Part shown: positions 1-64,000 of the stretch, piece after piece
How positions within the stretch are numbered: position 1 is the stretch's first letter
Layout: every line of letters starts with the position of its first letter
From: Sulfurovum sp.
GTDB taxonomy: Bacteria; Campylobacterota; Campylobacteria; Campylobacterales; Sulfurovaceae
DNA length: 64,000 nt
Assembly: GCA_021166685.1 (NCBI GenBank)
Contig: JAJPEU010000003.1
Span: 1-64,000, forward strand
Direction: 5' to 3'
Position numbers and translations under genes: made by a program
Notes under the pieces: generated by a model
The model's database searches: none
What the model was told of the DNA's origin: nothing
The model's input: only the letters and a program-made list of their open reading frames with translations

Positions 1-44
1 CACTCTCACTCTCTCAACCCACTCGGTTAAGGTCTCTGTGTTTG

Positions 45-82
45 TGGACGCGTATTATAGCACCGGATAAGATTCTTGTCAA
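45..82 (-). promoter_or_regulatory. Strong consensus sigma-70 promoter firing leftwards out of the window
   Basis: On the minus strand there is a perfect -35 TTGACA (77-82), a 17-base spacer and a perfect -10 TATAAT (54-59), followed by a GC-rich discriminator (about 45-53). The DNA upstream of the -35 (83-130) is rich in A-tracts on that strand, like an UP element. A full consensus plus GC-rich discriminator is typical of stable-RNA promoters, so an rRNA or tRNA operon left of position 1 is the best guess. Bases 1-44 would be its leader. The target gene is not in the window. Confidence 0.8.
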
Positions 83-218
83 GGGTTTTTTGGAAAATGT
101 TTGGAAATTGTTTGATTTTTTTTGTTTACTTACATTAAATAATATATAAATTATATATACTTTTCTTATTTTAAGTTATTTTCATATAGCATTGCCATAA
201 TATCTATAAAGGATCTTA

Positions 219-404
219 ATGAAAACAATCATTTTTTTATCTTGTATTTTCTTCTTTGGATGCTCCTATTATGAGCCTAAAGTTGATAATGCTGCCAATA
301 ATAATAAAATAACAATCGAAGAAAAGATTCAAGCAAATATATCTGAAGCACAAAAAGCAAAAGAAGAGTATGAAACTCTTAGAAGAAAGCGCGATCAGGG
401 ATAA
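219..404 (+). CDS. Small predicted lipoprotein, function unknown
   Basis: A 61-residue protein with a short basic start, a hydrophobic stretch (residues 4-14) and a lipobox ending FFGC at Cys15, so it should be exported, lipidated and anchored in the envelope. The mature part is charged and predicted helical (many Lys/Glu, residues 30-60), which could be a short coiled coil. It has an AAGGAT ribosome site about 6 bases before the ATG and a CATAAT -10-like box at 196-201. I do not recognise a family. It precedes the Bax-inhibitor-like gene by 70 bases and may be transcribed separately. Confidence 0.6.
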   Translation: MKTIIFLSCIFFFGCSYYEPKVDNAANNNKITIEEKIQANISEAQKAKEEYETLRRKRDQG

Positions 405-474
405 TCGTTTTGTATATTAACCTTAGATTAATCTAGCTTCACTATACTAGCAAAAATTATAATAAAGGATTACA

Positions 475-1167
475 ATGGCTTTATATAACAGAAATTATAC
501 TCATGCTACAGCGGAGTCTGGCTACATTCGAGAAAGTGCCTCTGTTGATTTCATAAAAAAAACATATCAACTTTTGGCCGCCAGCATGATTGCGGCAGCT
601 GCGGGGGCTTATGCTACAATGCCTTACGCTGAAACTATTATGCAATACAAATGGTTCATTTTTGGATTTGAACTTTTGATGCTTTTTTTTGGATTAGGTA
701 TGACTAGAAACAAGCCGGGCTTGAATTTGGCTGCGCTTTTTATCTTTACTTTCGCTACTGGCGTTTCATTGGTGCCTCTATTGGCTTTCTTGGTAGGAGC
801 AGGCAATGGCGCGGTAATAGGTAACGCTTTTTTGATGACTTCTGTTCTTTTTGGTTCACTCAGTCTTTTTGCCATCAACAGCAAAACAGACTTTTCTAGC
901 TGGGGAAAACCTCTTTTTATCACTTTGATTGTTGTTATTATTGCATCGCTTATCAATATGTTTGTTCTGAACAGTCCGGTGATGCATCTTGTCATTAGTG
1001 CAGGGGTTCTTCTTTTGTTTGGCATTTTCACCATTTATGATACACAAAATATTGCCAACGGAGCGTATGATTCACCCGTAGATGCTGCAGTATCGCTTTA
1101 TTTGGATTTCTTGAATATGTTTACTGCTCTACTCCAAATTCTTGGTATTTTTGGTAATGATGAGTGA
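475..1167 (+). CDS. Bax inhibitor-1 / YccA-YbhL family membrane protein
   Basis: A 230-residue integral membrane protein with about seven hydrophobic segments and a conserved C-terminal region (YDTQNIANGAYDSPVDAA, then LYLDFLNMF near residues 208-216) typical of the bacterial BI-1/YccA family. Members sit in the inner membrane. Some bind FtsH and others conduct Ca2+ in a pH-dependent way. The exact role here is unknown. The length matches the family. The start has an AAGGATTAC ribosome site just upstream. Its last codons overlap the start of the next gene, which suggests translational coupling. Confidence 0.85.
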   Translation: MALYNRNYTHATAESGYIRESASVDFIKKTYQLLAASMIAAAAGAYATMPYAETIMQYKWFIFGFELLMLFFGLGMTRNKPGLNLAALFIFTFATGVSLVPLLAFLVGAGNGAVIGNAFLMTSVLFGSLSLFAINSKTDFSSWGKPLFITLIVVIIASLINMFVLNSPVMHLVISAGVLLLFGIFTIYDTQNIANGAYDSPVDAAVSLYLDFLNMFTALLQILGIFGNDE

Positions 1168-1576
1168 TGAAGAATGCACAAATAAGCTTGAGCGTCTCAT
1201 AGATGCCAATCTTAATCGTCTCAAGGAAGGCATACGTGTTATCGAAGATATCAACAGATATATCTATGACAACGCCCTCCTTGCTTCTTCACTAAAATCA
1301 CTTCGGCATAAATTTCAATCTGCTTACGATCAAGATCGTTTACGGCACAGAGATATAGAAAATGACGTACAAAAAGAGAGTGTTCCCAGTGAGCTTGTGC
1401 GTTACAACATCAATGATTTAACAATAGCAAACTTCTCAAGAGCAGAAGAGTCGGCAAGGGTGCTTGAAGAGAGCTTTAAGCTTATAGATCCTTTGCATTC
1501 TAAACTTTTTAAAGAGATCCGTTATACACTTTATGCGCTTGAAAAAGAGTTCTTTATGCAAAATAACGCGAAGTAG
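1157..1576 (+). CDS. ThiD2-like (thiamine biosynthesis associated) protein, stand-alone
   Basis: A protein of about 139 residues whose N-terminus (RLIDANLNRLKEGIRVIED) and later segment (IANFSRAEESARVLEE) match the duplicated helical ThiD2 domain. That domain is fused in front of thiamine-phosphate synthase (ThiE) in cyanobacteria and often stands alone in epsilonproteobacteria. ThiD2 has been proposed to act in HMP-phosphate phosphorylation, but this is less certain than the family assignment. There is no ThiE domain here. The start chosen is the first ATG (1157), overlapping the upstream gene by 11 bases; ATG 1160 is equally possible. A longer TTG start at 1142 is less likely. The 3' end overlaps the convergent methyltransferase gene. 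Confidence 0.75.
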   Translation: MMSDEECTNKLERLIDANLNRLKEGIRVIEDINRYIYDNALLASSLKSLRHKFQSAYDQDRLRHRDIENDVQKESVPSELVRYNINDLTIANFSRAEESARVLEESFKLIDPLHSKLFKEIRYTLYALEKEFFMQNNAK

Positions 1577-2309
1577 CATCAACAAAGAGCACTTCAAACT
1601 CTAAATAGTCTAGAGGATAGTTTTTTATTAAGTTTTTAACTTGTTTGTATGTTAATTTTTTTTCTCCGCCGCTTACTCCGCTTTTTTTAATATAGTTTAA
1701 CATTTCGTAAACAGACTCGAAGTGCAATTTATAGGCATGTGTTTCATATAGTGCATTATAGTATTTGTCAATGCTCTGCTTTAGTTGATCTTCCGTGTAA
1801 ATGGGGGAATGAATTTTTGCTGCCCGATGTAAGGTCTTAAATGTAGAAGAGGTAAAAATTGCAAAATATGCTTTTTTTGCTTTTTTTGAAATCCAAGAAA
1901 AGGTAAAATCCAAATCTTGACTCCACTGCAATGCCGAAGAAGATATAATCAGCGCTTCTGCTTGCGTATCAAAGGACGCATAGGCTTCAGCGGCATTAAA
2001 ATCTGTAGAGATTTTTTCCACCGCGTTGCCGGAAGGATGTATTTCAAGCATCTCCTTTGATAAATCTACAGCAATAAAATGATCAAAAAATATATAATTT
2101 TTTTGTATATTTTTATAGATTTCACCGCTTCCACAACCAATATCAATAATAGCAGGATATTTTTTTATGCAAAGATGCGCCACCAACTGTTTGGCGACCT
2201 CGGATTGAATAATATTATGCCTATCATACTCTTTGGCAAATCGAGAAAATTCTTTAATGATTTTTGATTTATTTTTTTGTGTTGTATGCACTCTTCTCAC
2301 CACTTTCAT
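1554..2309 (-). CDS. bioC: SAM-dependent methyltransferase, BioC-like (malonyl-ACP O-methyltransferase)
   Basis: A 251-residue class I methyltransferase. The N-terminal helix (SRFAKEYDRHNIIQ) and SAM motif I (IDIGCGSGEIY, about residues 52-62) are BioC-like. So are the segments LIISSSALQW (about 118-127) and LNYIKKSGVSG (about 200-210), with a GVSG motif like that of known BioC proteins. BioC methylates malonyl-ACP to start pimelate synthesis for biotin. No other bio genes are nearby, so the name rests on motifs only. The ATG at 2309 is preferred over the upstream TTG at 2312. The gene is transcribed from a palindromic promoter shared with secG. Confidence 0.65.
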   Translation of the reverse strand: MKVVRRVHTTQKNKSKIIKEFSRFAKEYDRHNIIQSEVAKQLVAHLCIKKYPAIIDIGCGSGEIYKNIQKNYIFFDHFIAVDLSKEMLEIHPSGNAVEKISTDFNAAEAYASFDTQAEALIISSSALQWSQDLDFTFSWISKKAKKAYFAIFTSSTFKTLHRAAKIHSPIYTEDQLKQSIDKYYNALYETHAYKLHFESVYEMLNYIKKSGVSGGEKKLTYKQVKNLIKNYPLDYLEFEVLFVDATSRYFA

Positions 2310-2336
2310 CAAACTTCATTGCTGCTTCAAGCTTTT

Positions 2337-2365
2337 TTGGGTATAATCGCCGATATTATACCCAA
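2337..2365. promoter_or_regulatory. Palindromic overlapping divergent promoter (bioC-like / secG)
   Basis: Two perfect 11-base arms, TTGGGTATAAT (2337-2347) and ATTATACCCAA (2355-2365), flank a 7-base spacer. Each arm contains a TATAAT: plus strand 2342-2347 for secG and minus strand 2355-2360 for the methyltransferase gene. The predicted start sites fall inside the element, so the two promoters should compete for polymerase. A further inverted copy (CCCAAA/TTTGGG, 2361-2376) would form a small hairpin at the 5' end of the secG transcript. Confidence 0.65.
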
Positions 2366-2414
2366 ATTATTTTGGGCTATTGAATAATGCAAAAACAGTC
2401 AAAAAGAGGAATAA

Positions 2415-2756
2415 ATGACATCAACACTTTTAATTGCACAAATTATATTGGCAATTGGTATTACTATTATCGTATTGTTGCAAAAAAGTTCAAGCATAGG
2501 ACTGGGTGCATATAGCGGCAGCAATGAATCCGTATTTGGAGCGAAAGGGCCTACAGGATTTCTTGCCAAACTCACATTTGTTCTCGCTTTTCTTTTTATC
2601 ATAAACACGCTTGCTCTTGGGTATCTTTATACAAGCGCGAACACTAGTTCTGTTGTAGACACCATTGTGCCTGCAAATAATGCAGCCATTCCTGCTTCTC
2701 CGGCAAATTCAACCCCGACAGAACCTGTTGCTCCCCCTGCTCCAAAAAACAATTAA
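2415..2756 (+). CDS. secG: Preprotein translocase subunit SecG
   Basis: A 113-residue protein with two membrane segments (about residues 3-22 and 52-72) around a cytoplasmic loop with KSSSIGLGAYSGSNESVFGAKG, the SecG signature (broken here as KSSSIGLGAYSG, then SNESVFGAKG). SecG sits with SecYE in the inner membrane and helps the SecA-driven export cycle. The C-terminal 35 residues are an Ala/Pro/Thr-rich tail, as often seen in epsilonproteobacteria. AGAGGA precedes the ATG. It is followed by frr and pyrE on the same strand, with a 210-base gap before frr. Confidence 0.9.
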   Translation: MTSTLLIAQIILAIGITIIVLLQKSSSIGLGAYSGSNESVFGAKGPTGFLAKLTFVLAFLFIINTLALGYLYTSANTSSVVDTIVPANNAAIPASPANSTPTEPVAPPAPKNN

Positions 2757-2966
2757 AACCGTAGCTCTACCCTCAAGAAAAATCTTAACGGCAGAGCTTC
2801 AATTACCCTTACGTGAATCTCATCTTATATGAAGTACATAAAGGGTAAAATTTCTTTTAAAGTTATACGAAAATCCTTTCTTGGGCGCATTTGGAATAAA
2901 ACTTTTAAGAATGGAAAGATACGGATTTATCTGTGTTGTATAAGAATTTATTTATAGGAGATAATT
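2757..2966 (+). other. secG-frr intergenic region with two inverted repeats
   Basis: This 210-base gap has no gene that I can support. It holds an imperfect hairpin (AGCTCTACC 2763-2771 with GGCAGAGCT 2790-2798, one mismatch) and a perfect 8-base inverted repeat (TTACCCTT 2803-2810, AAGGGTAA 2841-2848) followed by AATTTCTTTT, which may act as a weak terminator for secG. A strong ribosome site (TAGGAG) precedes frr. I see no tRNA fold. Confidence 0.4.
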
Positions 2967-3524
2967 ATGCTGAATGAAATTTTCAATCACACAAAAGAGA
3001 GTATGGAAAAAAGTATCGATGCACTCAGAAGAGATTTTACTACTCTTAGAACAGGAAAAGTAACCACCTCAATTGTAGATCATATCAAAGTAGATTATTA
3101 TGGTACCCCGACTGCTTTAACTCAGGCAGGGAACGTAATCGCAACAGATGCAACCACTATCACTATCACACCATGGGAAAAAAATCTTGTAAACAAAATC
3201 GAAAAAGCCATTCAAGAAGCTAATATCGGCGTAAATCCGAATAATGACGGGAGTGTCATTAAACTATTTTTCCCTCCAATGACAGTAGAGCAAAGACAAA
3301 ATATTGTAAAACAAGCCAAAGCAATGAGCGAAAAAGCCAAAGTGGCGATAAGAAATATCAGAAAAGAGAGCAATGACCAGGTTAAAAAGCTTGAAAAAGA
3401 AAAAGCAGTCAGCGAGGATGAAATAAAAAAGGGCCTTGATGAAATACAAAAAATTACTGACGGATATATCATAAAGGTAGACGAGGCTCTTAAAGTAAAA
3501 GAAGCTGACATCCTAAAAGTATAA
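2967..3524 (+). CDS. frr: Ribosome recycling factor
   Basis: A 185-residue protein of standard RRF length and pattern. The N-terminal helix carries [19 protein letters not shown], then comes the beta domain (residues 30-105, with VDYYGTPT and the ITPWEK segment), then the C-terminal helices including [23 protein letters not shown] splits the post-termination ribosome together with EF-G. The Shine-Dalgarno TAGGAG lies about 6 bases before the ATG. Its stop overlaps or abuts the pyrE start region, so the two are probably co-transcribed. Confidence 0.95.
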
Positions 3525-3535
3525 TGGAGACTCGC

Positions 3536-4141
3536 ATGAATGTTGAACAGATATATAAAGATGCGGGTGCTCTTTTAGAGGGGCATTTTGTACTCTCAAG
3601 CGGCAACCACTCCAACCGATACCTACAAAGTGCGAAAGTTCTAGAGGATACCAAAAGGGCGGCTCTTCTTGCTAAAGCGCTAGCAGAACAAATCAGAAAT
3701 TCAGGTATTCAAATAGAAACGGTTTGTGCGCCAGCACTTGGCGGTGTGCTCGCCGGATATGAGTTGGCGCGCGCCCTTGAAGTTAGAAGTATTTTTGTCG
3801 AGCGAAAAGAAGGGCAAATGGAACTTCGCCGAGGTTTTGAAGTGCACAAAGGGGAAAAAGTACTCATTTGCGAAGATATCATTACAACCGGAGGCTCCGC
3901 CATGGAAGCTGCAAAAATCATAGAAGCGCTTGGCGCAGAAGTGGTTGGCTTTGCCGCATTAGCCAATAGGGGCTTTTGTCAAAGAGAGGGAACGAACAAT
4001 TTATCAAAACCAGAATGCAAACTCTCCAAAGGATTCCCATTTTTTGCTTTGGCTGATTTTGAATTTGAAATGTATACACCAGAAGAGTGCCCGCTTTGCA
4101 AACAAGGAAGCAAAGCAATCAAGCCTGGCAGCAGAAACTAA
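3536..4141 (+). CDS. pyrE: Orotate phosphoribosyltransferase
   Basis: A 201-residue enzyme that joins orotate to PRPP to make OMP in pyrimidine synthesis. Visible features are the N-terminal [12 protein letters not shown] and [12 protein letters not shown] segments that shape the orotate pocket, the flexible catalytic loop ([15 protein letters not shown]) and the PRPP-binding motif ([17 protein letters not shown]). I chose the ATG at 3536 because GGAG lies 6 bases upstream. The in-frame ATG at 3524, overlapping the frr stop, has no ribosome site. It ends 20 bases from the convergent ATPase gene. Confidence 0.93.
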
Positions 4142-4161
4142 TTTTGCTTCCTGCCTCTTAG

Positions 4162-6495
4162 CTAGCCTATATTTCTCCATACTATAGCGCATAATTCTAT
4201 ATCTATATCCGCTTTGCGTGGCTTTAGTGCTACGATTTCAATCCTGTACCGATCGATATGGTACTTTTCATTAAGTGCATCTGCTTTATCTTCAAATTCT
4301 CTTTCTAGCGCATTTATCTCTTCTTTTATCAATTCTGCACGCTCATGGGCCGACTTCATCTCTCCTCTCTCTTTGAATATTTTGCTTCCCTTGCTTACCG
4401 CGCGGCCAATCTTTGCTGAACTTGAACGGCCAAAAAGTGCTCCCAGTACGGCGATGCCGGCCTCTATCATTGAGCCGGCAGAGTCAGAGGACTCTCTTTC
4501 AATACGTTCGTTTGCCCTAAAAAGTTTCTCTTGTAGTACTTTTTCTTTGGCTGCATAGTGTATTTTGAGCTTTTCTATCTCTGCTTCTTTTTGTGCCTGC
4601 AAACTATCGTGTACACGAACGAGAAAATCTGATTTGGATTCATGAACCTTGGATTCCATCATCAGTGCGGTACACCGATAAAGTTCTAGATTTTGCTCCC
4701 TATAAAGCGTCTCTTTGAGTTCGCGTATAGCCTGCTTTAGACCTTTATCTTTCAGGATAATATCAGGCAATGACGCAAATTTTGCTCCACCGGGCGGCAT
4801 ATGTGGAAATTTTTCAAAATGATTTTTATCGTTAGCCTCATTCCAGGCAAGTCGCTGCAAAGAAGCGTTTAGAGGCAATGACAAATGCAATATTCTTTCT
4901 TGATCTATGCCTCGTGCCTGTTGGACAAAATGTACTTTTGCTATGGCGCCAAGCGTTGGGCGGTAACGATACGACTGCAAGATATCCGGCTCATAAAACT
5001 GATGGATGGATGGATCGATATTTTGATAATTTTCAAATACGGTGTCTTTTGCAGTAGCGGACAGCAAATGGTCTATACCCAAGGGGGTTTGTTGTTTTTG
5101 TGTCTCCATGACCCTGGAAATTTCTTCTCTGCTAAGGGGTCCCTTAAGATAACTCATCACCCAGCGCGTTTCAAAGAGCCTAATATCGTCCAAATGGGCA
5201 CTTTTAAGAAAAAATGTTCTTTTTGGCAAATTGGCTAAAAGTTGCCTAATTGCATCCCTATCGAAACTAGAGCCTACTTTACCGCCAAGTCCGTCAATGA
5301 CTCTGTCTATATCTTGAGCCGTTTGCAATCTCCCCACAAACCATGTGCCTATATTGGAGAGCCCCTTGTAGTCCAAGTCCACAGGGTTTTGTGTACTCAG
5401 TACTACACCTATACCAAATGCCCTTGCTTGTTTAAGCAAAAGAAGCATCGGTTCTTTACTCGGCGGATTTTTTGTGGGAGGGAAAAAACCAAATATTTCA
5501 TCCATATAGAGCAATGTTTTAAGTGCCGATGTGCCGCTTTGCCTACGCATCCATGCAATATACTTATTTAGCAATAAAGTTACAAAAAACATACGCTCAT
5601 TGTCGTTTAGGTGTGAAATTGAAAAAATAGCTATTTTCGCTTTGCCGTTTTCATCATAAAGCAGTTTTTGAATATCCATACTGTCACCCTGAAGCCATAC
5701 CGAAAAGCCGGGAGAAGCAAGCAGTGCATTAAATTTTGTTGCTAACTTAAAACGCTCTGGTTGCGGATAAAAATCATCCAGGGGAAGGATGCCTATCTTT
5801 TTGAAGGGGGGGTTGATAATTTTTGTTATCATCCCCTCGATAGACAAACTTTCTCCTGCTATCCACCCCTGTGAAATGATTTGTGCCAAAAGAATGTACT
5901 CTTTAGACTCCATAGGGTCGGCTTCTATTCCAATTAAAGAGAGCAGACTGGTTGTTGTGCTTTTTAGATATGAGGCAAACGTATCGGCTTCTTCTATGAT
6001 CTGAATAGGAGGCGCATCCATGGTTCCCATGACATTGATACACACTCCGGCTGTATTTCCCGGAGTGTAAATTGTTTTTTTAATATTTTGAAATTTTTGA
6101 ACACGCTCTGCAGACTGTCCCCAGCTTTCCATACCCTCCTTCCATGCGTTAGCTGTCTTTTGCGCATACTCCAAAGGGTTCGTTTCTTTAGATTTAGCTT
6201 CATCCGCTGTCCATACCTTAAAATTTTGTACAGAAAATTCAGAGTCGGTCAGACACAGGTTGCCCATGTCTCCTTTTGGATCGATAACGATCGAAGGTAT
6301 ATTATCCATTGCGGCTTCTTCGATAAGACCTACACCCAGGCCTGTTTTTCCTGAGCCCGTCATTCCTATAATTGCCGCATGTGTAGTAAAATCTTTGTTC
6401 TTAAGAAGCGTTAAAACATCCGTTGTCTCCATTAACGTCTTGTCAACATCTTTACCCAGATAAAATAAACCTAATTTTTCATATATTTCCTTCAC
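4162..6495 (-). CDS. HerA/FtsK-like P-loop ATPase (DUF853-type)
   Basis: A 777-residue ATP-binding protein. The Walker A motif is GMTGSGKTGLG (about residues 44-54), with IVIDPKGDMGN nearby (about 70-80), a Walker B-like LLYMDEIFGFFPP (about 328-340) and a sensor-like VVLSTQNPVDLDYKGLSNI (about 366-384). The order fits the HerA/DUF853 group of hexameric DNA- or protein-pumping ATPases. Residues from about 610 onwards are a long charged coiled coil (KEAEIEKLKIHYAAKEKVLQ begins it). The start is GTG with AAGGAG 7 bases upstream. No NurA nuclease partner is adjacent, so the substrate is unknown. Confidence 0.75.
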   Translation of the reverse strand: MKEIYEKLGLFYLGKDVDKTLMETTDVLTLLKNKDFTTHAAIIGMTGSGKTGLGVGLIEEAAMDNIPSIVIDPKGDMGNLCLTDSEFSVQNFKVWTADEAKSKETNPLEYAQKTANAWKEGMESWGQSAERVQKFQNIKKTIYTPGNTAGVCINVMGTMDAPPIQIIEEADTFASYLKSTTTSLLSLIGIEADPMESKEYILLAQIISQGWIAGESLSIEGMITKIINPPFKKIGILPLDDFYPQPERFKLATKFNALLASPGFSVWLQGDSMDIQKLLYDENGKAKIAIFSISHLNDNERMFFVTLLLNKYIAWMRRQSGTSALKTLLYMDEIFGFFPPTKNPPSKEPMLLLLKQARAFGIGVVLSTQNPVDLDYKGLSNIGTWFVGRLQTAQDIDRVIDGLGGKVGSSFDRDAIRQLLANLPKRTFFLKSAHLDDIRLFETRWVMSYLKGPLSREEISRVMETQKQQTPLGIDHLLSATAKDTVFENYQNIDPSIHQFYEPDILQSYRYRPTLGAIAKVHFVQQARGIDQERILHLSLPLNASLQRLAWNEANDKNHFEKFPHMPPGGAKFASLPDIILKDKGLKQAIRELKETLYREQNLELYRCTALMMESKVHESKSDFLVRVHDSLQAQKEAEIEKLKIHYAAKEKVLQEKLFRANERIERESSDSAGSMIEAGIAVLGALFGRSSSAKIGRAVSKGSKIFKERGEMKSAHERAELIKEEINALEREFEDKADALNEKYHIDRYRIEIVALKPRKADIDIELCAIVWRNIG

Positions 6496-6563
6496 ACATT
6501 ACTCCTTTTTCTGATAACAAATTATTGTAACCAATTTTAAAAAGGAGCGTGCTTATCTTTTGA

Positions 6564-7160
6564 TTATTTTACCTCAGAATTTGACAAATCCGATGGGGAT
6601 GTTTCGGAAGCCTGTTCTTGCTCCTGTGCTTGGACCGCCTGTTTATTTTGCTCCGGCTCAGATATACCTTGAGCCATAAAAGTTATAGGATCCTTGCCTT
6701 TTTCTTCTATTAAAACCAATACTTTACTTTTGTCTTTACTGCGGTATACATCAAACAGTTCGACATGCGGTATTACCACATCAATCTCCACATTGTCTTC
6801 AGAGTCCAGGGGCAGATCATAGCCGTTGCCCTCTACCCGCAACAGAGCATGCTGATCTTTTGAAACAACCCAACATACTTTTGCCGCAGGAAGCGCATAA
6901 ATGGAATTTTTGGTATTTTCAATGCAAAGCCTGAAAAATTCATCTTTTTTTATATCCAATTTTCCGTCTGAATTTAAAATATCCAGATAAAGCACCTCGG
7001 TCGTCTTCGCTGCTTTCCTTGCTTTTTCTAAAGACTCAAAAAGGTGATGATTGGATTGGCGCAGCATCTCTACCCCGCTGTATAGGGCAGGAAGCATGAT
7101 GCCTAGTAACGCTATAGCAATAAGCACCTCCAGCAAGGTAAAGGCTTTTCTTGACAGCAT
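6564..7160 (-). CDS. Type II secretion minor pseudopilin, GspJ-like
   Basis: A 198-residue protein with a classic type IV prepilin leader: short basic segment, then KAFTLLEVLIAIALLGIML, with Glu5 of the mature chain present. The prepilin peptidase should cut between Ala6 and Phe7 of the precursor. The remainder is a globular periplasmic domain with a low-complexity Glu/Gln/Ser tail (about 165-198). It is the last gene of the minus-strand secretion operon, six bases after gspE. Length and position suggest a J-type minor pseudopilin, but I or K-like roles cannot be excluded. Confidence 0.7.
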   Translation of the reverse strand: MLSRKAFTLLEVLIAIALLGIMLPALYSGVEMLRQSNHHLFESLEKARKAAKTTEVLYLDILNSDGKLDIKKDEFFRLCIENTKNSIYALPAAKVCWVVSKDQHALLRVEGNGYDLPLDSEDNVEIDVVIPHVELFDVYRSKDKSKVLVLIEEKGKDPITFMAQGISEPEQNKQAVQAQEQEQASETSPSDLSNSEVK

Positions 7161-7166
7161 ATCTCT

Positions 7167-8678
7167 TTAGCCGTCCATCAGTCCGACACGTATAGCTTCT
7201 TCATAGCTTGTTTCACCTGCCACAAGCATCTCTTTGAGTTTATCTGAAATGGTTTGCATGCCGCGCTTTTTCATTGCTTCTCGTATTTGATGGTCATTGA
7301 ATCCCTCTTTCATCATCTCTCGGACCTGCTCATCAATAATGAAAAGTTCTCCTATGGCTTGCCGTCCTTTGTAGCCTGTAAAATCGCATGCCTTGCATCC
7401 CGAAGCATAAAAATACATACCTTCCGAGGGCACATCTATTTCTTTTGCAACATCAAGGGGAAGCGGTCCTTCTTGTTTGCAGTGCACGCACAGTTTCCTA
7501 GTCAATCGCTGAGCCAGCACCCCCAAAAGTGTCGAAGAAATAAGAAAATTTTCTATACCCATGTCCATAAGACGGCTCAAAGAAGATGTGGAGTCATTGG
7601 TATGCAATGTAGAAAGCAGCAAGTGGCCCGTCAATGCCGAACGCAATGCAATATCTGCCGTTTCGTTATCCCTGATCTCCCCGACCATGATAATATCAGG
7701 ATCTTGACGCAAAATAGATCTAAGTCCCGCTGCAAACGTCAGCCCTACTTTTGAATTTACCTGAATTTGACTAATGTTGTTTGCATTATATTCCACAGGA
7801 TCTTCTACGGTAATAATATTTTTATCAGGCGTAGCAATGTGCTGCAAACAGGCATGCAGTGTTGTTGACTTTCCGCTTCCGGTTGGCCCCGTGACAAGCA
7901 TCATTCCATGGGCATGGTTAAGCAGTTTATAGAGTTCTTTGGTAATAGTCTCCGAAAAACCCAAATCTCTTAATGTGGGGATATGTTCGCTTTGACTTAA
8001 TATCCTCATTACCACTCTTTCGCCGTAATAAGTTGGCAATATGGATACCCTCACATCTATGCTTTTTCCGGAGATGCTCAACTGTGTTCGTCCGTCTTGC
8101 GGCACACGTTTTTCTGAAATATCAAGACTTGAGATGACTTTAATTCTATTGATAACCAGATTGACGATCTGTTTTTCAAGATCAAGATGTTTTTTAAGCG
8201 CACCGTCGATACGAAAACGCACTTCTCCTTTGCGCTCTGCACTTTCAATGTGAATATCACTCGATCCTTTTTGGATAGCCTGAAAAAAAAGCGAATTAAC
8301 CAGCTTGATAATAGGGGCGGACTCTTCGCTTGAAAGCAAATCTTGCGAATTGCGTATAAATTCCAAAAGATCTGATTCGATCTCTATCAGTTCGTCTGAC
8401 GTTGTACTCATTGCTTCAAAATCAGAACCGGTTTGAATTTCTAAAAATTTATTTTTTAATCTATCAAAGCTCTCTTCATCAACCAGCACAACAGGATAGT
8501 CCAAAGAAAGCTGCGAGAGATAATTAAGAGCGTGAGGCAACGTCGGCTCCTCGACAATGCACATTTTTTTGCCGTCAACCACACTAAAGAGCAATGAGTG
8601 TTTCACTGCAAGCTTATGATTGATCTCCTCTTCCCAGAGAGGATCAAGATTGACATCCTGCAGACGAGAAAACTGCAT
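7167..8678 (-). CDS. gspE: Type II secretion ATPase GspE
   Basis: A 503-residue traffic ATPase that powers pseudopilus assembly from the cytoplasmic face. It has an N-terminal GspE/PilB-type domain, a Walker A motif (GPTGSGKSTTLHA, about residues 262-274), an Asp box (ITVEDPVEY), a Walker B region (PDIIMVGEIRDNETADIA) and a His box (LLSTLHTNDS). A tetracysteine zinc-binding module (CVHC ... CKAC, about 399-440) separates true GspE/PilB from PilT. AGGAAA lies just before the ATG. Only two bases separate it from gspD. Confidence 0.92.
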   Translation of the reverse strand: MQFSRLQDVNLDPLWEEEINHKLAVKHSLLFSVVDGKKMCIVEEPTLPHALNYLSQLSLDYPVVLVDEESFDRLKNKFLEIQTGSDFEAMSTTSDELIEIESDLLEFIRNSQDLLSSEESAPIIKLVNSLFFQAIQKGSSDIHIESAERKGEVRFRIDGALKKHLDLEKQIVNLVINRIKVISSLDISEKRVPQDGRTQLSISGKSIDVRVSILPTYYGERVVMRILSQSEHIPTLRDLGFSETITKELYKLLNHAHGMMLVTGPTGSGKSTTLHACLQHIATPDKNIITVEDPVEYNANNISQIQVNSKVGLTFAAGLRSILRQDPDIIMVGEIRDNETADIALRSALTGHLLLSTLHTNDSTSSLSRLMDMGIENFLISSTLLGVLAQRLTRKLCVHCKQEGPLPLDVAKEIDVPSEGMYFYASGCKACDFTGYKGRQAIGELFIIDEQVREMMKEGFNDHQIREAMKKRGMQTISDKLKEMLVAGETSYEEAIRVGLMDG

Positions 8679-8680
8679 GC

Positions 8681-10675
8681 TTATTTTCCTTCTTCCAATA
8701 TACTGAGATTGCTTTTTGGAGCAGTGTTGACTGCCTGGCTCGCAGATGTTTCGCTAGATACACTGGCTGCATATCCGCTTTTTTTCTCCAAACCTTGTCT
8801 TACAATCGTATTATATCTCTCCTGTACGCCCTCAAGTTCCGTCAATGCCTCCCTGAGATACTGCAGATCTCCGCTTTTTCTTACGATATAGGGGGTAAGG
8901 TAGATCACTACATTGGTTTGTGTTTGAGCTTCCCCTCTGGAGACAAACAGTTTTCCCAAAAGGGGGATATCTCCAAGAAACGGTACCTTGGTAAGGGTGT
9001 CTCCTCCGCCATTTTTCATCATTCCGCCCAAGATGATTGTCTCTCCGTTGTCAACAATGGCGTTGGTGGTTACTTTTCGTTTGGTCGTAGTGGGTCTATC
9101 AGCAGCTGCGCTGGATCCTGGCAAAATATCTTCGACTTCAGCTTCCACTTCAAGGGTAACTTGATTATTGCTCGAAAGTCTTGGTTTGACTTTGAGCGTA
9201 ATGCCGATATCTTCTCTTGAATAGCTGTTAATGATGTTGCCCTGTGCCTGTGTAGACTGCTGGGCTTGCGTCAAGATAGACTGGGTCTGCCCCACTTCGA
9301 TAACAGCCTCTTTGTTATTGGTGCATAGCACAGAGGGTTCGCTGAGGATATGGGCTGCGCCGTTTTGCTTGAGAAGATCAAGCTGTGCTCCCAACGCAAA
9401 AACTTCAGAAATTCCTTCATCGAAAGAAAAAGCCTGGTCATTAGTTGTCACAATATTATCGCCAACATAAGATGTGGTTTGAGTATTTAAAAAGCCCAGA
9501 AGTGAATCAGAGACCATTAAAGAGGAAGCCCCTGTATTGGCAGCAGCTGAAAATAATCCGTTTGAGGTGATCTTGCCGCCTTCAAATCCGTATTTAAGTC
9601 CTATCTGTTCAGCAAGCTCAGTATTGATCTCCACTATGCGGGCTTTGACATACACCTGTACCTTTGGAATATCTATCGCCTGTACAGTGGCTCTAATATT
9701 TTTGAACTGCTCAGCTGTGGCAAGAACTATCAGGGTGTTTCTTTCAATGTCTGAAACCACCAACGCTTTTTTGGGCGGCTGTGCCCCTTTTGCCGGCTCT
9801 TTGATGGTTTCATCATTCATCTGCGCAATCAATTTGCTTAAGATGCTCTCCATCTCTTCTACGTTTGAGTTCTTTAAAGGAATAACGTACATCTGCTGTG
9901 TGGTGCTTTCCCCCTTAGTGTCAAGCTGTTTGATATATTTGATCATCCTGTTGTTATTGTCTGTTTTTCCCACAAGGATGATCGAATTGGTTGCATCATC
10001 CTTAAATATATCAACCTGTTCGCTTTCTATCGTCTGATGGAAAAGTTTCTTTGACATATTTTGAACGTTAGGAAAAACATCTTTGACATTGGAGTTGTTC
10101 AGCTTGACCACCACCGATCTCTTTTCGCCTTTTTGTTCGATAGCGTTGATAACTTTGCTTACCGAACGCAATACCCTTGGCGTTTCAGTGATTGCCAATA
10201 CGTTATTTTCTTTGAAGGCAATCACTTTGGCGCTTTTACTCAAAAGGGGCTGGATCTTGGCGCGGACAACGGCAGAATCAGAATTTTTAAGCGGAAACAT
10301 GACCGTTCTCATCGTATCACCTTCAACGCTGCTGCTCACCGGCACCCCCTGACCTGCGGCATCATTGCTTTTGACAACTTTATAATACTCGCCTTGATCA
10401 ATCAAGGTTGCTCCTTTGCCTTCAAGAATAGAATTGGCCAAAGAGAATAAAGAACTTTTTTTGATAGGTGTGGTTGAAACAAAATTGATCATTCCTTTAG
10501 GTTCCTCTTCTATCAAAATATTTTTTTGGGTAATTTTTGATACCATCTCTATAAAGTCTTTGACACTGAGATTGCGAAAATTGACATCAACGGTCTCTTC
10601 TTCCGCCCAAAGACCCATTGACAATAAAAACAATAGAATAAATATGCCCGATTTTCCCGATTTAATTAATTTCAT
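8681..10675 (-). CDS. gspD: Type II secretion outer-membrane secretin GspD
   Basis: A 664-residue secretin. It has a signal peptide (MKLIKSGKSGIFILLFLLSM, cleavage near LWA), an N0 domain (VDVNFRNLSVKDFIEMVSKI), three N1-N3 repeats (e.g. VFPLKNSDSAVVRAKIQPLL, VIPLKNSNVEEMESILSKL) and a secretin domain (about 440-600) with VPFLGDIPLLGKLF near its end. It forms the outer-membrane channel. I preferred ATG 10675 over ATG 10699 because GGAG is well placed before it and the signal peptide then starts normally. The start overlaps the gspC-like stop by 14 bases. Confidence 0.92.
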   Translation of the reverse strand: MKLIKSGKSGIFILLFLLSMGLWAEEETVDVNFRNLSVKDFIEMVSKITQKNILIEEEPKGMINFVSTTPIKKSSLFSLANSILEGKGATLIDQGEYYKVVKSNDAAGQGVPVSSSVEGDTMRTVMFPLKNSDSAVVRAKIQPLLSKSAKVIAFKENNVLAITETPRVLRSVSKVINAIEQKGEKRSVVVKLNNSNVKDVFPNVQNMSKKLFHQTIESEQVDIFKDDATNSIILVGKTDNNNRMIKYIKQLDTKGESTTQQMYVIPLKNSNVEEMESILSKLIAQMNDETIKEPAKGAQPPKKALVVSDIERNTLIVLATAEQFKNIRATVQAIDIPKVQVYVKARIVEINTELAEQIGLKYGFEGGKITSNGLFSAAANTGASSLMVSDSLLGFLNTQTTSYVGDNIVTTNDQAFSFDEGISEVFALGAQLDLLKQNGAAHILSEPSVLCTNNKEAVIEVGQTQSILTQAQQSTQAQGNIINSYSREDIGITLKVKPRLSSNNQVTLEVEAEVEDILPGSSAAADRPTTTKRKVTTNAIVDNGETIILGGMMKNGGGDTLTKVPFLGDIPLLGKLFVSRGEAQTQTNVVIYLTPYIVRKSGDLQYLREALTELEGVQERYNTIVRQGLEKKSGYAASVSSETSASQAVNTAPKSNLSILEEGK

Positions 10676-11510
10676 ATTCCAGCTCCATTTCTTTCTCATC
10701 TCTTTCTATTACCAAGGTAAGGTTATTGATATTTTCAATGTTCTTATACAGATCAAACGCCGCATTATAGCTGTTTAACTCTTGGCCGTTAATGGCTTTG
10801 ATCACATCCCCTTTTTGGACACCCAATTTCTCAAAATGACTTCCTTTACGTACAAAAGTTATCTTAAACCCTTGAAGCATATTTCCCTTTTTCACCTCAA
10901 CAATACCTATATTTTTATAAATATCGTCTATATTTTTTACATAATGGCCCACAAGAGATTTATCTACCATTTTATAATCTCCTCCATCCATCACATCTCC
11001 TTTTGGTTCGGACGATGTTGGGCTTCCGGCAGAAACGGCATCCAAAGAGGTGCTGATTTCACCAATGCTGTTTTGTGCGCTTTTACTTTTCAGTAAAGGC
11101 ACCTGATAGGTTTTGCCGGCCTTGCCAAATATTGCAAAATCATTGCCCGCCCCCTCTAAGATAAAACCGTTGATTGCATCTCCTCTGGCAAGCACCTTGC
11201 TTTTATTTTGATATACGACCGTTACTACGGTAACATCTGAAGCGTTATAGATTCCCAAAAGCTGTATGTCGCTGATTGTGCCCTGCGGCCTGAGGGAAGA
11301 GGGTTTATTTTGGGATTCTGCAAGCGTTTCACCAGGTGTAAGTTTTACCCTGTAGTAAAGCGGCCTAGGATCCTCTTTTTGGCTCTGCTCAAGGCCGCCG
11401 GAAGGAAGCCATGTGAGCGTAACGGCAAACCATGCCGACTTAATACTGAGCAAAAGCACCATCATCACAACAGTCTGCCTAAAAATTTTAGGCTTAAAAA
11501 GATGTTTCAT
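10662..11510 (-). CDS. gspC: Type II secretion GspC-like inner-membrane protein with PDZ domain
   Basis: A 282-residue protein: one N-terminal membrane anchor (about residues 10-30), a periplasmic homology region (ISDIQLLGIYNASDVTVVTV, then the SKVLARGDAINGFILEGAG segment) and a C-terminal PDZ domain (about 195-280) with FEKLGVQKGDVIKAINGQEL. GspC links the secretin to the inner-membrane platform. ATG 11510 has AAGGA about 8 bases upstream and is preferred over ATG 11528. It overlaps its upstream neighbour by 17 bases and gspD by 14. Confidence 0.82.
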   Translation of the reverse strand: MKHLFKPKIFRQTVVMMVLLLSIKSAWFAVTLTWLPSGGLEQSQKEDPRPLYYRVKLTPGETLAESQNKPSSLRPQGTISDIQLLGIYNASDVTVVTVVYQNKSKVLARGDAINGFILEGAGNDFAIFGKAGKTYQVPLLKSKSAQNSIGEISTSLDAVSAGSPTSSEPKGDVMDGGDYKMVDKSLVGHYVKNIDDIYKNIGIVEVKKGNMLQGFKITFVRKGSHFEKLGVQKGDVIKAINGQELNSYNAAFDLYKNIENINNLTLVIERDEKEMELEYEIN

Positions 11511-12009
11511 AGTACCATCCTTTTTCATTTTGGCGAAGCCGCGTTTGTATCGCTTGGATATTTTTAGCCTCGATCAAATCAAGGTGCAGTTTACGTTCCT
11601 TGAGATTTACATCTCCTTCTACAGCGCCAAAATCACAATTTGCATCCAAAGAGACTTTAAAGAGAGAAAGCAGAGTATGCCTGAACGTCAAAACCTTTAT
11701 ATGCTCGGGGGCTGTCTCCTTCAAAGACTTATCGAGTAAAACATTTTGGATTTTTATCTCCGAAGAAAAAAGCAACGTGAACAGTTTCATTTTCTCAATG
11801 GTTGCAATATCAATACCCTTGATGGAAACGGTCGGATGATAAACATCCAGCGAAAACCATCCCTCTTTTATGGTTTCGCCGTTAATGCGAATGTCTTTTT
11901 TTGCAAGTATCTCCTCTAGCTTGTAGTATAGTTCTTTTTTGGGCATAAACACCGTTGTGCCAAGCCAGATTAGTGCCGCTCCAAGAAATATCTTCTTTAC
12001 CATTTGCAT
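11494..12009 (-). CDS. Type II secretion associated membrane protein, GspN-like
   Basis: A 171-residue protein with one N-terminal membrane segment (residues 6-20) followed by a mostly beta periplasmic part. Phrases such as LYYKLEEILAKKDIRINGE and VEGDVNLKERKLHLDL resemble GspN/AsmA-like proteins. It is shorter than classical GspN (about 250 residues). The position between the GspM-like and GspC-like genes fits a GspN role. ATG 12009 has GGAG about 5 bases upstream and overlaps the gspM-like stop. Confidence 0.55.
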   Translation of the reverse strand: MQMVKKIFLGAALIWLGTTVFMPKKELYYKLEEILAKKDIRINGETIKEGWFSLDVYHPTVSIKGIDIATIEKMKLFTLLFSSEIKIQNVLLDKSLKETAPEHIKVLTFRHTLLSLFKVSLDANCDFGAVEGDVNLKERKLHLDLIEAKNIQAIQTRLRQNEKGWYYETSF

Positions 12010-12392
12010 CTAAGCTCCACACGATACATCGAATCGGATTTATTGATTGATAACATTTCTATTTCTATGGCAAGGTTTGAGATCTTGGTGACAAGCTTAT
12101 TGAGTTCTGCTGCAGTTAAATTATCATAACCGGCAGTAAGTTTTTTTCCCGTTTTGCTCCATTTCACTTTGGATTGGGGAATCACTGTTTGCAGCTGATC
12201 TATTTTTGAAGCGATATTTTTGTCACCCCATATTTTTTGAAAAGCCACGATCTCTCTAAATTCATCAACAGAACGTTTTATACTGCTTATCTCCTCTGTT
12301 TGCCTAGAAAACTGCTGATGTTTATAAAAATATGCCCCGCACATCATACAAAACGCTATCGCGACAATGAGTTCATTTTGATATTTCTTCAT
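11997..12392 (-). CDS. Type II secretion GspM/PilO-like protein
   Basis: A 131-residue bitopic protein: an N-terminal membrane helix (about residues 7-23), a coiled-coil stretch (QFSRQTEEISSIKRSVDEF) and a small ferredoxin-like C-terminal domain (about 75-131). This is the layout of GspM and PilO, which partner GspL/PilN on the inner membrane. Sequence identity to known GspM is not obvious to me, and the call relies on architecture and its place between the L-like and N-like genes. Confidence 0.55.
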   Translation of the reverse strand: MKKYQNELIVAIAFCMMCGAYFYKHQQFSRQTEEISSIKRSVDEFREIVAFQKIWGDKNIASKIDQLQTVIPQSKVKWSKTGKKLTAGYDNLTAAELNKLVTKISNLAIEIEMLSINKSDSMYRVELRCKW

Positions 12393-12394
12393 AC

Positions 12395-13279
12395 CTATAG
12401 AGCCCCCTCTATATCCACATCGGTACTTTTTGCGGCTACGGATGCATTCAGCTGTTCTTTTTTTGCCAATTCCTGTAATTGCTTTGCGGCCCTGTCATCC
12501 TTGCAAACAAATCGTGCCTTAAAGCTTTTCTCACTTATTTCCAAAGAAGAAAGCGCCACACCCCTAAAAATCATCGCTGAAAGTGTTTTGAGAGCTTCTC
12601 TTTTTTTTCTTTCTTTGGCATCGATGGCTTTATATTTTGCAGCAATGCTCTCTCTGGCATACTTGCTTTGCAGCGACGGATGCGCAGCAAGTAACCTTTC
12701 TAACTCTTGATGCTGCTGTTGCGAAGCTTGACCGTACCGTATCCCCTCAACAAGATACATCATTGCGAAAATCATTAAAATACCGGCAAAAACAACCGCC
12801 TGAGACAAACTCAAAATCGATCCATACGCATTGTGTAACGCTACGCCTCTGGAAGGGGCAAAATCTAAATCCGGCATGCCCGTCGAAGGCGCATCTCTTA
12901 ATGCCGCCGCAGGAACGACCACGACAGTCTGATCGATTACCCCAAGTATTTCTTTCTCTCCAAGTGATACCGGAGCGTGAAGCATATCAAGCGCTTGCTG
13001 GGCAAAGTAAAGCTTGGAAACTTTCTCCGGCTTTATGCCTTTTGTACTCAAAAAATCCATAATTTTGTTGATATTGTAGGCGATAAATACCCATGTGTCT
13101 TTTTCTTTAAAAACAAAATATTCATGCACGAAATTCCTATCAAGCAAGCCTTCAAAAAGTGAAGGGGCTATTTTTTTTGCCTGGTACAGATATTTGATCG
13201 GCAATATTTCTTTTTTGAGTATGTAAAACTGCGGCGTCAACAGAAGATTGACACTTTTTGTCAGCGAAATGGGTTTCAT
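12395..13279 (-). CDS. Type II secretion GspL-like (PilM/PilN-type) inner-membrane protein
   Basis: A protein of about 294 residues. The first 150 residues look like a reduced actin-like PilM/GspL cytoplasmic domain. A membrane helix follows at about residues 156-176 (LSQAVVFAGILMIFAMMYLV), then a coiled coil (QQQHQELERLLAAHPSLQSK) and a small periplasmic domain. GspL couples GspE to the membrane platform. The start is uncertain: I use ATG 13279, but the frame is open to a TTG at 13327 overlapping gspK. The protein is shorter than typical GspL (about 400). Confidence 0.55.
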   Translation of the reverse strand: MKPISLTKSVNLLLTPQFYILKKEILPIKYLYQAKKIAPSLFEGLLDRNFVHEYFVFKEKDTWVFIAYNINKIMDFLSTKGIKPEKVSKLYFAQQALDMLHAPVSLGEKEILGVIDQTVVVVPAAALRDAPSTGMPDLDFAPSRGVALHNAYGSILSLSQAVVFAGILMIFAMMYLVEGIRYGQASQQQHQELERLLAAHPSLQSKYARESIAAKYKAIDAKERKKREALKTLSAMIFRGVALSSLEISEKSFKARFVCKDDRAAKQLQELAKKEQLNASVAAKSTDVDIEGAL

Positions 13280-13307
13280 GGCCACATGTACGAGAATTAA
13301 CTCTTTT

Positions 13308-14213
13308 TTATTTGTTATGAAATTCAAAATATTTTATCTCTCCATGATTTTGCACAAAGGTAAATCCAAATTTTTTATTTTCATAGGGGAACTGAACTTC
13401 GCATCTTGCTTCATCCACAAATCCTTTATAAAAAAGCTTTTCATATTTTGCATATTCTCCGCCGTTATTTTGCACAAATGTCTGCAAATTTGTTTCGCCG
13501 GCAATCCAGTCTTTCTGAACCTGTACTATATCAAAACCGAAAAGCAAAGCGATAAGTTCCGCAGACAAATAATTGCCGTCAGCCTGCTTTGATTGCGTAT
13601 CAAAAACAAAAAACTTTTCCCATGCAATATCATTCGCCTCGGCGTCATCTGCTTCGAATTGATATCTTGTCAAAATACGCTCAAATTGTTCGCGTGATAT
13701 AATACCATTTTTTTGAAGAAGCCTGCTTTGCTCTTTTTGAACCCATTTTTTTTGCTCTCCTATCTCCTCAAGAAGCAGCTCCTGCAATCTTGCGGCATCT
13801 TTGATGCCATAGGTCTGAACAATCGTATCAAACACATGTTGTGCAGTCTCATAATGTATTTGCATGGTCTGATTGTTTTCAAATCCGAGCCAATTAATAT
13901 TAATACCGTTTGCTAAAGGATCGCACTTGATTGTTACTGAAAATTCACCGTCTGGCGAGTTTAGAGGAATGGGGTAGGCATAAAGCAGATCCATGACTTC
14001 TTTTTTGTTTTTTCCAAGCTTTTTAAGTGTATCGCGCATGTCCACATAATAGAGATTGGCCTGAATCATTGCTCTTGTCTGTGCGGCGTCTGTTCTTGCT
14101 TTTTCAAGATAACCCAAAAGAATACCTACCAGTGCGATCATAACAGACAGCACAGAAAGGGTAATAATGAGTGCAAACCCTTTTCTGGTTCTGCATCGAA
14201 TCGTTTTATCCAT
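13308..14213 (-). CDS. gspK: Type II secretion minor pseudopilin GspK
   Basis: A 301-residue protein with a prepilin-like start (RKGFALIITLSVLSVMIALVG). Position 5 of the mature chain is not Glu, which is a hallmark of GspK among the pseudopilins. The large periplasmic domain contains the GspK-type segment with NGININWLG (about residues 96-104, from a region that binds metal in known GspK) and a helical insert (about 115-200). GspK caps the pseudopilus tip. It is the first gene of the minus-strand secretion operon and faces gspG across a 62-base divergent promoter. Confidence 0.78.
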   Translation of the reverse strand: MDKTIRCRTRKGFALIITLSVLSVMIALVGILLGYLEKARTDAAQTRAMIQANLYYVDMRDTLKKLGKNKKEVMDLLYAYPIPLNSPDGEFSVTIKCDPLANGININWLGFENNQTMQIHYETAQHVFDTIVQTYGIKDAARLQELLLEEIGEQKKWVQKEQSRLLQKNGIISREQFERILTRYQFEADDAEANDIAWEKFFVFDTQSKQADGNYLSAELIALLFGFDIVQVQKDWIAGETNLQTFVQNNGGEYAKYEKLFYKGFVDEARCEVQFPYENKKFGFTFVQNHGEIKYFEFHNK

Positions 14214-14275
14214 CTAAAAGCTCTATTGAAGTAGAATTTGTTGATTATTATATCTAATCAAACTAAGGATTATTC
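14214..14275. promoter_or_regulatory. Divergent promoter region between gspK and gspG
   Basis: This 62-base gap separates the two arms of the secretion locus. A minus-strand TATAAT lies at 14247-14252, about 34 bases before the gspK start. On the plus strand an AT-rich stretch (about 14244-14256) can serve as a -10 for gspG, and AAGGAT (14264-14269) is its ribosome site. The -35 regions are not recognisable, as is common in epsilonproteobacterial sigma-70 promoters. Confidence 0.5.
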
Positions 14276-14710
14276 ATGAAAAAAACGAAATATGATTTCA
14301 GAAAAGCTTTTACGCTCATTGAGCTACTTATTGTTATCGTTATTTTGGGCGGACTTGCCGCAGTGGTTGCGCCTGGACTGATGGATGCTGCAGATGAAGC
14401 CAAAAGAGATACCGTTTGCCTTAAAATGAATGACTTGAAAAAACGTTTTGACATGTTTAAACTTGATAACGGTGTTTATCCCGACACCGAAGAGGGCTTT
14501 GAAGCACTCCTGAGCAATCCGGACGCAGAAAAATATCCCAACTATCGCACGCAGCCCTACCTCAGAGAACTCCCAAAAGATGCGTGGAAAACCCCTTTTG
14601 TCTATATCAATAAAACAGATGATATCGAAATTATCAGCTACGGTTCTGACCGAAAAGAAGGGGGAGACGGCGGCAATAAAGATATACTCCTTAGCGAGTG
14701 CAGCCAATAG
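14276..14710 (+). CDS. gspG: Type II secretion major pseudopilin GspG
   Basis: A 144-residue pseudopilin. The leader RKAFTLIELLIVIVILGGLA has the cleavage site before Phe and Glu5. The body matches GspG: KRFDMFKLDNGVYPDTEEGFEALL, then the conserved YLRELPKDAWKTPFVYI region (broken as LRELPKDAWKTPF) and a C-terminal SYGSDRKEGGDGGNKDI, which carries the calcium-site aspartates of this family. It forms the pseudopilus shaft. Its last codons overlap a possible GTG start of the next gene. Confidence 0.93.
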   Translation: MKKTKYDFRKAFTLIELLIVIVILGGLAAVVAPGLMDAADEAKRDTVCLKMNDLKKRFDMFKLDNGVYPDTEEGFEALLSNPDAEKYPNYRTQPYLRELPKDAWKTPFVYINKTDDIEIISYGSDRKEGGDGGNKDILLSECSQ

Positions 14711-14718
14711 ACATCTTT

Positions 14719-15261
14719 ATGGCAAAAGATACACAATACCGTCAAGGCTTTACACTCATAGAACTTTTGGTGGTCATTATGATAGTTTCTTTGGTTTATT
14801 TTTTTGGATTAAGCGGCGTAGAAAAAATAAGTGCCAAGCCTCAACCGCTTACTCCGTTAAATCTCAAGTCAATACTTTTGCAAAACGATACCGCCTCAAA
14901 ACGGATGACGCTTATGTGTCTTAATAAATGCCAAACATGTTATCTAAAGCGCCAAATGGACGGCTCTTTTGAGATATACGACAACAGTATAGACTTAACA
15001 GATACAAAAGTATATACCCTCAACAGCGGCAATGACCTTACTGCTGTTGAGTATGGGCGCTACCAAGATGATAAAATATGTCTACTTATTGATTTTTATC
15101 CCAATGGAAGCAGTACGCAATTGATCTTAAAACAACGAGACAAAGTTTATTTTCTTCCTGCTTTTTTCAAAGAACCCATAGAGACCAAAACAATTGAAGA
15201 GGCCAAAGAGATTTGGCTTGAAAATAGCAGGCTTCTGTCTGACAACGGAGATTTTTATTGA
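14719..15261 (+). CDS. Type II secretion minor pseudopilin, GspH-like
   Basis: A 180-residue protein with a prepilin leader (RQGFTLIELLVVIMIVSLVY) including Glu5. The rest is an unrecognised periplasmic domain with the pair CLNKCQTC (about residues 71-78), which could form a disulfide or bind metal. I use ATG 14719; a GTG at 14698 inside gspG would add seven residues. It lies between gspG and another pseudopilin, the usual H position. Confidence 0.65.
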   Translation: MAKDTQYRQGFTLIELLVVIMIVSLVYFFGLSGVEKISAKPQPLTPLNLKSILLQNDTASKRMTLMCLNKCQTCYLKRQMDGSFEIYDNSIDLTDTKVYTLNSGNDLTAVEYGRYQDDKICLLIDFYPNGSSTQLILKQRDKVYFLPAFFKEPIETKTIEEAKEIWLENSRLLSDNGDFY

Positions 15262-15665
15262 AACAGCTTCGCTCTGCTTTTACCCTTATAGAAGTTCTTG
15301 TATCAGTTTTGATTATTTCTGTTTCCATTATTTTCATACTGAAACTTCACAGCGACAATCATCTCGAAGCGGTTTATATCTCAGAAAGAAACAAACTCTC
15401 TTTGCAAGACTCGCTCTATTTGACTCCTTTCGTTTTACGGCACCACAAAGACACCAAAGATGCCTATTCGCTTTTGCAAAATGATTTTTACATAGAATCA
15501 TCCAAAAGCAAAGAGATATTGAAAAAAAATAAAAGAGCTATTTTCATTCCTGAATCCAAAGAAACCCTTCCTTCCGAAGAAAAAGAATACAGCTATGCCG
15601 CAACATTTAATCAGATTTTACTCAAAGATGCATACTCGTCAAGCTATTTTCGATTTAGTTTTTAA
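15258..15665 (+). CDS. Type II secretion minor pseudopilin, GspI-like
   Basis: A 135-residue protein with leader RSAFTLIEVLVSVLIISVSI and Glu5, then a short periplasmic domain. Small size and the position after G and H suggest GspI. The start is a TTG overlapping the previous stop (TTGA), with GGAG about 7 bases upstream. No ATG exists in the leader region, so a TTG start is required to keep the prepilin signal. It converges on the exosortase gene with a 4-base overlap. Confidence 0.65.
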   Translation: MKQLRSAFTLIEVLVSVLIISVSIIFILKLHSDNHLEAVYISERNKLSLQDSLYLTPFVLRHHKDTKDAYSLLQNDFYIESSKSKEILKKNKRAIFIPESKETLPSEEKEYSYAATFNQILLKDAYSSSYFRFSF

Positions 15666-16135
15666 ACTTTACGCATTTTGATGAAAACAAAAAAAAGCAA
15701 TAATCCCAAAATCATCAGCAAGAAATTTCCTAAAATATCGTGTGCCCAATAAAAATTGTCTCTCCCGCCTTCGCGCTGAACAAAATATACCACCATCAAA
15801 AGTCTCAAAACATTGACGGCGGTAAAGGACAAATACCCAATCAGCATCCAAATGATTTTATGCGATACGGCTGAGGGGTAAGCAAGGATCGAAGCAAACA
15901 AAAAAAGAATTGGGATCATACCGTTGCAGGCCTGCGTAATGACAATCTTATACTGCGGATTGATCCAAATATCGATGCCTTGAAGCTGTTGCGGCTGCAA
16001 AAACCATTCCAAAAGAAAGAGTGTAAACTGGGTTTGTATTTCATTGAACTTAACAGATATTTCCGTGGTAGGCGCATACAAAAACACAAACAGCAATACT
16101 AAAAAAAAGAAATAAAGAACAACAAATCGATTCAT
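15662..16135 (-). CDS. Exosortase/archaeosortase family transpeptidase, XrtH-like
   Basis: A 157-residue membrane protein with about five hydrophobic segments and the exosortase catalytic signature: Cys70 in TQACNGMIPI, Arg111 in AVNVLRLL and His132 in FYWAHDIL. Exosortases cut C-terminal sorting tails from exported proteins and are thought to transfer them to a surface partner. The small size resembles the XrtH group more than the large EpsH-type enzymes. No protein with an obvious matching sorting tail is in this window. The start is ATG 16135; a GTG at 16144 would add three residues. Confidence 0.72.
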   Translation of the reverse strand: MNRFVVLYFFFLVLLFVFLYAPTTEISVKFNEIQTQFTLFLLEWFLQPQQLQGIDIWINPQYKIVITQACNGMIPILFLFASILAYPSAVSHKIIWMLIGYLSFTAVNVLRLLMVVYFVQREGGRDNFYWAHDILGNFLLMILGLLLFFVFIKMRKV

Positions 16136-16183
16136 TGTCCGCACCGCGATACAAAAAAATTTATTGCGGATTTAAACAAACTT

Positions 16184-17998
16184 TTAGCGTAATGCATTCA
16201 ATACACGACGGTCTTTTATGTGCAGATCCAACTGCGGATGAGGCATCGCAATACCGTTGGCACTAAGCGTATCGTAAATCAAAATAAGAAGTTCCGATTT
16301 TGTAGAAGGCTTGATCCCCTCGATCCAAACAAGAAGATCCAGCTCGATGAAACTTTCGCCGACTGCACGCATCCACACCGCCGGCCTTCTTCTTGGTATG
16401 TCTCTGAGTAATTTAATATTGCTTGCAAGCACTGCTTCCAAGATCAGCGATCTTACTTTTTTAACATTAGTACCGTAAGGAACCTTAAATGGTATATAAA
16501 TCCTGCGTATGCGATCTTCAAAGGTAAGGTTGATCACCTGCCCATCGATTAGATCACTGTTGGGGACAATCATGTCAATATTATCAATGGTCCTCACTAC
16601 GGTTGCCCTAAATCCTATATCAATCACTTTTCCCGTTAATGTTTCGTTGATACGAACATAATCCCCGATCTTAATATACTTTTCGCTCAGCAAAATCATT
16701 CCGGAAATCATACTTGAAACAATGCTTCTTAAAGCAAACCCGACCCCGATAGAAAGCGCACCGGCAATTACAGCCAAATTGGCCACGCTTAATCCGATAC
16801 TGCTCATCGCAACAACAAATGCAATAAAAATAATGAAAGTTGAGCCCATGTTTGCCACAACTTTGATAGAAACGGCCCTCATGTCTTTGCGTTTTTTATG
16901 CAATTTTGTAAAGAGGGTAAAATAAATCTTTGCAACAAAAAATCCTAAAAGCAAAATGGCAAGCATTTTCAATATACTCAGGAAACTTATGGGTGTTTCA
17001 TCAAGCACGACAAAGGGGGTGTGAATATAGGAAGAAAAGTTTTCATATGCTGTTAAAAGATTCTCTTTTAGTGTCAAAACATTATAATTGATAGAATCTT
17101 CGCTGCCCTTTGTCAACTTCTCAAGCTCTATAAGTTTGGCGTCGTAGAGTGTATTTTCCCCAGAAAACTGCTTAAGTATCAATCGAAATTCTTTTTCCTG
17201 CAAAAGTACGGCTTTAATATTTTTTTGCTGGAAATAATAAAGTCCTGTCAATAATCTTTTGTCTGCGAGTGCCCCAAGAACGCCATCACGCTCATTCTCT
17301 GTTTTTTTAAATGTGTCTGCAAGTTTTGGAGAAATAGTCTCCTGAGAAAGAAGCTCCCGCTCTTTTGAAAGATTCGCAGCGATAAGTTTTTTATTGAGGC
17401 GTTCTATCTCTTTTTGATTTTTCGCGATAGACACTTCATACGCCTGCAAATCAAACTTTATACGCGGTATAAGCATGGACAAAATTTTATCGCCCTCCAA
17501 GATAAACTGCTCATAGTTTTTGATAGATATACCATCATAGCGTTGCTTGAGTTTATAGTAGGCAAACTGAAGCTGATAGAGTCTCAGACTTTTATGCTGT
17601 AAATCAGAGATGCCCTCAATACGTTTTTTAAGGTAGGAAAGCTTCTCTTGAATAAACATCTGATTTGCTTCAAGTTTATTTTTCTCCTTGAGGGCGGAAG
17701 CGACAGTATCGAATAATTTTACATATTCATCATCTTTGATCTGTTCTTTTTCGATCAATGAGGTGCTGAGTGTTTGGACCGGCGGCTCTTTTACGATTAG
17801 TATTCGAAGTTTTTCGAGCAGTGTTTTTTCGCTTCGCAAACGTTCCTTGGATTCATCATCCATTGCCGTATCATAAGAAAGTTTCTCGGCCAACTGGTCA
17901 TAATACGCAAGTGTATTTTCGCCTTCATATAAATTTGTATCTATCTGTACGCCCAGCAATGATAATGTCAAAAGGACTGCACCTACGATAATCTTCAC
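16184..17998 (-). CDS. Mechanosensitive channel of the MscS family
   Basis: A 604-residue protein: a signal peptide, a long periplasmic coiled-coil region (about residues 30-290), then membrane helices (about 335-435) and the MscS core. The pore helix segment reads VANLAVIAGALSIGVGFAL. The beta domain follows with GDYVRINETLTGKVIDIGFRAT and a VPNSDLIDGQVINLT-type loop. Such channels release solutes during osmotic downshock. The long N-terminus places it among the larger MscS relatives. It divides the exosortase from gspF and is on the opposite strand to gspF. Confidence 0.85.
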   Translation of the reverse strand: MKIIVGAVLLTLSLLGVQIDTNLYEGENTLAYYDQLAEKLSYDTAMDDESKERLRSEKTLLEKLRILIVKEPPVQTLSTSLIEKEQIKDDEYVKLFDTVASALKEKNKLEANQMFIQEKLSYLKKRIEGISDLQHKSLRLYQLQFAYYKLKQRYDGISIKNYEQFILEGDKILSMLIPRIKFDLQAYEVSIAKNQKEIERLNKKLIAANLSKERELLSQETISPKLADTFKKTENERDGVLGALADKRLLTGLYYFQQKNIKAVLLQEKEFRLILKQFSGENTLYDAKLIELEKLTKGSEDSINYNVLTLKENLLTAYENFSSYIHTPFVVLDETPISFLSILKMLAILLLGFFVAKIYFTLFTKLHKKRKDMRAVSIKVVANMGSTFIIFIAFVVAMSSIGLSVANLAVIAGALSIGVGFALRSIVSSMISGMILLSEKYIKIGDYVRINETLTGKVIDIGFRATVVRTIDNIDMIVPNSDLIDGQVINLTFEDRIRRIYIPFKVPYGTNVKKVRSLILEAVLASNIKLLRDIPRRRPAVWMRAVGESFIELDLLVWIEGIKPSTKSELLILIYDTLSANGIAMPHPQLDLHIKDRRVLNALR

Positions 17999-18247
17999 TC
18001 TTTTCCTCTCCGCACTAAAATTTTTATATGTTGTACATTCTATATTTACACATTCACATTGTTATCATACCATTTTTTAAGCATACAAGAAACACCCTTC
18101 TTTTTTCAAAGAAAAAAATGATACCTATTTTGGATTACGAAATTTTTCTTTCCTGCTTGCTGTGCAGCATACAAAGCCAAGACAATCTAAAAAACCAAAG
18201 CAAAAAAAGTTATAATAACGACAATCAACAATAAGGATATTGGCTCA
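17999..18247. promoter_or_regulatory. Divergent region between mscS-like gene and gspF
   Basis: This is a 249-base AT-rich gap. A TATAAT at 18211-18216 and AAGGA at 18233-18237 serve gspF. The start site would be near 18223. The 68-codon open frame inside (18028-18234) has no ribosome site and an implausible composition, so I read it as non-coding. I see no operator or RNA gene. Confidence 0.5.
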
Positions 18248-19465
18248 ATGCTCTTTAAATATAGAGGTTTTGATAAAACAGGCAAAAAAGCCAAAGGCAC
18301 AATAACTGCAAGCAGTACAGAAGAGGCTGCTCAAAAACTCCGCAATCAAAATATTTACTATGAATCATTGACGCCCGCAAAAGAATTTTCCTTTGAAGTG
18401 TTTTCAAAACGCCAAATGTCAGGAGAGCAGCTTAGCACTTTCTCCAAAGAGCTTTCTTCTTATCTCGGTTCAGGGATGACCATACTTACAGCTGTCAAAT
18501 TGATGGAAAATCAACACGAAGAGGAAAAAAGATATCTCTCTTTTCTAAACTCCATTAAAACAATGATAGATGAAGGCAAATCTCTCTATCATGCGCTCAA
18601 TACGCAAAAAGTCTATACTTTGCCTGAATTTTACCTGCAGAGTCTTAACGTTGCCGGACAAAGCGGGAAGATGGTCGAAGTGCTGATCAATATGGGAAAT
18701 TTTTTCTCTGCCCAAAATAAAGTAAAAAAACAAGTTAAGGGAGCAATGGTTTATCCCTCTATTATCTTTACCGTAGCCATTGCGATGACTGCCTTTTTGA
18801 TCACATTTGTCGTGCCTAAAATTACCAGTATTTTTGAAGATACCGATCAAGAGCTGCCGCCCATTACACAGTTTGTACTCCATATCAGTGATTTTTTAAC
18901 TGCACATTATTTTGCTTTGGCGATAGGAATTGTTTTCATTGTTGCGATCTATAAACTAGCTTATGCAAAAAGTGAAGGTTTTCATACACTTATCGATACT
19001 TTATGGCTAAAGTCGCCCGTCATAAATACATTGATCCAAAATCATGAACTAGGAAGATTCTCCTACATTCTCTCACTCATGCTGGATTCCGGAGTAGCCT
19101 ATGCGCAGGCCGTAAAACTTGCCGCTGCTACTTTTGGAAACTATGCCCTGAAAGATCTTTTTGAAAAAGCTGTCATCAAGGTCATGGAAGGAAACAAACT
19201 TTCAAATTCTCTGCAGGCAACCAAAGGGATCAAACCAAAAAGAAACTTTATGCAATCCCTCGCTTTGGGCGAAGAGTCGAGTGAGGTAGCCAATATTTTA
19301 GGCAACATCTCAAGACTCTACACCGAAGAGAACGAAGACCGGCTTAAAATCTTGCTGGCACTGCTTGAGCCTGCAATGATGCTTTTCATCGGTGCTGTGG
19401 TAGGTATTATTGTCTCTGCAATGCTGCTCCCTATCTTTACCATGACCCAAGGGCTTTCACACTAA
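18248..19465 (+). CDS. gspF: Type II secretion inner-membrane platform protein GspF
   Basis: A 405-residue protein with the duplicated GspF/PilC domain. The first copy (about residues 68-190) starts at LSTFSKELSSYLGSGMTILTA; the second (about 270-392) starts at LGRFSYILSLMLDSGVAYAQA. Three long membrane helices lie near 165-190, 215-240 and 370-395. The cytoplasmic N-terminus (FKYRGFDKTGKKAKGTI) is typical. It is separated from the rest of the secretion genes by the exosortase and channel genes, and heads an operon with four genes not usually tied to secretion. Confidence 0.92.
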   Translation: MLFKYRGFDKTGKKAKGTITASSTEEAAQKLRNQNIYYESLTPAKEFSFEVFSKRQMSGEQLSTFSKELSSYLGSGMTILTAVKLMENQHEEEKRYLSFLNSIKTMIDEGKSLYHALNTQKVYTLPEFYLQSLNVAGQSGKMVEVLINMGNFFSAQNKVKKQVKGAMVYPSIIFTVAIAMTAFLITFVVPKITSIFEDTDQELPPITQFVLHISDFLTAHYFALAIGIVFIVAIYKLAYAKSEGFHTLIDTLWLKSPVINTLIQNHELGRFSYILSLMLDSGVAYAQAVKLAAATFGNYALKDLFEKAVIKVMEGNKLSNSLQATKGIKPKRNFMQSLALGEESSEVANILGNISRLYTEENEDRLKILLALLEPAMMLFIGAVVGIIVSAMLLPIFTMTQGLSH

Positions 19466-19502
19466 AAAGCATCATTGGAATATATCAAAAAAGGAAATAG
19501 CC

Positions 19503-20255
19503 ATGTATTGGAAAAAGTCTATCATTATCACGTTTCTTGGCCTGTCGAGCCTCTATGGCAAAACACTTCAAGGAGAAATTTCCTTGGGAATCTTTAACCA
19601 TGCCCCATCCGGCAATGCCGCCTATACACTTCCGGGGGAGATCATGAATGCTGCGGTTGATTTAGAAAACACATTTGGCTGGGAACAGGAAAACAATGTA
19701 ATATTTAAAGCCTATCTTGAGCACTCGCTCCCTTTTCTTCCCCACATGAAAACAGGCTATACGAATCTTTCGCATGCGGGACAAAACAATACTACAGATT
19801 TTTTTTGGGGAAATATTATCTCCTTTGACGGATTTGTAGCAAGCAGTCTGGATCTAAAGCTCTATGATATCACTCCCTATTATGAAATTTTAGACAAGGG
19901 CATAGAAGCTGACCTTGGAGTCACCCTAAGGTATATTAATGGGGATATTGCCGTAAACGCATTGTGGCAAAATGAGACGACAGATTTTGAGAGCCTGGTT
20001 CCCATGCTGTACGGCAAGGCGAAAATTACCATTCCGGGAACCGCGATCAGCGTGCAGTGTGAAGCTAACGCCATCAGTACAGATGAAACTACTTTTTATG
20101 ACTATGAAATAAGTGCCCGCTATGCCTTTGGATTGGGTTTAAATCTTGAAGGGGGATATAAAGCCTTTCACCTCGACAGCGACGAACTTGCCGATGGACT
20201 CAAAACAAACATTGACTTTAAGGGTCCCTACACTATGCTTGCATGGAGTTTTTAA
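19503..20255 (+). CDS. Outer-membrane beta-barrel protein, TIGR04219-like
   Basis: A 250-residue protein with a signal peptide (cleavage near LYGKT) and alternating-residue beta strands ending in the aromatic residue Phe (YTMLAWSF), as expected for an outer-membrane barrel. The start of the mature chain (EISLGIFNHAPSGNAAY) and the YEILDKGIEADLGVTLRYI segment recall the TIGR04219 family of unknown function. It lies 37 bases after gspF and overlaps the next gene by one base, so it is likely co-transcribed. Confidence 0.65.
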   Translation: MYWKKSIIITFLGLSSLYGKTLQGEISLGIFNHAPSGNAAYTLPGEIMNAAVDLENTFGWEQENNVIFKAYLEHSLPFLPHMKTGYTNLSHAGQNNTTDFFWGNIISFDGFVASSLDLKLYDITPYYEILDKGIEADLGVTLRYINGDIAVNALWQNETTDFESLVPMLYGKAKITIPGTAISVQCEANAISTDETTFYDYEISARYAFGLGLNLEGGYKAFHLDSDELADGLKTNIDFKGPYTMLAWSF

Positions 20256-20731
20256 TGGCAAAAAATAGATTTAGAAAGATCAAACAAGGAAACAAATCAG
20301 CCCAAAAAATAGACACTTCTTCTGCCCGCGCTTACGCCAAAAGCGCTACAAAGATAAAAGCATTTTTGACTGACAGCTTTATGCTTTTGATGCCTATTAT
20401 GTACGTGGTCTTTTATTTGATCATGGACGGAAGAGAAGATTTTGAAGCGCACAGGCTGGCCGGATGGATTTACATTCTTGCCCCCCTGGTGACCATACAG
20501 ACTTTGTTTATGTTAAAATCGGCACAAACACCCGGGTACCGTGCATACGGACTGAAAATTATTGATGAAACTACAGGGGAAAAACCTACCGCAGGAATTA
20601 TACTTTTTAGAAATTTGTGTGCTATTTTGTCTTTTTTCTCTTTTTTCGGCTGGATCATGATGTTCTTCAGGAAAGACCATAAAACATTACATGATCTTTT
20701 GAGCCATACTGCTGTTATTGATACCGAATGA
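20255..20731 (+). CDS. RDD family membrane protein
   Basis: A 158-residue protein with a basic N-terminus and three hydrophobic segments (about residues 37-58, 70-90 and 125-145). It has the RDD-type features: a charged start to the domain, GYRAYGLKIIDETTGEKPTA in the middle and KDHKTLHDLLSHTAVI at the end. Function is unknown in general; some members are linked to ion transport. ATG 20255 is chosen because GGAG lies 5 bases before it. An in-frame ATG at 20243 is inside the upstream gene. Confidence 0.75.
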   Translation: MAKNRFRKIKQGNKSAQKIDTSSARAYAKSATKIKAFLTDSFMLLMPIMYVVFYLIMDGREDFEAHRLAGWIYILAPLVTIQTLFMLKSAQTPGYRAYGLKIIDETTGEKPTAGIILFRNLCAILSFFSFFGWIMMFFRKDHKTLHDLLSHTAVIDTE

Positions 20732-21843
20732 AATTGCAAACTATATTCTTTTCTCCGCTTTTGGGCGGCTATTATTTTTTTTATTTTGCCCTAGTCGGTG
20801 TCTATGTTGTCTTTATGCCAAACGTATTGCTCTCTTTGGGATACAATGCTTTTGAAGTAGGCATAATTTACGCCGCTGCACCTTTTATGCGTTTTTTACT
20901 CCCCTTTGTTTTTCGCCATTATTTCACACTTACTTCCAGAGTCTATTTTTTCTCCCTTTTATTTACTTTTGCCGGAACATTGCTCTTTTTGATAACGATA
21001 CAGAATTTCTGGATCTATCTTTGCGCCAATCTGCTTTTTGGCGCAGCAATGGGGATTTCCCTTCCCTATGTAGAAACCATCGCACTTGCGACCTTACCAA
21101 AAAACCGTTACGGAAAAATACGTCTTTGGGGCTCTTTGGGTTTTATGGGTATAGCTTTATGGCTGGGACGCAACTTAAGCCTACCGTTTGACGCGCTCTA
21201 CTATCTGGGCGCCACAGCGTTGTTTACCTTTTTGTTCGGTGCTCTCTTGGTGCGATACGATACAATCCCTCACGTGAATTCGAATGAGGATGCCAGTTTT
21301 TCTCTTTTGAAGTATTGGGCTTTCTGGACTTCTGTCTTTTTGATGCAGGTAGGATTTGGAGGATTTTATAACTTTTTTACCATCTATGAAACCGCTCACG
21401 GTATTTCGCTTGAAATGACAAGCTGGATGTGGAGCTTTGGTGTAATCTGTGAAATTATCATGCTCTACTTTCAAGGCCCGCTTCTTCAAAGAAATTTACT
21501 TCATATTTTACAATTTGCAACCCTCGTAACCGCCCTAAGATGGCTGATGCTTTATTTTTTTGCAGATTCAGTGATTCTTACATTTGCTTCACAATCCCTG
21601 CATGCAGTAAGCTTCGCACTCTATCATACCGCAGCCATCACCTATGTCTTTTCGCTTTATACACAAAAAAAGCTTGCACAACAGTTTTTTTTAGGTATCG
21701 CTTTTGGCCTCGGCGGTTCTGTGGGCGCCATTCTTTCTGGAAAAATGTACGGAGAATATCTTTTCCTCATGGAGTCCCTAATTACTTTTATTGCATTTTT
21801 GGTATTATTGGTGCATCAAAAGCGCAGAGTGTATATCAGATGA
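20728..21843 (+). CDS. MFS transporter, HcaT/LacY-like group
   Basis: A 371-residue protein with about twelve membrane helices. The pattern FALVGVYVVFMPNVLLSLGY at the start and GKIRLWGSLGFMGIALWLG near residues 130-148 is that of the MFS_1-like/HcaT (phenylpropionate permease-like) group. The substrate cannot be told. It overlaps the RDD gene by an ATGA and overlaps mobA by another ATGA, so the three are translationally coupled. Confidence 0.8.
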   Translation: MKLQTIFFSPLLGGYYFFYFALVGVYVVFMPNVLLSLGYNAFEVGIIYAAAPFMRFLLPFVFRHYFTLTSRVYFFSLLFTFAGTLLFLITIQNFWIYLCANLLFGAAMGISLPYVETIALATLPKNRYGKIRLWGSLGFMGIALWLGRNLSLPFDALYYLGATALFTFLFGALLVRYDTIPHVNSNEDASFSLLKYWAFWTSVFLMQVGFGGFYNFFTIYETAHGISLEMTSWMWSFGVICEIIMLYFQGPLLQRNLLHILQFATLVTALRWLMLYFFADSVILTFASQSLHAVSFALYHTAAITYVFSLYTQKKLAQQFFLGIAFGLGGSVGAILSGKMYGEYLFLMESLITFIAFLVLLVHQKRRVYIR

Positions 21844-22409
21844 ATAAAAAACAAGGGGTTGCCGTTGTATTTGCCGGAGGTAAAAGTTCGCGAATGGGCG
21901 AGGATAAAGCCCTGCTCCCGTTTGGCAAATACGGTACGCTTAGCGAATTTCAATATGCTAGACTCTCTGCATGGTTTCACAAGGTATATTTCTCAACCAA
22001 AGAAAAAAAATTTGATTTCACCGATGCGCTGATTTTTGATTGCCAAAAAGAGTCCTCCCCGCTTGTAGGGATTATTTCTGTTTTTGAGGCCTTGGATGCA
22101 GATGAAGTGTTCATATTGAGCGTCGATATGCCGTTTGTCGACAAAGAGATTATCCGAATATTGCAAAAAAATAATTCGCAACAATGGGACGCGATTGTAG
22201 CAAAAAGTCCCAAAGGCATACAGCCCTTGTGCGGTTTTTATAAAAAAAGTATCCTTTCTTTTGCCCGCAACCGTCTGGCTATGGGCGACCACCGTTTGCA
22301 AAGTTTGCTTGAGGAGGCCAAAACGCATTATGTGGTTTTTGATTCAGATATGCCTTTTGCCAATCTCAACACTCCTGAGGATTACCAGGATGCACTGAGG
22401 ATTATTTAA
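21840..22409 (+). CDS. mobA: Molybdenum cofactor guanylyltransferase MobA
   Basis: A 189-residue nucleotidyltransferase that adds GMP to Mo-molybdopterin to make the bis-MGD cofactor. It shows the glycine-rich loop (VFAGGKSSRMGEDKALLPF, residues 10-28), the metal-binding LSVDMPFVD (about 94-102), the later GIQPLCGFY segment and the C-terminal ANLNTPEDYQ. The start is the ATG in the ATGA overlap with the MFS gene. The polysulfide reductase subunit PsrA at 48.9-51.3 kb should need bis-MGD, giving a functional link, though they are distant. It overlaps the convergent lysR-type gene by 8 bases. Confidence 0.9.
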   Translation: MNKKQGVAVVFAGGKSSRMGEDKALLPFGKYGTLSEFQYARLSAWFHKVYFSTKEKKFDFTDALIFDCQKESSPLVGIISVFEALDADEVFILSVDMPFVDKEIIRILQKNNSQQWDAIVAKSPKGIQPLCGFYKKSILSFARNRLAMGDHRLQSLLEEAKTHYVVFDSDMPFANLNTPEDYQDALRII

Positions 22410-23322
22410 TATGCTTAAATCTTGTATTCTGATCAGATTCCAGCATCTGAATCATTAATTTTTTGGAAAAATAGACAAATTTTTCAAAAAGCGTACTGTG
22501 GTATTTATCTTTATGGTATATCATCAAAAAATCTCTTTTACAATCAAAGTTTTTGACGTCGACACGATAAAGCTTGCCTTCTTTAAGCTCATTTTCTACA
22601 GAAATTTTAGAAATACATGTCAAACATTCGCGATTGGTCAAAATGCTTTTGATAGATTCCGTATGTCCAAGTTCCAAAAAGATATTCAACTTGTCTACTT
22701 TTTCCTTGATATAGTTTAAAAAGACCTCTCTTGTTCCCGAACCCTCTTCTCTGAGAATCCATTTTTCTTTCGCCAACTCATCTATATAGCAACTCTTATT
22801 GAATTTTGGACTTGCACTAATTACTAAAAGCTCGTCTACGCCTATCTTCTCCTTGATGATATCAGGCCCCGAAACCAATCCTTCTACAAAGCCGATATCG
22901 ATAGCTCCTTCTTGGATCATCTGTGCAATTTCTTTTGTATTTCCTTCTTTAAGAGTGATTTTTACATCGGGATATGAACTCATATAGCTGCAAATAATAG
23001 TGGGCATCAAATAATCAACAATGGTCGTACTCGCACCCACGCGAATCATCCCTTTATTTTCTGAATTTTTAAATTCATATTCAATATCCGCAAGCTTTTT
23101 AAAAATTGGGTCGATCTCCTTATAAAAGGCACGCCCCACCTCATTGAGTACGAGCTTTTTGTTGATGCGGTCGAATACGGGTTTTCCCAAAATATTTTCA
23201 AGCTCTTTGATGGACATTGATACAGCCGATTGGCTCAGCTTCATCTCTTTGGCAACATTGGTTAAGTGTCCGGAAGCTACCACATTGAGAAAAATTTCCA
23301 TTTGTCTTAAAGTTAATTTCAT
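22402..23322 (-). CDS. LysR-family transcriptional regulator (YeiE/CysB-like context)
   Basis: A 306-residue regulator. The N-terminal winged helix-turn-helix runs LTLRQMEIFLNVVASGHLTN then LSQSAVSMSIKELENILGKP. The C-terminal substrate-binding domain spans about 90-300. ATG 23322 is chosen because it begins the canonical MKLTLRQMEIFL; the frame stays open upstream but without domain homology. It is divergent from a YeiH-type transporter gene, the same arrangement as E. coli yeiE-yeiH, so it probably controls that gene. The effector is unknown. Confidence 0.85.
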   Translation of the reverse strand: MKLTLRQMEIFLNVVASGHLTNVAKEMKLSQSAVSMSIKELENILGKPVFDRINKKLVLNEVGRAFYKEIDPIFKKLADIEYEFKNSENKGMIRVGASTTIVDYLMPTIICSYMSSYPDVKITLKEGNTKEIAQMIQEGAIDIGFVEGLVSGPDIIKEKIGVDELLVISASPKFNKSCYIDELAKEKWILREEGSGTREVFLNYIKEKVDKLNIFLELGHTESIKSILTNRECLTCISKISVENELKEGKLYRVDVKNFDCKRDFLMIYHKDKYHSTLFEKFVYFSKKLMIQMLESDQNTRFKHIK

Positions 23323-23440
23323 TTGAACTCTTTTATTATTCAGATATTTTGATGATAATCTTATATTGGATTTATTTTTTATTATATCAAATTTACAGTA
23401 CAATCTCAAGATTCTTATCAAAAATACTGAAGGAATTTGC
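23323..23440. promoter_or_regulatory. Divergent promoter between lysR-type and yeiH-type genes
   Basis: This is a 118-base AT-rich gap. On the plus strand TACAAT (23399-23404) is a good -10 for the transporter gene, with AAGGA just before its ATG at 23441. Loose inverted AT-rich half-sites around 23360-23390 could hold a LysR-type site, but no clean T-N11-A palindrome stands out. Confidence 0.45.
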
Positions 23441-24508
23441 ATGCCTTTTTCTCCCCAAAAACGTTCAGGTACCCTTAACGGCATCTTATTTGTAGCCATA
23501 TTTTCTGCTGCCGCAACTTACATCGCCGATATGGGGGCTATCAAAGCTTTGGGCCTTTCTCCTTTGGTTATCGGTATTGTTATGGGTATATTTTATGCCA
23601 ACACCCTGCACAACAAATTTCCTGCTGCGTGGGAAAGCGGTATCACCTTTTCAGCAAAGAAAATTTTGCGTTTTGCTATCGTATTTTATGGGTTTAGAAT
23701 TACCTTTCAAGAGATTGGTGCGGTGGGACTGGAAGGCTTCCTGGTTTCGCTCATTATGCTTTCTACCACGTTTATGCTCGGCACATGGATGGGCCAAAAG
23801 ATCTTTGGCATGGACAGGGATACCTCCATATTAAATGCCTCGGGTGCTTCTGTCTGCGGAGCGGCGGCTGTACTTGCCACAGAGCCGGTACTCAAATCAG
23901 AAGAACACAAAGCAGCGATTGCGGTTTCCATGGTTGTACTTTTCGGAACCATATCTATGTTTCTTTATCCTGTACTTTACACGATGTTCATAGAAAATGC
24001 TTCAGGTTTTTTGCATATGAATCCAAAAGAATTCGGCATCTACACAGGCGGAACGATTCATGAGGTTGCGCAGGTAGTTGCTGTGCCATTTTCTATCCCG
24101 GGAGCACCCCAGGAGATGGCAGACGATGCCATCATCGTCAAAATGACACGAGTCATCATGATCGCACCCATGTTAATCATTTTGGGTATCTATCTCAGCT
24201 TATCGGCCAGAAAAAAAGGCAGCAAGACAGGAGGCACTGTTCAGCTTGTTATTCCTTGGTTTGCCGTTTACTTTATCGGTGTTGCCGGATTTAACTCGCT
24301 TCATCTTATTCCCGCAAATGCGGTAGAGATGATTAACGAGATTGACACATTCTTGCTGACGATGGCAATGACGGCACTGGGAATGGGAACGCGCTTTTCA
24401 AAGTTCAAAGGATTGGGCCTGGCTCCCGTTTATACTTCGGCCATCATGTTTGTCTGGCTTGTAGTGGGGGGATTTGTTGTGACTAAAGCCGTTTGTGCTG
24501 CGCTGTAG
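23441..24508 (+). CDS. YeiH-family putative sulfate/anion exporter (UPF0324)
   Basis: A 355-residue membrane protein with about ten helices. Family features include IGIVMGIFYANTLHNKFP, the NASGASVCGAAAVLATEPVL segment and GIYTGGTIHEVAQVVAVPF. The family (PSE) was named as putative sulfate exporters, but direct evidence for the substrate is thin. Start ATG 23441 has AAGGA upstream; the longer frame from 23366 would begin in the AT-rich promoter. It is paired with the divergent LysR regulator. Confidence 0.85.
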   Translation: MPFSPQKRSGTLNGILFVAIFSAAATYIADMGAIKALGLSPLVIGIVMGIFYANTLHNKFPAAWESGITFSAKKILRFAIVFYGFRITFQEIGAVGLEGFLVSLIMLSTTFMLGTWMGQKIFGMDRDTSILNASGASVCGAAAVLATEPVLKSEEHKAAIAVSMVVLFGTISMFLYPVLYTMFIENASGFLHMNPKEFGIYTGGTIHEVAQVVAVPFSIPGAPQEMADDAIIVKMTRVIMIAPMLIILGIYLSLSARKKGSKTGGTVQLVIPWFAVYFIGVAGFNSLHLIPANAVEMINEIDTFLLTMAMTALGMGTRFSKFKGLGLAPVYTSAIMFVWLVVGGFVVTKAVCAAL

Positions 24509-24556
24509 TTCAAAATCTCTTTTTTCATGCAATGATAAAAGTCCAAGGGCTCACCT

Positions 24557-26134
24557 TTACTTCCTCCTGCGGTAACTCAGGGCTTCCAAAATATCTGATT
24601 TTTCAATCATCTTGTGCTTTCCTAGATCCGCAATCGTTCGTGCTGTCTTCCTTATGCTTGCAATACTTCTATGTGTCAAATCAAACCTGCTGATAGCGCC
24701 CTCAAGTACTGCCACAGCATCATCGGCTAGCAAACAATACTGCTCTATCTCTTCCTCGCTCAACTTACCGTTAAGACGCTCCTGCCCTCTTTGCTTTTGC
24801 ATTTTAAATGCTTCGAACACCTGTTCATGCATCTGCTGCGAATTAATATCGCTTTTGTCTTCTCCTCCTACCTCCTGCATCACAACGAAAAGATCAATAC
24901 GGTCCAAAAACGGATCAGAGAGTCTGTTTTGATACCGTTTAATCTCTACTTCACTGCAACGGCATACTTTGTTTTTTGAAAGCAAGTTTCCACACGGACA
25001 CGGGTTCATCGCCGCAACGAACATAATGTCTGCTTCATATTCTATCTTTGCATTGACTCTGGCAATATGTACCTTTTTGTCCTGCAGGGGCTCCCTCAGT
25101 GCCTCAAGCACATTCTTGGAAAAGTGGGGAAGCTCATCAAAAAAAAGGATCCCTTTGTGTGCAAGTGCCACTTCTCCTATCTTTGCCTGCAAAGATCCTC
25201 CTCCAAAAATAGAGGCAGGAGTGGCGGTATGATGCGGGGCGCGCATGGGTCGCAAAGCAGAAAAATTTGGCACAACTCCGTCTAAAAACTGATGTTTGGC
25301 TATGGAGAGCATTTCCTCTTCAAACAAAGGGGGCAAAATATTTTTGATACGCTTGGCAATCATGCTTTTACCGCATCCAGGGCTTCCTTCCATTAAAAAA
25401 TTATGCATTCCGGCTGCTGCAATAAGCGAAGCTCTCTTTGCGATGCTCTGACCTTTTACATCTGCAAAATCAACCTCATATTTCTGCTCAAAATAATAAA
25501 CCCTCGCTCCAAACTCAACCTGATTTGCATCATAAGAAAATGCCTTTATATTTGCTTCAAAAGTTTTATTTTTTAAGATCTCTATGGCTTCATTAAGTGT
25601 TTCAATGGCAATAAAATCAACTCCGGAAATATGACTAAGATAGCAAATTGCTTCTTTTGGTACGATCGCCCGCTTGATAACCCCCTGCTCCTTGAGCGAC
25701 AAAATCAAAGGAAACAACATAGAACTTGACTTCACTTTCCCGTCGAGCCCCAGTTCGCCAAAAACAAAAAGACCCTCTTCATCAATCGTATGCTTATGCA
25801 GGGCGATCAAAAGAGCCAAGGAAAGATCAAAATGGGTTCCTGATTTTTTCAAATCCGAAGGACTTAAATTAACGGTGATCTTAAGCGGAGGAAAAACAAA
25901 TCCATTGGTCAGCAGTGCCGATTTCACGCGTTCCTTTGCTTCTTGGATATCATTGCTTGCCAGCCCAACAACCGTAAACCCGGGTAAACCTTTGGTAAAT
26001 GTTGCCTCCACTTCTATAGTTTTTGCATTAACGCCCTCAAGGGTAGCGCAAGTAAGACGGTTGACAATTGCGGATTGTTTTTCTTTATTTTTGTTTTCCT
26101 GTGGAAAATTACCACTATCTGTTTTTGCATTCAT
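24557..26134 (-). CDS. comM: YifB/ComM-type Mg-chelatase-like AAA+ ATPase
   Basis: A 525-residue protein. The N-terminal Lon-protease-like ChlI domain includes LPGFTVVGLASNDIQEAKER and KITVNLSPSDLKKSGTHFDL. The AAA+ core has Walker A GSPGCGKSMIAKR (about 225-237), Walker B GILFFDELPHF and a zinc-type CPCGNLLSKNKVCRC segment. ComM is a branch-migration helicase that helps integrate transformed DNA, and may do so here. I use ATG 26134; the TTG at 26140 is less likely. The ribosome site is poor. Confidence 0.85.
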   Translation of the reverse strand: MNAKTDSGNFPQENKNKEKQSAIVNRLTCATLEGVNAKTIEVEATFTKGLPGFTVVGLASNDIQEAKERVKSALLTNGFVFPPLKITVNLSPSDLKKSGTHFDLSLALLIALHKHTIDEEGLFVFGELGLDGKVKSSSMLFPLILSLKEQGVIKRAIVPKEAICYLSHISGVDFIAIETLNEAIEILKNKTFEANIKAFSYDANQVEFGARVYYFEQKYEVDFADVKGQSIAKRASLIAAAGMHNFLMEGSPGCGKSMIAKRIKNILPPLFEEEMLSIAKHQFLDGVVPNFSALRPMRAPHHTATPASIFGGGSLQAKIGEVALAHKGILFFDELPHFSKNVLEALREPLQDKKVHIARVNAKIEYEADIMFVAAMNPCPCGNLLSKNKVCRCSEVEIKRYQNRLSDPFLDRIDLFVVMQEVGGEDKSDINSQQMHEQVFEAFKMQKQRGQERLNGKLSEEEIEQYCLLADDAVAVLEGAISRFDLTHRSIASIRKTARTIADLGKHKMIEKSDILEALSYRRRK

Positions 26135-26187
26135 AGGCAAAGTTTACACGAATGACTAAAAAAATATAAAAATATGTCAAATTGTAA

Positions 26188-26217
26188 TATAATATGGCCA
26201 TTTATTTTTCCAAGGAG
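26188..26217 (+). promoter_or_regulatory. Promoter and ribosome site of gdhA
   Basis: TATAAT at 26188-26193 fits a -10, putting the start near 26200. AAGGAG (26211-26216) lies 5 bases before the ATG at 26222. These two signals decide the gdhA start, because the frame is open further upstream to 26174, which would lie before the promoter. Confidence 0.6.
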
Positions 26218-26221
26218 TTCC

Positions 26222-27577
26222 ATGAATTATATTGATAAAGCAATGAAACGTGCGACAGAAACCAACTGCAAAGAAGGTGCAAATTTTTTTCAGGCGCTTA
26301 AAGAGGTCCTGGTCTCCATAGAGCCTCTGATCCAAAATCATCCCGAATATGAATATCACAATATCATAGAGCGCATCATATCACCCAACAGAGAAATTCG
26401 TTTTAAAGTCGAATGGCTGGATGATAAAAACAATATTCGTGTCAATAACGGCTACAGAATACAATTCAATAATGCTCTTGGACCCTACAAAGGGGGCGTA
26501 CGTTTTCATCCCAGCGTCAATACGGATATTTTAAAATTTTTAGCCTTTGAACAAATCTTCAAAAACGCGCTTACAGGGTTGCATATAGGCGGGGCAAAGG
26601 GGGGGGCTGATTTTGACCCCAAAGGGAAAAGCGACAATGAAATCATGAAGTTCTGCCAGTCATTTATGTCTGCATTTTACAACAGTATAGGCTCGGATAT
26701 CGATGTATTAGGCGGAGATATGGGTGTAGGAGAACGTGAGGTGGGCTATCTGTTTGGGCAATACAAACTGCTGACTAATTCTTACGACAGTATCATTACC
26801 AGCAAGCCACTCTCCCTTGGAGGAAGCCTTGGGCGTACGGAAGCTACGGGATATGGGCTCATCTATTTTACCGAAACGCTTTTGCAGGACCAAAATGAAA
26901 CGCTCAAAGGCAAAATTTGTGCTGTGAGCGGAAGCGGAAATGTTGCCATTCATGCGATTGAAAAGCTTTATGATCTTGGGGCCATTCCTGTTACCTGTTC
27001 AGATTCAAGAGGCGCGATACATGACAGCAACGGTATCGATCTTGCTCTTCTTAAAAAGATCAAACTGGAACGTAGAGCTTCTTTGGAATATTATGCATTG
27101 GAGAGAAAAAGTGCCGTCTATGTAAAAAATGATGCCTTCAGCAACGGCTCAAACTATGTATGGCAAATTCCTTGCTTCGCCGCTTTTCCGTGTGCTACGC
27201 AAAATGAACTTGACATCATCGGAGCACAAGCACTCATCAGCAATAACGTCAAGATTATCGCAGAAGGTGCCAATATGCCTACCGTACCTGAAGCAATAGA
27301 TCTTTTTGTCAAAAATAAAATTATTTTTGCGCCTGCCAAGGCAGCCAATGCGGGAGGAGTTGCGGTCAGTGTACTTGAGATGGGGCAAAACAACTCTCTT
27401 AATTATTTCTCGTTCGAAGAGGTTGACCAAAAGCTGCAAAACATTATGTCTAATATCTATCATCATATGAAAAAAACGTGCGAAGAGTACGATTTGGGTA
27501 CAGATTTTATCGCGGCGGCAAATATCTTAGGCTTCAAACGTGTAGCCAATGCCATGATTGCGCAAGGGGTTTTATAA
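26222..27577 (+). CDS. gdhA: Glutamate dehydrogenase, NADP-type
   Basis: A 451-residue enzyme making glutamate from 2-oxoglutarate and ammonia. It carries NNALGPYKGGVRFHPSVN with the catalytic-site lysine region, then GGAKGGADFDPKGKSDNEIM, the DMGVGEREVGYLFGQYK segment and a Rossmann GSGNVAIHAIEKL motif (about residues 235-247). Length and the N-terminal form (long hexameric NADP type) fit E. coli GdhA. It stands alone between yifB and def, probably for ammonium assimilation. Confidence 0.93.
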   Translation: MNYIDKAMKRATETNCKEGANFFQALKEVLVSIEPLIQNHPEYEYHNIIERIISPNREIRFKVEWLDDKNNIRVNNGYRIQFNNALGPYKGGVRFHPSVNTDILKFLAFEQIFKNALTGLHIGGAKGGADFDPKGKSDNEIMKFCQSFMSAFYNSIGSDIDVLGGDMGVGEREVGYLFGQYKLLTNSYDSIITSKPLSLGGSLGRTEATGYGLIYFTETLLQDQNETLKGKICAVSGSGNVAIHAIEKLYDLGAIPVTCSDSRGAIHDSNGIDLALLKKIKLERRASLEYYALERKSAVYVKNDAFSNGSNYVWQIPCFAAFPCATQNELDIIGAQALISNNVKIIAEGANMPTVPEAIDLFVKNKIIFAPAKAANAGGVAVSVLEMGQNNSLNYFSFEEVDQKLQNIMSNIYHHMKKTCEEYDLGTDFIAAANILGFKRVANAMIAQGVL

Positions 27578-27654
27578 TCTCTTGCGGCGTTTCTTGTGAG
27601 AATAGTCATCTTCTTTGCTTTCTCTTTCGCAACACAACACATAAACGTAAAAAA

Positions 27655-28179
27655 TTATAAAGTTTTTTGTCGTTTTTTCCACTCTTTTTCAAATTTTTTA
27701 CGTTTAATATAAGAAAGTTTTTCTATGAAAACTCTTCCCTCAAGATGGTCTATTTCGTGCTGCATTGCAATAGCAAGAAAATCATCATCTTCTATAATAT
27801 GCGTATTGCCTGCTCTGTCTTGATATTCCACTTTGACATGTTTTGCGCGATCAACATCTTCATAGACACCCGGAACACTCAGGCATCCCTCTTGAAAATG
27901 AGTAGCACCGTCCATTTCAATAATGACGGGATTGATCATTTCCAATGTATTTTCTTTGGGTTGGCTGTGCTCATTGTCTATTTCCTCAAGCGGTATATTG
28001 ATGATTACTGCACGCAAATCAATTCCGATTTGAATGGCGGCAAGCCCAACACCGTTTTTAGCGATCATTGTATCATACATGTCATCTAGGAGGGCGTGAA
28101 TCTTTTGATCAAACACCTCCACTTTTCTAGAGATCAACTTCAGTCTCTTGTCGGGATAGACAACTATTTCTCTCACCAT
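27655..28179 (-). CDS. def: Peptide deformylase
   Basis: A 174-residue iron/zinc hydrolase that removes the formyl group from nascent proteins. The three family motifs are present: GVGLAAIQIG (about 43-52), EGCLSVPG with the metal-binding Cys (about 97-104) and QHEIDHLEG with the two metal His and catalytic Glu (about 139-147). It starts 10 bases after clpP, so both are likely in one operon downstream of tig. The order tig-clpP-def joins chaperone, protease and N-terminal processing. Confidence 0.95.
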   Translation of the reverse strand: MVREIVVYPDKRLKLISRKVEVFDQKIHALLDDMYDTMIAKNGVGLAAIQIGIDLRAVIINIPLEEIDNEHSQPKENTLEMINPVIIEMDGATHFQEGCLSVPGVYEDVDRAKHVKVEYQDRAGNTHIIEDDDFLAIAMQHEIDHLEGRVFIEKLSYIKRKKFEKEWKKRQKTL

Positions 28180-28189
28180 TCTTCAAGCC

Positions 28190-28777
28190 CTAACCAAAAC
28201 TTTTTGTAAGCACTTTGTCTATTAATCCGTATTCCATCGCTTCCTTAGCTGACATAAAATAGTCTCTTTCTGTATCCTTTTCCACTCTTTTGGCTGTTTT
28301 TCCTGTTTGGGCTGCCAATATCTCATTGAGCGTGTCTTTAAGTCTTTGTATCTCTTGCGCCTGAATCTGAATATCGGTCGATTGCCCTTGCGCCCCGCCT
28401 GAAGGCTGGTGTATCATAATGCGCGCATGAGGCAGTGCATAACGCTTCCCTTTTGTTCCGCTTGAAAGCAGAAACGCTCCCATGGATGCTGCCTGACCGA
28501 TACAAATAGTGACAATATCCGGTTTGATGTAGTTCATCGTATCATACATAGAAAGCCCCGAAGTGATCACGCCGCCCGGAGAATTGATATAAAAATAGAT
28601 GTCTTTATCCGGATCCTGCGCCTCAAGAAAAAGAAACTGTGCTACAATCGAAGATGCCACCTGGTCATTGACCTCCCCGCTCAACATGATGATCCTGTCC
28701 TTTAAAAGACGCGAATAAATATCATAACTTCTTTCGCCTCTGCCTGTTTGTTCTATTACGTATGGAATATAACTCAT
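28190..28777 (-). CDS. clpP: ATP-dependent Clp protease proteolytic subunit
   Basis: A 195-residue serine protease of standard length. The catalytic Ser lies in [11 protein letters not shown] (Ser98), His in [12 protein letters not shown] (about His123) and Asp in the LIDKVL region or just before it (about residue 172). The N-terminus [20 protein letters not shown] is canonical. It forms a double-ring chamber fed by ClpX or ClpA. AAAGG is the ribosome site. It follows tig, from which it is separated by a hairpin. Confidence 0.96.
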
Positions 28778-28849
28778 AATGCACCTTTAATAATATATAG
28801 TTAAATAGATCATCCTATCGACTCAACTATACACTCTAACGGTTAACAG

Positions 28850-28870
28850 ACAGCAGTCTTCTGCTGCTGT
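28850..28870 (-). terminator. Hairpin between tig and clpP
   Basis: ACAGCAG (28850-28856) and CTGCTGT (28864-28870) form a perfect 7-base stem with a 7-base loop just after the tig stop. On the minus (transcribed) strand no T-run follows, so it may be an attenuator or mRNA-stability hairpin rather than a full terminator. On the plus strand it is followed by a T-rich run, but no plus-strand gene ends there. Confidence 0.4.
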
Positions 28871-28881
28871 TTGTATATTTT

Positions 28882-30174
28882 TTATTGATGCAAACCTAAA
28901 AGTTTCGAAAAGAGTTTATCTTCAATCATACCCATTTTTATAGCCGGGAGCAAATTGTTCTGCTGATAATATTTGATCACTTCTTGCGGGTTTTGCCCAT
29001 GCATCATAGCTTCATAGTAGATTACTTGCGTTACTTCTTGGTCATTGATGCTGATCTCTTCTTTTTTTGCCAATGCATCTACGATAAAAGTCGCCTTTAC
29101 GCTGTCCGCGGCATCTTTTCTTACCTCATCACGAAGTGCTTCAACTTTTTCAGGATGCTCTTTGAAGTCATTGAGCTCTTCTTGGCTCATCGCTCTTGCT
29201 TTTTCATTGATTTTTGCATCAATTTCTTGCTCTACAATATTACTAGGCAATGCAAAATCAAATTTCTCCACCAATGCTTCAATCAATTTTGGCTTAAGTT
29301 CATCATTGTAGATTTTGGAAACTTTCTCTGCTACGATTTGATCTTTTACTTTCTCTTTGAACATCTCCAGCGTAGCATTCTCATCCCCTTGCAACATTTT
29401 TTTCGCAAACTCATCATCTAGGGCAGCAGGCACTTGCTCTTGAATTTCATGAAGCTTTACCTTAAATTCCGCTTCTTTGCCCGCCAAATCCTTTGCTTGA
29501 TATGCTTCCGGGAAAGTAACTTTGATTGTCTTTTCTTCTTCATACTGCATACCGATGATCTGCTCTTCAAATCCAGGGATAAATTGTCCTGATCCGATTT
29601 TAAGACTAAACTTTTCGGCTTTACCTCCTGCAAAAGCAACGCCATCGACAAATCCTTCGAAATCAATCACAGTCATATCTCCATCTTTAACTGTTCTTTT
29701 TCTTTTGATTTTTTGGAATGGCGCTTGCGCAGAAGCCAAACTCTTAAGTCTTTCTTCAATCTCTTCAGAAGAAGCTTCAGGCTGCTCAAAAGTCGGGATA
29801 ATCTCTTCATATCCCTTGGTATCAAAATTTGGCCTTGTAGAAATTTCTATCTCCACATCGATACCTGCATCTTTTTTTTCATATTTTTTGAAAATGGGCT
29901 GGCCGATAATCTGGGCAACGTCGATTCCTGCATCTTTTGCGCCCTTATCCATAAATGCTCTGAGTGCATCCGCTTCTGCATCCTGAGACAACTTTTCACC
30001 ATGCATTTTTTTCACTACGTGGGCGGGGACTTTTCCTTTTCTGAACCCGTCTACTTTCATCTCTTTGCCTGCTTTTACAGCAAGCTTATCGATATTTTCC
30101 GCTATCATACTGTTTTCTATCATACCGCTTACCAACACATTGGCATCATCTATTTTATTTACCGTAACTTTCAC
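28882..30174 (-). CDS. tig: Trigger factor, ribosome-bound chaperone
   Basis: A 430-residue chaperone and prolyl isomerase. The ribosome-binding N-domain ends with the signature FRKGKVPAHVVKKMHG (about residues 44-59), the PPIase domain covers about 150-235 (KTIKVTFPEAYQAKDLAGKE) and the helical C-domain follows. It starts with GTG, with AAGGAT 5 bases upstream. It begins the tig-clpP-def set and diverges from mutY. Confidence 0.95.
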   Translation of the reverse strand: MKVTVNKIDDANVLVSGMIENSMIAENIDKLAVKAGKEMKVDGFRKGKVPAHVVKKMHGEKLSQDAEADALRAFMDKGAKDAGIDVAQIIGQPIFKKYEKKDAGIDVEIEISTRPNFDTKGYEEIIPTFEQPEASSEEIEERLKSLASAQAPFQKIKRKRTVKDGDMTVIDFEGFVDGVAFAGGKAEKFSLKIGSGQFIPGFEEQIIGMQYEEEKTIKVTFPEAYQAKDLAGKEAEFKVKLHEIQEQVPAALDDEFAKKMLQGDENATLEMFKEKVKDQIVAEKVSKIYNDELKPKLIEALVEKFDFALPSNIVEQEIDAKINEKARAMSQEELNDFKEHPEKVEALRDEVRKDAADSVKATFIVDALAKKEEISINDQEVTQVIYYEAMMHGQNPQEVIKYYQQNNLLPAIKMGMIEDKLFSKLLGLHQ

Positions 30175-30256
30175 TACAATCCTTTTGCTTTGTTTGTATA
30201 ATGCTGTGATTTTATCGAAATATTGATAAAAAACGAACTATAGCTAAAAATATGGC

Positions 30257-30270
30257 TATAATCTGTCATG
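30257..30270 (+). promoter_or_regulatory. mutY promoter with -10 only 5 bases before the start codon
   Basis: TATAAT at 30257-30262 is followed by only CTGTC before the ATG at 30268. The predicted transcription start falls on or next to that A, and there is no ribosome site in front. The message is therefore probably leaderless, unless an unseen upstream promoter is used. Confidence 0.5.
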
Positions 30271-31233
30271 CCAAAAGCCCTTGAACAAATCCATAAAAAT
30301 ATCCGAAACTGGTATCAAAAACACGGTCGGCTAGACCTGCCTTGGCGCAAAACCGACAACCTTTACTATATTTATATCAGCGAGGTCATGCTCCAGCAGA
30401 CACAGGTTAAAACCGTTTTGGAACGCTACTATTTTCCCTTTATTGAACGCTTTCCAACACTCAAAGCATTGGGTGAAGCACCGATGGATGACGTACTTAA
30501 GATGTGGGAAGGATTGGGTTACTACAGCCGTGCCAAAAACCTTCATCAAACCGCCACACTTACAGAGATGCTTCCCCAAGAAATAGACAAACTTATCAGA
30601 CTGCCGGGCATAGGAAAAAATACCGCGCATGCCATTGCTGCTTTTGCCTTTAAGAAACCCGTACCTGTGATGGAAGCCAATGTCAAACGTATTTTATGCC
30701 GATTGCACCGATTGGAAAATCCGGACGAAAAGCAACTGTGGCAGATCGCCGAGAGGATGCTTGACCGGTTTAATTCTTTTGATTACAATCAGGCGATGAT
30801 GGATATCGGTGCAATGGTCTGTCTGCCCAAAAATCCCAAATGTGAAATTTGTCCCCTTGCGGACCTCTGCGAAGGAAAAAAAACCCCCGATCTCTATCCC
30901 GCCAAAAAGAAAAAAGTCGCACCGCTTAAAAAACAAAATATCCTTGTGCGAATCCATGGAAACAAACTTGTCCTCATCCAAAGAAAAACAAAACTGCTGC
31001 ACGGGCTTTGGGGATTTGAAAGTATTGACATTCCGCCTTGTTCTGCAAAATACATAGGAGAAGTTTCACACGCCTACTCGCACTTCAAGCTTCAATGCAA
31101 GGTTTTTGTTCATGAGGAGCGCAACATTGGGCAGGGAATTTATTTTAATTCCAATGAGATCAAAAAGCTCGCCATCTCCAAAATAGACGAGAAGATACTT
31201 AAACTCTTTTTGCTACAATGTGAAAAAGATTAA
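30268..31233 (+). CDS. mutY: A/G-specific adenine glycosylase MutY
   Basis: A 321-residue base-excision repair enzyme removing A opposite 8-oxoG. It has the catalytic Glu in [14 protein letters not shown], the helix-hairpin-helix [17 protein letters not shown], four Cys for a [4Fe-4S] cluster in [17 protein letters not shown] and a C-terminal NUDIX-like domain (about 225-315) that senses 8-oxoG. The usual catalytic Asp after the hairpin (family pattern V-D-G-N-V-x-R) is Glu136 here (MEANVKR). folE follows 17 bases later. Confidence 0.9.
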
Positions 31234-31250
31234 TAATTACAGGTACGCAT

Positions 31251-31829
31251 ATGAATCAAGATAAAGAATTTGAAGAAGCTGTCACCAAAATCCTTGAACT
31301 TTTAGGTGAAGATCCCCAAAGGGAAGGGCTGCTAAAAACACCGAACCGTGTAGTTAAAGCCTTGCAATTTTTAACAGAAGGGTATCATCAAGACCCCAAA
31401 GAGATCTTAAATCAGGCGCTTTTTTCTACAAGCAATGACGAGATGGTGTTAGTGCGCGACATTGAATTTTACTCAATGTGTGAACACCATATGCTTCCGA
31501 TCATAGGCCGTGTGCATGTAGCCTATATTCCTGATGGTCAAGTTGTGGGGCTCTCAAAAATTCCCCGTATCGTCAATGTTTATGCCAGACGCTTGCAGAT
31601 ACAAGAACAGATGACCGAGCAGATTGCCGATGCCATCTTGGAAACGATCAAGCCAAAAGGTGTCGCTGTCGTAGTGCATGCACGTCACATGTGCATGGAG
31701 ATGAGAGGGGTACAGAAAATTAATTCCACAACGGTAAGTTCCGCGCTTCGGGGTCTTTTCAAAAAAGACGAGCGCACCCGAAGCGAGTTTTATAATCTTA
31801 TCAATACACCCGCCCCTTCCAATTTTTAA
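31251..31829 (+). CDS. folE: GTP cyclohydrolase I
   Basis: A 192-residue enzyme converting GTP to dihydroneopterin triphosphate, the first step to folate. Zinc and catalytic residues are visible in [20 protein letters not shown] (Cys and paired His) and in [13 protein letters not shown] (His and second Cys). [21 protein letters not shown] is also family-typical. It lies 17 bases after mutY in what is likely one transcript and is followed by a hairpin at 31845-31869. Confidence 0.96.
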
Positions 31830-31844
31830 TCATACATTTTCTTC

Positions 31845-31879
31845 TTGGGATTGACTTTGTTGATCCCAAATTCTATTTC
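31845..31879 (+). terminator. Probable terminator after folE
   Basis: TTGGGAT (31845-31851) and ATCCCAA (31863-31869) form a perfect 7-base stem with an 11-base loop, followed by ATTCTATTTC. The T-run is weak, so termination may be partial. Confidence 0.5.
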
Positions 31880-33314
<1,435 letters not shown>

Positions 33315-33410
33315 TCTAGAGCGCAACCGACATGGCACCTCTATACAAAGACATGATCAACTAAAAAGAAGCCTAGGCCTTCTTTAAGAAGAAACAATAA
33401 AGGAAAAATT

Positions 33411-34382
33411 ATGGGAATGGACAGTTTAATCGGCGGAACCATCTGGTCCGAATACAGTCAAAAAGTAACGGATTCAATGAACAACCCAGTACATAAGGGC
33501 GAGATAACCCAAGAGCAGGCAGATGCGATGGGGGCAAAACTTATCGTAGCTGATTTCGGCGCTGAGAGCTGCGGGGATGCAGTAAGACTTTATTGGGCGG
33601 TTGATCCCGAAACCGACATCATCCTTGATGCTAAATTTAAAAGTTTTGGATGCGGTACGGCAATTGCCAGTTCCAACACAATGGTGGAACTGTGCATAGG
33701 CAAAACTGTTGATGAAGCAGTTAAGATCACAAATATTGATGTAGAAAATGCGATGAGAGATACTCCGGATGTTCCTGCGGTGCCGCCTCAAAAAATGCAC
33801 TGCTCAGTCATGGCTTATGATGTGATCAAAAAAGCGGCCGCACTGTACAAAGGTGTGGATATGGCAAGTTTTGAAAATGAAATTATCGTTTGTGAATGCG
33901 CACGCGTCAGCCTGTCTACCCTTAGAGAAGTCATTCGCCTCAACGATCTTACGACGGTAGAGCAGATCACAGACTACACCAAAGCAGGAGCATTTTGCAA
34001 ATCATGTATCAGGCCTGGCGGGCACGAAGCAAAAGATATCTACCTTGTTGACTTGCTCGAAGAGTATGAAAAAGAAAAAATGGCCAAAGCAGCGGATGCT
34101 TCTGCAAGCGGTATAGCTATTGATTTTGCCCAAATGACGGTTGTTCAAAAATTAAAGGCTGTAGATAAAGTAATTGATACCAATATTCGTCAAATGCTCA
34201 TCATGGACGGTGGGGATATGGAGATTTTGGATATTAAAGAAAATGGCGCACATTTTGATATTTATATCAGATATCTTGGCGCCTGCAGCGGCTGCGCAAG
34301 TTCATCAACGGGCACACTTTATGCAATCGAAAACATTCTAAGACAGAAACTCGACGAAAATATACGGGTCCTTCCTATTTAA
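33411..34382 (+). CDS. nifU: Fe-S scaffold protein NifU, three-domain form
   Basis: A 323-residue scaffold. The N-terminal IscU-like domain has its three Cys in GAESCGDAVR, KSFGCGTAIASSN and KMHCSVMA. A central BFD-like [2Fe-2S] domain carries CECARVS and FCKSCIRPGG. The C-terminal Nfu domain carries GACSGCASS (about residues 290-298). This is the full-length NifU typical of Campylobacterota. It receives sulfur from NifS and hands clusters to apoproteins. Many Fe-S proteins lie in the next operon. Confidence 0.95.
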   Translation: MGMDSLIGGTIWSEYSQKVTDSMNNPVHKGEITQEQADAMGAKLIVADFGAESCGDAVRLYWAVDPETDIILDAKFKSFGCGTAIASSNTMVELCIGKTVDEAVKITNIDVENAMRDTPDVPAVPPQKMHCSVMAYDVIKKAAALYKGVDMASFENEIIVCECARVSLSTLREVIRLNDLTTVEQITDYTKAGAFCKSCIRPGGHEAKDIYLVDLLEEYEKEKMAKAADASASGIAIDFAQMTVVQKLKAVDKVIDTNIRQMLIMDGGDMEILDIKENGAHFDIYIRYLGACSGCASSSTGTLYAIENILRQKLDENIRVLPI

Positions 34383-34393
34383 TCTTACTTTGA

Positions 34394-34424
34394 TCCTCGG
34401 CTTATGCCCGAGGACCTCATTTTC
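34394..34424 (+). terminator. Terminator after nifU
   Basis: TCCTCGG (34394-34400) and CCGAGGA (34408-34414) form a 7-base GC-rich stem with a 7-base loop, followed by CCTCATTTTC. It sits between nifU and the convergent 72-residue gene and could serve both strands. Confidence 0.6.
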
Positions 34425-34635
34425 TAAATAGTCTTACTACGCCCCTTATAATGACAAACGGGATATAAATAACCAGCGTAAAAACCAATGGATGTACCGC
34501 GCCTATGCCATATGCTCCTGCTGTCGGCAATGCCATAGCATGCTCAATGGGATGGTCCATCCACTCTTTAAAGTGCATACCAATCGCTAAAAATAGAAAC
34601 AGCCCGATAAATATACTCAATTCTTTTTTCATCAC
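34417..34635 (-). CDS. Small two-helix membrane protein, unknown
   Basis: A 72-residue protein with two hydrophobic helices (about residues 5-22 and 47-66), a polar linker rich in His (HFKEWMDHPIEHAMALP) and a basic tail (RGVVRLFRK). I do not recognise a family. An excellent ribosome site (AAGGAG, 5-6 bases before the ATG) supports expression. It lies downstream of the activase-reductase operon on the same strand, 157 bases after it, so a functional tie is possible but unproven. The gap between them (34636-34792) holds nothing else I can identify. Confidence 0.6.
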   Translation of the reverse strand: MMKKELSIFIGLFLFLAIGMHFKEWMDHPIEHAMALPTAGAYGIGAVHPLVFTLVIYIPFVIIRGVVRLFRK

Positions 34636-34792
34636 AACTCCTTGAAAACAATCCCGTAATCATATCGAAAAATATGCCTGCAAAAGCTATAATGAAGAGC
34701 GGCAAAGAAGTCTAATGCCGATACTGTGTTTAATGTTAACTTTTTTATGCTTTAAATAAAATCATATTCCCAAAAATAGAACAACATGCAGG

Positions 34793-35611
34793 CTAAAACT
34801 CACGCTCAACTTCTGACATGCTCGTAAAAGCATCGCATGCTAAAACAGCTGCGCCAAAAGAGGTCGTAATTTGCGGATATTCCGGTACAAATACCTTTTT
34901 GCCGAGTTCGTTTTCGATGGCATGAACCAGTCCGGCATTCAAAGCCGGTCCGCCGTCAAAATAGACATTTTCTTTGATGCCGACTCTTTTAACCAGTTTC
35001 ACGATTCTTTTGGCAATAGAATAGTGAACCCCGGAAACAATATCCTCAACACTATGGTTGCTCCCCAGCAGTCCGATGATCTCCGATTCGGCAAAAACAG
35101 CACAGGTGCTGCTGATCGAGAGCGGAGTTCCGGTTGATTTAAAATGATAGTCACTAAGCTCATCGACGCCTATCTCCAAATTCATCGCCACCACATCTAA
35201 AAATTTTCCGGTTCCTGCCGCACATCGGTCATTCATGGCAAAGTTGACCACATTGCCTTCGCTGTCTAGTGAAATTGCTTTACTGTCCTGCCCGCCTATG
35301 TTGATAATGGTTTTTATCTCTCCGTATTCTCTTGCCGCCTCTTGCGCTCCGATCGCATTGGCGGTAATTTCACTGATGTTTTCATCTGCCTCTTTAAACA
35401 GTTTTCTGCCATATCCCGTTGCAACAGTATAGGCGATTTCATCCTGGCCGATATGCAATTCATCCAGCAAACTTTGTAAAGTTTCTTTGGCATATTTATA
35501 AAACATGCTCCCGCTTGCGTTGATTTTAAATCCGACCAAACGTTTATGCTCATCCGTAACAGTAATTTTGATCGCTGTCGAACCGATATCTATCCCTACA
35601 AAATACTTCAC
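34793..35611 (-). CDS. ATP-dependent activase of HgdC/BcrAD family (2-hydroxyacyl-CoA dehydratase/double-cubane activator)
   Basis: A 272-residue ASKHA-fold ATPase. It shows phosphate-binding loops GIDIGSTAIK (residues 6-15) and NIGGQDSKAI (about 104-113), and the two Cys that hold a [4Fe-4S] cluster at the dimer interface: Cys130 in NDRCAAGTGKFLD and Cys170 in SSTCAVFAESE. Family members use ATP to push an electron at very low potential into a partner reductase. Its start overlaps the stop of the reductase gene by four bases (ATGA), so the two are translationally coupled. Length is standard. Confidence 0.88.
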   Translation of the reverse strand: MKYFVGIDIGSTAIKITVTDEHKRLVGFKINASGSMFYKYAKETLQSLLDELHIGQDEIAYTVATGYGRKLFKEADENISEITANAIGAQEAAREYGEIKTIINIGGQDSKAISLDSEGNVVNFAMNDRCAAGTGKFLDVVAMNLEIGVDELSDYHFKSTGTPLSISSTCAVFAESEIIGLLGSNHSVEDIVSGVHYSIAKRIVKLVKRVGIKENVYFDGGPALNAGLVHAIENELGKKVFVPEYPQITTSFGAAVLACDAFTSMSEVEREF

Positions 35612-36885
35612 TTTTTCATTCTCCGTCTATTTTTCAGCGATTCCACAAATGCTTCCACCCTTGTCGTAAGCTGTCCCTGCTGGGAAGGACTGTAGTCACT
35701 TTCAACATACAAAATCGCAATACCCTCTTTTTCCATCGCCGCAAGAACACTTCTTTGTTCCATTTCATATACTTGACATCCCGCAAATGCCTGATAAACA
35801 ACTCCATCTGCGCCATAACTCCTCACAAGGTCGACTATCCTTCTGATTCTGTCGTCATTTTTTGTAAAAATAGGACAGGTGCACCCTTTTAGATATTTGT
35901 CTGCTATTGAATCAATCATATCATTTAAAAACCACTCATCAACACTGACCCTGTCATTAAACATCCTGTTTGAACTGCACGTTTCATCTGCAACAATGAT
36001 GGCATCTGACTGTTCCACGATAAGAGGGATTTTATAGTTTGGAAAAATAGGGGGTGAGCCCGTATAAACGATCCTCGGACTTATTTTACCGCCGGCATGA
36101 ATTTGATTTGCAGCCCTTTGCTCTACTTCTTCTATAAGTTCTTCAACGGCTGCGATCCAATTGTCTATCTTGTCAAAGAAAAAAGCATTGGTGATTAAAA
36201 ACATATCTTTGCCCAAAATAGGAACAAGCCTGTTTTTTCTAAAATCATTCAGTTTATGATACAGCGTTTGGGCGTATCCGATTTTTTGGATAGAGGCTTT
36301 AAGATTTTTCTTTGTCAGTTTTTTGTTAAGATTTTTGGACATATCGCTGCTAAATTTTCGTACACTTCTTCTCCAGTATTCCCTACTTTCTTCACTCTCT
36401 TTTGTTCTTGGAAAATCTACATCGATGACCTCATAACCAAAATTTTGCACTATGGCCCCTGCTTTGGTTTTTTGGTCACAGGTCGTTGGAGAAAAAATGA
36501 TATCGGGTTTATCACTGAAATTTTCTGAAGCCAGATGGCCTACCGTTGCCTTTACGAGCGGACAGGATTTTGAAGGCATCAAATCGCTTCCTATCTCATC
36601 ATCCGTATAAAACCCGTTACAAAGCCTTAGGGGAACAGCATCAAGTGCATAAATGATTTCAGAAGGTATCTGAATGCACATGGTACCGATTTTTACTTTA
36701 TTCGTATGCAGCGCTTCTTGTTTGCAATACACTTTTTCAAATAAATCATAAAAATAATTCATCGCTTTTGGCGGCTCTTTAAACTCTTTCTTGATAGCGT
36801 TAAGTACTTTTACCGCCTCCATGGCTTTATGTCTATTTTGTTTTTGCCTAGGTGTTTCCAGTGCAGGCTTTATATTATTGGTCAT
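35608..36885 (-). CDS. HgdB-family reductase, probable double-cubane-cluster protein (DCCP) type
   Basis: A 425-residue member of the 2-hydroxyacyl-CoA dehydratase (HgdB/COG1775) family. Cysteines at 54, 70, 89, 108, 136, 303, 335, 337 and 370 are candidates for Fe-S ligands (e.g. GTMCIQIPSE, SPTTCDQKTK, ADETCSSNRM, GCTCPIF). It is encoded as a single subunit with its own activase. True dehydratases and benzoyl-CoA reductases have a paired second subunit, and no CoA-transferase is nearby. This favours the DCCP class, whose [8Fe-9S] cluster reduces small molecules in an ATP-dependent way. GGAG precedes the ATG, which overlaps the NapH-like gene by 11 bases. Physiological substrate: unknown. 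Confidence 0.8.
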   Translation of the reverse strand: MTNNIKPALETPRQKQNRHKAMEAVKVLNAIKKEFKEPPKAMNYFYDLFEKVYCKQEALHTNKVKIGTMCIQIPSEIIYALDAVPLRLCNGFYTDDEIGSDLMPSKSCPLVKATVGHLASENFSDKPDIIFSPTTCDQKTKAGAIVQNFGYEVIDVDFPRTKESEESREYWRRSVRKFSSDMSKNLNKKLTKKNLKASIQKIGYAQTLYHKLNDFRKNRLVPILGKDMFLITNAFFFDKIDNWIAAVEELIEEVEQRAANQIHAGGKISPRIVYTGSPPIFPNYKIPLIVEQSDAIIVADETCSSNRMFNDRVSVDEWFLNDMIDSIADKYLKGCTCPIFTKNDDRIRRIVDLVRSYGADGVVYQAFAGCQVYEMEQRSVLAAMEKEGIAILYVESDYSPSQQGQLTTRVEAFVESLKNRRRMKK

Positions 36886-37864
36886 TATTTTTCTCCAAAT
36901 GGCTCATACCCATTCTTTTTGCAAATCCTTCTTTTGTGGAACTAAAGACTCTCATGTTCAAAATATCCACATGCAAAGCATCATCTTCAGGACATGCTGC
37001 GACACACTTCATGCAGAACATACAGTCATCCCTTAAGATATTTGTGCTTGTTACGTCATCGGCGATGTCTTTGATTTGCATATCGCACACTTTATAGCAA
37101 TCACCGCATTTGGTACATTTATCTCCGTCTTTTCTAAGCTTCAAAAGCGACAGATCGGACATCGTATAATGCAGTGCGCTCATAGGACAAAAAAAACAAA
37201 AGAATCTTTTTTTAATAAAACTTCCGACAAAAAATACTGCGGCAAACAAAACTCCGATCGTCGTTAAAATCATCGCTGCAACTGAAGAAAAATCGATTTT
37301 CCACTGAGAAAAATCACCTACAAACATAGGAGATATGATGCGTGCAGGGCATATTTGACAAAAAGCTCCGGACCATTCCCCCCCCAAAACCCCAATGCCC
37401 ATAAGCAAAGGAATCATAATAACGATTGCCAAAAAAATATATTTGATTTTTGACAATTTATCAAACTGGGGTTGAGAATAGGTACTGTATCTGATCCCCA
37501 GTTTTTTTCTCAATGCAGTTATCCAGTCCTGCAAGGTACCAAATGGGCATGCATATCCGCACCAAGCTTTATTTAAAACAACAAACCATGCGATAAAAGT
37601 CAACAGCCCGATAAATACAGAAATAGCCGCGGCTCCAAAAAGCACATTTGCCGGCATTGCAAGCTGATGCTGCAAAGGCATGAAATAACAGGTTGCCCCC
37701 GTTTCTCTATTGTACGGACAGGCAAATATCGGGATGCTTGAACCAAAATCTATAAAAACATATCCCCCGTATGCAAAAAGTATAAACATAACCAGCTGAA
37801 TCCAAAACCTAACCTTGTTTAAGGGCATATTGTTGATTATGTTTTTTATTTTATTTTTCATCAT
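36875..37864 (-). CDS. NapH-like membrane ferredoxin
   Basis: A 329-residue protein with about five membrane helices and three membrane-associated CxxC(x)CP motifs: WCGYACPFG (Cys102/106), CQICPARI (169/172) and CFFCPMSA (223/226). Two ferredoxin-type [4Fe-4S] sites follow: CTKCGDCYKVC (250-260) and CMFCMKCVAAC (281-291). This is the NapH/NosR/CcoG type of quinol-linked electron carrier. Start ATG 37864 overlaps the upstream gene by 14 bases; the longer frame to 37918 lies wholly inside that gene. I infer that it passes electrons on to the cytoplasmic activase, as no free ferredoxin gene is present. Confidence 0.8.
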   Translation of the reverse strand: MMKNKIKNIINNMPLNKVRFWIQLVMFILFAYGGYVFIDFGSSIPIFACPYNRETGATCYFMPLQHQLAMPANVLFGAAAISVFIGLLTFIAWFVVLNKAWCGYACPFGTLQDWITALRKKLGIRYSTYSQPQFDKLSKIKYIFLAIVIMIPLLMGIGVLGGEWSGAFCQICPARIISPMFVGDFSQWKIDFSSVAAMILTTIGVLFAAVFFVGSFIKKRFFCFFCPMSALHYTMSDLSLLKLRKDGDKCTKCGDCYKVCDMQIKDIADDVTSTNILRDDCMFCMKCVAACPEDDALHVDILNMRVFSSTKEGFAKRMGMSHLEKNNDQ

Positions 37865-40235
37865 ATCTAACTTCTGCAAATGGTTTTGTTCTGTTTCTTC
37901 TGAATCTGTATGCAACAAAAGATGCCAACAATAGCGTTAAGACAGCAATAATCAATCCGTCTTGATAAGATTTATATTCACTCTCATTTGGATAAAAAGA
38001 GAGGGGGTATGTAAGTGTATATTTTATTTTGTTATAGTCGACCCCGTCTAAAACACCTTCGGCATCATCTGTATACGACAAGGATATCAGCATCATTTCC
38101 TTGTGTCTTTTGTCAAATTCAGACCATTTTGGAAAATAGTCTTTTATGATATTAAATTCTACGATCCCTTCTTTATCTGTCTTGAATTCCCTTGTCCAGC
38201 CCGTATTTATAAATACTTTTATACCGGCATTGGCCAAAGGCTTGTTGTTCAAAAGGGCTTTGAATCTCAAAAGATCCCCGCTCGAATGAGTATAAAAAAA
38301 GCTGTCCTCTTTTTTGTTTCTCAATCTAATCAAATCTATTCTGTTTTTTTCCGCGATAAACGGTTGGCTTTTGTGTGCCTCGTAGACATCAGTAAGCCCA
38401 TGGCTTCCATTCAAAAATTCCAACTTTGCACTTTTGTAATGCAATGTATTTTCTTCTATTTTTGAACTATTGAAGAATAAATTATAGTATCCGTTGTGCG
38501 GCATCTCAAAACTATAGGCAGCGCAATTGTATTGAAGGGCGGATTTGACAGGTTTTTCTTTGTTAAGTGTATCATACAGCAATAACTCTCCGTCCAGCTT
38601 TCCGACACACTCGTTTTGTCCAAAATTCTCGCCATAAACCAACCATACTTTTTGCGTGGGTGCCGCCATTGGATTGCCGCCATACATCCTGGTTCGAGAA
38701 TCTTTTGATGTTGCTTTTGGATCACTATTGGTAAAATAAATCAAATCGCCGGCTTTAATGCTATTTTTAAAATCCAAAATCTCTCCGCCATTATCCCGGG
38801 GCTGCGAGGAAGAAGTTGCATAGGAGGGCCTTTGCGCTATGCTTTGCCCTCCCATATGATGGGAATGATCTGCTGCTTTGACGCCATACACTTTAAATAC
38901 ATACCCTCGATAGATATTGATTCCTATAAAAAATATCACCAGCAATGAAGCAAAAATATAGCCAAGTATTTTTCTCATTCTTGTACTATCGATCAGCTTT
39001 AATCTTTTATACAAAAGTATCTGTGTCCAAATGACACCGATCCATCGCAGAAATCCAAAATAGTGAAGCCAGGCGTCGCCTCTTTTGGCCAGCGGCATAG
39101 CTTCGGCGGCAAATCCGAAAGCCTGGGCAAACCCTTTCACGAGCGTTGCATAATCTTTGACAAAAAACATCTCCAGGGTATGGCCCAAAGAGCCCAATAT
39201 AAAAAGCGGCGCAAAGGCATATCCCAAGGTTGAAAAAGTAGTATTAAAATCTTTTTTAAGGGCTATGGAAGCAAGCCACAAGCCGAGTACCGCAAAAAAT
39301 ACGCTCAACACTATCGCATACACAAAAGCAAATCCGACACCGTATTCGCTCATGCCAAAAAATGCCGCCGTTTTGTTCCAGATCATCTCCTGTGCGATAG
39401 TGCTTCGTTCCAATCCATGCGCAAACGTCATCGCCACCGGTATCGCTGCCAAGATCAGAATAAAAGCCCAAACCTCAGCATTAAGGGCTTTGAATTTTTG
39501 CCCCAGTATGTGCGCGGGTTTTGTAAATTTAAATTTTACCGCTTCGCATGCGTTTGCACACTCCATGCACAAAGTACAATCATCGGTATGATTTTTCGCA
39601 GCAAATGAAAAAGGCTTCAAATGGTACGGGCATGACGAGGCGCACTCAAACGTTTTGCACTCCCTGCAGCTGTCCGTATAGGTTTCAAGTTTTGTAAAAG
39701 ACAACTTATCATACGCTCTGCACATCGTTCCGATAGGACAAATATATTTACAATAGCTCATATCTTTGTAACTATAATAAACAATAAACGCAACTGCGGT
39801 CATGCCGGCAAACAAACCGGCTGTCCCAAGCGGGCTTGTTAAAAAACCAGGGAACACATAATAGGCCCCCCACCATCCGACAATCAATAAAAAAATCCCT
39901 ATATACCTGTTTTGCATCCATTTTGGCATTGTTTTTTTTAAACCCAAAGCAGTAATGTACTTGCCCAAAAATCCATGCGGGCAGATTCCGCAAAATATTC
40001 TTCCGAATGTAGGAAGCGTCAGCAGCATAAAAAGCGGCCAAAACAAAATCCAAAAAACTGCGCCGGTAAAAATATTCTCTTTGGCAGGGTTCATAAACCC
40101 ATAAAAGACGGCATAAAAAAACAAGAGCGCAACAGCGATTCTAATTCCCAATAAAAATTTCTTATTTTTAAACACAAACCCCAAAATGGGCCTGTTGAAA
40201 ATATCATTTTTGTCTCTTTTTACAAAATCAACCAT
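37851..40235 (-). CDS. Polyferredoxin membrane protein with periplasmic DUF4198/NikK-like tail
   Basis: A 794-residue protein. Residues 1-240 are NosR/NapH-like, with CGICPHG (82/85), CKYICPIGTMC (162-172), CRECKTFECASSC (190-202) and CTLCMECANAC (220-230). About six further helices follow up to about 445. A His-rich DHSHHMGG (about 456-463) opens a periplasmic beta-rich region (470-755) whose end (LRFKALLNNKPLANAGIKV, then DKEGIVEFNI) resembles DUF4198, a fold linked to nickel/cobalt uptake. A last helix (about 757-775) and a basic end close it. The fusion is unusual. It is preceded by the CcdA-like gene with a 9-base gap. Confidence 0.7.
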   Translation of the reverse strand: MVDFVKRDKNDIFNRPILGFVFKNKKFLLGIRIAVALLFFYAVFYGFMNPAKENIFTGAVFWILFWPLFMLLTLPTFGRIFCGICPHGFLGKYITALGLKKTMPKWMQNRYIGIFLLIVGWWGAYYVFPGFLTSPLGTAGLFAGMTAVAFIVYYSYKDMSYCKYICPIGTMCRAYDKLSFTKLETYTDSCRECKTFECASSCPYHLKPFSFAAKNHTDDCTLCMECANACEAVKFKFTKPAHILGQKFKALNAEVWAFILILAAIPVAMTFAHGLERSTIAQEMIWNKTAAFFGMSEYGVGFAFVYAIVLSVFFAVLGLWLASIALKKDFNTTFSTLGYAFAPLFILGSLGHTLEMFFVKDYATLVKGFAQAFGFAAEAMPLAKRGDAWLHYFGFLRWIGVIWTQILLYKRLKLIDSTRMRKILGYIFASLLVIFFIGINIYRGYVFKVYGVKAADHSHHMGGQSIAQRPSYATSSSQPRDNGGEILDFKNSIKAGDLIYFTNSDPKATSKDSRTRMYGGNPMAAPTQKVWLVYGENFGQNECVGKLDGELLLYDTLNKEKPVKSALQYNCAAYSFEMPHNGYYNLFFNSSKIEENTLHYKSAKLEFLNGSHGLTDVYEAHKSQPFIAEKNRIDLIRLRNKKEDSFFYTHSSGDLLRFKALLNNKPLANAGIKVFINTGWTREFKTDKEGIVEFNIIKDYFPKWSEFDKRHKEMMLISLSYTDDAEGVLDGVDYNKIKYTLTYPLSFYPNESEYKSYQDGLIIAVLTLLLASFVAYRFRRNRTKPFAEVRYDEK

Positions 40236-40244
40236 TTTTTGCCT

Positions 40245-40907
40245 TTAAAGTGCGATTTGACTGTTTAATATTAAAACTCCGACTGCCAGCAAAAGCAGTG
40301 AAGCCGCAACTTCGATCGCTTTTGCATAAGATCTAAACTCCATCAGCAATCCCCTCATAACACCGGATAGAAAAAATCCGTAAAATAAAAACGGAATTAG
40401 TGCCGCTCCAATCCCGAACGATACCCCCATGCCTATGGCATTTATCAGTGTTTTACTGTTCGCAGCCAATGCGATAAGGGTTAAAATAGGTGCGCACGGA
40501 TTGAGCGCGACCATTGCGCCGATCCCAAATAATCCAAATTTTCCTATACCGGTTTTGTTGGGGATCGGTGAATTTGAAGCACAGCTTTTTTTATTTTTAC
40601 CAAAAACTCTATAGAGCATAAAAAACCCCATCATCATGGTAAATATCCCTAAAATAAATTGAAAGATAGCATTGTCATCCAGTATCGCCTTGATCAGGCC
40701 GGCACTGCTTAGGGCAATGATAGAGATCATTGTATATGAAAAAATTCTTCCCAAACTAAACGGCAAAACTATACCTATGGATTGTTTTATAGTGCCAGAA
40801 TGGTTTACTAAAAGCGGACTCAAAAAAGGCATGCAGGTAAACATACATGCGGTACTGCCATACGATACCCCTATCATAAACAGTGAAAAATATGAAAATG
40901 TCTCCAC
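40245..40907 (-). CDS. CcdA/DsbD-like (TauE/SafE-type) thiol carrier
   Basis: A 220-residue membrane protein with six to seven helices. Cys21 and Cys25 (TACMFTCMPF) in the first helix and Cys138 in LNPCAPIL of a later helix match the redox-helix layout of the CcdA/DsbD-type transporters (often annotated sulfite exporter TauE/SafE). Such proteins carry electrons across the membrane for cytochrome or metal-centre biogenesis. It starts with GTG. It is the first gene of the five-gene reductase operon; an ATG at residue 11 is an alternative start. Confidence 0.75.
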   Translation of the reverse strand: METFSYFSLFMIGVSYGSTACMFTCMPFLSPLLVNHSGTIKQSIGIVLPFSLGRIFSYTMISIIALSSAGLIKAILDDNAIFQFILGIFTMMMGFFMLYRVFGKNKKSCASNSPIPNKTGIGKFGLFGIGAMVALNPCAPILTLIALAANSKTLINAIGMGVSFGIGAALIPFLFYGFFLSGVMRGLLMEFRSYAKAIEVAASLLLLAVGVLILNSQIAL

Positions 40908-41226
40908 CTTTATCTCTTGTCGTTTATCTCTATATTTAAATTCAATACACTATCCTCTATTCGGACCTGCCGTGATTTTTGCACTTTTAACATCTAAAAT
41001 TTGTAAAGCCTGATTGTTTTACATTTATCGTTGCTCCAGATTAGACATGTATTGTTTCCAAAAAATGTTAATTATCTGTTAAGCGAAGGAAGGTTTTTAA
41101 AATATAAAAAATTATAGAATTTAATTATCACAATAATAATGCTATCATTATTATTCAAAATCTAACCGAAATGGGAAATTTGCCAAAAAATGCTTTTTAG
41201 AAAGTGGATTTGGCAGAAAGAGTCGA
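40908..41226. promoter_or_regulatory. Divergent control region with 10-bp-arm palindrome
   Basis: This is a 319-base gap. AATAATAATG (41132-41141) and CATTATTATT (41146-41155) are perfect inverted arms around CTAT. On the minus strand a TATAAT (41111-41116) would be the -10 of the reductase operon, with its -35 (about 41134-41139) inside the palindrome. The palindrome is therefore placed like a repressor site. It resembles Fur boxes but the spacing is one base off. For the plus-strand gene it is about 70 bases upstream of the ATG. The rest shows no gene. Confidence 0.55.
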
Positions 41227-44016
41227 ATGCATTCATCAAAGTTGTTTAAGCCCGTAATTCGCCTGATTGGCAATATCAAATATACAAAAAAAATTGCGGT
41301 GGCGGGTTTTATTTTTTTTCTTCCCGTGCTTCTTTTCGTTTTTTGGGGATACAGCCATCTGGGGAAACAGTACCGCGCAGTTGAAGAATTTCAATCCCAT
41401 CTTCGCTACAACCAAGCAATCCGCGAGTTTTTTGAAGATATTTTGTTAGAGCGGGGAATGATAGCCGCCTTCCAGCACGGCGACAGCAGCTATACGCAGC
41501 GTATTGAAGCCCTTTTTGATTCGATCCAAACAGCCATCAAGAACGTAGATGCCCTAACACCTCCGACACCCCAGATTAAGCAAGAATGGGAAGCGATCAA
41601 AAACCGATGGACCATCCTCCATGAAGAGATATGGGGCCTCTCTCCCCAAGAAAATTTCAACCGCCGCACCGCTTTGGCCGATCAGGTTTTGCATTTGACA
41701 CAAGATGCCGATGTCGATCCGGACCTTATCGACGATATCCATTTAAGTATCATCCATCTTGCCGAGATTCTCAACGAACATCTCCCCGCACTGGCACAGG
41801 AGGCGGGAAAAGCCCGTGCGATAGGCACGGCTGTGATCTTGAAGCAATCAATGTCTCTTGAGGAAAAAAAAGCAGCCACCCTGCTTTATGGCACAGCCCA
41901 GTCTCATAAAGCCGCGATCAAGCACGCTTTTGAAATTACCTGCAAATCCCACCACGATATCTGCCGCACTATCTCTCCTTTTATTGAAAAGATGGAACAC
42001 AAAACAGACCGCCTTGGCGACAGATTTGTTTCCGAAATTATCAATACCGATCATCGATCTTTTGATGCGCAAAGCTATTTTGACGAAACGACGCAAACCA
42101 TCAGCTATTTTTTTGATACATACGATGCCGTTTTCGATGCGCTTCAAACACACCTAAGCCGTGAGCTTGATCTTTTAACCCGACAGATCATCGCTATCAG
42201 CATCATCGCAATGATCATGCTGGTTTGTCTGATCTATTTTATGACGGGGTTTTATCTCTCTTTTGCCGAATCACTCAAAAGCCTGACAAAAGCATCCGAA
42301 ATGATCACGCAAGGCGATTTCAACGTCTCTATTCCGATCCAAACCCAAGATGAAATGGCCGATGTCTCACACGCTTTCAATCAAATGAACCAAAAAATCA
42401 AACAGACTTTTGCCTTTTTGGAGAGTTACAAAAAAGCGATAGATGAAAGCAATATTGTCTCCATTACCGATATCGACGGCAATATTACTTATGTCAACGA
42501 CCAATTTTGCAAAATAACAGGCTATACGCGCGAAGAGCTTATCGGCCAAAACCACCGCATCCTCAAAGATCCTGCTACTCCGGATAAAATCTATGAAGAA
42601 CTGTGGAAAACGGTTCTTCATAAACGCGTCTGGAAAGGCATCTTGAAAAATATCGGCAAAAACAAAAAACATTTTTATATCGATGCAGCCATTACTCCCA
42701 TTTTAAACGATAAGGGCGAAATCATCGAATTTATTGCAACACGGCACAATATCACTGAACTCATTGAAAAAAAAGAGCAGCTTATCCATCAATTATATAC
42801 GGATTCTCTCACAGGACTCCCTAACCGCATCAAACTTTTGGAAGATCTTGAGCATACCCGCGGAGCCGTTCTGGCACTGATCAACATCGACCGCTTTAGT
42901 GAGATCAACGAGTTTTACGGCGCCGATATAGCAGATGAGGTCCTCGTGCAAATGTGCGATCGGATCATGCATTCTCTTGGGGCGGGCGCCTTCAGGTTTT
43001 ACCGTATTTATGCCGATGAATTCGCCCTTTTAATCGAAAAGTATAGTACAAAAGACTATGTCAAAAATCTTCTTGGCATGCTTCATGAGCATATCAAATC
43101 ACATCCCTTTGTCGTACAAAACAATGACATTATCGTTCATGTAACATTTGGAGCAATCATCACCCATGCAGATATGACAGAAAATATCCTTACCAATGCC
43201 GATATGGTGTTGCGCCATGCCAAACGTTCTCAACAAGATATCTTGATTCTCTCAAAAACCGATACCATCAAAGAAGAAATTGCGTACAATATCAACTCTA
43301 TTGCAAAACTTAAAGAAGCGATTGCAGCCGATCGGATTGTTCCTTATTTTCAGCCGATTATGGATAATCGTTCGGGCGCGATAGTCAAACATGAATGCCT
43401 TATGCGCCTCATGACTCCCGAAGGGTTTGCCATACCCCCTTCTTCTTTTTTAAGTGTAGCAAAAAAAGCCCGCTTCTATACCCTGTTGACAAGAATTATG
43501 ATCGAAAAAGTATTTGCCGTTTTTGAAAACAGAGAAGATGAATTTTCGATAAACCTTTCAGTTGATGATATCAAGGATACCGCTACCGTTGAGTTTATTT
43601 TGAAAAAAATAAAAAATACCAAACTTGGGCACCGGGTTATCTTTGAAATTGTCGAATCAGAAGGTTTTGAAAATTTCAAAGAGATTCACTACTTTATCAA
43701 AAGTGTTAAACAATGGGGCGGAAGAATTGCGATCGATGATTTTAGCAGCGGCTACTCCAACTTTGCCTATTTGATGAATTTGCAGGCTGATTTCATCAAG
43801 ATCGATGCGTCGCTGATCAAAAATATCGATAAAGATGCAAACAGCCGCGCTGTTGTTGAAACGATCATTGCTTTTGCCAAACGGGTGGGGGCTAAAACTG
43901 TTGCCGAGTTTGTTCACTCCCGCGAAGTTTTTGAGGTTGTCCAAAAGATCGGCATAGATTTTTCGCAGGGATTTTATATTTATGAGCCGCAATCCCAGCC
44001 CCTGATGATAAAATAA
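41227..44016 (+). CDS. Transmembrane NIT-HAMP-PAS-GGDEF-EAL signalling protein
   Basis: A 929-residue sensor. Membrane helices lie at about 22-40 and 318-342, with a helical periplasmic sensor between them. Its LLERGMIAAFQHG segment resembles nitrate/nitrite-sensing NIT domains. A HAMP region (about 343-395), a PAS domain (about 405-520), a GGDEF domain starting at DSLTGLPN and a C-terminal EAL domain follow. The GGDEF signature is YADEF (595-599), so cyclase activity is doubtful. The EAL domain keeps the key Glu (723, in HECLMRL), plus IAIDDFSSGYSNF and QGFYIYEP, and is probably an active c-di-GMP phosphodiesterase. It diverges from the reductase operon. Confidence 0.8.
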   Translation: MHSSKLFKPVIRLIGNIKYTKKIAVAGFIFFLPVLLFVFWGYSHLGKQYRAVEEFQSHLRYNQAIREFFEDILLERGMIAAFQHGDSSYTQRIEALFDSIQTAIKNVDALTPPTPQIKQEWEAIKNRWTILHEEIWGLSPQENFNRRTALADQVLHLTQDADVDPDLIDDIHLSIIHLAEILNEHLPALAQEAGKARAIGTAVILKQSMSLEEKKAATLLYGTAQSHKAAIKHAFEITCKSHHDICRTISPFIEKMEHKTDRLGDRFVSEIINTDHRSFDAQSYFDETTQTISYFFDTYDAVFDALQTHLSRELDLLTRQIIAISIIAMIMLVCLIYFMTGFYLSFAESLKSLTKASEMITQGDFNVSIPIQTQDEMADVSHAFNQMNQKIKQTFAFLESYKKAIDESNIVSITDIDGNITYVNDQFCKITGYTREELIGQNHRILKDPATPDKIYEELWKTVLHKRVWKGILKNIGKNKKHFYIDAAITPILNDKGEIIEFIATRHNITELIEKKEQLIHQLYTDSLTGLPNRIKLLEDLEHTRGAVLALINIDRFSEINEFYGADIADEVLVQMCDRIMHSLGAGAFRFYRIYADEFALLIEKYSTKDYVKNLLGMLHEHIKSHPFVVQNNDIIVHVTFGAIITHADMTENILTNADMVLRHAKRSQQDILILSKTDTIKEEIAYNINSIAKLKEAIAADRIVPYFQPIMDNRSGAIVKHECLMRLMTPEGFAIPPSSFLSVAKKARFYTLLTRIMIEKVFAVFENREDEFSINLSVDDIKDTATVEFILKKIKNTKLGHRVIFEIVESEGFENFKEIHYFIKSVKQWGGRIAIDDFSSGYSNFAYLMNLQADFIKIDASLIKNIDKDANSRAVVETIIAFAKRVGAKTVAEFVHSREVFEVVQKIGIDFSQGFYIYEPQSQPLMIK

Positions 44017-44096
44017 AATCAGACGCCGTAAAGCATTTTCTTTGTAAAAAACTTTTTGCTATGAAGTTTTTTATGCTGCTTTTACGATGGCTTGGC

Positions 44097-44122
44097 TATA
44101 ATTTTTTATCCAAACACAAAGG
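44097..44122 (+). promoter_or_regulatory. Promoter of the radical SAM-methyltransferase gene
   Basis: TATAAT at 44097-44102 gives a start near 44109, which favours the ATG at 44134 over a TTG at 44092 that lies upstream of the promoter. AAAGG (44118-44122) is a rather distant ribosome site, 11 bases from the ATG. Confidence 0.5.
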
Positions 44123-44133
44123 CTTACCGTCCA

Positions 44134-45849
44134 ATGCTTTATGAAAGCCTGCCGTACTATTCATACCGTGATTATTTGACGCAAAGATACGGCGAATCCC
44201 TTTTTCGTGTACCCATTGACTTGGAGCTCGGCTGCCCCAACAGACGGCCGGATGGTTCAGGGGGGTGTACATTTTGCCCCGAAAACGGCGCAAGGGCCAT
44301 CCAGACACTTGATGCCAAAGGCACCGAAGCACAACTTGAAGCGGGGATTGCCTTTGCAAAAAAACGCTACAATGCACACCGCTTTATGCTTTATATTCAA
44401 GCCTATACCGGTACATTCGCATCTGTTATCGAACAGAAAAAAAGATATTCCGAACTCTTGCAGGCTTATCCTTTTGATGCCATCAGTATCGGCACCAGGC
44501 CTGATTGTCTCTTTGGTACAACACTAAATTATCTTAAAGAGTTAAATGAAACACTCGATGTCTATGTCGAACTGGGTGTGCAAACGATCCACAACAAAAC
44601 CCTAGAGCATATCAACCGACAACACGACTGGCAGTCAAGCCTCGATGCCATTGCTGCACTTAAAGCCCACAATATCAAAGTCTGCGCACATATCATTGTG
44701 GGACTTCCGGGCGAAGATCGCGAACATTACCTCCAAACGATCCAAACACTTGCTCCGCTCGGTCTCGACGGCATCAAAATTCACAATTTGCATATCATTA
44801 AAAATACCCAGCTTGCCAAAGAGTATCTTGCCCGGCCGTTCGCGGTGATGAATGAGCATGAATATGCCGAAATTCTCATCGAGCTTATCCGCTATCTGCC
44901 ACCAAACCTGCCATTGATGCGTTTTGCAACCGATACTCCCGAAAAAGAGATTATTGCCCCAAAATGGCAGATGAGCAAAGGGCAGTTTTCAGATTATGTT
45001 ACAGAGCAGATGAATCTTCGCGGTTATCGCCAGGGAGACCTTTTTGAAGCAGGCAATGAAGAGCCCCAATTGCCTATGCCAAACGTTTTTGAATGTAAGG
45101 ACGGAAGCTATACCATTTGGAACGAAATGTTCCGGGATTACTATCATCCAAGATCCGGAGCCAGAGCGCAGGGTAGCGAACTTTTTGTTGCAGGAGCCTC
45201 GCTGAGGGAACGTCTAAAAAAAGGGCCTGTGCGATTGCTCGATATCGGTTTTGGTATGGGATATAATAGCTTGCTTGCCTGCGAGGCAGCCCGGAGTACA
45301 GCGCTTCATGCACTTGAAATCCACGCGGTCGATCAAGACCGCAATGCAATTCTTCAAAGTGCAAATACCGTAAAAAATATTCCTGGCGAAAAACTCGCGT
45401 GGCCTCAGATTTTAAAAACACTCCATAAAAACAGCATATACGCTTCAGAATACTTCAATATAACCCTTCACAACAGTGATGTCAGGTATGCCCTTGCTCA
45501 ACAAAAAGGAACGTTTGATGTAATCTTTCTTGATCCATTTATTGAACGGTCCAACTGCAGAATGGTGACACTTGAACTTTTTGAACATTTAAAAAAAATT
45601 CTTAAAGACGACGGGGTTCTTATTTACTCAGGTATCAATACAGCAAGCCTTTCAGCTATGGCTGATGCAGGCTTTTGTCTCATGGCTGCCGGTAGGCCAA
45701 AAAGCGACATACGCGGCATTGTCGCCAAGCATACGGGTCCTTCTTTAAAATATCACACTATTGTGCCTTACCGCGATCCACATGGTGTCTGGACTGACCG
45801 CAAGATCCGCCAGTACCGGGAACAAGAGATCAAAAAACAAAAATGCTGA
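44134..45849 (+). CDS. Fusion of YtqA/MnmL-like radical SAM enzyme with MnmC1-like tRNA methyltransferase
   Basis: A 571-residue two-domain protein. Residues 1-300 are the TIGR01212/YhcC-YtqA radical SAM type, with cluster Cys at 34, 45 and 48 (CPNRRPDGSGGCTFC), YIQAYTGT and GLPGEDREHYL. Residues about 320-520 are a DUF752-type methyltransferase with LLDIGFGMGYNSLLA (368-382) and DVIFLDPFIERSN. B. subtilis YtqA (MnmL) acts with the methyltransferase YtqB in mnm5U formation on tRNA. Aquifex DUF752 is an MnmC1-type enzyme doing the same methylation. The fusion therefore probably performs late steps of wobble-uridine modification. mrp follows after 63 bases. Confidence 0.8.
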   Translation: MLYESLPYYSYRDYLTQRYGESLFRVPIDLELGCPNRRPDGSGGCTFCPENGARAIQTLDAKGTEAQLEAGIAFAKKRYNAHRFMLYIQAYTGTFASVIEQKKRYSELLQAYPFDAISIGTRPDCLFGTTLNYLKELNETLDVYVELGVQTIHNKTLEHINRQHDWQSSLDAIAALKAHNIKVCAHIIVGLPGEDREHYLQTIQTLAPLGLDGIKIHNLHIIKNTQLAKEYLARPFAVMNEHEYAEILIELIRYLPPNLPLMRFATDTPEKEIIAPKWQMSKGQFSDYVTEQMNLRGYRQGDLFEAGNEEPQLPMPNVFECKDGSYTIWNEMFRDYYHPRSGARAQGSELFVAGASLRERLKKGPVRLLDIGFGMGYNSLLACEAARSTALHALEIHAVDQDRNAILQSANTVKNIPGEKLAWPQILKTLHKNSIYASEYFNITLHNSDVRYALAQQKGTFDVIFLDPFIERSNCRMVTLELFEHLKKILKDDGVLIYSGINTASLSAMADAGFCLMAAGRPKSDIRGIVAKHTGPSLKYHTIVPYRDPHGVWTDRKIRQYREQEIKKQKC

Positions 45850-45912
45850 CCATATCATTGGCAACGCATAAACATCTAACATATACCCATATTTTTAAAA
45901 GGTCCGCTAAAC

Positions 45913-46998
45913 ATGATAAACAAAAAACTGATTGAAGAGAAGCTTTCCAAAGTAATTTACCCCGGTTTTACCAAAAGCATTAGTGATTTTGGCTTTGTTA
46001 AGGATATCTCCGCTACAAACAACAGAATTGACATTTACTTGGACATCCCCTCTTCGGCACCGGAAATTGAAGCACAATTGCATGAAGAGATACATAAAAG
46101 GATCTCTTTGTTGGGAGATTTGGAGATAAATATTTTTATCGCAAAACCAAAAATACCCAAAGAAACAAGTTCTCATGGCAAAAATGTACTTCCCGCTATT
46201 CAAAATTTTATTATGATAAGCAGCGGAAAAGGCGGCGTGGGAAAATCTACTACTTCGGTAAATCTTGCCATCGCGCTCGCACAGCAAGGCAAAAGAGTCG
46301 GGCTGCTCGATCTGGATATCTACGGGCCCAATATCCCCAGAATGATGGGGATAGAAGGAAAGCAGCCTGTTTTTCTTGGCAATAAAATAAAGCCCATTGT
46401 GGCACACAATGTTCAAGTTATGTCTATTGGATCGCTTGTTGAAAGAGGCGCTTCTCTTATCTGGAAAGGCGCCATGGTTACACAGGCAATTGAACAAATG
46501 CTAGAAGATATCTTGTGGAATAAACTCGATATACTTCTCTTTGATATGCCTCCGGGCACAGGAGATGCACAGTTGGCTCTAGCACAAAATCTGCCTGTGA
46601 CTGCCGGCATATGTGTTACAACTCCTCAAAAAGTGGCACTTGATGATACCGTTCGCAGCATGGATATGTTTACCCAACTGCACATTCCTATCGCGGGGAT
46701 TGTTGAAAATATGAGCGGCTTCATCTGTCCGGATTCTGGCAAAAAATATGATATTTTCGGAAAAGGCACCACAAAACCGCTTGCTGAGAATTATCATACA
46801 GAAATTTTAGGAGAAATTCCTATCGAACCTGCCATCAGAGAAGGAGGAGATAGCGGTCTGCCGATTACTGTTTTGGCACCCCAGTGTGAAACATCCAAAC
46901 GGTATCAAACAATAGCTGCTAAAATTTGGGAAATCGCACTTAAGATAAACGAAGAAGGCGGAGCAAATAACGAAAAGATACAGCCTACTATTTTTTAG
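45913..46998 (+). CDS. mrp: Mrp/ApbC/NBP35-type P-loop Fe-S carrier
   Basis: A 361-residue ATPase that carries or inserts Fe-S clusters. The N-terminal DUF59/MIP18 domain covers about residues 5-85. The deviant Walker A SSGKGGVGKSTTSVNLA lies near residue 100, followed by GLLDLDIYGPNIPRMMG and the LLFDMPPGTGDAQL Walker B region. The later GIVENMSGFICPDSGKKYDIF has one Cys where many Mrp proteins carry CxxC. The start follows AAAGGT. Confidence 0.92.
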   Translation: MINKKLIEEKLSKVIYPGFTKSISDFGFVKDISATNNRIDIYLDIPSSAPEIEAQLHEEIHKRISLLGDLEINIFIAKPKIPKETSSHGKNVLPAIQNFIMISSGKGGVGKSTTSVNLAIALAQQGKRVGLLDLDIYGPNIPRMMGIEGKQPVFLGNKIKPIVAHNVQVMSIGSLVERGASLIWKGAMVTQAIEQMLEDILWNKLDILLFDMPPGTGDAQLALAQNLPVTAGICVTTPQKVALDDTVRSMDMFTQLHIPIAGIVENMSGFICPDSGKKYDIFGKGTTKPLAENYHTEILGEIPIEPAIREGGDSGLPITVLAPQCETSKRYQTIAAKIWEIALKINEEGGANNEKIQPTIF

Positions 46999-47016
46999 AC
47001 TAATTTGATTTTGCCT

Positions 47017-47057
47017 ATCTTTGCACCTTTTTGAAAAATGGTGCAAAGATTTTTTAT
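47017..47057. terminator. Strong bidirectional terminator between mrp and psrC
   Basis: ATCTTTGCACC (47017-47027) and GGTGCAAAGAT (47040-47050) form a perfect 11-base stem. On the plus strand it is followed by TTTTTTATTTA, a good intrinsic terminator for mrp. The convergent psrC ends right beside it and may use it as well. Confidence 0.85.
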
Positions 47058-48275
47058 TTAATGGTGTGTATCTGCATCAAGATTGAAGAGTTTTGTGCCT
47101 ACATAATAAAGCAAAATACATAAACCTAATCCTCCAAGCGAAATCATAATTTCTGTCATACTGGGAAAATAATTAACCCACGACGGAGCGAGTTCGTATT
47201 CAGTTGTTTTCATCATTTGAAGCGGTTTAAGCTGTGTATCGTGCACAAGATTGTATCGCATAAAAAATACTCCAACCATACCGCTAAGTGATGCCCAAAA
47301 CATACCTGTAAGATTTTTTCCCATATCTTTTAAAATAATAAAAAGAGGGATCAGCATCGCCAAAACCACTTCCGCCCAGAACGTCCAAGAGCCCAAAATA
47401 TGTATAGCAACATCGGCACGATTTGGCATATCTCCGTAAATATCAGTTAAAAATTTCCAAGTGACAAAGAAAATCAAGATAGAGATTAAAAGTCCTTGAA
47501 TTTTTGCCAAGTTGGTGAGCATCACTTTTGCATTTTCCGGAAACTCCAACTTGTATCTAAATCCCATCATAATAAAGGCAATAAAAATTCCCGTGATAAA
47601 CGCGGTTAAAATAAAATAGGTCGGATAAAATACCCCGTTTGAAATGGTTCTGGCATTTAAAAATCCAAATACTCCGCCCAGGTTCGAGTGCGCCGCAAGA
47701 CCTACTAAAAGTCCAGTTAAACCGAAAAATTTTGCCATTTTCATATTATGCTTAAGCAAAAAAACGAACTCAATAATCATAAAGGTCAAATAAAGCCCGT
47801 AAAGAGTTCCCATCCACCAAATAGCACTGGTAAGTCCAGGAGAAAGAACATTGTAAATGAGCATGGTAACAGGATGGCCGATCTCAAAAGCAATTACTGC
47901 AAATCCTGCCATAATGGTAACAATAGACCCAAAAATAGCCCTTTTTGAAATCATCTCATAATCTTTAAATCCAAAAACATCCCCCAATGATCCCACAATA
48001 CAAAGTCCGGTTGAGCTCACAACAAAGAAGATGTATACTGCAATCAATAGTCCCCATGGATGTTCTCTGGTCACATTGTAGGCATGGTGTCCATGCATAA
48101 GATATGTTGCCACACCCAAAACAAAAAATGCCAAAAAAGCCAGCGTGATAACTGCTACAAGCATATTTTGAGGTGTTTTTTCAAAATTCAATAAATCTTT
48201 TATTCCTATCTTATTGAAAGGAATCGTAGCGATAAACTCTTTTATACTCTGTTTTTGTTGAATAGTTTCTGCCAT
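47058..48275 (-). CDS. psrC: PsrC/NrfD-type membrane subunit of polysulfide/thiosulfate reductase
   Basis: A 405-residue protein with nine to ten membrane helices, of the NrfD/PsrC family that exchanges electrons with menaquinone/menaquinol. It has the family-like SSTGLCIVGSLGDVFG early on and a GHPVTMLIYNVLSPGLTSAIWWMG segment (broken as GHPVTMLIYNVLS). It lies 10 bases after psrB. With psrA and psrB it completes a respiratory Mo enzyme whose active site should face the periplasm. Confidence 0.88.
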   Translation of the reverse strand: MAETIQQKQSIKEFIATIPFNKIGIKDLLNFEKTPQNMLVAVITLAFLAFFVLGVATYLMHGHHAYNVTREHPWGLLIAVYIFFVVSSTGLCIVGSLGDVFGFKDYEMISKRAIFGSIVTIMAGFAVIAFEIGHPVTMLIYNVLSPGLTSAIWWMGTLYGLYLTFMIIEFVFLLKHNMKMAKFFGLTGLLVGLAAHSNLGGVFGFLNARTISNGVFYPTYFILTAFITGIFIAFIMMGFRYKLEFPENAKVMLTNLAKIQGLLISILIFFVTWKFLTDIYGDMPNRADVAIHILGSWTFWAEVVLAMLIPLFIILKDMGKNLTGMFWASLSGMVGVFFMRYNLVHDTQLKPLQMMKTTEYELAPSWVNYFPSMTEIMISLGGLGLCILLYYVGTKLFNLDADTHH

Positions 48276-48285
48276 AAATAACCCC

Positions 48286-48849
48286 TTATGTTAGATAGAA
48301 TAATTTTGGTTTGGTACCAAGATGTGATTTAAGACTAAAATGCTCTCTAGTTCTAAGCAGTTCGCTGATTTCGCTATTGGGATCATCTAGATCACCAAAT
48401 GTTCGTACTTTCGTAGGACAGGTATTTTGACATGCCGTGGTAGTTTCGCCTCTTGCCAATCTTGTATCGCTACAGAAGTTACATTTATCAACTGTCATGG
48501 TTCTGTCGTCCACATATCGCGCATCATAAGGACATGCATTCATACAGTAACTGCACAATATACACTTCTCTGCATTAACCCGCACTACACCATTTTCATC
48601 ATAATATGTGGCATTGGTAGGGCATACCTCTTGGCAGGGAGCATCATCGCAGTGCTGACACTGACTGGGTTCAAAACTGCTTGAAACGATACTGAGAAAC
48701 GGGTACTCACCCTCTATCTCTTTCACTCCTACCCAAATTCTATGTTTATCCGCGCCCATAAGAATCCCGTTTTCTTCTTTACAGGCAACTTCACATGCTT
48801 TACAATTAATACAATTTTTATAATCTAAAGCCATTCCATATCTTGCCAT
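48286..48849 (-). CDS. psrB: PsrB-type four-cluster ferredoxin subunit
   Basis: A 187-residue electron-transfer subunit. Its Cys groups fit four [4Fe-4S] clusters: CINCKACEVAC, CQHCDDAPCQEVCP, CILCSYCMNACP and CNFCSDTRLARGE with a later CQNTCP. It has no signal peptide, so it should be exported with the Tat-carrying PsrA. It lies two bases after psrA and 10 bases before psrC. Confidence 0.92.
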   Translation of the reverse strand: MARYGMALDYKNCINCKACEVACKEENGILMGADKHRIWVGVKEIEGEYPFLSIVSSSFEPSQCQHCDDAPCQEVCPTNATYYDENGVVRVNAEKCILCSYCMNACPYDARYVDDRTMTVDKCNFCSDTRLARGETTTACQNTCPTKVRTFGDLDDPNSEISELLRTREHFSLKSHLGTKPKLFYLT

Positions 48850-48851
48850 GA

Positions 48852-51341
48852 TTACACCTTTCTTATTTCTACATTTGTTTCATGCATCGATGCTGCACCA
48901 TAGACAGACTCAATAATGTCTTCAATGACAGTATTATCGTTTCCACCGTTTTTATAAGCCCACGTCAAAGCCTCACTCTCTGCACCAAAACCATGAATAA
49001 AGAAAACTTGGTTGGGTGCAATTTTCTCTGTCGGGTATGCTTTAATGGTTACAGAACCTGTTTTGCTTAAAACTTCAACTCTATCGCCAAAAGCGATACC
49101 TCTCTCTTTTGCTATACGTTTATTGATCCAAATATAATTCTCAGGCATTAAATCTCTAAGTACAATATTATTAGCTGTACCGCTCTGTGTAAATTGGGCA
49201 TGACGGCCTGTTAAAAGTTTAAACTTTCCTTCCGGTACATTAAAGAGATACTCCTCTTTCCAGATTGGCATAGGATCAACGCCTTTTTTTGCCAAATTGG
49301 CCAAATTACACTCTACTTTTTGCGATGGTGTCTTAGGTTTCCCGCCATTGACACTGTAGGCTTTTTCTTTTTCCGGATAGTACTGATATTCATTGACAGA
49401 AAGTGCTTTATAAAACTTATCCATATTTGGATAGAAGACACCATTTTTATTGAGTGCTTCAACTGCTTCTTTGCCATAGACACTCTCGACCATATGTGCA
49501 TTGATCTCCTCTTGAGAATGTTTGAAAGGTTTGGTTAGGTCAAACTCTGCATAAACTTCTGCTTCCCTTTCTTCCTTTGTCATAGTCGGTGCCGTTTTAG
49601 TTGTATTGCCATCCTCAGAAACAATCTCTTCTTCACCTAAATTGGCAAGTTCATCTTGTAGGTCTTCATCATGTTTTTTAGAAATTTCAAAGAGCGGTTT
49701 GGAGATTTTCTCAGTAAGCCCTCTCATGATATCTATAATAGGTTTTGTTTCAAACATAGGATCAACTACTTTGTTGCGCTGAGCGATAGAAGGCTCAACT
49801 CCGCCAAATGTATTTACCGGATCAGTACGCTCTAAATAGGTACACTCCGGCAATACTACATCTGCATACATCACAGTATCGCTTGGCATGGTATCAATTG
49901 CTACTACAAGCTCCATTTTTTTAAGCATCTGAGCTGTTTTTTTTGTATTTGGCATATTCATCATCGGATTGTGCTTATAGCAGAACATACCTCTGACTTT
50001 ATACGGCATTCTGTCTTCCAAAAATCTATTTCTCCAGCCGATCCAAGATCCTCCATCGGTTACGACAGCACAATCGGCATAACCGCTGTGCCCCTTATGA
50101 GATTCACTGCTATCCACAGCACGCGCTTCCGCTCTAGCATAGATAGGTTCCAATCCCTCATGTGCCCCCAGCTCAAGTCTTTTGCCAAATATAAGTCCGC
50201 CTTTTGTATCAATTCCTCCGCCCAGTCCCTGGAAAATTGCCATAGCCCGTCTGAGTTGGAAATCGTTGTTGGAAAAAGTACTTCTTCTGCCTGGATAATA
50301 GACTGCTTTGGGGGCATATGCCATAAAGTCTCTGGCTATTTGATAGATATCTTCGGCTTTAATATTTGTAATCTTTTCAGCCCATTCCGGAGTATATTGA
50401 TTATCTATAACACTTTTTTTATACTCATCAAATCCATTAAAATTTTCAGCCACATACGTTTTATTATAAAGCTCTTCGCTCAAAACGACATAAGTAAGAG
50501 CCAAAACAAAAGCCAAATCGGTTCCTGGATTGATTGCCAGCCATTTATCCGCTTTTGCTGCTGTATTGGTAAATCTAGGATCAATACAAATCAGTTTAGC
50601 ACCTCTGCCTTTTGTGCGTTTGAAAGCATCCATGGTATCAGGAGTCACTATTGCTTCAGCTCTGTTGGCTCCTGCCATAATAATATACTCTGCATTATCC
50701 AAGTCTGCTTGCGGATATGCGCCCAGTGTAACACCGTATGCTGAAGCTACTGTTTGCAAACAGATTGAAGAGTGATTTAGCCAGTTGGCTGAACCGAATG
50801 CAGAAAAAAGCGTTTTAAACGTATGTTCTGCCATCCCTTCTCCTGCACAAAATAGAAATGTAGAACGATTGTCTTTTTCCTCATCCAGTATCTTTGCTAC
50901 GCCAGGGAATTTATCGGTTCCATTTAAGATGGCTTCATACGCTTCATCCCAAGAAACACGTTTAAATTTACCTTCCCCTTTTTCGCCAATACGAATCAAC
51001 GGATACTTTAAACGGTCCGGATCATATAATGCCTGAATTCCAGCATTTCCTCTGGGACATAGCATGTTTTTTGATTTTGGAAACATGGGATTTGGATCCA
51101 ATTTAGTTACCACTCCATCTTCCACTCTAGCGATGGCTGCACATTTATTGACACACATTTCACAGAGTGTAGCAATATTTTTTACCTCTTTTGCTGCACC
51201 TGTTTTTGTGGTAATAGTCAATTTTTTATCATGTGTATCATTGCTTGCAAAAAGGTTTGTTGCACTTATTGTCGTTCCGCCGACAACACTCATTGCAACT
51301 GTCCCTTGAAGAAACTTCCGTCTCGACATTTCAATTTGCAT
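48852..51341 (-). CDS. psrA: PsrA/PhsA-type molybdopterin catalytic subunit
   Basis: An 829-residue bis-MGD oxidoreductase. The Tat signal is SRRKFLQGTVAMSVV (residues 6-20). A [4Fe-4S] site uses Cys60, 63, 67 and 95 (CEMCVNKC, NMLCPRGN). The likely Mo ligand is Cys194 in NHSSICLQTV, as in polysulfide and thiosulfate reductases. The C-terminal cofactor domain includes YIWINKRIAKERGI and GDRVEVLSKTGS. The substrate could be polysulfide, sulfur or thiosulfate. A ribosome site AGGAG precedes ATG 51341 and lies in a possible RNA switch. MobA at 21.8 kb would supply its cofactor. Confidence 0.88.
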   Translation of the reverse strand: MQIEMSRRKFLQGTVAMSVVGGTTISATNLFASNDTHDKKLTITTKTGAAKEVKNIATLCEMCVNKCAAIARVEDGVVTKLDPNPMFPKSKNMLCPRGNAGIQALYDPDRLKYPLIRIGEKGEGKFKRVSWDEAYEAILNGTDKFPGVAKILDEEKDNRSTFLFCAGEGMAEHTFKTLFSAFGSANWLNHSSICLQTVASAYGVTLGAYPQADLDNAEYIIMAGANRAEAIVTPDTMDAFKRTKGRGAKLICIDPRFTNTAAKADKWLAINPGTDLAFVLALTYVVLSEELYNKTYVAENFNGFDEYKKSVIDNQYTPEWAEKITNIKAEDIYQIARDFMAYAPKAVYYPGRRSTFSNNDFQLRRAMAIFQGLGGGIDTKGGLIFGKRLELGAHEGLEPIYARAEARAVDSSESHKGHSGYADCAVVTDGGSWIGWRNRFLEDRMPYKVRGMFCYKHNPMMNMPNTKKTAQMLKKMELVVAIDTMPSDTVMYADVVLPECTYLERTDPVNTFGGVEPSIAQRNKVVDPMFETKPIIDIMRGLTEKISKPLFEISKKHDEDLQDELANLGEEEIVSEDGNTTKTAPTMTKEEREAEVYAEFDLTKPFKHSQEEINAHMVESVYGKEAVEALNKNGVFYPNMDKFYKALSVNEYQYYPEKEKAYSVNGGKPKTPSQKVECNLANLAKKGVDPMPIWKEEYLFNVPEGKFKLLTGRHAQFTQSGTANNIVLRDLMPENYIWINKRIAKERGIAFGDRVEVLSKTGSVTIKAYPTEKIAPNQVFFIHGFGAESEALTWAYKNGGNDNTVIEDIIESVYGAASMHETNVEIRKV

Positions 51342-51349
51342 AAACGCTT

Positions 51350-51399
51350 CTCCTATAGATAGTATTGACGAATAAATAGGAGTAAATCCCTCCTAATTT
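51350..51399 (-). promoter_or_regulatory. Candidate translational switch in the psrA leader
   Basis: Three short blocks lie in the minus-strand leader: TTAGGAG (51390-51396), CTCCTAT (51376-51382) and ATAGGAG (51350-51356), the last containing the psrA ribosome site. The middle block can pair with the first (6 bases, 7-base loop) or with the third (7 perfect bases), which would hide the ribosome site. The two pairings exclude each other. This may be chance. No known riboswitch fold is recognised. Confidence 0.35.
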
Positions 51400-51505
51400 A
51401 TAAGTTTATATTATATATTATAACAGTTTTACTTATAAAAATATAATTTGAATCGAGAAGCAGTGTTTTTTTATAAATTATGAGAATTTTTTATTGCATA
51501 CCATT

Positions 51506-52636
51506 TTATGGACGGTAGATTATATTCATATCATCCAAATTGCCATATTCAAAATCTTTATGGCAGGCAGCACAATTGGATTTGTCTTTGATTTTCTTTT
51601 GTTTATAGACACTCAATGGAATATCCTGGTGTGTTTTTCTCCAATAAGGGGTTTTGGTTATTGCCTTGGGACGTAATTCTCCTAGAGAATTTAGCATCTT
51701 TACTGATACTTCACGAGTACTGCTTTCTGCAGCATTTTCGATTAAAAATGTTTCAATAACCAGTTGCTGTGATTTGGTAATATTGGCTTCAGTGATCTCT
51801 TTGCCAAAATGATTCTTTAAGCCTTTCATCACCCTCTCCCATGATTCTTCAGGAAGTAAAAACGGAGGATAAGCTACATGACAATCTCCGCATTTATTTA
51901 CATAAAGAGGATCTGTTTGATTGTAGTCTATATTGGTAAATTTTTGGATCGTTAAAAAATTATAGTTACTGCTGATAATAAAGAAATACGTTGCTGCTGC
52001 AAAAAATATCATAAAAAAAGCAAAAAAGGTTAAAGATCGGCTTACTTCCGTATCTTCGCCTTCTGTCTTTTTATAACCGGTAACCATCGCAAACACCATA
52101 TGTGTTTTATGCCAAAATTGCTCTATCATCACTCCGGATATATGTAAAAATACCCAAAAAAGAAAAAGATAAGAAGCATATTTATGAATGAAATCCAAAT
52201 GCCAAATATAAGCTGTATAGTGATCATTTAAAAAAGAAAAAACACCTAACGCCTCCTGAATTCCATAAAGCAATAAGCCCGAAACAACGATAAAACTCCC
52301 GACTCCCAATGCCCAAACGGTAAACCAGCTTGAAGCGGGATTATGGCCCGCAGGTATCTTCCTCCATCTATTTTGTATTTTTTCAACAAAATAGTATTTT
52401 AATTCTGAAGGCTTAAGTTTAAAAGTATTAAATGTAGCATATTTTGGACCTATTACACCCCAGATAATTCTGTAGATAATCATGATTAGAAAAATAAAAC
52501 CAAAAGCAACATGGCTATGCAGTTGGTTTTCATAAAAAGAGGTGATAAAAGCGGCAGTAAATGAAAAAGCGATCATCCAATGGATAATTCTGGTGCCGAT
52601 AGGCCAAACAAATACATATCCAGGCTTTTTATTCAT
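51506..52636 (-). CDS. Cytochrome b561-like protein fused to a dihaem cytochrome c domain
   Basis: A 376-residue protein. The N-terminal part (about 1-230) has five membrane helices with b-haem His candidates (TRIIHWMIAFS, LHSHVAFGF, LHISGVMIEQF). The C-terminal periplasmic part has two c-haem sites, KCGDCH and NCAACH. It could pass electrons between the quinone pool and periplasmic cytochromes. ATG 52636 is preferred; ATG 52660 would add eight residues. It lies between the sqr-cytochrome c pair and psrA. The 164-base gap to psrA is AT-rich and contains the psrA leader. Confidence 0.8.
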   Translation of the reverse strand: MNKKPGYVFVWPIGTRIIHWMIAFSFTAAFITSFYENQLHSHVAFGFIFLIMIIYRIIWGVIGPKYATFNTFKLKPSELKYYFVEKIQNRWRKIPAGHNPASSWFTVWALGVGSFIVVSGLLLYGIQEALGVFSFLNDHYTAYIWHLDFIHKYASYLFLFWVFLHISGVMIEQFWHKTHMVFAMVTGYKKTEGEDTEVSRSLTFFAFFMIFFAAATYFFIISSNYNFLTIQKFTNIDYNQTDPLYVNKCGDCHVAYPPFLLPEESWERVMKGLKNHFGKEITEANITKSQQLVIETFLIENAAESSTREVSVKMLNSLGELRPKAITKTPYWRKTHQDIPLSVYKQKKIKDKSNCAACHKDFEYGNLDDMNIIYRP

Positions 52637-52779
52637 TCTATTTTTTCCATAATATATCATTATCAATTTTATAAGGTTATCATAATTTTATGTAAAAAGG
52701 GATGTAAAACGTAGAAATTTAAGTAGATAGTAGAAATAAAAGCAGAGAAAATATCTCTCTGCCTTCATATTAATATTTT
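52637..52779 (-). terminator. Terminator after cytochrome c gene (stem 52742-52762) and AT-rich upstream of cytochrome b gene
   Basis: On the minus strand GCAGAGA (from 52762) pairs with TCTCTGC (to 52742) around a 7-base loop, followed by TTTTATTTCTA. This is a convincing intrinsic terminator ending the sqr-cytochrome c transcript. The remaining bases up to the cytochrome b gene should hold its own promoter, but I see no clear -10. Confidence 0.75.
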
Positions 52780-53157
52780 TTATTTTTGAAACTTGTCAAC
52801 AATATATTGTGCCATTGCTTCGGTATCGTAATCCATACCTTTTTCACGAATCTTTTTCATATTATGTTCCATCACCTCATGTTCCGTACCGGCTGAATGT
52901 CCACTGGTACCGCCCATTTTAATATCCATAATACCCATTCTTAGCTCTTGATAACTTTGATCATTAAGTGCCGGTCCTTTTTTCTCAAGTACGCCTTCTC
53001 CATTTTTTCCATGACATTTTACGCACATTTGATCATATACTTCTGCAGTAGTGTATTTATATGTCACTACTTCTTCTTTTTGTTCCTCTGTTTTTTCACA
53101 TCCTGTCGTTAACAGTAGAAGTGATGCTCCAAAAATTAGTGCTGTTATTTTTCTCAT
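52780..53157 (-). CDS. Lipoprotein monohaem cytochrome c
   Basis: A 125-residue protein with a lipoprotein signal (lipobox LTTGC, Cys20) and one c-haem site, CVKCHG (about residues 42-47). A Met-rich stretch (MRMGIMDIKMGG, then EHEVMEHNMKKI) can supply the axial Met. It is a membrane-anchored periplasmic electron carrier. It follows sqr by 20 bases and may take electrons in sulfide oxidation or join the cytochrome b fusion downstream. Confidence 0.85.
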   Translation of the reverse strand: MRKITALIFGASLLLLTTGCEKTEEQKEEVVTYKYTTAEVYDQMCVKCHGKNGEGVLEKKGPALNDQSYQELRMGIMDIKMGGTSGHSAGTEHEVMEHNMKKIREKGMDYDTEAMAQYIVDKFQK

Positions 53158-53177
53158 TCTTCTCTCCTTTAAATTTC

Positions 53178-54644
53178 TTATGCTCTGCCTGAAAGCATAC
53201 CGTATTGAGTCATTGGCTTAAGCGCATAGACTTTAAGCAGCCACCAAATCCATCTCTCCTGCGCAGGATCAAGCGGGAATGAAGGCGTTGGTTTGCCTGT
53301 CCAGTTAAACTCAGCCAACATGACTGTACCGATAGAGGTTATCAAAGGACAAACAGTATAGCCGTCATATTTTGCCGGAAGCTCATTTTTTCCTTCCATA
53401 ACAGCAATCAGGTTTTCTACTACTACTTTGTATTGTTTTCTAGCACTTCCTCCCGTTTTACCCATCGGTACAGCTGCAATATCACCCAATGCAAAAATAT
53501 TAGGATATTTTACATGCTGCAGTGTTTCTTGTTTTACCGGTACCCATCCTTTACCTGAACCAATAGGAGAGCTTCCAATCTCTTCAGGTGCTATCATAGG
53601 TGGTGTAATATGCATAAAATCATAAGGCACCTGTACTTTTTCACTTGTTGGGATCATTTCATACTCTTCAAGGTCTTCATCCCATTCCCCTTTTTCAAGC
53701 CAATGCTTTTTAAAGGTTGCTATCTTTGCAGCAGGATCCACACCAATCAAGTTATGCTTGAAGTTGTATTTCATATCTCTTTGAGCAAATTGTTCAATCA
53801 TCGCTGCATTATATTCCGGTACACCAAAAAGCTTATCTCCGTTAGGATAGAGTGTTAATTCGGCATTTTCTCTTGCTCCTGCTTCCCTAAGTCTTGCATC
53901 TGTTAGATACATGATTTTTTTAGGTGCACCGCCGCATTTGATAGGAGTATCCGGATCAGTAAAAATCCCTTGGACTTTTTTACCGCTTTTTGCATCTGCA
54001 ATAAATTTTTGCATCTGTGTCCAAGTATCGGTAGCACCATCAGCAAAATAGATAGAAGCTATACCGTTTTGACCAACTACTTTTCTTGCGGCACTGCTGT
54101 CGCCTCTTGATGTAATAGTTTCAGTTACACCCAAACCTTCCAATCGAGCAAAATCAAGTTTAAGCCCAGCTGCTACAATCATGTAATCATATTTAATCTC
54201 TTTGCCGCCGCTGGTTTTTACACTGTTTTGATCAGGATTAAATTCTACTGCTTTTTCTTTGATCCAATTTACACCCTCTGGCATAAAATCAGCCGTTGTA
54301 TACTCAGTATCAGCATCATTCCAAACACCGGCACCCACAAGTGTTTGCCCCGGTTGATAAGAAGCTGATTTCTCATTTGGCTCAAGTACAGTAATGTCCG
54401 GCTCATCAAGTGAACGCATTAGTAAAGCAGCTGTTGCTATACCTGCTAAACCGCCGCCTACGATCAAAATCTTTCCCTTAGCACTTGAGCTTGCAGCTTT
54501 TGCTTCAGTAACAACGCCGCTTCCCATCATCATGGCGGCTCCGCCCATCCCAAAAAGCTTCATTGCATCACGTCGAGAAATTCCCTTCTCTTTCAGATGG
54601 GCATCAATAAGCTCCATACTCTCTTCTATCATTTTTTTATCCAT
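53178..54644 (-). CDS. sqr: Sulfide:quinone oxidoreductase-like flavoprotein, type II pattern, with Tat signal
   Basis: A 488-residue FAD enzyme. A Tat-like signal (ISRRDAMKLFGMGGAAMMM, residues 22-40) precedes an FAD-binding GGGLAG (63-68). Cys237 in PIKCGGAPKKIMYL and Cys432 in YDGYTVCPLITS match the two redox Cys of type II SQRs. The second FAD motif FALGDIAAVP lies at 384-393. It oxidises sulfide to polysulfide and passes electrons to quinone, or to the adjacent cytochrome c like a flavocytochrome. The Tat signal is notable because most SQRs have none. AAGGAG precedes the ATG. Confidence 0.8.
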   Translation of the reverse strand: MDKKMIEESMELIDAHLKEKGISRRDAMKLFGMGGAAMMMGSGVVTEAKAASSSAKGKILIVGGGLAGIATAALLMRSLDEPDITVLEPNEKSASYQPGQTLVGAGVWNDADTEYTTADFMPEGVNWIKEKAVEFNPDQNSVKTSGGKEIKYDYMIVAAGLKLDFARLEGLGVTETITSRGDSSAARKVVGQNGIASIYFADGATDTWTQMQKFIADAKSGKKVQGIFTDPDTPIKCGGAPKKIMYLTDARLREAGARENAELTLYPNGDKLFGVPEYNAAMIEQFAQRDMKYNFKHNLIGVDPAAKIATFKKHWLEKGEWDEDLEEYEMIPTSEKVQVPYDFMHITPPMIAPEEIGSSPIGSGKGWVPVKQETLQHVKYPNIFALGDIAAVPMGKTGGSARKQYKVVVENLIAVMEGKNELPAKYDGYTVCPLITSIGTVMLAEFNWTGKPTPSFPLDPAQERWIWWLLKVYALKPMTQYGMLSGRA

Positions 54645-54736
54645 TAGTAACTCCTTCTAAAAAATATAAATAGATTTTACATCAAAATAGTTAAACTTAT
54701 ATTTAAATTAATAAAAAATAAATTAATTTGTTTTTG

Positions 54737-56314
54737 TTATATAATTTTATCAATCATAAGTTGCAATGTAATTTTACCCCTAAAGTGATTTTCATTAACT
54801 GTATAGACTATCTGTACTTTTTGATCTATCTCTAAAAATGATTTACTTTTAAACCAAACGGCTTGCAATACCATATTGTCTTGTTTTAATAAAAAACGTA
54901 AATGTTCACCTTCCTTACCCATGGTTTGTATTTGAAGAATTTCTACATCATTTGTTATAAATTTTGGCATAGGATTGCCAAAACCATAAGGTTCATACTT
55001 TTTTATTAATGCTGTAAGCTCAAAATTTATCTGAGAAAATGAAAACTCTCCCATAATTTGCAAATCAGATATTTCTTGATTGTAATCCCTTGATTTATAT
55101 TTTTTTTGTATTTTAGACTTAAACGATTCAAGTTTGTCTTTTTGCAAACTAAGCCCAACAGCAGCCTGATGTCCTCCAAATTTATCAAGATGTTCTCTGC
55201 AACTATTTACAATCCCAAATAAATCACATTCACCAAAACTTCTTCCGCTTCCTTTAAGTACTCCTTTGGAATTTTCACTCAATACAATAGAAGGTTTTTG
55301 GCATAGTTGCGCTATTCTGGCAGCAACGATGCCTACAACGCCCTCATGCCATTCTTGACCTACTGCAATAATTACATCATCCTTGCTGTCTACCTGCAGT
55401 AAAGCTTGATGTGTCAATGTTTGTTCTGTTGTTTTCCTGAGAGAATTAAATGCAATGAGCCTTTCAAGTCTTACGTTTGCATCATAAATGTCAGTAGAAC
55501 TCAAAAAATCTACAGCATAAGAAGCATCCTCCATCCTTCCTGCACTATTGAGTAAAGGTGCTAAAAAAAAGGCAATATCTTCACTGGTTAATACTTTTTT
55601 TTGGTAATATTCTAAAAAAGCTCTTATGGCCGGTTTAGTACTTACACAAAGTGATTTAATACCTACTTGAACCATTACTCTATTGATATGTTGCAAAGGC
55701 ATCATATCCGCAATAATTGCAATAGATACCAATTCCATGTAAGAGATCATATTAATTTTTATGTTTAATTTATTTTTTAAAGAGGCAATAAGATACCAAG
55801 CGATCTGCGCTCCACATACATCAGCATAAGGAAAACTGCATTCTTCCTGTTTTTGATTGATAATGGCATACGCTTCAGGAATTTCAGGTGCAAGCAAATG
55901 ATGGTCTGTAATAATAAGTTCTATCCCCTCTTCTTTGCAAAGCTTTGCTGCATACACTGCTGAAATACCATTGTCAACCGTTATAGCTAAATTTGTTCCC
56001 TTGATTTGGGATACAATATTAGCTGAAAGTCCATACCCGTCTTTAAAGCGGTTGGGAATAATCCACTCTATAGGATATTGTATCTCTTCAAAAAAAAGCT
56101 TCATTAATGTTGTAGAGATCACACCATCGACATCATAATCACCGATAATTGTAATTTTTTCTTTGTTTTGTATAGCATGAATGATACGTTGGGTTGCCTT
56201 TTGCATATCTTTAAATGTATTAGGCAACGGAAGATCGCGTAAAGAGAGAAATCCCTCTTTAAATCGTAATTTTAAGAGTTTTTCTAACGCTTTATGCGTT
56301 AAAACAGGATACAT
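54737..56314 (-). CDS. recJ: Single-strand DNA exonuclease RecJ
   Basis: A 525-residue DHH-family 5'-3' exonuclease. It shows the metal-binding GDYDVDGVIST (about residues 58-68), DNGISAVYAA, ITDHHLLAPEIP with the DHH triad, and the DHHA1 motif FGGHQAAVGLS. The C-terminal OB-like part follows (about 440-525). RecJ acts in recombination and mismatch repair. Its ATG abuts the pyrG stop, so pyrG and recJ are co-transcribed. The 92-base gap to sqr is AT-rich and holds the sqr ribosome site. Confidence 0.92.
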   Translation of the reverse strand: MYPVLTHKALEKLLKLRFKEGFLSLRDLPLPNTFKDMQKATQRIIHAIQNKEKITIIGDYDVDGVISTTLMKLFFEEIQYPIEWIIPNRFKDGYGLSANIVSQIKGTNLAITVDNGISAVYAAKLCKEEGIELIITDHHLLAPEIPEAYAIINQKQEECSFPYADVCGAQIAWYLIASLKNKLNIKINMISYMELVSIAIIADMMPLQHINRVMVQVGIKSLCVSTKPAIRAFLEYYQKKVLTSEDIAFFLAPLLNSAGRMEDASYAVDFLSSTDIYDANVRLERLIAFNSLRKTTEQTLTHQALLQVDSKDDVIIAVGQEWHEGVVGIVAARIAQLCQKPSIVLSENSKGVLKGSGRSFGECDLFGIVNSCREHLDKFGGHQAAVGLSLQKDKLESFKSKIQKKYKSRDYNQEISDLQIMGEFSFSQINFELTALIKKYEPYGFGNPMPKFITNDVEILQIQTMGKEGEHLRFLLKQDNMVLQAVWFKSKSFLEIDQKVQIVYTVNENHFRGKITLQLMIDKII

Positions 56315-57946
56315 CTAGTTTGATTGTTTTATCGCCGCATTGACAAATGCCAAAATAGACGGGTTTGGATTTTGAAGTCTTGAAGTAAATTCAGGGTGAA
56401 ATTGAACTCCAAGAAACCATGGATGATCTTTAACTTCAACTGCTTCAATTAATCCATTTGATTCACCGGTGACCTCCATTCCCTTACTTTCCAAGGCTTC
56501 TCTATATTTAGGATTTGCCTCATATCGGTGTCTGTGTCTTTCATAAATCACATTAGAACCATAAGCTTCTCTCAATTTAGATCCCTCTTTTGTTTGACAT
56601 TCATACTCTCCAAGCCTTAATGTACCGCCCATTGGAGATTTTGTTGTTCTTACCTGTTTTGCACCGTTCGCATCGATAAATTCATCAATAAGATAAACCA
56701 TCGGATCTTTTGTATTTGGATTAAACTCTACAGAATTTGCATCTTTTAATCCTAGTACATTTCGCCCAAACTCAATTAAAGAAAGCTGCATGCCAAGACA
56801 AATACCTAAAAAAGGTATCTTTTTTTCTCTGGCATAGTGAATGGCTTCAATTTTACCTTCAACTCCGCGTTCACCAAATCCGCCAGCAACCAATATACCC
56901 TCACAGTCTTGCAAGAATTTTTGTGCGCCCTCTTCTTCTATTTTCTCACTGTCCACCCACTTAATATTAACTCTATAATCAAGATGTGCACCTGCATGAA
57001 TCAATGCTTCTGTTAAAGATTTATAAGACTCTTTAAGATCCAGATATTTACCGACAAATGCTATTTTAACTTCATCGCTTGGCATAATAATTTTGTTGAC
57101 CAGAGAACTCCATTCTTCCATTTTTGGTTGACAATTTTCCAACTCCAACTGTTTGCAAATCGGTGTTAAAATATCCTGTGCCAAAAAACTTAAAGGTACT
57201 TGATAGATAGTAGCTTCATCAATCGCATCAATGACAGAGTCTTCGTCTACATCACAACTAAAAGCAATTTTTCTTTTAAGTTCATTAGGTACAGGCTGTT
57301 CTGCTCTAAGCACCAGCATATGCGGTGCAATGCCTATGCGTCTGAGTTCCTGAACAGAATGTTGTGTAGGTTTAGTTTTCAACTCTCCTGCCACTTTAAT
57401 ATAAGGCAAAAGCGTTACATGCACGTTCATTACCTGTGACTTGCCCAATTCATGTTTCATTTGCCGAATGGTTTCTAGAAACGGTAACCCTTCTATATCG
57501 CCGGTCGTTCCCCCAAGTTCAACAATAAGAATATCTTTGCCGTATCCTGCTTTTTCAATACGCTCTTTAATCTCATTGACGATATGAGGCACCACTTGGA
57601 TTGTTTTTCCAAGATATTTGCCTTTTCTTTCATTCTGAATAACCGTTTTATAGATTTGACCTGTTGTAAAATTGTTATTTCGCGTTAAAGAAGTATCTAA
57701 AAATCGTTCGTAATGTCCAAGATCTAAATCTGTTTCTGCACCGTCTTTGGTTACAAAGACTTCTCCGTGTTCAAGAGGTGACATGGTTCCAGGATCGACA
57801 TTAATATAAGGATCAAGTTTCAAAACACCCACTCTCAATCCCGTATGTTTTAATAATGTACCAATACTTGCTGCTGTAATTCCTTTACCCAAAGAACTCA
57901 GTACGCCACCTGTAACAAAAATATATTTTGTTCTTTTTTCACTCAT
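56315..57946 (-). CDS. pyrG: CTP synthase
   Basis: A 543-residue enzyme making CTP from UTP, ATP and glutamine. The synthase domain starts [20 protein letters not shown] with the P-loop. The glutaminase domain has [10 protein letters not shown] with the nucleophilic Cys (about Cys380) and FHPEFTSR with its His/Glu. The length is standard. It lies 18 bases after dnaN and directly before recJ. Confidence 0.96.
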
Positions 57947-57964
57947 TTCATATTTCCTTTAAAT

Positions 57965-59032
57965 TTATGCAACAATCGGCATAATGATTGTTATAAAATG
58001 ATCATTTTTCACTACAAATGGCAAATTAGGTTCATTAAGTTCCATTAAAAATTCGTTTTTATCAATTTGTGAAATAAAATCTAAAATATATTTGCTATTA
58101 AAACTGATTTCAAATTTTTCAGATAAGCCTGTTTGAATTTCTATTTCAGTTTTTGCTTCAACATTATCTGCACTTAAAGAATTGAAAATGATAACATCTG
58201 AAAGAAGTGTCATTTTAATCTCTTGCGAAATCGTTGTGATCATTTTAATAGCATCGGTCATTTCTTTTTTAGGCAAACAGATTGAATGTTTTATACTCGA
58301 GGGGATAATTCTTTGATAATCCGGAAATTTACCATTAATCAGTCTCGTGAAGAAAAAATAATTTTCATTGGTGATAATTAGATTGGTTTCATCAAAAAAG
58401 ATATCAATTTGATCAAGAAAAAGCTTTTGTATTTCTAAAATAGCTTTTTTAGGAACGATCAATGAGAGTTCCTGTGTATTGGAACTTGGTATGGTTGCAA
58501 TAGCCAATCTTCTAGTATCTGTTCCCACTAAGTCTGTTGCATTATTTTTTATATTAATAAGTGCACCGTTTAATTCAAATTTTGGATTATTGGTGTCAAT
58601 AGCAGGAGATATTTTTTTTAGATTTTGAATAAGACTTAGAGAATCTAAAGAAATTTGAGGTTTATCCTCAATACTTGGAAAAGAAGGGTAAGCAGTCGGG
58701 TCAAAAGTCGGCAATTTAAATTTGGAGTGTTTTTGTTTAATAATAAGAACATTATCTAACAATTCTAAAATAATTTCATCTTCTTTAAGAATACGTATAA
58801 TGTCAAGTAATTTTTTACCATGGGCAGTACAAGATCCTTCATTTTCTACAATAATATGATCTGTGGTGATTTTTAAACCAATTTCAGAATCTGTCGCTTT
58901 TATAATGCACTTACCATTTTGAGATGTAAATAGTATATGAGATGTAATTTGGCTTGCATCTTTTTTTTCTAAAAAAGGTTGTAGATTGATAAGTATTGAT
59001 TCTATGATTTGCTTTTGCACTCTTATCTTCAT
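57965..59032 (-). CDS. dnaN: DNA polymerase III beta sliding clamp
   Basis: A 355-residue clamp with the three-domain pattern. Recognisable parts are ATDSEIGLKITTDHI, LVGTDTRRLAIATI, the INGKFPDYQRIIPSS segment and the C-terminal FVVKNDHFITIIMPI. The length fits the somewhat short epsilonproteobacterial clamps. It follows dnaA across a 174-base gap with DnaA-box-like sites. Confidence 0.94.
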   Translation of the reverse strand: MKIRVQKQIIESILINLQPFLEKKDASQITSHILFTSQNGKCIIKATDSEIGLKITTDHIIVENEGSCTAHGKKLLDIIRILKEDEIILELLDNVLIIKQKHSKFKLPTFDPTAYPSFPSIEDKPQISLDSLSLIQNLKKISPAIDTNNPKFELNGALINIKNNATDLVGTDTRRLAIATIPSSNTQELSLIVPKKAILEIQKLFLDQIDIFFDETNLIITNENYFFFTRLINGKFPDYQRIIPSSIKHSICLPKKEMTDAIKMITTISQEIKMTLLSDVIIFNSLSADNVEAKTEIEIQTGLSEKFEISFNSKYILDFISQIDKNEFLMELNEPNLPFVVKNDHFITIIMPIVA

Positions 59033-59206
59033 TGGCTCTCCTTTATTTTAATAATTTAGTAGGTAGTAGTAGCATCCTCTGAAAATGTGAAAAACTACTT
59101 TACAGCCCAAATTACCGCTGTTTGCTTATATGGTCAACTTTTGTTGATTATTCACATCCGTTCACGTTTAAAATTATATCTTTTTTTTTATTCAAGTTTT
59201 CATTTA
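59033..59206. other. oriC2 candidate: DnaA boxes and AT-rich stretch between dnaA and dnaN
   Basis: There are three boxes with the TTCAC core used by epsilonproteobacterial DnaA: TTTTTCACA (minus, 59086-59094), TTATTCACA (plus, 59148-59156) and CCGTTCACG (plus, 59158-59166), the last two nearly adjacent. Just beside them lies a very AT-rich run (59167-59205), a likely DNA-unwinding element. In Helicobacter and relatives the origin is bipartite and this dnaA-dnaN gap is the unwinding half. Confidence 0.65.
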
Positions 59207-60541
59207 TTAAATTTCTGATTTTTGTGTATCTGTATGTATTTTATTTGAGAGTTCTTCTAGAAGTACTTTAAAATTTTCATCATTGTCTATAATTTCATTT
59301 ATTTTTTTCATCGCATGTGAAATGGCAGTATGATCTTTCATACCAAAATACAATGCAATTTGGGGCATGGAGTTCGGAGTAAGATTTCTTGCTAGATAAA
59401 TAGCGGTACGCCTTGCATCAACAACATTTTTTGTTCTTTTTTTGGATTTTATATCCGACGGTTTAATATTGAGCTCTCTCGATACAATTTTAATAATATC
59501 ATCAATGGTAACATTTTCTTTTTTTTCTTTTAATTGGTCTTTGATTGCATTTTGTGCAAAATCTAAAGTAATTTCTTGGTTTAGCATAGAACTTAATGCA
59601 TTAAGTTTTATAATGGTACCTTCTATTTCGCGGATATTGTCACCCATGTTGGTTGCAATAAAATTAATAATTTCATTATTAAGTCTGATACCGTCCAGCT
59701 CACATTTTTTTTGTATGATCGCAATTTTTGTTTCAAGTCCAGGAGGCTGAATATCTGCCATTAATCCCCACTCAAAACGACTTTTTAATCTATCTACCAG
59801 GCCTGCGATTTTATTGGGTTGTCTATCAGACGTAATAACGATTTGTTTATTGGCACTATAGAGTTCATTAAAAGTATGAAAAAACTCTTCTTGTGTTTGT
59901 TCTTTGCGGCTTAAAAATTGAATATCATCAATGAGCAAAAGGTCGCATTCTCTATATTTATCTCTAAATCTATCCATGGTTTGTGAGCGTAAATGTGAGG
60001 TAAAAGAGTTCATGAATTGTTCAAGCGTCGTATAGATGACTTTTTTGCCTAGATTGATTTGATAGTTGCCGATTGCTTGAAGCAGGTGGGTTTTTCCTAA
60101 TCCGACGCCTCCATAGATAAAAAGCGGATTGTATTGTTTTCCGGGTTTTTCGGCGACGGATTTTGCGGTGGTGTAAGCAAATTGATTGGAATCTCCGACG
60201 ATAAAACTATCAAAAGTGAGCGATGGATTAAGATAAGTACTTTTGGAAGCATGTTTTTCGTTGCTTGGTTTGGCTACCGGGAATGCTGCTGTATCTGTCT
60301 GTTTGCCGACAGTGATTTTAATTTGGGGTTTTATTTCATTTTGAAGTTCAAAAAGATGGGCCAATTTTTCTGCATATTTGGTTTTAACCCATTTTGCTAT
60401 CAGCATATTGGGTGCAGAAAAACAAACGATATTACTGCGTGAATGTTTAGTATCATAGATAAGATTTTTAATATATCTCTCATACTCAATTTCACTGATC
60501 TCTTTTTTGAGTTCATAGATAACTTTTTGACCTATATTCAT
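59207..60541 (-). CDS. dnaA: Chromosomal replication initiator DnaA
   Basis: A 444-residue initiator. Domain I covers about 1-85. The AAA+ domain has Walker A YGGVGLGKTHLLQAIG (about residues 144-159), Walker B LLIDDIQFLSRKEQTQEEFF and sensor segments such as VDRLKSRFEWGLMADIQPP. Domain IV carries the DnaA signature ARRTAIYLARNL and MKDHTAISHAMKKI for box binding. A GGGA-type ribosome site lies upstream. Confidence 0.97.
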   Translation of the reverse strand: MNIGQKVIYELKKEISEIEYERYIKNLIYDTKHSRSNIVCFSAPNMLIAKWVKTKYAEKLAHLFELQNEIKPQIKITVGKQTDTAAFPVAKPSNEKHASKSTYLNPSLTFDSFIVGDSNQFAYTTAKSVAEKPGKQYNPLFIYGGVGLGKTHLLQAIGNYQINLGKKVIYTTLEQFMNSFTSHLRSQTMDRFRDKYRECDLLLIDDIQFLSRKEQTQEEFFHTFNELYSANKQIVITSDRQPNKIAGLVDRLKSRFEWGLMADIQPPGLETKIAIIQKKCELDGIRLNNEIINFIATNMGDNIREIEGTIIKLNALSSMLNQEITLDFAQNAIKDQLKEKKENVTIDDIIKIVSRELNIKPSDIKSKKRTKNVVDARRTAIYLARNLTPNSMPQIALYFGMKDHTAISHAMKKINEIIDNDENFKVLLEELSNKIHTDTQKSEI

Positions 60542-60695
60542 ATAGCGGCATCCCTTTTTGAGTGAATAAAATAAAGTAGTGAAAACTTAATGTGAATAAC
60601 TTCATATATTTTAGCCAATTTAAGCTAAAATAGCGTTATTAAAGCGGTGTGAAATTAATAATTCACATTGTGAACAAAGGTGTGAATGAATATTT
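60542..60695. other. oriC1 candidate: cluster of DnaA boxes between dnaA and ruvC
   Basis: About seven TTCAC-core boxes lie in 130 bases: minus-strand TTATTCACT (60561-60569), GTTTTCACT (60578-60586), TTATTCACA (60591-60599), AATTTCACA (60648-60656), TTGTTCACA (60669-60677) and TCATTCACA (60681-60689), and plus-strand TAATTCACA (60659-60667). The last minus-strand box overlaps the ruvC start codon at 60686. The middle (60600-60640) is AT-rich. This fits the multi-box half of the bipartite epsilonproteobacterial origin and may also autoregulate dnaA. Confidence 0.75.
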
Positions 60696-61174
60696 TAGGA
60701 ATAGACCCAGGAAGCCGTAATTTAGGCTATTGTATACTTTATTGGGATGGAAAAACTTATTCACTGATTGAGGCGGGTTTGCTTAAAATAAAAACTAAAC
60801 TACTTCAAGAGCAAATTGTAGAGCTTGTAGAAGGTTTAGATGTAATTTTAAGGGCACATAAGATAGATGAAGTTGCTATCGAAGATATCTTTTTTGCTTT
60901 TAATCCTAAGACAGTTTTAAAATTAGCACAATTTAGGGGAGCGCTTTCTTTAAAGATACTTCAGGAAGTGGGATATTTTTATGAATATACTCCATTGCAA
61001 GTAAAAAAAGCGGTTACAGGAAATGGTAAAGCCACTAAAGAGCAGGTTGCATTTATGGTTAAAAAACTCTTAAGAATTAATAAGGAGATAAAACCATTGG
61101 ATATTACTGATGCGATGGCCATCGCATTCACTCATCTTCAACGGGTGAAGATGAGAAAAAAAGAGCTAGTTTGA
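60686..61174 (+). CDS. ruvC: Holliday junction resolvase RuvC
   Basis: A 162-residue endonuclease. The catalytic acidic residues are visible in [13 protein letters not shown] (Asp7), [13 protein letters not shown] (Glu68 region) and [12 protein letters not shown] (the last Asp pair). It cuts Holliday junctions with RuvAB. It diverges from dnaA across the DnaA-box cluster, as in other Campylobacterota, and overlaps the convergent L,D-transpeptidase gene by 9 bases. Confidence 0.93.
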
Positions 61175-62872
61175 AACCGTTTTGGCATTTTTCTTGACAG
61201 AAATAAGTCTTTGTTTTGGTGCTTTGAAAGTAGCTTTTCTGTTTCCTTCGGCAGACTCTTCGATGATTTTATCATACATATAGACGTCATTTCTAAAATA
61301 GGCCAATCCATCTTCTTCGTAAACCGTAAAGTATATCATATGTACGGGTACAGGTTTAGACAGGATAATTGTTGTGGGTTGATTTGTCTCAAGTATTTTG
61401 TTGATTTGACTTTCTGTATAGTGTCCTTGGGCATGTTGAAGTAATTTTTTAGTTAAATCAAAGGGTTTTTGAACTCTCATACATCCTGAACTGTACACTT
61501 TATAGCGTCTTGTAAATAATGATTTATTGTCTGTATCATGTATATAGACATCATATTTATTGGGAAACATAAATTTTACGCGGCCAAGTGCATTAGTGTC
61601 TCCCGGGTATTGTACAAAACGATAGGGTACAGGTCTACTGCTTTTTTCGTAAGGAGCCAGTTGCCGGGATGTAATATCTATCTCTTTGTTGCCTGCAAAT
61701 ACATGAATATTATTTTCTTTAAGATAAGCAGGATTTTCTCTCAATACATGAATAAGATCTTTTTTGATAAGATTATCCGGAACAGTCCATGTAGGATTGA
61801 GAACCATAAATTTAATTTGATCTTCAAAGAGTGGAGTGGGTCTGTCTATTCTTCCCACTACAAGCCCCATTCTCATCAACATTCTATTATTTTTATAGTA
61901 TCTTAATTTAAAATCAGGAATATTTGCCTCTATATATTCCTCTTCAAAATGTCTAGGATAGAGTTTTGTTTTATCAAGATTAGTAATAATACTTTGAACT
62001 TTCTCTGTTACAGGCAAGTTGAGATAATAGGTCATTACTTTATCAACTTTTCTATTTACTGCCAGATTATATCTTTTTTGAAAGGTAATTACAGCACGCT
62101 CAAGCGTTTTATCAAATGTTTTATCTATGGGTGCGGATTTAGGATAATCGCCAGAAATTTGAAGACGTTTTTTAACCTGTTCGACACGTGGAGATTTATC
62201 GCCAAATTTTAAATCAGTATTGCTGTATTCAATCTTCGGAAATGCATCCATTGTTTGGTATTTTTTCAGTAGTTTTATAAGTGTTTTATACCGTTTTTCC
62301 ATAGGAATAAGTGAATCAAGGTATGGATAGATTTGATCGCTTACTATAGCCGAAAAGAGCTGATTTTGGTTAGGAAATTCTTTAGGAGTCATTTCCCAAT
62401 GGGCTGTAGTATCTTCACTTTTTTTTAAGCTGTATAATTTTTTTTGTACCAGGTTCCAGTCTACATCTCCTTGTACAATAAAACGAATCAAACGTACAAA
62501 AGAGTTAGTTAGCATAAGATCCAGCCTAGCGTATACCGCCGCTTTTTTAGCTGTACTTATTTGATTGTTATCCAGTTTGTAGAGAAGTTGTCCAATAGCA
62601 TATTGATCAAAGGATTTATTTTTATAATTAAACATTGGATCTTTTAGCGCTCGAATAAGTTGACTCATCTTGTATCGATCTTCAGGATTTATCCAAAAAG
62701 GTTTATAATTTGCACTTTCATAAAGGTTATGCACAATGGTTTTATTTTGGCCTTTTAAGCGTGTCTGTAAACTTTTTTGGATATTGGTTGAAATAGTTTC
62801 AATTGAAAGCGTTTGGGCATTCAGGCAAACTTGTAAAAAAAACCATACCGCTATGATTTGTACTATACGCAC
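61166..62872 (-). CDS. L,D-transpeptidase (YcbB/LdtD-like) with peptidoglycan-binding domain
   Basis: A 568-residue periplasmic enzyme with a signal peptide (cleavage near LNAQT). A peptidoglycan-binding repeat lies at about residues 225-290 ([20 protein letters not shown]). A YkuD catalytic domain follows (about 320-500) with [12 protein letters not shown] and [13 protein letters not shown], holding the catalytic His and Cys. It makes 3-3 crosslinks in peptidoglycan or attaches other groups. The length and the long helical N-terminus match the YcbB type. Confidence 0.88.
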
Positions 62873-62918
62873 ATTTCTCTCCTCGTAAATAATACGCGAA
62901 TTATAATATGTATTTTAG

Positions 62919-63539
62919 TTATTTTTCTTTATACATACACTCTTCAAATAAATATTGATGCTCATTTGGCAATTTTTCATAAATCGTATGGGCAAGGTCT
63001 CTTATTTCCCATAAAGCCGATTTGCTGCTTCTAAGCGATAGGAAGTTTTGTAAGCTTCTGGCGTTAATGGTCCATGTCAATTCTGTTTTGTAACTTTCAG
63101 GCAGGCAGTATTTGGCTATATCGTTGCTTGTACCGCTTTTGAGAATAGCCTGAAGATTATTTAGTGCTTTGATACTTGCTGTATTGACTGCTTCAGTAGC
63201 AGTTAAGACAATAAATTTTGAAGCACCCTTATAGTCCTGCTCTTCAAACGGTTCACACTCTTTAAGCTCTTTGAGCGTGTAACGGGTGCTTTTAACTGAA
63301 AGTGACGCCATGCGGTGTCTTGCCAGCTCTTGCAATAATGCACGGCTTACCCCTTGAATGTAGAATGTATAGACAAGATGTTCGAGGGTGGAGGCATGTT
63401 TAAATTTGTTGCCAACCCTGTCTATCAGGGCTTTGTCTTTTTCTCCGCCCTCGTCGCTGTTATCGAAGCTTTGCCAGCAGGTTCTTATGGCATGAGCGCA
63501 TACTTCAAGCGGTGTGTGGTGCAATAGAATGATTTGCAT
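62919..63539 (-). CDS. thyX: FAD-dependent thymidylate synthase ThyX
   Basis: A 206-residue flavoenzyme making dTMP from dUMP with methylene-THF. The ThyX motif RHRX7S is present in RHRMASLSVKSTRY (about residues 76-89), and the later LTWTINARSLQNFLSLRSS segment fits the family C-terminal helix with its Arg residues. The length is standard. It is 46 bases after the transpeptidase gene start region on the same strand and diverges from the dGTPase gene. Confidence 0.93.
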   Translation of the reverse strand: MQIILLHHTPLEVCAHAIRTCWQSFDNSDEGGEKDKALIDRVGNKFKHASTLEHLVYTFYIQGVSRALLQELARHRMASLSVKSTRYTLKELKECEPFEEQDYKGASKFIVLTATEAVNTASIKALNNLQAILKSGTSNDIAKYCLPESYKTELTWTINARSLQNFLSLRSSKSALWEIRDLAHTIYEKLPNEHQYLFEECMYKEK

Positions 63540-63601
63540 AGAGATACCTTCGTTCTTTTTGCTACAATTATAACAAAAGTTTTAAATACATGAGGATAAG
63601 C
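63540..63601 (+). promoter_or_regulatory. Divergent gap thyX / dgt with dgt promoter
   Basis: TACAAT at 63563-63568 is a fair -10 for the plus-strand dGTPase gene, with GAGGA (63592-63596) as its ribosome site 5 bases before the ATG at 63602. On the minus strand AAGG lies about 9 bases before the thyX ATG. Confidence 0.5.
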
Positions 63602-64000
63602 ATGGAGCCCAGTGAACGATTTTTTACCTTCGAAGAAGATTTTAGAGATCCTTATGCTAGAGATAGAGATAGGGTATTGCATTGCAGTTCATTTAGGCGG
63701 CTAGAGTATAAAACACAGGTTTTTTTAAATCATGAAGGAGATTACTTTCGTACACGTTTGACGCATTCGCTTGAAGTAAGCCAAATCGCACGTACGCTCT
63801 CGCGCAAGCTTGATTTAAATGAAACCTTGGCCGAAGTGATTGCTCTTTCGCATGATTTGGGTCACACTCCTTTTGGTCATGTAGGGGGTGATGAATTAGA
63901 TAAACTTCTCAAGGCAGACGGCAGACCTTTGGGATTTGAACATAATTTTCAATCTTTTAGAGTGCTAACTAAACTTGAGAAGCGCTATAAAAAATTTGAT
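63602..64000 (+). CDS. dgt: Deoxyguanosinetriphosphate triphosphohydrolase (dGTPase), 5' part only
   Basis: The first 133 codons of a gene that runs past the window end. The N-terminus [20 protein letters not shown] and the segment [18 protein letters not shown] are family-typical. The HD-domain metal ligands appear as [15 protein letters not shown] and [15 protein letters not shown]. The enzyme splits dGTP to deoxyguanosine and tripolyphosphate. A good ribosome site GAGGA supports the ATG at 63602. The C-terminal two thirds are not in the window. Confidence 0.9.

Follow-up and report, generated by a model that had tools for sequence, protein, structure and literature searches.

What does a DCCP-type (double-cubane) reductase do when it is encoded in one operon with membrane electron carriers, and in which direction do electrons pass between them? 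The question is raised by a locus in the Sulfurovum sp. window (the whole 64,000-nucleotide stretch that was analysed, from contig JAJPEU010000003.1). According to a 2025 paper, DCCPs have no known biological function; the DCCP-type activity that it describes reduces the small molecules acetylene, azide and hydrazine at the expense of ATP (PMC11971306).

Operon structure

The ORF coordinates bear out an earlier note on this DNA, which had proposed an operon of five overlapping or abutting minus-strand genes, closely packed within 34793..40907:

40245..40907, minus strand: ccdA-like, membrane thiol carrier of CcdA type, 220 aa (DsbD_2, 60.3 bits)
37851..40235, minus strand: nosR-like, membrane polyferredoxin carrying a periplasmic domain on its C-terminal side, 794 aa (Fer4_5, 40.6 bits)
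36875..37918, minus strand: napH-like, iron-sulfur protein of the membrane, 347 aa when started at TTG (Fer4_5; two ferredoxin-type clusters)
35608..36885, minus strand: dcc, DCCP-type reductase of the HGD-D family, 425 aa (HGD-D, 306 bits)
34793..35611, minus strand: act, ATP-dependent activase (BcrAD_BadFG), 272 aa (BcrAD_BadFG, 179 bits)

Nine bases separate the ccdA-like and nosR-like ORFs; napH-like and dcc overlap by 11 bases, and dcc and act by 4. The last overlap had been read as ATGA; it is in fact GTGA, and act starts with GTG. The nosR-like and napH-like ORFs also overlap when the latter is taken from its TTG codon. This start is probably too early, and an ATG at 37864 or 37861 is likelier, giving a protein of about 329 or 328 aa and a nosR overlap of 11–14 bases. 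Both polyferredoxins match Fer4_5, in agreement with their earlier description as two NosR/NapH-like membrane ferredoxins, and a profile search of the operon proteins found no nap genes. Local gene content was examined across the operon and its near flanks. A palindrome upstream of the window's ccdA, spotted by eye, is not found in the aligned upstream stretch of locus L008.

Distribution

Sixty-three loci in other genomes carry the gene set again, and it is found in Gammaproteobacteria too. Of 397 Campylobacterota genomes, 28 have the dcc clade, and exactly those 28 have the napH-like gene (Fisher p about 1e-43, kinship ignored). The gene set is therefore conserved beyond chance, but its occurrence among Campylobacterota is patchy. 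The earlier reading of an operon in which the activase and the membrane polyferredoxins go together with the HgdB-like protein is borne out. Where locus context is complete, the dcc clade is constantly accompanied by NapH-like and NosR-like membrane proteins; the distant DCCP pairs of Campylobacterota (L113-L116) have no such partners within the 13.5–14 kb examined. Viral contigs gave no dcc match. In L066 and L112, open frames of unusual length had pointed to a DCCP-activase fusion. This was rejected: the coordinates place dcc and act in different frames, so the long frames are shadow frames in GC-rich DNA.

The DCCP-type protein and its activase

The HgdB-like protein contains nine Cys residues (54, 70, 89, 108, 136, 303, 335, 337 and 370), as reported previously. 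They are conserved across 61 locus ORFs, every aligned residue being Cys save one L at C54 (two to four gapped rows per column). C70, C108, C136, C303, C337 and C370 align with Cys of 6eno/7yyl, the DCCP of Carboxydothermus hydrogenoformans (PMC7306483), and of BzdN, in which one is a residue off; HadC lacks two of the six. These six are the predicted double-cubane ligands, on the basis of the Cys shared by 6eno and BzdN. In the tree, a fork supported at 98/96 unites the window protein with 6eno and shuts out HadC, BzdN and MbdN, with a program warning of long branches; the window protein and its relatives form a separate 100/100 clade. The score to the NCBIfam equivalog NF040772 is 329.1 bits, below the cut-off of 350, which indicates a sister subfamily rather than assignment to that equivalog. 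By its sequence, the HgdB-type protein is thus placed as a sister clade of DCCP and not as a dehydratase subunit, as had been anticipated. The claim that it acts as a single subunit also holds at the level of gene content: the operon has one HGD-D gene, and the host genome gave one HGD-D match to the protein query at E <= 0.001, with no second HGD-D-type subunit.

The activase scores 234 bits to TIGR00241 (NCBIfam cut-off 125). Its two previously noted cluster residues, Cys 130 and Cys 170, are invariant in 55/55 locus ORFs, and a third Cys is not conserved. Two genomes contain a single activase gene for two DCCP operons.

Membrane proteins

Three segments of the two polyferredoxins are of particular relevance:

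39471..40235, minus strand: polyferredoxin region at the N-terminus of the NosR-like protein, residues 1-255 (Fer4_5; Cys 82, 85, 162, 166, 190-230)
37989..38756, minus strand: periplasmic beta domain within the NosR-like protein (residues 494-749), its predicted fold that of Zcp/DUF4198 metal-binding proteins
37349..37720, minus strand: segment of the NapH-like protein with extra C67, C77, C187 and C190 and H84, invariant in 59/59 relatives

The four extra Cys and H84 are missing from L088, an ordinary NapH-like protein of the same genome. They sit in two predicted periplasmic loops (0.51 and 0.53 K+R per 10 residues), with C120/C124 in a predicted cytoplasmic-side loop between them. This topology, derived from hydropathy and charge, suggests that the four invariant Cys face the periplasm. 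The protein scores 77-78 bits to NapH families, far below their NCBIfam cut-offs of 213-234.

The N-terminal Cys of the NosR-like protein are invariant in 23/23 full-length relatives; short relatives (about 308-377 aa) lack the polyferredoxin N-terminus. The 794-aa protein has no match at E <= 0.001 to a NosR model (NCBIfam) or an FMN-binding domain (Pfam). Its AlphaFold2 model is modest overall (mean pLDDT 68). The periplasmic domain, preceded by a His-rich linker, shares its predicted fold with Zcp/DUF4198 proteins at 11–16 % identity, and its Pfam DUF4198 score (20.7 bits) is below the cut-off of 34. The nearest fold relatives bind Zn, Ni and Co, and also Cu. Unlike Zcp and the Ni-binding DUF4198 proteins, the domain is internal to a polyferredoxin membrane protein and so has no free N-terminal histidine. 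In the CcdA-like protein, C21, C25, C109, C138, P27 and P140 are invariant in 45/45 locus ORFs of 180-240 aa.

Partner genes and the direction of electron flow

A TonB receptor, an outer-membrane uptake protein, is encoded at 36/37 full-context relative loci. Relatives also carry ExbBD/TonB, RND pump, NosL and DUF4198 elements, and in some, doubled receptor/NapH modules lie ahead of one DCCP. These partners, receptor included, were missed in the earlier note because they are visible only in the relatives. No TonB receptor adjoins the operon in the window or at L008; an unlinked candidate receptor (G000:C8) may serve the window operon.

An outward direction of electron flow is suggested by the receptors, the metal-fold domain, the periplasmic-side Cys of the NapH-like protein and, within the recurring partner families identified, the lack of any importer of the inner membrane. 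The operon could then be an ATP-powered electron line running outward over the inner membrane and reducing a metal chelate in the periplasm; we judge the balance of probability for this to be even. A ferredoxin or flavodoxin of the cell would supply the activase with an electron, which the activase would use ATP to place in the DCCP at very low potential. From the DCCP it would go directly to the NapH-like protein's clusters on the cytoplasmic side and, where present, to those of the NosR-like N-terminus. Electrons would cross to the NapH-like periplasmic cysteine site and/or via the CcdA-like thiol carrier. The TonB-dependent receptor would import the chelate, which is most likely of the ferric siderophore type; the periplasmic metal-binding domain would hold it, and it would be reduced there. 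Its metal would be freed, and in some relatives the RND pump could send the emptied ligand back out.

The earlier note had proposed the opposite direction, with the membrane chain replacing ferredoxin or flavodoxin and carrying electrons from the quinone pool or periplasm to the activase and DCCP for reduction of a small cytoplasmic substrate. Electrons from quinol face a steep energetic climb to a site of very low potential unless an additional drive is present. The strict linkage of NapH-like and DCCP genes would fit such a chain, and in nitrate reductase NapH is viewed as a component on the quinol side (PMC8238504). Inward flow leaves the receptor, the metal-type periplasmic domain, the extra periplasmic-side Cys and the doubled receptor/NapH modules unexplained, and the recurring partner families identified include no inner-membrane importer. 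With the comparative evidence pointing outward, we consider it decidedly unlikely.

Several observations were counted against the outward line: the window and L008 operons have no adjoining receptor, no Fe(II) transporter occurs among the recurring partner families identified, the DUF4198 score is sub-cut-off, and the Zn, Ni, Co and Cu bound by the nearest fold relatives are mostly not released by reduction.

Substrate

The best-scoring models for most operon receptors are of the siderophore or haem kind, with every score under cut-off. The receptors also resemble PqqU/YncD remotely, and a small 592-aa receptor resembles BtuB remotely. Such likenesses would suit a line, outward or inward, whose imported target is organic or organometallic (a corrinoid, redox cofactor or other ligand) and which does not serve to release a simple metal ion. 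ATP-driven activation serves corrinoid reduction as well (PMC6739815), and the RND partner at L012 scores higher to multidrug-type models (415 bits) than to a metal-efflux model (244 bits), all below cut-off. Every one of the receptor similarities is under curated cut-offs, and the periplasmic fold, NosL and DUF4198 signals are of metal type, which makes an organic or organometallic substrate quite improbable.

CcoG-type polyferredoxins are thought to reduce copper for oxidase assembly. The outward line could likewise be specialized for copper, with an imported chelate yielding Cu(I) for NosL-like or DUF4198-like sites. NosL matches occur in 12/60 NosR-like proteins, and the operon at L046 is flanked by a receptor that scores best to a TonB-copper model (179 bits, cut-off 472) and has a 52 % relative in the host genome. 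In addition, nosZ is somewhat commoner in operon genomes (15/28 versus 113/369, p 0.02, kinship ignored). Set against this are the 48/60 NosR-like proteins wanting a NosL match, the best scores of most receptors to siderophore or haem models, and the expectation that copper reduction should not require an ATP-driven donor. Copper specialization is therefore held to be unlikely. A dedicated role in copper supply to N2O reductase was rejected, as 13/28 operon genomes have no nosZ match at the threshold used, a count that also speaks against copper specialization.

Regulation

Control by Fur was also considered and rejected. Within <=350 bases upstream of 62 operon receptors there was no Fur-box excess (mean best match 11.92 versus 11.89 in shuffles) in a scan with one consensus, which sites fitting another could escape; this result was likewise counted against the outward line. 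In L060 and L067, the stretch between the NosR-like gene and the divergent receptor gene contains an exact FNR box, TTGATNNNNATCAA, which is present twice in the corresponding region of L066, where the picked ORF ends overlap. No copy occurs over the full examined length of L053, L065, L109 (closely related to L060), L110, L111 or L112. At 9/10 matches, no box was found in the short regions of L109, L110 and L111 or upstream of the window operon, and when 39 operon starts, picked automatically, were scanned with a looser pattern, only L060 and L067 matched. This is suggestive of anaerobic FNR control limited to the species with the box.

Comparison with known systems

Like the C. hydrogenoformans DCCP and DCCP reductase (6eno, 7yyl), the window operon encodes a single HGD-D protein with an adjoining ATP activase gene. 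The window protein differs in its own clade, its sub-cut-off NF040772 score and its NapH-like and NosR-like partners. BzdNO and 2-hydroxyacyl-CoA dehydratases share the HGD-D fold family and an ATP activase, and BzdN holds a double cubane too (PMC11971306); they have two subunits, in contrast to one here. The NapH-like protein shares CxxxCP pairs and two ferredoxin-type clusters with NapH-like membrane systems (Nap, Nos, organohalide), but is set apart by its four extra Cys, predicted to be periplasmic-side, its DCCP partner and its sub-cut-off score.

The layout in relatives resembles PepSY-like periplasmic ferric reductase clusters of the FpvG, FoxB and VciB type, which combine a TonB receptor, an inner-membrane electron carrier and a DUF4198-type periplasmic protein (PMC8238504, PMC11870441). 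Here the carrier is instead NapH/NosR-like iron-sulfur protein with a CcdA-like protein, and the proposed donor is an ATP-driven DCCP. None of the window's five genes encodes a PepSY_TM membrane protein or a flavinylated protein; one PepSY_TM protein is encoded at the relative locus L013. The operon may work like a PepSY-like ferric reductase system, and lacking PepSY_TM is not classed as one. Among the papers searched, none combines 'double-cubane' and 'TonB', and the literature searched on TonB-dependent and polyferredoxin topics did not contain the term 2-hydroxyacyl-CoA dehydratase.

With a probability somewhat short of even, we tentatively propose a new class of transmembrane electron pump. 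ATP spent by the activase would charge the DCCP, and very-low-potential electrons would pass through a two-sided NapH-type protein to the periplasm rather than to a cytoplasmic substrate. Metals would come away intact from ligands that are closed to NAD(P)H- or quinol-driven reductases, and interchangeable modules of receptor, metal domain and NapH-like protein would be served by one shared pump.

The gene set suggests that a DCCP-type enzyme helps the cell to free metals from imported complexes. The strict genomic tie of DCCP to membrane iron-sulfur carriers, together with the receptors and metal-type domain in relatives, makes DCCP function testable, in a setting of sulfur-oxidizing bacteria. 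If the outward flow is true, DCCPs would gain a testable role, the transfer of low-potential electrons at the cost of ATP would drive periplasmic as well as cytoplasmic chemistry, and there would be an additional anaerobic route to metals held in tight chelates.

Operon organization

The operon comprises five minus-strand genes, with neighbours overlapping or at most 9 bases apart. They are transcribed in the order DsbD_2/CcdA-like carrier, NosR-like polyferredoxin (794 aa), NapH-like protein, HGD-D protein (dcc) and BcrAD/BadFG activase (act). This is the arrangement that the earlier note described, with two small corrections: dcc and act overlap by GTGA, not ATGA, and the probable start of the napH-like gene is ATG 37864 or 37861, not TTG 37918. 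The operon and its surroundings are as follows.

32124–34382, opposite strand: NifS- and NifU-type iron-sulfur assembly genes, adjoining the operon
34793–40907, minus strand: the five-gene operon
41120–41160: A+T-rich short palindrome 5' of the ccdA-like gene, AATAATGATAGCATTATT as read on the minus strand
44092–45849: single 585-aa ORF with a radical SAM domain pair and a methyltransferase domain (Methyltransf_30)

NifS/NifU-type neighbours, assigned by cluster membership, recur at three loci from other genomes (L008, L017 and L059). At L008, a near relative of the window, the corresponding upstream stretch shows no such palindrome.

Affinity of the HGD-D protein

The top NCBI model for the HGD-D protein is double_cubane (329 bits against a cut-off of 350; HadC 78, BzdN 63), and the closest solved structures are the double-cubane cluster proteins (DCCPs) 7yyl and 6eno. 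Its single match at E <= 0.001 in the host genome, which is Sulfurovum-like (Campylobacterota) and 1.8 Mb in size, is itself. The six cysteines common to 6eno and BzdN, both named as double-cubane proteins in passages of PMC11971306, are all found in the HGD-D protein, although one is shifted by a residue when BzdN is aligned. Two of the six are missing from HadC. In 61 locus ORFs these columns contain only cysteine among the aligned residues (2–4 gapped rows per column).

In a maximum-likelihood tree of 21 rows, the 13 operon proteins form their own clade (support 100/100). A 98/96 fork, at which the tree program warned that long branches meet, unites this clade with 6eno and distant Campylobacterota DCCPs, leaving HadC, BzdN and MbdN outside. 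The protein thus belongs to a subfamily beside canonical DCCP and is not a dehydratase subunit, which agrees with the earlier note's preference for DCCP over dehydratases.

At two distant Campylobacterota DCCP/activase pairs of canonical type (L113, 1674–7740; L114, 780–7931), TusA/SirA-like ORFs adjoin, joined at L113 by a SelD-like ORF (all named by eye). These neighbours recall the selenium context within which a figure of PMC10418091 draws DCCP, and may point to a selenium- or sulfur-related function of this branch. Opposite another distant pair, at L115:5986–12110, ORFs on the other strand resemble a periplasmic binding protein and a TonB receptor (by eye, from the first residues).

Linkage and distribution

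The gene set is strictly linked yet patchily distributed. One scan over named species genomes yielded 63 loci, at 60 of which a napH-like gene occurs together with dcc; at the other three (L056, L062 and L065) the contig starts inside dcc. Of 397 Campylobacterota genomes (requested completeness at least 90%), 28 carry the napH-like gene (E <= 1e-60), and exactly these 28 also carry the dcc clade (at least 60% identity); two more genomes encode only a distant DCCP (31–32%), without such a napH. Within the host genus, 3 of 36 further genomes carry the set, one as a contig-end fragment. In the Gammaproteobacteria the clade is present in 5/370 genomes, counting that of locus L060; all five carriers have the NosR-like/NapH-like pair, and four have a receptor within the examined stretch.

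At L017:3–10208, flanking nosR/napH copies and the activase are 91–97% identical to those of the window. Between them lies a dcc of only 75% identity, along with additional receptor, NosR-like and NapH-like genes; the pattern looks like cassette exchange.

TonB-dependent receptors and other partners

When all ORFs of the 63 loci were clustered, TonB-dependent receptors emerged as another conserved family, present at 50 of them and mostly upstream of the gene set. Pfam matched six of seven operon receptors in full and one by the plug domain only or nearly so. Of the 63 loci, 37 reach 6.5 kb or more upstream of dcc and 4 kb or more downstream (24 others are shorter, and at L048 and L066 the ORF picker missed dcc). 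Among these 37, the NosR-like protein was counted at 37, the receptor and NapH-like protein at 36 each, the CcdA-like protein at 35 and the activase at 34, with TonB at 17, ExbB and ExbD at 14 each and an RND pump at 13. Some counted misses are recovered by tblastn, namely NapH at L057, the activase at L067 and, with 31%, a CcdA-like match at L022. The sole locus of this set without a receptor is L008.

The host genome has nine receptor-type matches, seven above the cut-off, all on contigs other than that of the operon. One of these (G000:C8:200957–203158) is 66% identical across 99% of its length to an operon receptor of L058. It is kept at 92–96% in the only further near-complete genomes of the genus that carry the operon, G034 and G035; in operon-free genomes among 60 relatives the best match is 51–55%, in three genomes. 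We infer that this unlinked receptor serves the window's operon from a distance. The operon receptors fall into several families at 40% identity, and are therefore likely to take different ligands.

Another host receptor (L091:785–5846, contig C13) has TonB-copper as its best model (191 bits against a cut-off of 472), and response-regulator, sensor-kinase-like and TonB-like ORFs as neighbours; at L046, its relative (52%) sits beside the DCCP operon. Exact FNR-type boxes lie near divergent receptor/NosR-like promoters in three gammaproteobacterial operons (L060:6607, L067:6615, L066:6591 and 6963), and none is present in L109, a close relative of L060.

Membrane proteins

Residues C67, C77, H84, C187 and C190 are invariant in all 59 NapH-like ORFs of 300–420 aa (62 in the cluster). 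The two loops holding them have 0.51 and 0.53 K+R per 10 residues, against 1.49–3.19 elsewhere. L088, a NapH-like protein of ordinary type from the host genome, shares the CxxxCP and ferredoxin cysteines but lacks the four extra ones. The CcdA-like protein keeps C25-x-P, C138-x-P, C21 and C109 in 45/45. Judged from hydropathy and charge, the membrane proteins look two-sided. H273 and H352 of the NosR-like protein are invariant, in or near membrane helices, and might, speculatively, hold a haem.

At L015:198–4872, a second module without its own DCCP adjoins the DCCP operon on the opposite strand. It consists of a receptor, a DUF4198-type protein, a NapH-like protein (35% identical, with the same four extra cysteines) and a CcdA-like protein.

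Direction of electron flow

The earlier note had the membrane chain feeding the activase, perhaps from the quinone pool. Electron transfer from quinol to a very-low-potential activase would be uphill, which speaks against such a feed. The receptor, the metal-type domain and the extra cysteines all appear to lie on the periplasmic side, which favours outward flow. Electrons would then run from an ATP-driven DCCP through the membrane proteins to a metal chelate in the periplasm. Outward flow is also favoured because no inner-membrane importer was found among the identified partner families present in more than six loci (one-locus neighbours were scanned in part). In L024, L037 and L058, one DCCP/activase follows a pair of modules, each made up of a receptor, a periplasmic protein and NapH, with related doublings in L017 and L042, and two draft genomes, in which a second activase may have been lost through incompleteness, have one activase gene for two DCCP operons (G440, L022 and L027; G441, L032 and L062). 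This is the expected look of a shared source with exchangeable outlets, and again favours the outward direction. Catecholate and hydroxamate complexes have low potentials, and an ATP-driven DCCP would make sense if ordinary donors were not strong enough to reduce the chelates.

Against reduction of a metal chelate, the window's own operon has no adjoining receptor, and the closest relatives by fold are proteins that bind Ni and Zn, metals that would not be released by reduction. The identified recurring partner families include no Fe(II) transporter, and the consensus used gave no Fur signal upstream of the operon receptors. On balance the outward metal-chelate model, in which we infer direction, metal and substrate alike, has about an even chance of being correct. 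A dedicated role in supplying copper to NosZ is not supported, since nosZ occurs in 15/28 operon genomes (113/369 others).

Relation to known systems

PepSY-like clusters that include DUF4198 and TonB receptors, for which periplasmic reduction of siderophore iron is proposed in passages of PMC8238504, PMC11870441 and PMC10866019, have, as described there, the same layout as the operon but a different donor. The function of DCCP is stated as unknown in a passage of PMC11971306. The individual parts of the operon are known; their combination did not turn up in a search of open-licence papers. A bolder and more tentative reading is that the system may be an ATP-driven outward electron pump. Compared with the PepSY-like clusters, the novelty would lie in the donor, an ATP-driven DCCP.
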